This document shows positions 1-33,559 of a DNA stretch of 33,559 bases, in pieces (position 1 is the stretch's first letter; each line of letters starts with the position of its first letter). The notes under the pieces are model-generated. The model did not search any database. It saw only the letters and a program-made list of their open reading frames with translations, and was not told the origin of the DNA. This stretch comes from Sulfurimonas sp. (GTDB taxonomy: Bacteria > Campylobacterota > Campylobacteria > Campylobacterales > Sulfurimonadaceae): positions 1 through 33,559 of the forward strand of contig JAERRX010000084.1 of the NCBI GenBank assembly GCA_016735225.1, in the 5' to 3' direction. Both the position numbers and the translations under genes were made by a program.

Positions 1-68
1 AGAAGAAATTTCATGATGTCTTTTTGTGTTAGGTTTTCATGTGGTAGTTCTTGGTCTAGGTTCATCAT
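1..68 (-). CDS. N-terminal end of an unknown protein (partial, runs off the window)
   Basis: Reading the minus strand from 68 gives an open frame of 22 codons with no stop, starting with two Met codons and continuing NLDQELPHENLTQKDIMKFL. An AAGGAA ribosome binding site lies 6 nt before the start (plus-strand positions 75-80), which is the main reason to call it a gene. The visible part is hydrophilic, with no signal peptide. I do not recognise the family; too little is visible to give a function. Confidence 0.5.
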   Translation of the reverse strand, partial: MMNLDQELPHENLTQKDIMKFL

Positions 69-142
69 CTTTTGTTCCTTTTACTTTTTTGTTTATTATA
101 CAATAAATAGTTTAAAAAGGGGATTGGTATTTTCTCTCGTTC

Positions 143-180
143 CAAAAACAGGGGTGTCAAAAACAGGGGTGTCAGACACC
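143..180. repeat. 15-bp tandem duplication ending in a REP-like palindrome
   Basis: The unit CAAAAACAGGGGTGT occurs twice back to back (143-157 and 158-172). The second copy runs into the palindrome GGTGTCAGACACC (168-180), followed by TTTTTG. The palindrome has the GTCAGAC core also found at 16671 and 25936. Such GGG(G)TCAGAC(C)CC sequences are typical of REP elements moved by RAYT (IS200-like) transposases; no RAYT gene is in the window. It could also act as a weak terminator because of the T run. The rest of 69-256 is AT-rich with no gene that I can see. Confidence 0.6.
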
Positions 181-256
181 TTTTTGAAACTTTTCTTATT
201 TTACTTAAATTATTAACTGTTGAAAATTGTGTTTTTTTTGTAGTTTTATTTTTATC

Positions 257-275
257 GTATAATGCCTAATATTAA
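257..275 (+). promoter_or_regulatory. Likely promoter -10 region of the vapD-like gene
   Basis: TATAAT at 258-263 lies within GTATAATGCCTAATATTAA. The same 19 bases, with one change, form the trxA promoter at 11536-11554. There is no clear TTGACA -35, as is usual for sigma70 promoters in Campylobacterota. Confidence 0.5.
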
Positions 276-287
276 AAAAAGCTAAAG

Positions 288-554
288 ATCTATGCAGTAA
301 CTTTTGAGATAGATACAAACTGTTTGAATGATCAATATCATAACAATTCATCAACTAATGCTTATGGAGATATTCGTAAATTTATGGAATCTAATAATTT
401 TAATTGGCAAGAAGGAAGTGTGTATTTTGGAGATAAGACAATAGATGCTATCAGTTGTGTAATGACAATTCAAAAGTTAGCAAAGGCTTATCCTTGGTTT
501 TCTGCTTGTGTAAAAGATGTTCGTATGCTTCGTATTGAGGAGAACAATGATTGA
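288..554 (+). CDS. vapD: VapD-like (Cas2-fold) protein; canonical start codon missing
   Basis: The frame matches the VapD family almost end to end: YAVTFEIDTN at the start, then YHNNS, AYGDIRKF, WQEGSVYFGD and PWFSACVKDVRMLRIEENND at the end. VapD proteins have a Cas2-like ferredoxin fold, and the Helicobacter pylori member is reported to be an RNase. The family normally begins MYA(V/I)TF; here the codon at the Met position (288-290) is ATC. The in-frame stop at 273-275 leaves no upstream ATG, GTG or TTG. The first usual start is TTG at 324, which would remove 12 residues including the first beta strand. With ATC the product is 88 aa, close to the usual 90-95. Either ATC is used or the gene is dead. 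The promoter and body look intact. MazF-type toxin genes lie downstream on the other strand. Confidence 0.72.
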   Translation: MYAVTFEIDTNCLNDQYHNNSSTNAYGDIRKFMESNNFNWQEGSVYFGDKTIDAISCVMTIQKLAKAYPWFSACVKDVRMLRIEENND

Positions 555-578
555 TGCTTGCCATACAATAAAAAAGAG

Positions 579-592
579 GGGGATTAGACCCC
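579..592. repeat. GGGG-N6-CCCC palindrome, REP-like
   Basis: GGGGATTAGACCCC lies just after the vapD-like gene. Its right half (AGACCCC) matches the GTCAGACCC type seen elsewhere in the window. It may be a terminator or a REP-like site; there is no long T run. Confidence 0.4.
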
Positions 593-596
593 GAAA

Positions 597-719
597 TTAA
601 ATCTAAATGTGTAAGGTCAGTTAATAAGCCATACAGCCCTGTGATTGAATATCTACTTCTTTTTTTGGGGTCAATAAAGCTATAATGCATGTGAATCAAA
701 ACCTACTATTTAGATTTAA
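597..719. repeat. Short element bounded by 12-bp inverted repeats
   Basis: TTAAATCTAAAT (597-608) is repeated as its exact reverse complement ATTTAGATTTAA (708-719). The 99 bases between contain GGGGTC and a plus-strand TATAAT (681-686) inside AATAAAGCTATAAT, a 14-mer that recurs at 1356-1369. This may be the scar of a small mobile element. An 82-codon minus-strand frame crosses it (451-699), but it lies over the vapD-like gene and I do not accept it as a gene. Confidence 0.4.
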
Positions 720-722
720 ATA

Positions 723-1082
723 TTATGCAAGTTTATATTTTGGACTGAGTGTTTTTGCCACAGTTTGGTGAATCTCTAAAATCTCTTTTTCAGATATTTT
801 TCCAATTTGTTTTACAAATCTCTCGGTAGAGAAACTTTTTATTTGAAAACATTCAAAAGCTGATACTTTAGAGAGTCTATTTGTGGGATTATTTTCAACT
901 TTTATAATCCATGGATAGTTTAAAAACTGCTCTTTCCAAGTAGTAATAGGCACTACTATTTTAAGTCCAAATCTACCTAAAGAATTATCATTGACAACAA
1001 CACAAGGTCTCGTTTTTTGTGTCTCGTTGCCGACATTAGGATTAAAATTAACTAGCCATATTTCCCCTTGCTTAATATTCAT
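723..1082 (-). CDS. MazF/PemK-family endoribonuclease toxin
   Basis: This is the toxin of a type II toxin-antitoxin pair; MazF family members cut single-stranded mRNA at short sequences. The N-terminus has the family pattern IKQGEIWLVNFNPNVGNETQKTRPCVVV, where GEIW and the later TRPCVVV strand form the SH3-like barrel and the active-site Arg. VVPITTW follows, the usual second core strand. Length is about 119 aa from the ATG at 1082. A GTG at 1094 is also in frame; I prefer 1082 because the family begins close to the GEIW motif. The gene overlaps the antitoxin stop by 11 nt, so the two are translationally coupled. The exact cut site cannot be read from sequence. Confidence 0.85.
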   Translation of the reverse strand: MNIKQGEIWLVNFNPNVGNETQKTRPCVVVNDNSLGRFGLKIVVPITTWKEQFLNYPWIIKVENNPTNRLSKVSAFECFQIKSFSTERFVKQIGKISEKEILEIHQTVAKTLSPKYKLA

Positions 1083-1296
1083 AAAAATCTTCACTCGTAT
1101 CGCTTAACTCTTGAGATGCGATTTTTGCACCATCTTCCCACTTTTTTACCTCTTGCCTTTGGATATATTCCATTATGGCTGTTCTATAGATGGTATTTAA
1201 AGATATTTTTAGTCTATCTTTAAGCTTTAATTCCTCAGCTTTTATCTCAACAGGTAAGTTGAATGATACTTTTTCATAGGTTGTTTTTGCTAGCAT
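1072..1296 (-). CDS. Antitoxin of the MazF-type pair (probable ribbon-helix-helix DNA-binding protein)
   Basis: This 74-aa protein lies directly upstream of the toxin and overlaps it. The N-terminus (TYEKVSFNLPVEIKAEELKLKDRLKISLNTIYRTAIMEYI) reads as a beta strand followed by two helices, the layout of ribbon-helix-helix antitoxins. The acidic C-terminal tail (SQELSDTSEDFYEY) would be the part that wraps and blocks the toxin. The start has a GGAG site about 7 nt upstream. By family habit the pair would repress its own promoter, which should lie between 1297 and 1396. Confidence 0.75.
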   Translation of the reverse strand: MLAKTTYEKVSFNLPVEIKAEELKLKDRLKISLNTIYRTAIMEYIQRQEVKKWEDGAKIASQELSDTSEDFYEY

Positions 1297-1396
1297 AATT
1301 AGACTCCACTTTTTGCCTCTATGATTATAGACTTAGTAAATCTAAACATCATCAAAATAAAGCTATAATAAGCTAAATTCAAATCAAGGATTAAAA

Positions 1397-1584
1397 ATGT
1401 CAAAACAAAGACCTCGGTGCAGTTCATCCGTGAAACTAATCTCATTCGACTGGGCAATAAAAAGAATCCTAAGAAGTAAAGCAAACTTTGACATCTTAGA
1501 GGGTTTTTAAGTGAACTGCTTTTTGAAGATATAACTATATTGGAACCAAACAACTACTTAAACATAAGGATAACCACACCATGA
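1397..1584 (+). pseudogene. Remnant of an Rpn/PD-(D/E)XK nuclease family gene, frameshifted and truncated
   Basis: The frame opens with a good promoter (TATAAT 1364-1369), an AAGGA site and ATG at 1397. It reads FDWAIKRILRSKANFDILEGF before a TAA at 1508. The next frame continues at once with LSELLFEDITILE. Together these match the opening of the Rpn-type transposase/nuclease family (FDWAxKRLLRxKANFDxLEGFLSELL). One T missing from the T run at 1504-1508 explains the shift. After ITILE the family sequence is lost and the frame ends at 1584, so the nuclease core is gone. The normal product is several hundred residues. Family assignment is from memory of the motif. Confidence 0.7.
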
Positions 1585-2693
1585 AGAATATTATAATACT
1601 ATACAACCCATACTACCAAGAAGATGTAATAGAACAGCATCTTGAGATACTAAAAGACAAAGGTGCTGTTGCTTTTGGAAAGGTAAAGTCTAAGTTTCGT
1701 GACTATGATGCAGACCATGAAGATGAGCTTGAAAATATATACAATAGTGTAACTAGAGATGAGCCGATGCAACTGTTTTTGACTGACTATGATAGCATCT
1801 ATGTAGCAAATGTTTTATCTGTAAAAACCGACAAAACAAAGCTAATAAAAGCACCAATATATTATGATGCTCTTGATGTAGAAAAATGGTATATCATAGA
1901 TGACCTAAGGCTAATAGTCAATAATGATTTTAAAAATATACGGGATAATGTATTGCCAAATTTTATAGCTACAAATTATAACAATAGAACTTATGCGATA
2001 TATGGTAATAAATATGCTTATCCTATGCAGGTTACCATGAAAGAGGAGATAGACTATTTTGATAAAGAAGATGAGGATTTTAAGTACTTTACAAATATAT
2101 TCAAATCAAAGCAAGAGATAGAGATAAAAAATAGTTTGATAAATTATTGTTTTCCTACAAAAATATTTTACTCTTTTGCTCCAAATTCACAAGATAATCT
2201 AATAAGTGCAGAGATAGAATACACACAAAACAAACACAATCCATTGTATGATTTTAGTGCTGTTGTTATGAAATATTCTAAGATTATTGAGCTAGAACTT
2301 TATGGATTTTTCAAATACCTTTTTAAATACTTAATATCTAAAACTTCATCAATATCAAATATAAACTATTCGGTACAAGGGCAGTACTATACACTAGAGG
2401 ACTTGTTTACACATAGAGCCAACTATGGGACATACAACTATCTATTGAGAAATGACAAAATAAAAAGAACTATTCAAGCTCATATTAATTCAAGTAAAGT
2501 AAGGTATTTTATTCAAGATGGTATTTCAAAATTTATACCAATAATGCAAAAAATTAGAAACGAGTCTGTGCATGGAAACAATGCAACTATAGGCGAATGT
2601 GAAGAGTTAAGAGAGTATATTTTAGGTATAGGTAAAAATGGATTTTTAAAAGATATAAAAGCTTATGGATTGGAGATCAACAATCTTAAATAA
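1581..2693 (+). CDS. Conserved protein of unknown function with a C-terminal HEPN-like motif
   Basis: This is an intact 370-aa soluble protein with no signal peptide or membrane segment. The start MKNIIILYNPYYQEDVIEQHLEIL looks like a Rossmann-type opening strand. It resembles the HP0729-family proteins of Campylobacterota, as I recall them. Near the C-terminus, RNESVHG (R326 to H331) fits the R-X4-6-H motif of HEPN domains, many of which are RNases in toxin-antitoxin or defence systems; the helical context (residues 305-350) is right for it. AAGGA lies 10 nt before the start. The start codon overlaps the end of the Rpn remnant, so this gene may borrow its promoter. The following nuclease gene is 18 nt away. 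Activity is inferred from the motif only. Confidence 0.65.
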   Translation: MKNIIILYNPYYQEDVIEQHLEILKDKGAVAFGKVKSKFRDYDADHEDELENIYNSVTRDEPMQLFLTDYDSIYVANVLSVKTDKTKLIKAPIYYDALDVEKWYIIDDLRLIVNNDFKNIRDNVLPNFIATNYNNRTYAIYGNKYAYPMQVTMKEEIDYFDKEDEDFKYFTNIFKSKQEIEIKNSLINYCFPTKIFYSFAPNSQDNLISAEIEYTQNKHNPLYDFSAVVMKYSKIIELELYGFFKYLFKYLISKTSSISNINYSVQGQYYTLEDLFTHRANYGTYNYLLRNDKIKRTIQAHINSSKVRYFIQDGISKFIPIMQKIRNESVHGNNATIGECEELREYILGIGKNGFLKDIKAYGLEINNLK

Positions 2694-2711
2694 AATAGCA
2701 AGGAAATAAAA

Positions 2712-3117
2712 ATGACCGATCAAGAACTCAAAGATCTAGTGGCTGGGCTGGCAATACAAAGTGCTAAAACAGTAGCAAATCTTACATTTGATGGCATTGA
2801 GAGAAATTCATATAAATATATAAGAAATGATATGAAAGGGGAATATGATATAGTTTTATTTAACGGTGATAGTGTTATGGTAGTAGAGATAAAAAATAAG
2901 ATTAGAGATAAAGATATAAATAACCTAAAAAACAAACAGATAAAAAAGTTTAGAGAACTGTTTCCTACTTAATAAAGACTTTAAAGTCTATGGAGTAATT
3001 GCTGGATTTACTATTCAAAAAGAACTCATAGAAAAAGCAAAAGATGATGGCTTTTTTGTGTTGCAGAAAAAAGGTGATATTATGGTTGAAGAACATGATC
3101 GTATTAAGAGTGATTAA
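2712..3117 (+). pseudogene. PD-(D/E)XK nuclease-like gene interrupted by a frameshift
   Basis: The first frame (2712-2972, 86 aa) begins MTDQELKDLVAGLAIQSAKT and contains GEYDIVLFNGDSVMVVEIKNKI. The D, then E-I-K, form the D-Xn-E-X-K signature of restriction-like nucleases. It stops at 2970-2972. Another frame resumes within a few bases and reads NKDFKVYGVIAGFTIQKELIEKAKDDG to a stop at 3115-3117, which is the expected last strand and helix of the same small family. The two halves fit if one base was gained (or two lost) near 2967-2973. I see no slippery site, so decay or a sequencing error is more likely than programmed frameshifting. Ribosome binding site AAGGAA precedes the start. Confidence 0.7.
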
Positions 3118-3155
3118 ACATTTAAATCGTATCTATTCTTTTTATAATAGAGATG

Positions 3156-3183
3156 ACAATAGACCCATAAACTGGTCTATTGT
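3156..3183. terminator. Hairpin at the 3' end of nhaA, possibly bidirectional
   Basis: A perfect 10-bp stem, ACAATAGACC (3156-3165) with GGTCTATTGT (3174-3183), and an 8-nt loop. It covers the nhaA stop codon. A T5 run follows on the plus side (after GGTC), so it fits a terminator for plus-strand transcripts leaving the nuclease remnant; for nhaA the following tract is weaker. Confidence 0.6.
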
Positions 3184-4511
3184 GGTCTTTTTGCAATAAA
3201 CCTTAGCCATAAATAACCAAAAATTCCTGCAAAAAGAGATGCTGCTAATATACCTACCTTAGCTTGAAAGATAAGTTCTTCATCTCCTAAGTATGCTAAG
3301 TCGGCGACAAATATACTCATAGTAAAACCAATACCACCCAAAAAAGAAACACCAAATATCTGATTCATGGTACTGTCCTTAGGAAGTTTAGCGATACCTA
3401 GCTTTATAGCCAACCAAGCAACACCAGCTATGCCTAAAACTTTTCCTATGATAAGACCAGCAATGATACCTAATGAAATAGGTCCCATAATAGTAGCACC
3501 AATAGATGAAAAATCAATAGCAATACCAGCATTTGCAAGAGCAAAAAGAGGTATCACAACTAAACTCACTGGAAGATGCAAGCTATGTTCTAGTCTTGCT
3601 GCAGGTGCTTCTACGGCTAAGATTCTTTCTTTCATATTTGTAAGTATCGCTTTTTGGTTTTCATGCATAGTGTTGTCTGTGGCAATTGGGTAGTTATCGT
3701 ACTCATCTAGCAGATTTCTAGCACCATGTGACAAGTCAATGGCTGTTCTTTTTGCTTTTGATGGGATAGCAAGAGCGGCGATAACACCAGCTATAGTTGC
3801 ATGAACACCAGACTCAAGCATAAAAAACCACATCATCAGACCGAGTAAAAAGTAGGGTAAAACGGCATGGATTCCAAAACGATTGAACGCTAACATGAGT
3901 GCAAAAGTAGCTCCAGATAGAACAAGAGGTAGCATATTTATCTGCTCTGTATAAAAAATAGCTATAACTATAACAGCACCAAGGTCATCGACAATAGCAA
4001 GAGCAACTAAAAATGTCACAAGAGCAGGAGAGACTCTCTTTCCAAGAAGGACCAAAGCACTAATAGCAAAGGCAATATCAGTAGCCATTGGTATTCCCCA
4101 TCCAGAAGCACCCTCTCCACCATAATTGATGCTAGTAAATATCAGAGCAGGTAGCACCATACCGCCAAGGGCAGCTAGTATAGGAAGTATTGCAACTTTT
4201 ATGTTTGAGAGTTCACCTATAAGTATCTCTCTTTTTATCTCCAGCCCAACCATAAAGAAAAAGATAGCCATCAAACCATCATTTATCCAGTGGTGAATGG
4301 TGTGAGAAATTTTCCAGTCTCCAACATTAAAATCAACTTTTATATGAAAAAAGTGCGAATAAGCTTCATAAAGTGGTGAGTTTGCCAATACTAGTGATAC
4401 TATTGTCATAAACATTAAAACTAAACCAGTTGTTGTTTGTGCATGTAAAAAATGTTCAAATGGGGTTGAGATTTTATTGAAAGCTCTCTCCCATGGTGCG
4501 TAAATCTTCAT
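3177..4511 (-). CDS. nhaA: Na+/H+ antiporter NhaA
   Basis: NhaA exchanges protons for internal sodium across the inner membrane and supports pH and salt homeostasis. The protein is 444 aa with about twelve hydrophobic segments. Family marks are clear: IFFFMVGLEIKREIL near the N-terminus, ATDIAFAISALVLLG (the unwound helix IV Asp), VALAIVDDLGAVIVIAIFY with the paired ion-binding Asp residues, FALANAGI, and IIGKVLGI with the helix X Lys. It is longer than the 388-aa E. coli protein, as is usual for the epsilon group, with a long loop (residues about 255-300). The start has AAGGAAT just upstream. It follows glyQ by 46 nt on the same strand, so it may be read from the same transcript. Confidence 0.95.
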   Translation of the reverse strand: MKIYAPWERAFNKISTPFEHFLHAQTTTGLVLMFMTIVSLVLANSPLYEAYSHFFHIKVDFNVGDWKISHTIHHWINDGLMAIFFFMVGLEIKREILIGELSNIKVAILPILAALGGMVLPALIFTSINYGGEGASGWGIPMATDIAFAISALVLLGKRVSPALVTFLVALAIVDDLGAVIVIAIFYTEQINMLPLVLSGATFALMLAFNRFGIHAVLPYFLLGLMMWFFMLESGVHATIAGVIAALAIPSKAKRTAIDLSHGARNLLDEYDNYPIATDNTMHENQKAILTNMKERILAVEAPAARLEHSLHLPVSLVVIPLFALANAGIAIDFSSIGATIMGPISLGIIAGLIIGKVLGIAGVAWLAIKLGIAKLPKDSTMNQIFGVSFLGGIGFTMSIFVADLAYLGDEELIFQAKVGILAASLFAGIFGYLWLRFIAKRPQ

Positions 4512-4557
4512 TTTATTCCTTGAAAATATATTTATCTTCTCTTAAGATTCTATAGTG

Positions 4558-5439
4558 TTAAATCTTAACTCTTTTTATTCTATCTGATTCTTGAGCTTTG
4601 TAAAGCTCTGCGCAAGCTTTTGAGAGTTCACGAATCTTTAAGATGTAGTTTGCTCTTTCGGTTTGTGAGATAGCTTTTCTTGCATCTAAGACATTAAAAG
4701 TGTTAGATGCCATCATACACAGGTCGTAAGCGGGAAGAGGAAGCCCCGCATCTAGTGTTGCTAAACACTCTTTAGATTTTGCATTGAAGTCTGCAAAAAG
4801 CATCTCTATGTCTGCTACTTCAAAGTTGTATTTTGAAAACTGTATTTCACTCTCTTTATGAACATCTTTATAGAGTGTTTTTCCATGTTTGTTTTCATTC
4901 CAAACTATATCAAAAATATTATCAACACCTTGAAGATACATAGCAAGTCTCTCTGTTCCATAAGTTATCTCAACTGCTACAGGGTTGCACTCTATACCTC
5001 CAACTTGTTGAAAATATGTAAACTGTGTAACCTCCATACCATTTAACCAAACTTCCCAGCCAAGACCCCAAGCCCCAAGAGTTGGTGACTCCCAGTTGTC
5101 TTCAACAAATCTTATATCATGTTGTGAAAGGTCAAGGCCAAGGTATTCTAATGATTTTAGATAAAGTTCTTGTATGTTGTCAGGAGATGGTTTTATAAGT
5201 GCTTGAAACTGATAGTAACTCCCCAAACGATTTGGGTTTTCTCCATATCGTCCATCTGTTGGGCGACGAGATGGTGCCACATAAGCAACAGACCAAGGCT
5301 GAGAGTCAAGTGATCGTAAAAAAGTTGCGGGATGGAAAGTTCCTGCTCCTGCTGGAATATCATAGGGTTGAACTATATTGCAACCCTCTTTCATCCAAAA
5401 TTCTTGAAGTTTAAGTAACATCTCACTAAAGGTTATCAT
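4558..5439 (-). CDS. glyQ: Glycine-tRNA ligase alpha subunit
   Basis: GlyQ with GlyS forms the alpha2beta2 glycyl-tRNA synthetase and holds the class II catalytic core. Diagnostic stretches are [43 protein letters not shown], the YYQFQ motif, [21 protein letters not shown] and [14 protein letters not shown]. From the ATG at 5439 the protein is 293 aa, the family norm. The frame is open upstream to 5484, but TAGG lies 7 nt before 5439, and family members begin just ahead of the LLKLQEFW motif, so the shorter start is better (a second ATG at 5442 is adjacent). The beta subunit gene glyS is not in the window. Confidence 0.95.
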
Positions 5440-5542
5440 CATACTGCCTATTTTATTTTTGTAATTATACCAAATATAGCTCATTTTATAAACTATATCA
5501 CCTATTGTTTGTTTTTAAATATTTTAGTAGAAATTTTATATC

Positions 5543-6013
5543 TTATGAAGTATGCTCATCTATAGCTTTGTTCCACATAAGCTTATACTTTCTTCTCATA
5601 AATTCTACTTCCTCTTGAGATAATTTTAGTTGCTCTTGAAGAGTGTGAATGGTCTTTCTATCCTCATCATAAAGTTCTTGTAGTGATCCTATAGCCTCTC
5701 GTAAAAATTCATTTTCTACTTTTACTGCTTCTAGGGTTTCATCTTTTGCATCAAGAACTTTTTCGTGAAGGTTGATGATAGTGCCTATCGTTTTTTCAAT
5801 AAACTCTGGTTGAACTACCATCTCGTGAGTATTGTGAGCAGAGAGTTCTCTAAGCTGTGCAGGAACTACTTCTCTAGCACCCTTGGATGGGTCTATAAGT
5901 CTTACTCCATTTTCAACTTTTATGCTTAATTTTCCACGCTCGCATAGGTCATTAATAGCACCTATATCTAGGCCTGTTAATTTACTATACTCTTCATCAC
6001 TCATCCATCTCAC
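5543..6013 (-). CDS. DUF3972-like coiled-coil protein
   Basis: This 156-aa cytoplasmic protein begins with a MerR/excisionase-like helix-turn-helix pattern (SDEEYSKLTGLDIGAINDLCERGKLSIKVENGVRLID, residues 5-43) and ends in a long predicted coiled coil (about 78-150, rich in E, K, L heptads). It looks like the DUF3972 family of Campylobacterota. The start is GTG: AAGGAG sits 5 nt upstream (plus positions 6019-6024), while the in-frame ATG at 6004 would be too far away. Its function is unknown; the layout suggests a small DNA-binding or scaffolding protein. It lies between purE and glyQ on the same strand. Confidence 0.7.
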   Translation of the reverse strand: MRWMSDEEYSKLTGLDIGAINDLCERGKLSIKVENGVRLIDPSKGAREVVPAQLRELSAHNTHEMVVQPEFIEKTIGTIINLHEKVLDAKDETLEAVKVENEFLREAIGSLQELYDEDRKTIHTLQEQLKLSQEEVEFMRRKYKLMWNKAIDEHTS

Positions 6014-6064
6014 GACAGCTCCTTAAATCAATTTCCGAAAAAATAAGCTTCTACTTACTTATTA

Positions 6065-6562
6065 TTATTTTATAATAGTTTCTATTTCTAAAGAATCAGC
6101 TTCAACTTTTTTAGCTTTTGCTATTCTGTCTTCTTTCAATTTCATTGCCAATTCATCATTGCTAAGTGCCAGTATTTGCATAGCTAAATATGCAGAATTT
6201 ATCGCCCCTGCTTTTCCTATGGCAACTGTTGCAACAGGCATACCTGCTGGCATCTGAACAGTTGAGAGAAGGGCATCTATACCGCTTAAAGCAGATGCAC
6301 TCATCGGCACACCAATAATAGGTTTTACTGTTTTTGAAGATAAAACACCTGCTAAATGTGCAGCCATTCCAGCAGCAGCTATAAATACTTGAGCACCTTT
6401 GGCCTCAGCACTTAGTATATACTCTTTTGTTCGCTCTGGAGAACGATGTGCAGAAGATATTAGCATCTCAAAACTAACTCCGAATGCTTCTAGTGTATCA
6501 GAGCAAGACTTCATAACTTCATAATCACTTTTTGAACCTATAACTATAGATACGAATTTCAT
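6065..6562 (-). CDS. purE: N5-carboxyaminoimidazole ribonucleotide mutase (class I PurE)
   Basis: PurE converts N5-CAIR to CAIR in purine synthesis. The 165-aa protein shows the family order: VSIVIGSKSDYEVM (phosphate-binding loop), SAHRSPERTKEY with the catalytic His, VFIAAAGMAAHLAGVLSSKTVKPIIGVP and TVQMPAGMPVATVAIG. The C-terminal extension of about 15 residues is charged and not conserved. It is the first purine gene in the window; purF is 8 kb away on the other strand, so the pathway is scattered. Confidence 0.95.
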   Translation of the reverse strand: MKFVSIVIGSKSDYEVMKSCSDTLEAFGVSFEMLISSAHRSPERTKEYILSAEAKGAQVFIAAAGMAAHLAGVLSSKTVKPIIGVPMSASALSGIDALLSTVQMPAGMPVATVAIGKAGAINSAYLAMQILALSNDELAMKLKEDRIAKAKKVEADSLEIETIIK

Positions 6563-6595
6563 TTATTTTCCTAGTAATTTAATTTTGCAATTATA

Positions 6596-8647
6596 TCATT
6601 TTTTTAAAACAAACCTTTCATTTGAGAGCATAAGCTCCATATCTTTAGCTTCTATAGGTTTAGAGTAGAGGTATCCTTGAATATAGACACAGCCATTGTC
6701 TATTAAAAATTCTTTTTGTTCCTCTGTCTCTACACCTTCGGCAATTATTTTTAAGTTTAGTGATGATGCAAGTGCTATTACTGCTTTAGTGATAGCTGCA
6801 TCTTCTTCATCTTGTGGCAGATCTCTGATAAACGACTGATCAATTTTTAGCTTATCTATAGGTAGTTTTTTTAAGTATGCCAAAGATGAGTAGCCTGTTC
6901 CGAAGTCATCTACTGCTAGTTCGATTCCAAGGTCTGTGATCTTGTCCAATATTTTGATGGCTTCTTCAGGGTTGGTCATGATTTGACCCTCTGTTACTTC
7001 AAGCTCTATCCATTGAGACTTGCATCCTGTTTCAAGCATTGTATTTTTTAAAAACTCTATAAAATCTTTTTGTTGCAACTGTTTAACTGCCAAATTTAAT
7101 GCCAATCTTCCTGGGTTTAGTCCATCTTCATGCCAAGTAGAGATCTGCTTCATCGCCTGTTTCATCACAAATCTATCCAAATCCACTATTAGCCCTGTTG
7201 CTTCTGCTAATGGTATAAATTTTGCAGGACTGATGATACCCTCTGTAGCATGCTCCCATCTAACCAATGCTTCCATTCCAATAAGCTCTTCTTTTAATGC
7301 ATTGACTTGGGGTTGATAGTAAACTACAAACTCTTCATTTTTTAAAGCTGCTCTAAGTCCTGCTTCCATAACAACTCGCTGCGTTGCTAACTCTGTCATA
7401 TCAGATGAGTAAAATTGATAATTATTTCTGCCCTCTGATTTTGCTTTATACATAGCAGAGTCTGCATACTTAAGAAGATCTTGAACAGAGTTTCCATTGT
7501 CTGGGAAAAGACTGATGCCGATACTGCTAGAGACATAAAGTTCATTCTCATCTATAAAAATTGGTCTAGCTAGGACATCTACAATCTTTTGAGCTATCTT
7601 AGAAGCATCTCGACCCTCTTTTAGGTCATCTATAATTATAGTAAATTCATCGCCACCTAGTCGTGCAAGAGTATCTTTTTTTCTTACATTTTCCTCTAGT
7701 CTATCTGCTACAACTTTTAAGACCTCATCACCTGTCTTGTGTCCAAGAGAGTCATTTATCTCCTTAAAATGGTCAAGATCTAGAAAAAAAAGTGCCATTG
7801 TTGTACCTGCTTTGCTTGCTTTTTCTATGGCTTGTTCTAGCCTGTCATGAAACAAAAGTCTATTTGGAAGCTTAGTCAATGCATCGTGATTTGCCTGATA
7901 CCTTAAAGCCTTAAGTGCTTCTTTTTTATGTCTAATATCTTTTATGTAGCCAACTGCTCCTAATGGTTTTGAGTCCTCATCTTCTAGTAGTGCAAGAGAC
8001 AGGTCAATAGAAATTTTATCTCCATTTTTATCTCTAATTGCCGTTTCCCAGCTATGCTTTTTATTATTCATTATCAGTGTGATTTTACGAACAAATTTAT
8101 CGTAAGCTTTTTCACAAAATAAAGATGAAGCATTTTTACCAAGCATCTCTTCTTTTTTGTATCCCAAGAGATTTTCTGCACCCTCATTCCATTGAATTAT
8201 TTTTTGATCTAAACCTATAGAAACTATAGAGTCATGGATAGTCTCAATGATTTTGCCTTGTTGTATATTTTTAAGTTCTAAGACTTTTCGTGGGGTTATA
8301 TCAACTGCTGTCCAGACAGTTTCATCTGTACCTTTTATGCTATTGCCTGACATGTGTGTCCAAAAGTAAGTCCCATCTTTACGCTTGAGTCTATAGTCTA
8401 TATCGATGGGTTTTGATGCTAGTGCGAACTTTACTGCAACTTGAGCAAATCTTTCATAAGACTCTTTTGATATATGTAAAATTTCTGCTGAGCTTTTTAG
8501 AAGTTCATCTTTTTCGTAGCCATACATCTCGCAAATCCTAGAGTTTACATATAAAATTTCACGTTTTTTGTTTATGACTAATATTCCTGCATAGCTACTA
8601 TTTAAAATCTGTTCTAGCCAATGTGGCTTTATTATTTCATTATTCAT
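6596..8647 (-). CDS. PAS-PAS-GGDEF-EAL cyclic-di-GMP enzyme
   Basis: A 683-aa cytoplasmic protein with two PAS domains (about 10-120 and 132-240), a GGDEF domain (about 250-415) and an EAL domain (about 425-675). The GGDEF motif is intact at 331-335, and RKKD at 322-325 is a correctly placed RXXD inhibitory I-site. The EAL domain keeps E459-A460-L461, the EVTEG Glu (about 550), the DDFGTG loop (580-585), KIDQSF and the AEGVE Glu, so phosphodiesterase activity is likely too. It has no membrane segment; a signal or cofactor bound by the PAS domains probably sets which activity dominates. The start overlaps the U32 gene by 8 nt, so it is coupled to it and lies in one transcript with cheZ. Confidence 0.93.
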   Translation of the reverse strand: MNNEIIKPHWLEQILNSSYAGILVINKKREILYVNSRICEMYGYEKDELLKSSAEILHISKESYERFAQVAVKFALASKPIDIDYRLKRKDGTYFWTHMSGNSIKGTDETVWTAVDITPRKVLELKNIQQGKIIETIHDSIVSIGLDQKIIQWNEGAENLLGYKKEEMLGKNASSLFCEKAYDKFVRKITLIMNNKKHSWETAIRDKNGDKISIDLSLALLEDEDSKPLGAVGYIKDIRHKKEALKALRYQANHDALTKLPNRLLFHDRLEQAIEKASKAGTTMALFFLDLDHFKEINDSLGHKTGDEVLKVVADRLEENVRKKDTLARLGGDEFTIIIDDLKEGRDASKIAQKIVDVLARPIFIDENELYVSSSIGISLFPDNGNSVQDLLKYADSAMYKAKSEGRNNYQFYSSDMTELATQRVVMEAGLRAALKNEEFVVYYQPQVNALKEELIGMEALVRWEHATEGIISPAKFIPLAEATGLIVDLDRFVMKQAMKQISTWHEDGLNPGRLALNLAVKQLQQKDFIEFLKNTMLETGCKSQWIELEVTEGQIMTNPEEAIKILDKITDLGIELAVDDFGTGYSSLAYLKKLPIDKLKIDQSFIRDLPQDEEDAAITKAVIALASSLNLKIIAEGVETEEQKEFLIDNGCVYIQGYLYSKPIEAKDMELMLSNERFVLKK

Positions 8648-9959
8648 TTGATCTTCTTTGTTCTTTTGATTTTCTTTGTTCTTGTGATATCTCTGGACTA
8701 GAAGGAACTCTCAAAAATGTGTATGAAGGCAGTGGAGTTGGAAGAGTTATAGGGTTTAGGTTTCCGCTGTGAACCTCTTGTAGAACTTTGTTATTTTGTG
8801 CTAGGAGCTGTTTTAGCTTTAAGTAAAGTCTCCCATCTTTTTCATAGGTAGAACCGATCTCGTTATCTACTATCTCTATCTTACTGCCTAGGGGTGCAAC
8901 TATCTCTAGCTCATCATTTGGCAAAGTTTTATATTTACATGAAAAGTGAGTTCCCTCTTTGTTTACAACTCCACTAACTTGATGGGTTCCCAACTGCATA
9001 GTAAAGTCTAAACTTTGAGTATCATTTTTTTCAAAAGGTCTTGAGATCAGGTAGGCATCTGTATAGCCTCTATTTTGTAGAGACTGGAGTTCGTATTGGT
9101 ATTTTGTATCATCAAACTTATCTTCATAATAATCATTTAGTGCCATTGTATAAGCTTTTGCGGTCACTCCTGCATAGTAGGCTGTTTTTGTTCGCCCCTC
9201 TATTTTTATAGAATCTACTACATTACTATCTAGTATCTCCTTGAGATGAGAAGCAAGGTTTAAATCTTTTGAGTTCATAACATAGGTTCCAACACCCTCA
9301 TCCTCTTCAAGCTTAAATAAAGTCCCTGTTTCAGGGTTAGATGCATATATCTCATAGGGAAACCTACAGTCATTTGCGCAGCTTCCACGATTTGGAACTC
9401 TACCACTTTGAAGAGTAGAGATCAGACAACGCCCACTATATGCAAAGCACATACTTCCATGAACAAATATCTCTAGCTCCAAGTCAGGAAGTTCTTTTTT
9501 GATAGCTATCAAATCTTTTAAAGATATTTCTCTAGCTGTAATGATACGAACAGCACCCATATCATAAAATATTTTGGCATCTAAAACATTCATAACATTT
9601 GCTTGAGTTGATAGATGCAAAGGTATTTGGGGAGCTAGATCATTGCAAAGCTTTAAAACCCCTGGAGTTGCAACTATAAAAGCATCTGGAGATAGCTCTG
9701 CCATCGCTAAGATATGTTTTTTTAAAAGCGATATTTGAGAGTTAAAAGGAAAACCATTTATAGTAGCATATACTTTTTTACCTCTAGCATGAGCATAGTC
9801 TATACCCTCTTTAAACTCTTCCATAGAAAACTCTTTACCACTTCTTATGCGAAGAGAGAAGTGGCTAACTCCACCATATACTGCATCTGCACCAAAATCC
9901 AATGCTATCTTTAGTTTTTCAAGAGTACCAGCTGGAGATAAGAGTTCTACTTTTTTCAT
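8640..9959 (-). CDS. Peptidase U32 family protein, TrhP/YegQ type (tRNA hydroxylation)
   Basis: The N-terminus (VELLSPAGTLEKLKIALDFGADAVYGG) is the start of the U32 TIM-barrel. The family signature with four Cys is present: SMCFAYSGRCLIS then NRGSCANDCRFPY. E. coli TrhP (YegQ) of this type makes 5-hydroxyuridine at tRNA position 34, and its Cys residues hold an iron-sulfur cluster; the older name in Helicobacter was PrtC collagenase, which is doubtful. Length 439 aa matches. The C-terminal tail consists of two 6-residue repeats (EQRKSK, EQRRSN) coded by an 18-bp tandem duplication (8651-8686). The start overlaps the cheZ stop by 1 nt. Confidence 0.85.
   Translation of the reverse strand: MKKVELLSPAGTLEKLKIALDFGADAVYGGVSHFSLRIRSGKEFSMEEFKEGIDYAHARGKKVYATINGFPFNSQISLLKKHILAMAELSPDAFIVATPGVLKLCNDLAPQIPLHLSTQANVMNVLDAKIFYDMGAVRIITAREISLKDLIAIKKELPDLELEIFVHGSMCFAYSGRCLISTLQSGRVPNRGSCANDCRFPYEIYASNPETGTLFKLEEDEGVGTYVMNSKDLNLASHLKEILDSNVVDSIKIEGRTKTAYYAGVTAKAYTMALNDYYEDKFDDTKYQYELQSLQNRGYTDAYLISRPFEKNDTQSLDFTMQLGTHQVSGVVNKEGTHFSCKYKTLPNDELEIVAPLGSKIEIVDNEIGSTYEKDGRLYLKLKQLLAQNNKVLQEVHSGNLNPITLPTPLPSYTFLRVPSSPEISQEQRKSKEQRRSNE
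8651..8686. repeat. 18-bp tandem duplication inside the U32 gene
   Basis: Two copies (8651-8668 and 8669-8686) that differ at a few positions. They encode the charged C-terminal tail of the U32 protein just before it overlaps the next gene. Likely replication slippage. Confidence 0.6.
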
Positions 9960-10648
9960 TATTTACTAAACTGTGCTAAAAGTGCTTCGATATCATCTGT
10001 TGATGCAATATCGTTATGTGTATCTCCGACAATGTGTTGAGCTGATGAAACTCTATTTTCATCATCTACCTTGCCTTCAAAAAGTGTGTTCATATATTTT
10101 GCAAGAGCTCTCATTACATTTATAACTCGCTCTATCTTTTGACGATGAATATCTTGATACTGCATTATGTCCATTACATTCATTATGGAATCACCAGCAT
10201 TTTGAAGTGTTTCAAGAGCATTGGTTGATTCTGCTAATGCGGATTCATTTTTTTCTAGCTGTTCTTTAAAAGCTTCAACATCAGGAAACTTTTTACTTAA
10301 AGTTTTAAATAGTTCAATATTTGAGGCAACAACCTCTTTTATCTTATCTAAATTTTCCTCTTTTTCCATCAAGTCACTACTGATACCTTCAATAATGTCA
10401 AAAATCTCAGTTGCTTTTTCTTCACTCTCTTTTGTTACATCATCTAGCTGGTGTACCATTTTATTTTCATCAGTAGCAGGAAGTGGCCAATGGTGAGATG
10501 TATCTTCACTGTAGCCTTTTGGTATCTCTCCCTCTCCCTCTCCTTCTGTCTTTTCTTCTTCAACACTTTCATCAGAATCGACCTCTTGAGTCTCTTCAAG
10601 CTCTTCGACATCCCCGTTCATTAATGCATCTAATTCTTCTTGAGTCAT
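9959..10648 (-). CDS. cheZ: Epsilon-type CheZ, phosphatase of CheY-P
   Basis: CheZ removes the phosphate from CheY to end the chemotaxis signal. The 229-aa protein has an acidic, disordered N-terminal third (residues 10-50) and then long helices. The core DIMQYQDIHRQKIERVINVM (160-179) matches the catalytic helix of CheZ: D166 and Q170 have the spacing of E. coli D143 and Q147. Both ends resemble CheY-binding peptides: TQEELDALMNG at 2-12 is like the FliM N-terminus, and STDDIEALLAQF at 216-228 is like the CheZ C-terminal peptide. The order cheZ then U32 gene also occurs in Helicobacter pylori (HP0170-HP0169). It starts the minus-strand block. Confidence 0.85.
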   Translation of the reverse strand: MTQEELDALMNGDVEELEETQEVDSDESVEEEKTEGEGEGEIPKGYSEDTSHHWPLPATDENKMVHQLDDVTKESEEKATEIFDIIEGISSDLMEKEENLDKIKEVVASNIELFKTLSKKFPDVEAFKEQLEKNESALAESTNALETLQNAGDSIMNVMDIMQYQDIHRQKIERVINVMRALAKYMNTLFEGKVDDENRVSSAQHIVGDTHNDIASTDDIEALLAQFSK

Positions 10649-10715
10649 TTCAATTCCCTAGCCAAATTTATTTATTGTCACTATAATAACATAATAATCT
10701 AATAAGAGGCATAAG

Positions 10716-11495
10716 ATGAAGGCTGATTTGCATAACCATACCCCACTTTGTAAACATGCAGAGGGTAAAATGGAACAATATATAGAACATGCTATAAAGT
10801 GTAAGACAAAATTTTTTGGTATTTGTGATCATGCTCCTATGGATTTTGATAAAAAATATCGTATGAGTTTTTCAGATATGAAAGATTATGAAAACGAAGT
10901 TTTACGAAACAAAAACATATATAAAGAAAAGATTGAGATATTGCTAGGCTATGAAGTTGATTATTTACCTGGATATATGGATGCTAGAGTGTTAAAAGCT
11001 GATGTTGATTATCTCATCGGTTCTGTTCACTTTATAGATGGGTGGGGCTTTGACAATCCTGAATTTATAGGAAATTATAAAACACAAAATATAGATGAAA
11101 TTTGGCAAAAATATTTTGACACTATAGAGGAGATGGCAAAGAGTAAGCTTTTTGATATTGTTGGACATTTAGACCTAATAAAAGTTTTTAAGTATATGCC
11201 AAAAAAAGATATCGCTCTTATAGCAAAAAATGCACTTGAAGCTATAAAAAAAGCAGATATGGTGGTCGAACTCAATGTTGCAGGGTATAGAAAACCTGTA
11301 AAAGAGGCATATCCATCTCCATCTCTTTTAAAAGAGATCTTTAAAATGGGCATACCAATAAGCTTTGCTTCAGATGCTCATAAGCCAGAACAAGTTGGTC
11401 TTTTCAATGATGAGATAGAGAAGATGGCAAAAGAGATAGGATACACAAAGTGTGCAGTTTTTAGAAAAAGAAGAAGAGAGATGATAAATTTTTAG
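10716..11495 (+). CDS. PHP-domain histidinol-phosphatase
   Basis: This 259-aa PHP protein would remove phosphate from L-histidinol phosphate in histidine synthesis (HisJ/HisK type). Metal-ligand motifs of the PHP fold are all visible: DLHNHT (residues 4-9), CKHAEG (His14), GICDHAP, LGYEVDYLP (Glu), IGSVHF, DIVGHLDLI and FASDAHKP. These would hold the trinuclear metal site. It is transcribed away from cheZ; the 67-bp spacer contains TATAAT at 10682-10687 on the plus strand. Other PHP phosphoesterases cannot be fully excluded. Confidence 0.85.
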   Translation: MKADLHNHTPLCKHAEGKMEQYIEHAIKCKTKFFGICDHAPMDFDKKYRMSFSDMKDYENEVLRNKNIYKEKIEILLGYEVDYLPGYMDARVLKADVDYLIGSVHFIDGWGFDNPEFIGNYKTQNIDEIWQKYFDTIEEMAKSKLFDIVGHLDLIKVFKYMPKKDIALIAKNALEAIKKADMVVELNVAGYRKPVKEAYPSPSLLKEIFKMGIPISFASDAHKPEQVGLFNDEIEKMAKEIGYTKCAVFRKRRREMINF

Positions 11496-11535
11496 CTTTA
11501 CTTAAACTCTAAAGGGATTTTTAATGATTAGATAT

Positions 11536-11554
11536 GTATAATGCCTAACATTAA
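11536..11554 (+). promoter_or_regulatory. trxA promoter -10 region
   Basis: TATAAT (11537-11542) with an upstream TG lies 31 nt before the trxA start. The 19 bases GTATAATGCCTAACATTAA differ by one from the vapD promoter at 257-275. Confidence 0.6.
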
Positions 11555-11572
11555 TTATAAAAGGAAATTGTT

Positions 11573-11893
11573 ATGAGTAAATATTTAGAATTAACTGGTG
11601 CAAACTTTGAAGCAACTTTAAGTGAAGGTGTATCTTTAGTAGATTTCTGGGCTCCATGGTGTGGACCTTGTCGCATGATCGCTCCTGTTATCGAAGAGCT
11701 AGCTGAAGATTTTGATGGAAAAGCTAAGATCTGTAAAGTAAACACAGATGATGAGCAAGATATCTCTGTAAAATTTGGTATCCGTTCTATCCCAACTATC
11801 ATGTTTTTTAAAGATGGCGAGATGGTTGATCAAGTTGTTGGAGCACAATCAAAAGCTGCTCTATCAGAAAAAATAAACGCTCTTTTAGCGTAA
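11573..11893 (+). CDS. trxA: Thioredoxin
   Basis: A 106-aa cytosolic thioredoxin with the classic active site VDFWAPWCGPCRM, the KVNTDDEQDISVKFGIRSIPT stretch with its cis-Pro, and the FKDGE strand. It is reduced by TrxB, encoded two genes downstream. AAGGAA precedes the start, and the promoter at 11536-11554 should drive the run trxA to the radical SAM gene. Confidence 0.97.
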   Translation: MSKYLELTGANFEATLSEGVSLVDFWAPWCGPCRMIAPVIEELAEDFDGKAKICKVNTDDEQDISVKFGIRSIPTIMFFKDGEMVDQVVGAQSKAALSEKINALLA

Positions 11894-11912
11894 CCACTAA
11901 AGAAGCTACCTG

Positions 11913-12401
11913 ATGGCAAAAAAAGGTGCTAAAAGCCTTTTTTCGCTATCTACTCTTTTGGCTTCATTTTTCGGCTCTGCTATGGTAGCAGCAGCCTTTG
12001 CATACTATAACTACAAGTTTTCAGAATACAAATTTATCGACTTTAATGAGTTGGTTTTTTATGAGCAGAAGGCTATTTTTAAACCTAATGCCGAGAAATA
12101 TATTGTAGTTTTTTATAGTTCTAGAGCTACAAATACAGCTCAACTTTTAGCAAATACTGACTTAAACTTTCCCATCTTAGCAATTGACTACTATAATGAG
12201 AGTTTTAAAAACTCTAAAAGTACAACTTTTTTAAGAAGTGGAACAAAAAATTCTCTCTTATTTATACAGAGATTTAACATTTATGAATCACCAAGCATCT
12301 TTTTTATAAAAAGATCAAAAGATACTCTTTATAAACAAGATAGTATGATTCGTAAGCTAGATAATTTAAAAGAGTTATCTAGCTTAGTAGATTCATTATA
12401 A
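11913..12401 (+). CDS. Membrane-anchored thioredoxin-like protein without CXXC (hypothetical)
   Basis: A 162-aa protein lying between trxA and trxB. Residues 7-31 form one hydrophobic segment, so the rest is probably periplasmic. The outer part reads like a thioredoxin fold: a strand YIVVFYSSRATNTAQLL where the WCXXC motif would be, a second strand PILAIDYY, and FNIYESPSIFFIKR resembling the cis-Pro strand of thioredoxins (SIPT(I/L)..F). The cysteines are absent. The last residues (MIRKLDNLKELSSLVDSL) are coded by the first copy of a 37-bp direct repeat. The second copy after the gene would end the protein as IPKLDNLKELSKEIKTL, so the original C-terminus may have been changed by an insertion. 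The fold is inferred. Confidence 0.65.
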   Translation: MAKKGAKSLFSLSTLLASFFGSAMVAAAFAYYNYKFSEYKFIDFNELVFYEQKAIFKPNAEKYIVVFYSSRATNTAQLLANTDLNFPILAIDYYNESFKNSKSTTFLRSGTKNSLLFIQRFNIYESPSIFFIKRSKDTLYKQDSMIRKLDNLKELSSLVDSL

Positions 12402-12525
12402 TTCTAGCTCCTAAGAGCTTAGCTTTAGTGACCACAGCGGTCCAAGCGGAATAAAGAAATTCGTTTCTTTATGGGAATAATAGATATAATGATTCCTAAG
12501 CTAGATAATTTAAAAGAGTTATCTA
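12345..12525. repeat. 37-bp direct repeat flanking a 107-bp insert
   Basis: 12345-12381 and 12489-12525 are identical except for one base (position 8, G or C). The first copy is the 3' end of the thioredoxin-like gene; the second is noncoding but still reads in frame to a stop. The start-to-start distance is 144 bp. The insert contains the hairpin at 12451-12472. This looks like an insertion with target duplication, or a tandem duplication that later diverged. Confidence 0.8.
12451..12472. terminator. Hairpin with TTCG loop inside the insert before trxB
   Basis: ATAAAGAAA (12451-12459), loop TTCG, TTTCTTTAT (12464-12472): a perfect 9-bp stem with a stable UUCG-type tetraloop. No T run follows, so it may pause or protect RNA, rather than end transcription. 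It lies between the thioredoxin-like gene and trxB. Confidence 0.5.
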
Positions 12526-12562
12526 AAGAGATAAAAACTTTATAAAATACAAGGAATAACTG

Positions 12563-13513
12563 ATGTCAAATATTTTAGATTGTGCAATTATTGGAGGAGG
12601 ACCTGCGGGTCTTACTGCTGGGCTATATACTACTCGTGGTGGTTTAGAAAATGTAACTATGTTTGAAAAGGGTATGCCTGGTGGGCAGATCATGAACTCT
12701 TCAGAGATAGAAAACTATCCAGGGGTTACTGGTGAAATCACTGGAATGGATCTCATGATGCCATGGCCTGAGCAATGTCAAAAGTTTGGTCTTATACATG
12801 AGATGGTAAATGTTACTCGTATCACTAAAGATGAGGGTATTTTTACTATTCACAAAGAAGATGGCACAACATCTCAGGCTCACTCTGTCATCATAGGAAC
12901 AGGTTCATCCCCTAGAAGAGTAGGTTTTTCTGGTGAAGATGAATTTTTCGGTCGTGGAGTGGGTACTTGTGCAACTTGTGATGGCTTTTTTTATAAAAAT
13001 AAAGAGGTTGTAGTTATTGGTGGTGGAGATACAGCACTTGAAGAGGCTTTATATCTAGCTAAAATATGCTCTAAAGTTTATTTAGTTCATAGAAGAGATG
13101 AGTTTCGCTCCTCTCCAAACACTATAAAAAGAGTTAAAAATACTGATAATATTGAACTTATACTAAACTCTGTTCCTGATGAAGTTTATGGCGATAAGAT
13201 GGGTGTAACAGGTATCAAAGTTAAAAACAAAGATGGGCAAATCCGTGATATTAAAGTCCCTGGAGTTTTTACCTTTGTTGGAAATGATGTAAACAACCAA
13301 GCACTTATACAAGAAGATGGCAGTTTTTTATGTGATATGAATAAACAGGGTCAAGTTATTGTAGATATAAGTATGGCAACTTCACTTGAGGGACTTTATG
13401 CAACTGGCGATATGCGTATTGCTGCTCCAAAACAGGTTGTAAGTGCTGCTGGAGATGGTGCTGTTGCTGCTTTACAAGTTATATCTTTTGTTGATGAAAA
13501 GTTAAACGGATAA
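12563..13513 (+). CDS. trxB: Thioredoxin reductase
   Basis: TrxB passes electrons from NADPH through FAD to thioredoxin. The 316-aa flavoprotein has the FAD-binding [14 protein letters not shown] motif at its N-terminus, the redox-active CATCDG in the middle, the NADPH-binding [17 protein letters not shown], and the C-terminal GLYATGDMR with the FAD-contacting Asp. It follows the duplicated repeat by 37 nt, with AAGGAA as ribosome binding site. Confidence 0.96.
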
Positions 13514-13522
13514 AGGGAAGTT

Positions 13523-14290
13523 ATGATTAAAGTTGGTGTATTTGGTGCAAATGGTAGAGTTGGACAACTTATAATTGAAGATTTGAAAAATACTCAAGAT
13601 ATAAGCCTAAGCAGTGTTTTTGTGAGAAATGAGCTAAATTTTTCTATAGACCCATCTGTTTTGGTATCTACTGATATAAACTCTTTTTTAGATGCTTGTG
13701 ATATAGTGATAGACTTTTCTCTTCCTGAGGCTTGTGAGTCACTACTAAAAGCTACTCTTAAACATCCTAAGCCTTTAGTGATTGGTACTACTGGCTTAAA
13801 CAAGAAACAACTTGAGCTTTTAAAGCAAGCTAGCCAAATCATGCCAATCTTATATGCTACAAATATGTCCTTAGGAGTTGCTTTGCTTAACAAACTTGTT
13901 TATCAGGCATCAGCAGCTCTAAAGGGTTTTGATATAGAGATAGTAGAGATGCATCACAAACATAAAAAAGATGCTCCAAGTGGAACAGCTCTTACTCTCG
14001 GCGAGTCTGCTGCAAAAGGTCGTGGACTTGACTTAGACAAGGTTCGTATAAGTGCTAGAGATGGTAATATCGGCGAAAGAAGTGAAGATGAGATCTCTGT
14101 TATGGCTCTTCGTGGTGGAGATATCGTAGGTCGTCATACCGTTGGCTTCTATAATGATGGTGAATTTATCGAGTTAAATCACACAGCAACCTCAAGAAAT
14201 ACCTTTTCTAAGGGTGCTATTCGTGCTGGAGCATGGTTAGCTAATAAAAAAGCTGGGCTTTACTCCATAAGTGACTGTTTAGAATTATAA
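13523..14290 (+). CDS. dapB: 4-hydroxy-tetrahydrodipicolinate reductase
   Basis: DapB catalyses the second dedicated step of lysine and diaminopimelate synthesis. The 255-aa protein begins with the NAD(P)-binding loop VGVFGANGRVGQLI and carries the signature EIVEMHHKHKKDAPSGTALTLGE with the catalytic His-His and Lys. GRHTVGFYNDGEFIELNHTATSR is the usual C-terminal part. It starts 9 nt after trxB and is surely cotranscribed with it. Confidence 0.96.
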   Translation: MIKVGVFGANGRVGQLIIEDLKNTQDISLSSVFVRNELNFSIDPSVLVSTDINSFLDACDIVIDFSLPEACESLLKATLKHPKPLVIGTTGLNKKQLELLKQASQIMPILYATNMSLGVALLNKLVYQASAALKGFDIEIVEMHHKHKKDAPSGTALTLGESAAKGRGLDLDKVRISARDGNIGERSEDEISVMALRGGDIVGRHTVGFYNDGEFIELNHTATSRNTFSKGAIRAGAWLANKKAGLYSISDCLEL

Positions 14291-14354
14291 AATTTTTAAG
14301 ACAAACTAAGTATAATCTCATTTATAATTTATGATGATATAGGAAGGAAAGCTA

Positions 14355-15710
14355 TTGAGAGAAGATGTTAATGAAAAATGTGCTGTTGTAGGAATTTTTG
14401 GACATGAGGAAGCTTCTAGGCTAGCTTACTTCTCTCTTCATGCACTTCAACATCGTGGTCAAGAAGCAGCAGGGATCAGTGCATCTGATGGGGAGAAACT
14501 TCGTATTATAAAAAAGCGTGGTTTAGTTATGCAAGTTTTTGATGAAGATGCACTAAGTACTTTAAGAGGTTCAAGTGCCATAGGTCATACTCGCTACTCA
14601 ACCGCTGGAGATGACTCCATCTTAGATGCTCAACCTGTTTTTGCTAGATATGATCTAGGTGAAATGGCAATAGCTCACAATGGAAACCTAACAAATGCAG
14701 AAGAGGTAAGAGGAAGGCTTATAAAAAAAGGTGCGATTTTTCAAACCTTTATGGATACTGAGAACCTTATACACCTTATCGCTAAAAGTGAAGAAGATAA
14801 ACTAACTCCAAGAATTATAGATGCTGTTCAAAAGATAGAAGGTGCTTTTTCTTTAGTTTTTTTAAGTAGAACAAAGATGTTTGCTATGCGTGATCGTTTT
14901 GGGTTTCGCCCACTAAGTCTTGGTCGATTGTCAAATGGTGGGTATATTGTAGCTAGTGAAACCTGTGCTTTTGACCTTGTTGGTGCTGAGTTTGTTAGAG
15001 ATATTGAACCGGGAGAACTTCTTATATTTAAAGAGGGTCGTGAGCCTAAGAGTATAAAGATTTTTGAGCCAACTCCTAAGCACTGTATCTTTGAGTATGT
15101 ATATTTTGCAAGACCTGACTCTTTAGTGTTTGGTCAGTCTGTTTATCAAACAAGAAAAAATATGGGCAAAGAGCTATCAAAAATAAAACCAGTAGATGCA
15201 GACTTAGTAGTTCCTGTTCCAGATGGAGGAGTTCCCTCTGCTATTGGCTATGCTCAAGAAAGTGGCATCCCTTATGAGATGGGCATCATGAGAAACCACT
15301 ATATTGGTCGTACTTTTATAGAACCTACTCAAGAGATGCGTGACTTAAAGGTTAAGATGAAACTCTCCCCTATGACAGACATCATAAGAGGAAAGAGAGT
15401 TGTTGTTGTTGATGACTCCATAGTTCGTGGAACAACTTCAAGAAGAATTATAAGGATGCTAAAAGAAGCAGGAGCTAGCGAAGTACATATGCGAGTATCC
15501 TCTCCCCCAACTACCGACCCTTGTTACTATGGTGTAGATACTCCAGACAAAGACAAACTAATAGCCGCAAATATGACTCAAGATGAGATATGCGAATATA
15601 TAGAAGCTGATTCATTGGCTTTTTTAGATGAGGACTCTTTGCTTAGAAGTGTCAATACTAAAGAAGATAACTATTGCACTGCTTGTTTTACAGGAAACTA
15701 TATAGTTTGA
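14355..15710 (+). CDS. purF: Amidophosphoribosyltransferase with propeptide and iron-sulfur ligands
   Basis: PurF makes phosphoribosylamine from PRPP and glutamine, the first step of purine synthesis. The start is TTG at 14355, with AGGAAGGAAA just upstream. The product begins MREDVNEKC, so eight residues would be cut off to free Cys9 as the nucleophile, as in Bacillus subtilis PurF. LQHRGQEAAGI and GHTRYST belong to the glutaminase domain; VVVVDDSIVRGTTS is the PRPP site. Cys residues in HCIFEYVYFARPDS, DPCYYGVDTP and NYCTACFTG fit the four ligands of the 4Fe-4S cluster in the oxygen-sensitive type. The stop overlaps the next gene by 1 nt. Confidence 0.96.
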   Translation: MREDVNEKCAVVGIFGHEEASRLAYFSLHALQHRGQEAAGISASDGEKLRIIKKRGLVMQVFDEDALSTLRGSSAIGHTRYSTAGDDSILDAQPVFARYDLGEMAIAHNGNLTNAEEVRGRLIKKGAIFQTFMDTENLIHLIAKSEEDKLTPRIIDAVQKIEGAFSLVFLSRTKMFAMRDRFGFRPLSLGRLSNGGYIVASETCAFDLVGAEFVRDIEPGELLIFKEGREPKSIKIFEPTPKHCIFEYVYFARPDSLVFGQSVYQTRKNMGKELSKIKPVDADLVVPVPDGGVPSAIGYAQESGIPYEMGIMRNHYIGRTFIEPTQEMRDLKVKMKLSPMTDIIRGKRVVVVDDSIVRGTTSRRIIRMLKEAGASEVHMRVSSPPTTDPCYYGVDTPDKDKLIAANMTQDEICEYIEADSLAFLDEDSLLRSVNTKEDNYCTACFTGNYIV

Positions 15711-16669
15711 TGAAACAGATATATACTTATGGCAACTATCTCAAAAATAAATTTGCCTGCAAGGTTTACAAGGTTGGTATAAATATCTCTGGCTTTACCT
15801 GCCCAAATATAGATGGAACAGTAGCAAAAGGTGGTTGTACTTTTTGTGAAAATGACTCTTTTTCCGCAAGTACAAACCAGAAAAAAGCACTCAAAGGCTT
15901 TCATTTAAACCTAAAGTCTAAAGAAAATCCTTTTTTAACAAAACAACTAGAACAGCTTGAAATCCAGTTTAATGCCATAAGTAAAAGACAATCTCAAGAG
16001 TATGGTGCTAAAAAATTCTTAGTATATTTTCAATCTTTTACAAATACCTATGCTCCATTTGAAACACTAAAAGCACTTTATGATAAAGCATTGTCCTTTG
16101 AAAATGTTCTCGGTCTTAGTATCGGTACTCGTTCTGACTCTATAACTGATGAAACTCTTGAGTATCTTTGTGAACTAAACAAGGAAAAAGAGATTTGGAT
16201 AGAGTTTGGTATCCAGTCTGTCTATGATGAGACACTCCAAAAGATAAACCGTGGTCATGATAGTGCAAATGTGAAAGAGTGGATACTAAAAGCAAAGGCA
16301 AAGGGTCTAAATGTATGTGGGCATCTAATATTTGGGCTTCCTGATGAAGATCAAGAGATGATGCTAGAAACCTCAAAACAAGCTTATGAGTGGGGCATAG
16401 ACTCTGTAAAATACCATCCACTATATGTTGTTAAAAAAACAGCCCTAGGAAATGACTTTTTAAAGGGTAAGTTTACCCCAATAACAGAAGAGTTATATCT
16501 TGACACTCTAGTAAAATCCCTAATGCTCAAGCCTGATAATATCTCTGTTCAAAGAGTTACAGCCGGCATAGACGACTCTTCTCTTTTGTCACCTGAGTGG
16601 TGCAGGAACAAGAACAAGCAGGTCAAAAACATAAACAAAGCACTAAAACCAGTAGGGCTAAAATACTAA
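15710..16669 (+). CDS. Radical SAM protein, TIGR01212/YhcC type
   Basis: A 319-aa radical SAM protein. The opening YTYGNYLKNKF and GINISGFTCPNIDGTVAKGGCTFCEN carry the cysteines for the 4Fe-4S cluster in the spacing of this family. Further marks are VYFQSFTNTYAP, LSIGTRSD, EFGIQSVYDETLQKINRGHD and HLIFGLPDE. The exact substrate is not known to me; the family is close to Elp3-type radical SAM proteins. The ATG at 15710 overlaps the purF stop (TGATG), so I choose it over an upstream start inside purF. Confidence 0.9.
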   Translation: MKQIYTYGNYLKNKFACKVYKVGINISGFTCPNIDGTVAKGGCTFCENDSFSASTNQKKALKGFHLNLKSKENPFLTKQLEQLEIQFNAISKRQSQEYGAKKFLVYFQSFTNTYAPFETLKALYDKALSFENVLGLSIGTRSDSITDETLEYLCELNKEKEIWIEFGIQSVYDETLQKINRGHDSANVKEWILKAKAKGLNVCGHLIFGLPDEDQEMMLETSKQAYEWGIDSVKYHPLYVVKKTALGNDFLKGKFTPITEELYLDTLVKSLMLKPDNISVQRVTAGIDDSSLLSPEWCRNKNKQVKNINKALKPVGLKY

Positions 16670-16670
16670 G

Positions 16671-16683
16671 GGAGTCAGACTCC
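16671..16683. repeat. REP-like palindrome GGAGTCAGACTCC
   Basis: A perfect 6-bp-stem palindrome around one A, one base after the radical SAM stop codon. It has the same GTCAGAC core as the sites at 168 and 25936. It may also serve as a weak terminator. Confidence 0.55.
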
Positions 16684-16685
16684 AT

Positions 16686-17060
16686 TTAGAGAAGAAAACT
16701 CGATCTTTTGTTGGGACTAAGCATAATAAACTCTATTTCTTCCACTCTCTTTATCTCTGTAAAGATTAGCATCTGCTTTGCTTGACTGATTGTGGTGCTT
16801 GGAAGCAGTATGATAAACTCTTCGCCACCACAACTTGAAACTATATGAAACTCTTTATGGAGATTTACATACTGCCAACACTATCCATATAACCATGACA
16901 ATATTACGAAGCTTTGTTATCGATATTTTGCATATTAATGATATAGAATCAATTAGCAAACAGCTCCTTTAAAATAGGTTTAGAGAGTACATTGCCACTG
17001 CCTGTGGTAGCATAGATGCTTGCAATATAAAATAATTTTGTATCGCTCTTGACAAAAGGG
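16686..17060 (-). pseudogene. Decayed diguanylate cyclase (sensor tail and GGDEF fragment)
   Basis: The stretch 16670-17132 has no intact gene. Read on the minus strand, about 16862-16686 gives LHKEFHIVSSCGGEEFIILLPSTTISQAK.. and ends at a TAA at 16686-16688. That is the second half of a GGDEF domain with a GGEEF motif. Farther upstream, about 17060-16949 reads SDTKLFYIASIYATTGSGNVLSKPI and then a stop; this resembles the end of a Cache-type sensor domain, though weakly. The order sensor then GGDEF fits one original gene that lost its middle. The two parts are in broken frames and contain no start. Confidence 0.65.
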
Positions 17061-17132
17061 GACAGTATAGTCCTTAGTATCGCTCTTTTTTTTAAATTAT
17101 GCTATTATGTCATTAAAAATAAAAAGAGATCT

Positions 17133-17702
17133 ATGGCTTATTTTCCAGCTTTTATAAAACTAGATAGCAAAAATATTCTTATTGTTGGTGGTGGTAAGAT
17201 AGCCTTAGAAAAACTTGAGCATCTGCTAGACTTTACAAAAGATATCTCTATCATCGCACTTAACTTTTCAGACGAGATGCTAAGATGCATCCAAAAAAAC
17301 AAGCTTTCCTATGAAAAAAGAGCATATAAACAAGGTGATATCTCAGAAGTTGGTGTAGTTGTTGTTGCTGTTGATGATATAGCTCTTCAAGCAAAAATCT
17401 TTGCAGAATCAAAAAACTATAACTGTTTATGCAACTCTGTTGATTCTGTTGAATATTGTGACTTTATTTTCCCTTCTTATATCAAAAAAGATGACTTAAC
17501 TATAGCTGTATCAACATCAGGAGCATCTCCTGCGATGGCTAAATATCTTCGTATCTACCTTGAGCATCTCATACCAGAGAGTATAGGTACCTTTTTAAAA
17601 GAGATGAAAAACTTGAGAAAAACTCTACCAAAAGGCAAAAAAAGAATGAAAATGTTAGATGAAAAAGCAAAAAATTATATACAAAATTGGAGTGCTAAAT
17701 GA
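17133..17702 (+). CDS. Precorrin-2 dehydrogenase/sirohydrochlorin ferrochelatase-like (CysG N-terminal, Met8 type)
   Basis: The 189-aa protein would oxidise precorrin-2 with NAD and insert iron to make siroheme, needed for sulfite or nitrite reductases; siroheme is also the route to heme d1, which the nirS-type protein in this window needs. It starts FIKLDSKNILIVGGGKIALEKL, the NAD-binding loop, then VVVAVDD, CNSVDSVEYCDFIFPSYI and VSTSGASPAMAKYLR, all typical. The frame is open to a TTG at 17049, but the ATG at 17133 begins at the family start and has an AGAG site. The last 4 nt overlap the next gene. Confidence 0.85.
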   Translation: MAYFPAFIKLDSKNILIVGGGKIALEKLEHLLDFTKDISIIALNFSDEMLRCIQKNKLSYEKRAYKQGDISEVGVVVVAVDDIALQAKIFAESKNYNCLCNSVDSVEYCDFIFPSYIKKDDLTIAVSTSGASPAMAKYLRIYLEHLIPESIGTFLKEMKNLRKTLPKGKKRMKMLDEKAKNYIQNWSAK

Positions 17703-18097
17703 GTGAAGAAAAAAGTGAAGCGAGCTTAGTAAAAAAGGTTTTTATATTTGCCCTGCTTTTTGGTTTTTTAGTCATGGGAGTTCTTGCTATGAAAAGAGCA
17801 TTGCCAGAACCAAAAGAAGAAAGAATTTACAAGGCTATAAAAGTTTATAGTCCATACAAGTTAGAAAAAAGAATAGGCGGTTTATCTATCATCAATACAA
17901 AAACAGATGAAAAAGAAAAGCCAAGTAGTGCTGAGGTGCTTTATCGCTTAGATGAGTTAGATAAAGAGTGGGCAAAAGAGCATCTAAGTGTTGAGGGTAG
18001 TGATGTTGTTATTGTGAGAGATAACAATGAAACTGTAAAAATATTGATACAAACACCCCAAGAAAGAGCTTTTATAAAAAGCTTTTTTGGCATATAG
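17699..18097 (+). CDS. Single-pass membrane protein of unknown function
   Basis: A 132-aa protein with a short basic N-terminus, one membrane helix (about residues 12-31) and a charged domain of about 100 residues probably outside the membrane. I do not recognise the family. The start overlaps the siroheme gene (ATGA), so the two are coupled. No cysteine or metal motif is visible. A hairpin terminator lies inside its last codons. Confidence 0.7.
   Translation: MSEEKSEASLVKKVFIFALLFGFLVMGVLAMKRALPEPKEERIYKAIKVYSPYKLEKRIGGLSIINTKTDEKEKPSSAEVLYRLDELDKEWAKEHLSVEGSDVVIVRDNNETVKILIQTPQERAFIKSFFGI
18067..18088 (+). terminator. Intrinsic terminator inside the end of the preceding gene
   Basis: AGCTTTT (18067-18073), loop ATA, AAAAGCT (18077-18083) and then T5. 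The stem is short and AT-rich but the T run is right. It lies upstream of the stop codon of the plus-strand gene (ends 18097), as often happens in compact genomes. Confidence 0.5.
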
Positions 18098-18112
18098 TGT
18101 TTTAGTGATCTC

Positions 18113-19006
18113 TTAGTTTAGTTTTTGCCAAGCTTCATCAATACTCTTAGCATTTTCAGTTACAAAAAGATAAACAGATGCATTTAGTTTTGCTAACTTT
18201 ATGTACTCACTTGATGGCTTGTTTAGTTGCTCAAGAGAGTCCTCTAAAGAGATATCTTCCCATGATTTTGTATAGTTTATGCCAAAATGAGCAGGGTCGA
18301 TTATGATCTCTTCGACTTCGCTATCTTGAGAGATCCAAAGTCTTCCTTTGCTAAAAAGCTCTGGAGTTCCTTCATTGCCTTGTATAAGTGCAAATCTTTT
18401 GTAACGCTCTGAAAAAATCTCTACATATTTCTTCACATAAGGTTTATGAAAAACTCCTGTTATAGCATACTCACTATTTGCAACATGAGGGAGTTTTTCT
18501 ATGGTGTTAAAACCTGTGCGAAGTCCTAACTTCATACGAAGTTCCCTTAAGTCACTAATCTCTTTGAAAAAATCTTTACGATCAAAATAGTGTGCATTTG
18601 GGCTTAGTTGGACTTTAGAGCATATATCTTTAACAGTTATACCGCCTTTAGCTGGAGTCAAATCATCTCCAATCAAAACAAGGTTTAGTCCTGAGTCTTG
18701 AAGAACTTTTGCAACTAGAGGAAAAATGTAAGGATTTTTAGCTTTTCCATCAAATGGATAACCTAGTTCAAGTGAGTTTTTTACTGTAGTTTTTTTCACA
18801 AAACTATCACAAGCATCTATAGCTCCACGAAACTCTAGGGTAGTTTCAGGCTTTAACCTCCAGCCCAAAAGAAATGCGGCAGCCTGTTCACTTGGAATAG
18901 TTTGCTTTAGTATCTGCTCCATCATATCTTTTGACTCTTCAAAACTTAAATCTCTGTTTCCCTTTGGTCCTGTGCCTACTGCATGTATATACTTAAAAAA
19001 GTCCAT
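18113..19006 (-). CDS. TrpD2/YbiB-like glycosyltransferase-family protein
   Basis: The 297-aa protein has the two-domain fold of anthranilate phosphoribosyltransferase relatives. The helical N-terminal part (KYIHAVGTGPKGNRDLSFEESKDMMEQILKQTIPSEQAAAFLLGWRLKPET, residues 5-54) is typical of the TrpD2 branch. The TrpD PRPP loop GTGGDG is not seen; GDDLTPAKGGITVKDI takes a later place. E. coli YbiB in this branch binds nucleic acid and is not a tryptophan enzyme, so I would not call this trpD. It is alone on its strand, between convergent and divergent neighbours. Confidence 0.7.
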   Translation of the reverse strand: MDFFKYIHAVGTGPKGNRDLSFEESKDMMEQILKQTIPSEQAAAFLLGWRLKPETTLEFRGAIDACDSFVKKTTVKNSLELGYPFDGKAKNPYIFPLVAKVLQDSGLNLVLIGDDLTPAKGGITVKDICSKVQLSPNAHYFDRKDFFKEISDLRELRMKLGLRTGFNTIEKLPHVANSEYAITGVFHKPYVKKYVEIFSERYKRFALIQGNEGTPELFSKGRLWISQDSEVEEIIIDPAHFGINYTKSWEDISLEDSLEQLNKPSSEYIKLAKLNASVYLFVTENAKSIDEAWQKLN

Positions 19007-19022
19007 TATTTTTCCTGTGAAA

Positions 19023-19063
19023 TTGATATAAATCTATTTTTTTATAATTGTGTATGATATACT
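19023..19063 (+). promoter_or_regulatory. FNR/CRP-like site and -10 box upstream of the peroxidase operon
   Basis: TTGATATAAATCTA (19023-19036) matches TTGAT-N4-ATCAA with one mismatch in the right half. TATACT at 19058-19063 would place the start near 19070, so the site is centred at about -41, the class II activator position. The site lies between the TrpD2-like gene (minus) and the peroxidase gene. Confidence 0.55.
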
Positions 19064-19132
19064 CATATACTTAATTTACAATGAGATATTATTATTTATT
19101 TAGAACATTAAAGAAACAAATCTGGGGTTGTT

Positions 19133-20350
19133 ATGAAATTTTTTGCCTATCTCTTTGCAGGTTTATTGATAGGAATTTTTGTCGTATCTATATTGCTACC
19201 TACTAAAGAAAAGCCTTTATACAGCGATGATGAGCTAAGAAGAGCTGCACTATCAAGAGATATGCAAACTACTCCTAAAACCTATGAAGAGCTTTTAAAG
19301 CTTGTCGATACAAAACAAAACAGACTATCAAAAGCTAAAATAGAACTAGGAAAAGATCTATACTTTGATAAGATACTATCAAAAAGTAAAGATATAAGCT
19401 GTGCAACTTGTCATCTCATCAGTAAAGATCAAAAAGACAAAAAGATATATATAGATGCTCTTAGCGCAAAAACGAACAATAAAACGGACTGTATTATCTG
19501 TCATCTCTCAGATCAAAGTGGAGTTGATAGGTTTGAGGTTGCCGTTGGAGATGCTGGGAGAGAAAACCCTTTTCACCTAAACACACTAACAACTCTAAAT
19601 GCTGGTCTAGCAAAATACCAAACTTGGGATGGAAGTGTAAAAACAATAGAAGAACAGGTTGGAAACTCTATAAAAGCAAAAGATCAGATGAACTTATCAG
19701 CATCTAAAGCGGAGCAAAGAGTTAAGGCAGATGATGCTTATGTGAAAAAATTTACTCTTGCTTTTAAAGATAAAAAGGTAAGTTTTGAAAATATTCAAAA
19801 AGCGATAGGGGCATATCTTAAAACATTGATAACCCGTAGTGACTATGATAGGTTTTTAGATGGCGACAACGGTGCTATGAGCAAGTCAGCAAAAAAAGGG
19901 CTAGCAAATTTTTTAAACTTTGGATGCAAGGGCTGTCATACAGGAGTAACCGTTGGAGGACAAAGCATACAAAAATTTCCTCTTAGAGACTATAATAGTA
20001 TCATAGATGTAACAAACTCTTTTAATGAGACTCAAAAGGGTAGAGAAGTTAGCCATTTTAACTTCAATGCTAAGATCTATCACCCCTTTCCCTTTGAGAA
20101 CAAAGGCGGTTTTATGGGCAAAGATGGAGACCGACTTTTTAGAGTTCCCATGCTAAGAAATGTTACAAAAACTTCACCATACTTTCATAATGGTGCAGTT
20201 AAAAAGTTAAGAAGGGCTGTATTTCTTATGGCTAAACATCAGCTTGGTATGAACCTTAGCGACAAGCAAATCGATGATATTGTTGAGTTTTTAAAAGCAC
20301 TTGAGGGCGATATAGTTGATTATAAAGTTATAGATAAGGCAGATTTATGA
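19133..20350 (+). CDS. MauG/cytochrome c peroxidase family protein with three heme c motifs
   Basis: A 405-aa protein with an uncleaved-looking N-terminal membrane anchor (residues 3-22) and a periplasmic body. Three CXXCH motifs are present: CATCH at 90-94, CIICH at 120-124 and CKGCH at 265-269. The first and third match the two hemes of diheme peroxidases, supported by ELGKDLYFDKILSKSKDISC before the first and FRVPMLRNVTKTSPYFHNGAV (336-356) at the end. The middle motif lies in an insertion of about 25 residues before the GDAGRENPF segment and adds a third heme. E. coli YhjA is a triheme quinol peroxidase, but its extra heme is in an N-terminal domain, so this layout is different. It overlaps the next gene (ATGA), so the two likely make a complex. 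Confidence 0.85.
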   Translation: MKFFAYLFAGLLIGIFVVSILLPTKEKPLYSDDELRRAALSRDMQTTPKTYEELLKLVDTKQNRLSKAKIELGKDLYFDKILSKSKDISCATCHLISKDQKDKKIYIDALSAKTNNKTDCIICHLSDQSGVDRFEVAVGDAGRENPFHLNTLTTLNAGLAKYQTWDGSVKTIEEQVGNSIKAKDQMNLSASKAEQRVKADDAYVKKFTLAFKDKKVSFENIQKAIGAYLKTLITRSDYDRFLDGDNGAMSKSAKKGLANFLNFGCKGCHTGVTVGGQSIQKFPLRDYNSIIDVTNSFNETQKGREVSHFNFNAKIYHPFPFENKGGFMGKDGDRLFRVPMLRNVTKTSPYFHNGAVKKLRRAVFLMAKHQLGMNLSDKQIDDIVEFLKALEGDIVDYKVIDKADL

Positions 20351-22176
20351 AAAATATAAATATGAAAATATATATTATACTGATGTTTCTAAGCGGAGTA
20401 CTTCAGTTTAGCATCTTCGGTTTAAGCTGGCAATATTTTAGAATGGTTCAAGCAGTGCATATCTTAAGCTCCTCTTTTGTAGCTATCTTTTTGCTCCTGC
20501 CCTATGTAAATATGCACATTTATCAATATATGATAGTTAAAAAGGCAAAAAGCACAAGCGGTGTGATCCTTGGTCTTTTACTTTTTTTCATCGTAGCTAG
20601 TGGGTTTTACCTGTTTTTAGTTGGCAATAGAGGTTCAGATATTTTTGGCATCTACTCCTATTATATCCATCTTTATGGCTCTTTTGTACTGCTTTTCTTT
20701 TTGTTTTTACATGCAAAGAAAAAGGTATCTAATATTACTAAACCTATCTTATCGACTGTTTTACTTCTTAGCATCTCCTATCCCGCTGTATCTTATGGTA
20801 AAAATGTAGAAAAATTGACAAATATACAACTTGAAGAAGGTGTAGATAGATATCATAACGAAGACTGGACCTCCTCTGTTAAATGCAAATCATGCCATAC
20901 AAAGATTTTCAACCAGTGGGCAGACTCAAACCATAGACATCTAACAGGAACAAACCCCTACTATATGGTTATGGAAAACTTAGCAGCAGCAGATAAAGGG
21001 GATGAGTTTAGACAGTGGTGTATGGGTTGTCACAACCCAAGTGCCGTTACTACAAAACAAAAAAGATCAACTCACAATATGAACAGCAACAATATGCCAA
21101 ACTTTCTTTTTCAAAGTGGTGCAAAAGAGTTGATAGGTGAGTTTAAAACTCATGGTAACTCAAGGCTAGAGCAGGGCGTATCTTGTGTAGCTTGCCATAG
21201 AATCACCAAAGTAGATTCTAAGGGTAACAGCTCCTACTCGCTTGACTTAACAAATCGTAAAAAGTATGTTTTTGAAGATAGTAGCTCTGATATTGCTAAC
21301 TTTTTAAGTGAAAAGTTTATAAACTCAAACCCCTTAGTTCATAAGCAAAGCTACTCAAAAGAACTTTATAAAAAAAGTTCTTACTGTGCATCTTGTCATG
21401 ATGAGTTTTTACCAGAACCCTCAAAAAGAGAGATAGTTTCTACCTTTAAAGAGTGGGAACAATCACCCTTTAACAATCCTAACGACCCAAAAAAACATAA
21501 AACTTGCATCGATTGTCATATGACCTATCTCAAAGACAACAAACACTCAGCACTCAAAGGAACATCAACAACTGGTGGAGCTATAAAAGAAGATATAAAA
21601 GTTCACTATTTCACTGGGTCAAACCATTTTTTATCTGGCTTAAAAAGCAAAGAACATGAAGACCAATCGATACAACTTCTTCGCACTTCTGCCAAGTTAG
21701 ATGTTGAGATAAAAAAAGGAAAAGTTATTGTTGGTGTTAAAAATGTAGGAGCTGGACATCATCTACCAACGGGAGTTTCAGACTTTAGAGAGCTTTGGCT
21801 AGATATCACCATCAAAGATAAAAACTCAAAAGTTGTTTTTAGTAGTGGAAAACTTAAAAAAGATGGCAACTTAGATACAGATGCCAGACCCTTTATGAAG
21901 GTGTTTGCGGATGAGAACTCTAAACCTGTTGGGCTGTTTTTTTGGAGATATAAAAAACTCTTAAGCGATACAAGAATCCCTGCTGGAAAAAGAAGAGTAG
22001 AGTCTTTTAAGATAAAAAATTATAAAGATTTAAACTATCCTCTAAGTATAGAAGTAAGGTTAAACTTTAGAATCTACCCTCAATGGATAACAGATATAGT
22101 AAGTAGAGCCTATCCTCAACTACCATCCCCACCTGTAATAACTATACAGACTATAAAAAAGAGGATAGCTAAATAG
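20347..22176 (+). CDS. Fusion of a four-helix, His-bearing membrane domain and a pentaheme cytochrome c
   Basis: A 609-aa protein. Residues 1-122 form four hydrophobic helices (about 7-28, 34-55, 71-92, 104-122), with H38 and H57 on helix 2 and H108 and H122 on helix 4, a layout that could hold two b-type hemes as in cytochrome b561-type quinol oxidoreductases. A fifth hydrophobic segment (132-149) leads to the periplasm. The outer part has five CXXCH motifs: 180-184, 225-229, 280-284, 347-351 and 387-391. Behind them is a beta-rich domain (about 450-600) with NVGAGHHLPTG, known from multiheme cytochromes of this group. It is coupled to the triheme peroxidase (4-nt overlap). A likely role is quinol oxidation and passing electrons to the peroxidase; b-heme binding is inferred. 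Confidence 0.8.
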   Translation: MKNINMKIYIILMFLSGVLQFSIFGLSWQYFRMVQAVHILSSSFVAIFLLLPYVNMHIYQYMIVKKAKSTSGVILGLLLFFIVASGFYLFLVGNRGSDIFGIYSYYIHLYGSFVLLFFLFLHAKKKVSNITKPILSTVLLLSISYPAVSYGKNVEKLTNIQLEEGVDRYHNEDWTSSVKCKSCHTKIFNQWADSNHRHLTGTNPYYMVMENLAAADKGDEFRQWCMGCHNPSAVTTKQKRSTHNMNSNNMPNFLFQSGAKELIGEFKTHGNSRLEQGVSCVACHRITKVDSKGNSSYSLDLTNRKKYVFEDSSSDIANFLSEKFINSNPLVHKQSYSKELYKKSSYCASCHDEFLPEPSKREIVSTFKEWEQSPFNNPNDPKKHKTCIDCHMTYLKDNKHSALKGTSTTGGAIKEDIKVHYFTGSNHFLSGLKSKEHEDQSIQLLRTSAKLDVEIKKGKVIVGVKNVGAGHHLPTGVSDFRELWLDITIKDKNSKVVFSSGKLKKDGNLDTDARPFMKVFADENSKPVGLFFWRYKKLLSDTRIPAGKRRVESFKIKNYKDLNYPLSIEVRLNFRIYPQWITDIVSRAYPQLPSPPVITIQTIKKRIAK

Positions 22177-22509
22177 CTAGTGTGAAGAACTTTTACTAAG
22201 TTCTTTAGCTATTGCATCTTGAAGGTCTGAAGCATCTACATTGTCATCAAACACTATCTTACCCTTAGAGTATTTTATTGATGTCCAAACAGTTTTTTCA
22301 TTCTCAGTTTTTTCAGCTATAACTTCATTGATTTTAAATTCAGTGATTCTCCAGTTTGTTTTTTTACCAGCTTTTTTTATTGCTCGTTCAATAGTTTCGC
22401 TACTGTATTTTTTTACATCAAGACTTTTTAGATCAGGATCTTTACTACAAGCTGTAAAAAACAAAAGAGCAAGAGCGGAGACTAAGGTAATCGATAAGAT
22501 TTTTTTCAT
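22177..22509 (-). CDS. Small lipoprotein of unknown function
   Basis: A 110-aa protein with a type II signal peptide: MKKI, a hydrophobic run and the lipobox LFFTAC with Cys21. The mature part is lysine-rich with two short repeats of helix-strand pattern (WRITEFKINEVIAEK, VWTSIKYSKGKIVFDD). I do not recognise the family. Its stop codon directly abuts the stop of the pentaheme gene on the other strand (22176/22177), with no spacer. The FNR-like site at 22600 lies 91 nt upstream and could serve it as well as the plus-strand gene. Confidence 0.75.
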   Translation of the reverse strand: MKKILSITLVSALALLFFTACSKDPDLKSLDVKKYSSETIERAIKKAGKKTNWRITEFKINEVIAEKTENEKTVWTSIKYSKGKIVFDDNVDASDLQDAIAKELSKSSSH

Positions 22510-22599
22510 TTTTCTTCCTTTTTAATATTTCTAAATAAAATATAAACTTTACAAAGAAATTTATAAAATCAATGATATAATAAGAACTCTTAAATTCAA

Positions 22600-22613
22600 T
22601 TGATATATATCAA
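22600..22613. promoter_or_regulatory. Perfect FNR/CRP-family palindrome
   Basis: TTGATATATATCAA is an exact TTGAT-N4-ATCAA. It lies between the lipoprotein gene (minus) and the 62-aa membrane protein (plus). On the plus side TAAAAT at 22625-22630 is too close for class II activation, and the start would be near 22637; on the minus side TATTAT at 22582-22577 gives a spacing of about -36. So its direction is unclear, and repression of the plus gene is possible. Confidence 0.65.
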
Positions 22614-22647
22614 GTAAAACTACATAAAATATTAAAGGCACTTAGCT

Positions 22648-22836
22648 ATGCAAGACTTAGTGACGATACTCGTAATGACTCTTCCGATGTTGCTTTTTAG
22701 TATCTATCCAGGGCTTAAACTAGGCGATTATCTCGAAGAAAAATACAATATAAAAGAAGCTACAAAACGGAAGGTAATCACAATAACAACCATTGTTTTT
22801 ACACTAACACTCTCATCTTTACTTCATTACCTATAA
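22648..22836 (+). CDS. 62-aa membrane protein of unknown function
   Basis: A small protein with two hydrophobic helices (about 3-22 and 44-61) joined by a charged segment (LEEKYNIKEATKRK). AAAGG lies 9 nt before the ATG. It comes right after a perfect FNR-like site and shares its neighbourhood with nor and nir genes, so it may belong to the same regulon. No family recognised. Confidence 0.6.
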   Translation: MQDLVTILVMTLPMLLFSIYPGLKLGDYLEEKYNIKEATKRKVITITTIVFTLTLSSLLHYL

Positions 22837-22906
22837 ACATCCCTCTTGTTTCATAATGTTACAAGAAAAATAAAACTTTACTTAATTTTTAAATTAATTA
22901 AAAATA

Positions 22907-22948
22907 TTGATATAAATCAACTAGCTTTAACCTAAATAGGAATAAAAT
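22907..22948 (+). promoter_or_regulatory. FNR/CRP-family site with -10 box for the nor/nir operon
   Basis: TTGATATAAATCAA (22907-22920) is an exact TTGAT-N4-ATCAA. TAAAAT at 22943-22948 puts the transcript start near 22955, so the site is centred at -41.5, the classic class II position. This is the best regulatory site of the window and should switch on the genes 22991-25759 under low oxygen or NO, depending on which FNR/CRP-family protein the organism has. Confidence 0.75.
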
Positions 22949-22990
22949 ACTATTTGATTCTGAAGAACTATATTTTAAAGGAGATTCAAA

Positions 22991-23317
22991 ATGATTGATG
23001 AAGTTGTCATGAGACAAGATATTCCCATAGATGATTTTTTACCTATTTTTGTCTCTTCTGCACTTGTTATGGTATTTGGAGGATTCTATGTTGGTATATA
23101 TACCGCTGTAAAAGTTAATCTTTTAAAAAAATGGACTATGTTAATCGCATATATATTTTGGATATTAACTGCCTATTGTTTATATTTAATGGGAAGCTTA
23201 ATGATGGTAGGTCAATTTACAGCGAAAGCTTTAGTAGTTGCAGGGATAGGATTGTTTCTTCTTCCTCATGCAGTTTATTATATGCAGCATCAAGTTCACG
23301 AAGAGAATGAGCATTGA
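22991..23317 (+). CDS. 108-aa membrane protein at the head of the nor/nir operon
   Basis: The protein has three hydrophobic segments (about 16-36, 46-72 and 75-96) and a His-rich tail (PHAVYYMQHQVHEENEH). AAGGAG lies 7 nt before the ATG, the best ribosome binding site in the cluster. No CXXCH is present, so it is not NorC. I do not recognise the family. Its stop TGA at 23315-23317 meets the norB fragment, where the sequence seems to have been joined by deletion. Confidence 0.65.
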   Translation: MIDEVVMRQDIPIDDFLPIFVSSALVMVFGGFYVGIYTAVKVNLLKKWTMLIAYIFWILTAYCLYLMGSLMMVGQFTAKALVVAGIGLFLLPHAVYYMQHQVHEENEH

Positions 23318-23328
23318 TATACTGTGTT

Positions 23329-23892
23329 ATGTATGACTGGGGTAAACAACAAGGTAGAGAGGCAGCTTCTGGAAGTACTAAGTCAGTTGTAAATAACCAG
23401 CCTGCTTTTGTATGGTTTTGGATGAATGCATTTGGAAACTTTTTGGGTGCTGGTGTTTGGGGATTTTTCCATACACTACCACAAGTAAACCTTTATACAC
23501 ACGGTACACAGTTTACATCAGCTCACGGACACCTTGCGTTCTTTGGTGCTTATGCGACTATTCTTATCGGTATGATGTATATCGCTGTTCAAGGAACAAA
23601 CGGTATTAAAGTTTTAAAACATACTTTATCTTCTATCTTAGCACTTAGCATGATAGTTGGTGGTGTTATGGGTATGACTATGGCACTTACTATTGCTGGA
23701 TATGTTCAAGTTCTTGTTTCTCGTGCTCAGATGGGTGCAACATGGGCAGGTTTCTTTGATGGACAAAACGGTATGTGGTTTGCACAAGCCATGGATTGGA
23801 GGCTAGTTATGGGATTTGTTACATTTGCAGGTTTCTTATTTTTAGCTAAAGATTTACTAAGTACTGGCAAAAGCCAAGTACATACAAGATAA
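23329..23892 (+). pseudogene. norB: C-terminal fragment of NO reductase subunit B (norB)
   Basis: The 187-residue frame matches only the last four helices of NorB: FVWFWMNAFGNFLGAGVWGFFHTLPQVNLYTHGTQ, then TSAHGHLAFFGAYA with the two His that bind heme b3 and heme b, then two more helices. The usual 450-aa protein has about eight helices before this, with the FeB ligands (His, Glu, His-His) and the other heme ligand; all are missing. No ribosome binding site precedes the ATG at 23329; a TTG at 23314 overlaps the upstream stop. norC is also absent. The likely event is a deletion that took norC and most of norB. The retained part has no internal stop, so the loss is recent or the peptide still has some use. 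Confidence 0.8.
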
Positions 23893-23902
23893 GGAGATAT
23901 AG

Positions 23903-24055
23903 ATGTTTGAACCTTTTACAGATGTTGTACCAAGTTTTTTTGGTATGCTAAACCAAGGTCCCTTAACTCTTACGCTTTTTCTTCACACTATTATAGTGCT
24001 TCCAATGATTTGGATCTATATACAAGAGAAAAAACGTTTAGAGAGTGAAAGTTAG
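23903..24055 (+). CDS. 50-aa single-helix membrane protein
   Basis: It starts with FEPFTDVVPSFFGML, has one hydrophobic segment (about 19-40) and ends in a charged QEKKRLESES tail. AAGGAG lies 5 nt before the start. It lies 10 nt after the norB fragment and is likely cotranscribed. A short membrane protein in this place could be a nor or nir accessory subunit; I do not know the family. Confidence 0.6.
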   Translation: MFEPFTDVVPSFFGMLNQGPLTLTLFLHTIIVLPMIWIYIQEKKRLESES

Positions 24056-24071
24056 ACAAGAGTACTAGTCG

Positions 24072-24091
24072 GCGAGCCACTTTGTGGTCGC
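24072..24091. other. GC-rich hairpin before nirS
   Basis: GCGA-G-CCAC, loop TTT, GTGG-TCGC: two 4-bp stems with one bulged G. The stretch 24060-24095 is markedly richer in G+C than its neighbours. ACTTTG...CAAAGT (24079-24096) offers an alternative fold. It lies 27 nt before the nirS start and may be an RNA processing or stabilising element. Confidence 0.5.
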
Positions 24092-24118
24092 AAAGTCTTA
24101 ATTTAAAGGAAGAATAAA

Positions 24119-25759
24119 ATGAGATTAAATAAATTAGTTATGTCAGCTACTGCTTTTGCAGTAGTTAGTTCGGGTCTATTTGCTGGAACATCCAACATGG
24201 ATGTTAAAAAAGTTTTTGAAAAAGAGTGTCAAGGTTGTCATGGTCCAAATCATGAAGGTGGAGTTGGTTCTGATCTGCGCCCTGATATTATTTCAAAAAA
24301 GAACTCTTATACACTTTCGGAAGCCATTTTAAATGGTATTCCTGGTACAGCGATGCCAGAGTTTAAAGAAAAGTTTTCTAAAGGTGATGCTGATAAAATG
24401 GTTGACTATCTTCAACATTTTAAAGGTGAAAAGATGGTTGTTCTTACGATGGACGCTGTTAAGGCTGGATGGAAACCTTTAAATGATAGAATGAAATTTT
24501 TCAAAGCATATCCACATGCTGCAGATGTTAAGAAAAATACAGATATCTGTTTTGTAACAGAAAGAGATGCGGAAAGAGTTGCATTTGTTGATGGTACTTC
24601 GGGTAAGATTTTATCTAAGCACCCTGCTGGTTTTGCTGTTCATGTTACAGTAACAAACAAGCGTCAACCTCGTTATGCTTACTCTATCTCTCGTTCAGGT
24701 TTAGTAACAATGTTTGACCTTAACACTCCGGGTCAGCAAAAAATTGCTCAAATCCAAGTGGGTTCTGACTCTCGTGGTCTTGCAGTTTCTCCAGATGGTA
24801 AGTATCTAATGGCAGGAAACTATGTTCCAGGTGGAGCAATCCTAATGGATGCTATGACTCTTGAGCCATTAAGAGTATATCCTACATCAAGCGTTATTGA
24901 CACCGAAGGTAATATCGGTTCATCTCGTGTAGCTGGTATTTTTGATACTCCTTATGGTCCATATATTGCATTTGCACTTAAAGATGCTGGTCATGTTTAT
25001 ATAGTAGATTATTCTAAACCTAACTTTCCTATCGTTGGAGATATTCCAAATATTGGTAAAATTCTTCATGATGGTTTCTTAAATGAAGGTAAAGAGATTG
25101 GTAGATACCTATTTATCGCTTCTCAAGGTTCTGATGTTATCGGTGTAGTTGATTTTAAAACTAAGTCTTTAGTTACTAAAATCTACACAGGTCCTTCGGC
25201 TAAACCACATCCAGGTCAAGGTTCTTCATTTTACAATGAACACTTAGGACAACAACTTGGTGCTACAGTAAACATGAATCTTGGACAAGTTACTATCTGG
25301 GATGATAACTTTGATGTAATCCGTCAGATTCCTACAGCTGGTGGTGGTCTATTTATCGGTACATCAGAGCATACTCCTTTTCTTTGGGCTGATAATGTTC
25401 TTGGTGGATCTGCTAACTGGAATAAAGTTCACTTGATCAACAAACAAACTTTAGAACTAGACAGAATCATCACTGTCGGTACTACAAAAGGTACTGTAAC
25501 TGATCCTGTTACTCACAAAACTTTATATAGCTGGAAAGTTCCAACTGTTAAAGATGCTAAAGGTAAAGCTATTACTCCTAGAATCTTACATGCGGAGCCA
25601 GCAAATCACGGTCACTGGACTATGATTTCTGAGTGGAATGCGGGTCGTATCGGTATCTATGAAGCCGAAACTGGTAAATTTGTTAAATATATAAAAGGTT
25701 TAACAACTCCTACTTTTACATACTCTATCGAACACAGACAAACTATTCCAGGTGCTTAA
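24119..25759 (+). CDS. nirS: Cytochrome cd1 nitrite reductase (NirS type)
   Basis: NirS reduces nitrite to NO in the periplasm. The 546-aa product has a signal peptide (1-22, cut near FAG), a heme c domain with CQGCH (37-41) and GTAMPEFKEKFS, and an eight-bladed d1 propeller. GFAVH (H175) fits the proximal d1 ligand and KPHPGQG (H364) the first active-site His. The second active-site His of NirS lies in FIKTHPxS; here the matching stretch is FIGTSEHTPFLWAD, with His418 two places later and Ser at the usual position. HAEPANHGHW (491-500) also differs from the common PEYNKxGDEVW. The protein could be a divergent NirS or a NirN-like relative; its length and operon place favour NirS. The start has AAGGAAG. 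Confidence 0.8.
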   Translation: MRLNKLVMSATAFAVVSSGLFAGTSNMDVKKVFEKECQGCHGPNHEGGVGSDLRPDIISKKNSYTLSEAILNGIPGTAMPEFKEKFSKGDADKMVDYLQHFKGEKMVVLTMDAVKAGWKPLNDRMKFFKAYPHAADVKKNTDICFVTERDAERVAFVDGTSGKILSKHPAGFAVHVTVTNKRQPRYAYSISRSGLVTMFDLNTPGQQKIAQIQVGSDSRGLAVSPDGKYLMAGNYVPGGAILMDAMTLEPLRVYPTSSVIDTEGNIGSSRVAGIFDTPYGPYIAFALKDAGHVYIVDYSKPNFPIVGDIPNIGKILHDGFLNEGKEIGRYLFIASQGSDVIGVVDFKTKSLVTKIYTGPSAKPHPGQGSSFYNEHLGQQLGATVNMNLGQVTIWDDNFDVIRQIPTAGGGLFIGTSEHTPFLWADNVLGGSANWNKVHLINKQTLELDRIITVGTTKGTVTDPVTHKTLYSWKVPTVKDAKGKAITPRILHAEPANHGHWTMISEWNAGRIGIYEAETGKFVKYIKGLTTPTFTYSIEHRQTIPGA

Positions 25760-25774
25760 TAGCATCTAAGTCAA

Positions 25775-25790
25775 TTCCCCTTTCGGGGAA
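25775..25790 (+). terminator. Hairpin after nirS
   Basis: TTCCCC-TTTC-GGGGAA, a perfect 6-bp GC-rich stem 15 nt after the nirS stop. No T run follows, so termination may be factor-aided or the hairpin may protect the 3' end. Confidence 0.6.
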
Positions 25791-25855
25791 ACGACTCAAT
25801 CCTCATATATCACTGCAAGCTTCACAACACTCAACTATTTCTATCTAAATTTTTA

Positions 25856-25946
25856 TATAATATGATATAATAAATTTATCTATAACATGAGAAATATGGA
25901 AAGAAAAGGTTAAGTTAAGTTTTCTTCCCTAAATTGGGTCTGACCC
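25856..25946 (+). promoter_or_regulatory. Tandem -10 boxes and REP-like palindrome upstream of glnD
   Basis: The 206-bp gap 25760-25965 contains TATAAT at 25856-25861 and again at 25866-25871, good candidates for the glnD promoter. GGGTCTGACCC (25936-25946) is a perfect palindrome of the REP-like type, about 20 nt before the glnD start, so it lies in the leader of the transcript. Confidence 0.5.
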
Positions 25947-25965
25947 CCTCCCTAAAGGCATTATC

Positions 25966-28479
25966 TTGGATATACTACTGCAAATAGAAGACATTATAGA
26001 AAAAAATGGTTCTGATTTTGAGCTTTCTAAGCTTTTTAAAACTTATATCAAAGAATACAAAAACTCTTTGCCACAACTCTTTGAAAACTCTCAAGGAAAA
26101 GATTTTTTAGTTAAGCATACAAAAAAACTAGATTCTGTTATCTCTTTAATGTATAAAGTTACCCTAAGAAGAGTTTTTGGAAACTACCTTCCTATGAGAG
26201 GCTCTATTCCTATTGCAATCATTGCCCTTGGAAGTTATGGAAGGGAGCAACTTTGTGTTCATAGCGATATAGACCTGCTTGTAGCTTATGAAGAAGTTGA
26301 TGGGTTTAACACCCAGTTGATAATAGAAAAGCTATTTTATTTGGCTCTGGATGCTGGTCTAAAACTAGGGCATAGAGTCCATGAAACAGGCGATCTATTT
26401 AAGGCATCCAATGAAGATGTGACTATAAAAACTTCTTTAATGGAGTCTCGCCTAATTGCAGGCTCAGCATTTACTTGGCACTCAACTCAAAAAGAACTCA
26501 CAAAAATAAGACTTTTTGAGCAAAAAGAGTTTATCTTAGCAAAAGTAAAAGAGGCTCAAATAAGACGCAAAAAATATCCAAACTCTATGCAACCAAACAT
26601 AAAAGAGAGTGTTGGTGGACTAAGAGATACTCAACTTTTAACTTGGGTGGCTCATACTATATATGGCATAGGAAACTTAAAAGATTTGACACAAAAACTT
26701 TTTTCCGAAGAGCAGTATAAAGAGTACAGGGTTGCTCTTGAGCTTCTTTACCGCATAAGAAGTGCACTTCATCTCATCGCAAACAAGCAAGAAGATAGGC
26801 TTATACTAGAGCATATGCCTCAAGTTGCAAAGATGCTAGGCTTTAAAACAGAACTAAAAATGCTTACAAAAGTTCTTCATGCCCAGTGGCAAATAAGTAA
26901 TTTCACACAAATTTTTGTTAAAAAAATGTTAAATCCATACATAGCAGATATGAGCTATGTAAGAAAATTAAGAAACAATAGGCTAAGCAGGGGTATCTAT
27001 CTTTTTGATGATAGACTTTGTGCATCTTATAAGCTTCAAACTCAAGGTATTAACGATATTTTAAATATACTCATAGCACTACCTGACAAGTTTTATCACT
27101 TTGATGCTGGGTTTTTAAACCAACTCACAAAGACAAAGATACCATACCCTATATCAAACACAACTTATATTCTTTTAAAAGAGCTTCTTAAAAAAGAGCA
27201 TATTTACAGCTTCTTAAAAATCTTTTGGGATGCTGGCATCTTGCATCTACTCTTTTCAAGTTTTAGAAAAGTTCTTCATCTTCCTCAGTTTGATGGGTAC
27301 CATCACTACCCTGTAGATATTCACTCTATCAAGGCAGTCCAAGCGTTAGAAAATATAAAAGAACCATTGATACAACAATTACATAATGAGCTATCTATAG
27401 ATGAGAAGCTTTTAGTAAAAATTGTTGTACTTATCCATGATACAGGAAAAGGCAGAAAACAAGACCATTGTGAAGTTGCTGCAAAACTCATAATGCCATT
27501 TGCCACAAAACTCCAACTTAGTGAAGAGTTGATAGAGCGTGCTGTTTTACTGGTTAAAAATCATGTTTTAATGAGCAATATTGCTTTTAAAGAAAATATT
27601 CACAATGAGAAAACTTTATATAAATTTATGTCAAGTATAAAAGATAGCAAAAATCTAAAACTGCTTTACATACTAACCTATGCGGATATAAATGGTGTAA
27701 GTAAAACCACCTACAACTCATTTAACTCAAAACTACTTTTAGACCTATATATAAGTGCTTTAGAAATCTCTCAAAATAGTGATAGAATTACAGATGCCTC
27801 TAAAAGAGCTATTATAGAAAAAAGAGTGAAAAACTCTAAAGAGTTTCAAGAACTACCAAGAGTGCTAAAAACAAAACTACTTCGTGTTGAATCAAATCTA
27901 TTTTTCTTTAAACATAGCATACTTGACCTTGTCAAAATTGCAAAAAAGGCTAAAGAAACTTCAGATTATTCCTATAGTATTGATGGAGACAACTCTCTAA
28001 GTATTGAGATATATAGAAGAGTTCCTCTAAATGTTAGCTATTTATTGGCTACCCTTAGTCATCTAAATGTTGCATCTATGGAGATTTTTACACTCTTTGA
28101 TGATCTCAAATATTTTAAAATAGAGTTTATAAAAAATGTAGATGGGGATGAACTTACAGAAGTTGAAGAGTTAGTAAAACAAGCTTTCGATATGAGCAGA
28201 ATAGTACAGCTAAAAGAGATAAGTCTAAGTAAAAAAGAGATCAAAATTGATACTCAGCACTCACTAACACATGCAGAGATAAGTATCAACACCAAAAATC
28301 AAATCGGTTTACTCGCTTATATAATGGATATGTTTGAAAAGCTAGAGATCAACATAGTAACAGCCAAAATCCACTCAACAAAACGCAAGGTAAGAGATAG
28401 CTTTTTAATAGAAAAACAAAACAATATATGTCATAATATCGATAAAATTTATGAATTATTAACTCAGGAGTCAAAATAA
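25966..28479 (+). CDS. glnD: Protein-PII uridylyltransferase/uridylyl-removing enzyme
   Basis: GlnD adds and removes UMP on PII proteins in response to glutamine, setting nitrogen control. The 837-aa protein has the nucleotidyltransferase motif ALGSYGREQLCVHSDIDLL (87-105), the GlnD connector, an HD domain (VVLIHDTGKGRKQDHCEVA) and two ACT domains at the C-terminus (about 680-740 and 765-830). The start is TTG at 25966, with AAAGG 7 nt upstream; no ATG fits as well. A REP-like palindrome lies 20 nt before it. The stop overlaps the glmS start (TAATG). Confidence 0.92.
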   Translation: MDILLQIEDIIEKNGSDFELSKLFKTYIKEYKNSLPQLFENSQGKDFLVKHTKKLDSVISLMYKVTLRRVFGNYLPMRGSIPIAIIALGSYGREQLCVHSDIDLLVAYEEVDGFNTQLIIEKLFYLALDAGLKLGHRVHETGDLFKASNEDVTIKTSLMESRLIAGSAFTWHSTQKELTKIRLFEQKEFILAKVKEAQIRRKKYPNSMQPNIKESVGGLRDTQLLTWVAHTIYGIGNLKDLTQKLFSEEQYKEYRVALELLYRIRSALHLIANKQEDRLILEHMPQVAKMLGFKTELKMLTKVLHAQWQISNFTQIFVKKMLNPYIADMSYVRKLRNNRLSRGIYLFDDRLCASYKLQTQGINDILNILIALPDKFYHFDAGFLNQLTKTKIPYPISNTTYILLKELLKKEHIYSFLKIFWDAGILHLLFSSFRKVLHLPQFDGYHHYPVDIHSIKAVQALENIKEPLIQQLHNELSIDEKLLVKIVVLIHDTGKGRKQDHCEVAAKLIMPFATKLQLSEELIERAVLLVKNHVLMSNIAFKENIHNEKTLYKFMSSIKDSKNLKLLYILTYADINGVSKTTYNSFNSKLLLDLYISALEISQNSDRITDASKRAIIEKRVKNSKEFQELPRVLKTKLLRVESNLFFFKHSILDLVKIAKKAKETSDYSYSIDGDNSLSIEIYRRVPLNVSYLLATLSHLNVASMEIFTLFDDLKYFKIEFIKNVDGDELTEVEELVKQAFDMSRIVQLKEISLSKKEIKIDTQHSLTHAEISINTKNQIGLLAYIMDMFEKLEINIVTAKIHSTKRKVRDSFLIEKQNNICHNIDKIYELLTQESK

Positions 28480-30293
28480 TGTGCGGAATAGTTGGATATA
28501 TAGGTAAAAATAATACTAAACAAATTTTACTAGATGGACTTAAAGAGTTAGAGTATCGAGGTTATGATTCAGCTGGTATAGCGGTTTTGCAAAATGGCAA
28601 ATTTTCAAGCTATAAAGCGATAGGAAAACTTGTAAACCTTAAAGAAAAAACTTCTGACTTTATAACAGAGGGTTTTGCAGTTGGTATCGGTCACACTAGA
28701 TGGGCAACACATGGAAAGCCAACCGAGCTAAATGCACATCCACATATAGGCGAGAGTTCTTATGTCGTTCATAATGGCATCATAGAAAATTATGCTAAGT
28801 TAAAAAAAGAACTTATGAGTAGTGGAGTTTCTTTTTTGAGTCAAACAGATACAGAGGTTATAGTTCATCAGTTTGAGAAAAACATAAAGTCAAGCACCAA
28901 TGCTTTTGAAGCATTTTCTAAAACCATAAAAGAGCTAGATGGTGCTTATGCTATCTTGCTTACTACTATTTCAGAACCCGATACTATCTTTTTTGCAAAG
29001 CATGGTTCACCTATGCTTTTTGGGCGAAACAAAGATGGAGAAAAGTATTTTGCTTCTTCTGATACTCCGCTTATGGGTCAAGCTAGTGAGGTGAACTATT
29101 TTGAAGATGGTGACTATGGTTATGTAAATGAGAGCGAGATTTTTATTTTTGATAAAAATAAAAATAAAAAAGATGCTATCTACAAGAAGATTTCACAAAA
29201 CAAACTTTCTGCTCAAAAAGATGGATATAGATTTTTCATGGAAAAAGAGATTTATGAGCAAAGTAGTGTAATCTCTGACACTTTAATGGGGCGACTCAAT
29301 GATGAAGAAATTGTTTTTGATGAGCTTGATGAAAACTTTTTTGAAGGTATAAACGAGATAAAACTTTGTGCTTGTGGAACATCTTATCACTCTGCCCTAA
29401 GTGCTTCATATCTTTTTGAAAGATATGCCAAGATAAGAACCTCTGTCGAGATAGCAAGTGAGTTTAGATATAGAGAGCCTATGATGCAAAAGGATACTCT
29501 CTTTATTGTGATATCACAAAGCGGGGAAACAGCAGACACTTTAGAAACATTAAAAATGGCAAAAAAGGCAGGTTTAAGAACTTTAGTCATCTGCAATGTA
29601 GATAACTCCTCAATGGTTAGACTAGCAGATGCTACTATATTAACTCGTGCTGGCATAGAAAAAGGAGTGGCATCTACAAAAGCTTTTGCAACTCAAGTTA
29701 CTATTTTTTGGATGATGAGCCTATATATCGCTAGGATAAAAAATACTCTTGCATCTAAAGAGATCGCAAGACAAATCTCTCTTTTAAGAGAGGTTCCTGC
29801 ATCTGTGAAAGTAAGTGATGAGATGCATGAAAAACTAAAAAGACTATCAAAAAGATACCTTCATGGACATGGGTTTTTCTTTATAGGTAGAGATATATTT
29901 TTCCCTCTAGCACTTGAGGGAGCATTGAAACTAAAAGAGATCTCTTACCTTCATGCAGAGGGGTATCCATCTGGGGAGATGAAACATGGTCCCATAGCAC
30001 TCGCGGATCCTGAACTCTTTACAATAGCCCTACTTCCAGAACACCTGCACTATGAAAAGTCCAAAAGCAATGTTGAAGAGTTGAGTGCAAGAGATGCAAC
30101 TATCTGTGCTATTAGCTCAAAAGAGTTTGATAAAGCTGATGACTTTATAGCTATATCAAAGTGCAAGGACTATATGCTAGAGTTTTTTGAAATGATGGTT
30201 GTTGTTCAGATTCTCTCTTTAGAGATCTCCATAAGACTAGGAAATGATGTAGATATGCCACGAAACTTAGCAAAAAGTGTTACTGTTGAGTAA
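28479..30293 (+). CDS. glmS: Glutamine-fructose-6-phosphate aminotransferase
   Basis: GlmS makes glucosamine-6-phosphate, the first step to UDP-GlcNAc for the cell wall and LPS. The 604-aa protein begins MCGIVGYIG with the catalytic Cys2, then EYRGYDSAG and GHTRWATHG (glutaminase domain), two SIS sugar-isomerase domains with VISQSGETADTLETL, and ends LAKSVTVE with the usual Lys. No glmS ribozyme is possible, as the start overlaps glnD. Confidence 0.97.
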   Translation: MCGIVGYIGKNNTKQILLDGLKELEYRGYDSAGIAVLQNGKFSSYKAIGKLVNLKEKTSDFITEGFAVGIGHTRWATHGKPTELNAHPHIGESSYVVHNGIIENYAKLKKELMSSGVSFLSQTDTEVIVHQFEKNIKSSTNAFEAFSKTIKELDGAYAILLTTISEPDTIFFAKHGSPMLFGRNKDGEKYFASSDTPLMGQASEVNYFEDGDYGYVNESEIFIFDKNKNKKDAIYKKISQNKLSAQKDGYRFFMEKEIYEQSSVISDTLMGRLNDEEIVFDELDENFFEGINEIKLCACGTSYHSALSASYLFERYAKIRTSVEIASEFRYREPMMQKDTLFIVISQSGETADTLETLKMAKKAGLRTLVICNVDNSSMVRLADATILTRAGIEKGVASTKAFATQVTIFWMMSLYIARIKNTLASKEIARQISLLREVPASVKVSDEMHEKLKRLSKRYLHGHGFFFIGRDIFFPLALEGALKLKEISYLHAEGYPSGEMKHGPIALADPELFTIALLPEHLHYEKSKSNVEELSARDATICAISSKEFDKADDFIAISKCKDYMLEFFEMMVVVQILSLEISIRLGNDVDMPRNLAKSVTVE

Positions 30294-30369
30294 GATTTAA
30301 AAGAGTTAATAATAGCTTAAACTATTCTTTGCTATTATGATTAAACAATCTAACTTAAATGGTATTTAT

Positions 30370-32220
30370 ATGAAAACGAAATCAAAACTTATTATCACAG
30401 TAGCTCTTATGCTACTCGCTTTATCAACTGCAACTATTATAAATATTGCTTTAAATATTCGTGATCTTAGCATACAAAGTGCTGTAGAAAAGTCAAAACT
30501 TGCCGCAACTTTTGTCAAAGATGGCTTAACTGCACACATGGTTAATGGCATCATGGATAACAGAACATATTTTTTAAACAAAATATCCAATAGCGAAGAA
30601 GTAAAATCTTTATGGTTAGTTAGAAGTCAAAATGTTGTAAAACAATATGGCAAGGGCTTGAGTTTTGAAACTGTTAGAGATTCGATAGATAAAGAGGTTC
30701 TTAGAAGTGGAAGTAGTGTAAAAAAAATTATTGAAAATTCTACAGAAACCCTACTTAGAGTTTCTATACCCTATAAAGCAAGCTTAAACGACAACAGCAC
30801 AAACTGCCTTTCTTGTCATGATGTACAGGTTGGCGATACACTAGGTGTTCTTAGCATGGAGTTTGATATTAATAGTATGCGAACTAGTGGAATGCTTACA
30901 ATTTTAAAAATATTTGGTGTAAATATAATAATCTTACTAATTGTTCTTGTGCTTTTAAACTATTTCTTAGCACCATATACAAAACTTTTCTCAAGCCTAC
31001 AAAGTGGAATTAAAAAAGCTCATACAGGAGACTTTACACATAATTTTGAAACAAGCCTAGATGGTGAGGCAAAAGATATTACAAATCACATGAATACACT
31101 TTTTGTAAAAATGAAAGAGACTTTTGGAGATATAAAGCAAAATCTTGGAACAATAGTTCCACAAATGAATATATCAAATGATAACCCACTAGAACAATCA
31201 AAAGTTATAATGAGTGAACTCTCAGATGTTTATAAGTTTAAAAAAACGATAGAGCTTGATGCAAACAAGTCAGATGTTTATATGAGGTTAGTAGATGTTC
31301 TTAAACTCAAATACAACATTGATGATTTTGCCATATATGAAATAAACAATACTATTGAGTCAAGAAAACTTTGCTACTCAAGCAGTGATGATGTTTTAAT
31401 ATGTAAAGAAAAGGTAACAACAGATGCTTCTCTTTGTAGAGCATCTAGAACAAAAAGTGTAATAATCTCAAGCGAATTTCCAGAATTATGCAAGTCTTGC
31501 AGAAAACCAAATCTGAACTATCTATGCTTTACCTTTAGTATCAATAGTGAAATATCTCTACTTATATCAGTAGTTGGTAGGTCAAAAGAGGATATTAACG
31601 ACAAGAGAACTTTAGTCTCAAGAATAAGACACTATCTTGAAGCTGCTAAACCTGTACTAAGTACTCATATATTGATGCAAAAGCTAAGAGAAACCTCTCT
31701 TATAGACCCTATGACTGGTCTTAACAACAGAAGATTTTTAGAAGAAGTTATAGATAAAATTATGAGTCAGACTGGAAGAAGAAAAGAGATATACTCTATT
31801 TTGATGTTAGATATTGACTTTTTTAAACAGGTTAATGATACTTATGGTCATGATATTGGAGATATGGTTATAGTAGAAGTTGCTAGAGTTCTCAAAGAAA
31901 GTATTCGTGAGTCTGACCTTGCTATACGATATGGTGGAGAAGAGTTTGTGGTCATCTTAGACAATGCAACGGTTGAGGGTACGATGCAAGTTGCAAAGAA
32001 AATACACAGTGCCTTTGATAACTTGATCTTTGATGTAGGAGCAGGAGAAACTATGCAAAAAACTATAAGTATTGGTATCTCTATGTTTGATGAAGATGCA
32101 GATAGTATATGGAAATGTATAAAGCTAGCCGATACTGCTCTCTATGTTGCAAAAACAACAGGTAGAAATAAAATAGTTGTGTATGAACAGAAGATGTCAG
32201 AAGGTCCAGATGTTAGATAG
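30370..32220 (+). CDS. Diguanylate cyclase with periplasmic heme c sensor and Cys-rich cytoplasmic domain
   Basis: A 616-aa inner-membrane signal protein. A first helix (about 5-30) and a second (about 174-200) enclose a periplasmic domain holding the heme c motif CLSCH (146-150). HAMP-like helices follow, then a GAF-like region with six Cys (335, 345, 356, 374, 377, 386) and a GGDEF domain with GGEEF at 522-526 and an RESD I-site at 513-516. So the enzyme should make c-di-GMP in response to a redox or gas ligand bound by the heme; the Cys group could hold metal or an iron-sulfur cluster. I start at 30370, since the in-frame ATG at 30337 lies on a likely -10 box (TATTAT 30333-30338). Confidence 0.88.
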   Translation: MKTKSKLIITVALMLLALSTATIINIALNIRDLSIQSAVEKSKLAATFVKDGLTAHMVNGIMDNRTYFLNKISNSEEVKSLWLVRSQNVVKQYGKGLSFETVRDSIDKEVLRSGSSVKKIIENSTETLLRVSIPYKASLNDNSTNCLSCHDVQVGDTLGVLSMEFDINSMRTSGMLTILKIFGVNIIILLIVLVLLNYFLAPYTKLFSSLQSGIKKAHTGDFTHNFETSLDGEAKDITNHMNTLFVKMKETFGDIKQNLGTIVPQMNISNDNPLEQSKVIMSELSDVYKFKKTIELDANKSDVYMRLVDVLKLKYNIDDFAIYEINNTIESRKLCYSSSDDVLICKEKVTTDASLCRASRTKSVIISSEFPELCKSCRKPNLNYLCFTFSINSEISLLISVVGRSKEDINDKRTLVSRIRHYLEAAKPVLSTHILMQKLRETSLIDPMTGLNNRRFLEEVIDKIMSQTGRRKEIYSILMLDIDFFKQVNDTYGHDIGDMVIVEVARVLKESIRESDLAIRYGGEEFVVILDNATVEGTMQVAKKIHSAFDNLIFDVGAGETMQKTISIGISMFDEDADSIWKCIKLADTALYVAKTTGRNKIVVYEQKMSEGPDVR

Positions 32221-32226
32221 ACTAAA

Positions 32227-32262
32227 CTCCCTCTAAGTGTTTAAAAAACACTAGAGAAGGAG
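32227..32262. terminator. Long hairpin between convergent genes
   Basis: CTCC-CTCT-A-AGTGTTT (32227-32242), loop AAA, AAACACT-AGAG-AA-GGAG (32246-32262): 15 paired bases with small bulges. It lies in the 59-bp space between the diguanylate cyclase and mrp, and probably ends transcription in both directions. Confidence 0.7.
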
Positions 32263-32279
32263 TGAAAATGCTCTATGTT

Positions 32280-33392
32280 CTATACGCTACAAGCACTAAC
32301 ACCAGGAGGTGTTGTTGGTTGAACACTTTCATTTGTAGCACCACCAGATGCATTTACTGCTTCGATAGTTGCCCAAATAGACTCTGCTGCTTTAGCATAT
32401 CTTTTTGAACTTTCACTTGAAGGTGCAACAAAAGTTATGGGTTGCCCTGTATCTCCACCCTCACGAATAGAAGGCTCAATAGGAATCTCAGCAATAATAT
32501 TTGTATCAAACTCTTTAGCCATAGGACCAGAAGTTCCTTTACCAAAAATATCATACTCTACACCAGTATCTGGAGCGATAAACCCACTCATATTTTCAAC
32601 TATTCCAGCCAATGGGATGTTTAGCTTTTTAAACATATCTAGTGAGCGACGAGAGTCATCAATAGAAACAGCTTGAGGAGTTGTTACTGTGAGACCAGCA
32701 GTAACAGGAACACTTTGAGCCAATGTAAGTTGTGCATCACCAGTTCCAGGAGGCATATCTATGACTAAAACATCTAGCTCACTCCATAATATATCTCTTA
32801 AAAACTGCTCAATCGCCTTCATAATCATAGCACCACGCCACATCAAAGACTGACCCTCTTCCATCAGTGAACCCATAGACATAACTTCTATGCCATAAGC
32901 TTTTAAGGGAAGAACTTTATTGCCGTTTACTTCAGGGCGAATACCCTCTAAGCCCATCATACGAGGGATATTTGGACCATAAATATCAGCATCTAAAAGA
33001 CCTACTTTTTTACCTTGTGCAGCAAGAGAGATCGCTACATTAACAGAGGTTGTTGATTTGCCTACTCCACCTTTTCCAGAACTTACCATCAAAAAGTTTT
33101 TAACTTGTGGGGCTATGTTTTTGCTTTTTGGCGTGGGTGGTGTTGCATCTGGGATCTTTGGAGCTTTTATATTACAGCTTATGCTTGAAGCACCAACTGC
33201 TTTAAGCTCCTTTGTTGATTCATCAACAATTTGCTTTGCAACCTCTGGAGAGCTTGATGTGATCGCTACATTAAAACTTACATTATTTCCATCTATTTCT
33301 ATACTATTTACAAAACCAAAAGTCACTATATCCTTAGTAAAACCAGGATACAAAACTTTTGATAAAGCTGAATTTACTATCTCATTAGTCAT
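32280..33392 (-). CDS. mrp: Mrp/ApbC-type P-loop ATPase (iron-sulfur cluster carrier family)
   Basis: A 370-aa protein with an N-terminal MIP18 (DUF59) domain (about 1-75), a linker and an ATPase domain with the deviant Walker A GKGGVGKS (106-113), LLDADIYGPNIPRMMG and VIDMPPGTGDAQLT. Mrp/ApbC proteins carry 4Fe-4S clusters on a C-terminal CXXC shared by the two subunits. Here the ENMSGFIAPDTG stretch (266-277) has Ala273 and Thr276 where the two Cys should be; the only Cys in the protein are at 73 and 368. So it may not carry a cluster in the usual way. AAGGAAG precedes the start, in the inverted repeat described below. Confidence 0.9.
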   Translation of the reverse strand: MTNEIVNSALSKVLYPGFTKDIVTFGFVNSIEIDGNNVSFNVAITSSSPEVAKQIVDESTKELKAVGASSISCNIKAPKIPDATPPTPKSKNIAPQVKNFLMVSSGKGGVGKSTTSVNVAISLAAQGKKVGLLDADIYGPNIPRMMGLEGIRPEVNGNKVLPLKAYGIEVMSMGSLMEEGQSLMWRGAMIMKAIEQFLRDILWSELDVLVIDMPPGTGDAQLTLAQSVPVTAGLTVTTPQAVSIDDSRRSLDMFKKLNIPLAGIVENMSGFIAPDTGVEYDIFGKGTSGPMAKEFDTNIIAEIPIEPSIREGGDTGQPITFVAPSSESSKRYAKAAESIWATIEAVNASGGATNESVQPTTPPGVSACSV

Positions 33393-33559
33393 TCGTATCT
33401 TCCTTATTATTATTTATTTTTGAATCCTAACATAAATAAGAGAATATTTGTCTTATTTAGTAAACTATATTTTAAAGATAAACTATTGTTAATAAACAAT
33501 AAATATCAATTTAGATAAAATATCAATAATTTATAATAATAAGGAAGATACGAATGACT
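33387..33559. repeat. 27-bp perfect inverted repeat around the mrp divergent promoter
   Basis: 33387-33413 and 33533-33559 are exact reverse complements over 27 bases and may go on beyond the window. Each arm carries the same AAGGAAG ribosome binding site, spacing and ATGACT start, so the divergent gene that begins at 33554 (ATG ACT, only two codons visible) copies the leader of mrp. The 119 bases between are AT-rich and contain a palindrome TATTGTT-AATA-AACAATA (33484-33501) and two ATATCAAT copies (33503-33510, 33520-33527), possible operator sites. Confidence 0.85.

Follow-up and report, generated by a model that had tools for sequence, protein, structure and literature searches.

The nirS locus of a draft Sulfurimonas genome probably carries a young deletion of about 1.58 kb in an otherwise standard Sulfurimonas nir-nor operon. 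The stretch of DNA that was analysed, here called the window, is one whole contig (C50) of 33,559 bp from a MAG that comprises 190 contigs and 1.92 Mb and is 81.9% complete, with about 18% of the genome missing. The assignment to Sulfurimonas follows from its named relatives. Genes, FNR-type boxes and the hairpin located below by window coordinates lie on the + strand. The closest relatives, G136 and G135, are both single-contig genomes, to which the window is 93-94% identical in nirS and 94% identical in p108, the gene of a 108-aa membrane protein. This explanation is supported by the same gene order in all intact relatives, by a norB truncation that is the only internal one in 135 genomes, by a clean and repeat-free join relative to G136 and G135, by the absence of another norC or norB start from the MAG, by the retained FNR-type box, and by the loss of norCB at the same place in other lineages. 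It is weakened by the almost undecayed relic, since a very young deletion looks like an assembly or amplification chimera.

The starting point would have been a standard operon consisting of an FNR-type box, p108, norC, norB, a 50-aa gene and nirS, from which illegitimate recombination would have removed the 1.58 kb, with one end of the deletion in the spacer just past the p108 stop and the other after about 290 codons of norB. The promoter, p108, the 50-aa gene and nirS would thereby have been left intact, the norB tail would be a non-functional relic, and a separate second event would have parted nirS from the d1-haem genes. A nir-nor locus in the course of being dismantled is the better description, and the deletion is possibly a stage in the loss of denitrification.

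The reference for this comparison is the nir-linked, cNOR-type norCB operon of Sulfurimonas, as found in G136, G135 and Sulfurimonas indica NW8N (L064). The order p108, norC, norB, 50-aa gene, nirS, with both norC and norB present, holds in 36 of the 40 distinct nirS loci for which sufficient upstream DNA was available, and in the usual order of the relatives p108 is itself preceded by p62, which encodes a conserved small membrane protein of 62 aa. The relatives' NorC proteins measure 177-192 aa, and their intact NorB proteins 474-488 aa. The window shares with this operon the promoter box, p108, the 50-aa gene, nirS, the C-terminal part of norB and the gene order, whereas norC, the spacer and about 290 N-terminal norB codons are missing and nirC-nirJ-nirF-nirE do not follow downstream. 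As a side observation, the placement of p108 and the 50-aa gene on either side of norCB is conserved across the genus and recurs in further families of the order.

The upstream part of the window locus is well preserved. A perfect FNR-type palindrome, TTGATATATATCAA (22600-22613), lies upstream of p62 (22648-22836), at a distance similar to that in several close relatives, and orthologues 49-89% identical to p62 are found upstream of p108 in many relatives. A second FNR-type palindrome, TTGATATAAATCAA (22907-22920), occupies the operon promoter region. In 21 of 21 relatives examined, an FNR-type box is located at -82 to -90 from p108, a conserved position in line with the FNR control proposed in the preliminary description of this DNA. 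The p108 gene (22991-23317) is intact and of normal length, 72-94% identical to same-genus orthologues over its full length; its product has no Pfam or NCBIfam match and belongs to no known family. A fusion of p108 with norB was considered and rejected, p108 having its own stop and normal length. The preliminary description, in which the 108-aa gene ended exactly at the join, needs amending in this respect: the stop codon (23315-23317) does adjoin the join but lies 5-8 bases before it, p108 is not part of the truncation, and nothing is joined in frame.

A comparison with intact norCB loci, which that description had proposed, gave a clean gap relative to G136 and G135. The missing 1577-1580 bp correspond to the p108-norC spacer, norC and about 290 norB codons, and they provide the defined breakpoint of a relic formed by deletion. 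The join lies within 23318-23328, most likely at 23322-23326; the left flank matches the spacer after the p108 stop up to about 23322-23325, and the right flank matches norB starting at about 23325. The two flanks overlap by about one base at most, so a repeat does not account for the join. An artefact of assembly or amplification, or a deletion variant carried by a minority of a mixed population whose dominant genome has an intact norCB, is an unlikely origin of this join, if one to be taken seriously. The fragmented and incomplete draft, the intact norCB that is the genus norm and the undecayed state of the norB relic speak for it, and suspicion is raised by two breaks around a single nirS in a 190-contig MAG, the second of them right after the gene. 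Against it, the join lacks any repeat that might have misled an assembler, so that simple repeat collapse becomes less likely, other contigs hold no leftover norC or norB start, and other genomes show similar losses at the same place with decayed relics that cannot stem from this assembly. The deletion presumably exists in the cells and not merely in the assembly.

What is left of norB are its last 188 codons, about four helices (23326-23892). The open frame (23314-23892, 192 aa, its first few codons being spacer after p108) aligns only to residues 281-477 of an intact Sulfurimonas NorB of 477 aa and matches only positions 305-422 of Pfam COX1; a complete cNOR subunit, by comparison, has twelve helices and about 460-490 aa. 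Against the cytochrome c-dependent NorBC of P. aeruginosa (PDB 3o0r), residues 28-147 of the tail align on 304-426, around H347 and H349. These ligands of haem b3 and haem b are retained in the tail as HGH (AHGHLAFFGAY), whereas the low-spin haem ligand H60, the FeB-site residues H207, H258, H259 and E211, and E280 all lie upstream of the join and are gone; an intact relative carries all six. With HGH kept but the FeB ligands lost, the 188-codon tail, judged by its residues, cannot be an NO reductase. A PF00115 or norB match is accordingly no proof of an NO reductase, as the window tail still passes Pfam's cut-off. NorC, the partner in P. aeruginosa NorBC, is likewise missing: no norC match was found in the window, nor at E<=1 in the whole MAG. 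The preliminary description had been right on these points, namely a NorB reduced to its last four helices, HGH kept with all FeB-site residues lost, and an absent norC.

Neither norC nor the start of norB occurs elsewhere in the MAG, and a norB merely split across contigs was rejected for this reason; p108, nirS and the norB tail each occur once. In a genus-wide search of 135 genomes, with truncation judged from coordinates and contig ends checked for some, the window is alone in having a norB cut short within a contig; the remaining short norB matches lie at or near contig ends or are split over contigs. The reading of the 188-aa tail as a functional short haem protein of a new type can practically be dismissed. 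It has an open frame, the conserved HGH and a low dN/dS, but the low dN/dS is a legacy of the intact ancestor, none of the other metal ligands is left, no such stand-alone form exists in the other genomes of the 135, and the only start context of its own is a TTG overlapping the p108 stop.

The tail shows no sign of the relaxed constraint expected of a gene relic, its dN/dS and conserved sites resembling those of intact genes. Its dN/dS against G136 and G135 is 0.14-0.18, compared with 0.146 for the intact pair G136 and G135, and a single change was found among 97 columns invariant in 28 other sequences. Of the codon changes in the tail that could be polarised to the window branch, 3 are non-synonymous and 7 synonymous; in a rough model with assumed rates, the chance of at most 3 non-synonymous changes out of 10 is 0.0035 if the tail had been free of constraint for the whole branch and 0.034 if for half of it. 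Since the tail shows no decay, an old pseudogene was rejected. The deletion is either young, unfixed or artefactual, and it spans no more than a small fraction of the branch. In p108 and the 50-aa gene taken together, non-synonymous and synonymous changes number 9 and 7 on the window branch and 1 and 7 on those of the two relatives; this excess of non-synonymous change is a hint only (Fisher p 0.08).

Downstream of the relic, the conserved 50-aa gene (23903-24055) is 54-90% identical to its counterparts in relatives. The following nirS (24119-25759) encodes an intact cytochrome cd1 nitrite reductase of 546 aa (PF02239, 200.8 bits, plus a cytochrome c domain) that is 94% identical to that of G136, with a dN/dS of about 0.09. 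After nirS, the window retains a conserved terminator-like hairpin, TTCCCCTTTCGGGGAA (25775-25790), similar to the one after nirS in G136 and G135, and then departs from the relatives. Of the 32 distinct loci in which sequence extends for at least 4 kb past nirS, 30 have nirJ within 4.5 kb downstream of nirS, the genes usually running nirC, nirJ, nirF, nirE. Only the window and the divergent nirS locus L062 depart from this. In G136 this d1-haem block comprises a cytochrome c, a NirJ-type radical SAM protein (best match TIGR04051, with a score below the curated cut-off), a cytochrome d1 domain protein and a uroporphyrinogen-III methyltransferase. In its place, beyond a second breakpoint region (25791-25965), the window has an 837-aa open frame (25966-28479), which we take from a reading of its sequence to be glnD-like; the gene is unrelated to denitrification and absent near nirS in every fetched relative. 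The breakpoint region contains a palindrome, GGGTCTGACCCC, at 25936, of which one other copy was found in 0.42 Mb of the MAG, with no transposase beside it. This palindrome is the only sign of a possible mobile-element cause of the second break.

Of a nirS denitrification module, the window therefore has the cd1 nitrite reductase and none of nirE, nirF and nirJ. NirS may lack its d1-haem cofactor, because nirC-nirJ-nirF-nirE are gone from the locus. This bears on the possibility of an NO-terminal denitrifier, in which NirS would make NO from nitrite and the cell would export or tolerate it. The intact nirS under purifying selection is consistent with such a cell, as is a MAG in which no haem-copper NO reductase, Hcp or globin was found (Hcp was absent from all nine genomes searched). 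Accumulating NO is toxic, however, which we count against this explanation, and the genes required for d1 haem are absent where they would usually lie. They were also not seen in about 1.0 Mb (52%) of the MAG, a weak argument, as recA, eno and other neighbours of the block in G136 are likewise absent there. Altogether we consider an NO-terminal denitrifier very unlikely. The evidence does not lead to the earlier conclusion of NO release without a reductase, since the d1-haem genes too are gone from the locus and no clade II nosZ was recognised in the MAG. Of the three options named in the preliminary description, another NO reductase, NO export and misassembly, NO export has the weakest support, since displacement or loss has affected the cofactor genes too. 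Clade II nosZ is present in 7 of the 9 genomes and was not found in the MAG of the window or in G019. Our results suggest a lineage that is losing denitrification, with no nosZ found either, rather than one exporting NO.

A real loss could also be offset by another NO reductase, either a second canonical cNOR or a flavodiiron enzyme, encoded in the portion of the genome that the assembly lacks, and denitrification would then still work. Three genomes make this conceivable, as G012, G083 and G123 have nirS without adjacent norCB and a canonical-looking cNOR elsewhere, and about 18% of the genome is missing from the MAG. The search for another norB or norZ that the preliminary description had called for yielded no second haem-copper NO reductase, cNOR or qNOR, in the 82%-complete MAG. 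The only NorB of G136 and of G135 is the nir-linked one, and the lack of a recognised nosZ in the MAG likewise argues against working denitrification. We regard a compensating enzyme as rather improbable. The second PF00115 protein of the MAG was rejected as an NO reductase, being a CcoN beside ccoO/ccoP-like genes.

The loss of norCB beside nirS is not confined to the window; it has occurred separately in several other Sulfurimonas lineages, two of them with relics. In G019 (93% complete), broken pieces of p108 lie directly before an intact nirS, without norB (L043, 5868-6130), and in G114 (84% complete), a piece of p108 and a piece of the 50-aa gene precede an intact nirS, again without norB (L081, 4005-4248). 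On the nirS tree, the six cases, namely the window, G019, G114, G083, G123 and G012, amount to six losses, at least four of which are forced by well-supported branches.

Partial denitrification as such is well known. The window resembles partial denitrifiers with nirS and without nor in that nirS is kept and the NO reductase lost, as do G019 and G114; it differs from such denitrifiers in that the relic shows the loss in progress and the d1-haem genes are detached too. A literature search on nirS without norB in Sulfurimonas yielded nothing on this locus. The pattern in Sulfurimonas is unusual because nirS has been reported to co-occur with nor almost always (Graf et al. 2014, PMC4250227). Against such reported rarity of NO reductase loss with an intact nirS, several independent losses were found in one genus, one of them with an undecayed relic, and these parallel losses in related species make the deletion of an ordinary operon mildly interesting. 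A broader proposal, covering the lineages of the window, G019 and G114, would be that Sulfurimonas repeatedly loses norCB while keeping nirS under an FNR-type promoter, the lineages ending at NO or using NirS non-respiratorily; we consider it doubtful at best. The strains with independent losses offer natural material for asking what nirS without nor amounts to: the release of NO, cross-feeding, or a nitrite reductase that stays silent.

Three further observations concern the relatives. Some genomes of the genus carry a second canonical-looking cNOR, among them ones that lack the nir-linked norCB; its NorB is about 40% identical to the nir-linked NorB and is accompanied by NorC, for example in G012 (L045, 4604-6426) and G009 (L046). 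Stops or frameshifts interrupt norB and nirS in G004 (L031, 555-5095) and nirS in G111 (G111:C199, 1666-2993), reflecting either decay or sequencing error. In G136 (L092, 4220-5704) and G135 (L093, 12712-14226), the gene after nirE combines a flavodiiron-type ODP domain (PF19583) with a histidine kinase (HisKA/HATPase_c) and adjoins a response-regulator-like gene; the product is a possible sensor of NO or O2 at the nir locus.
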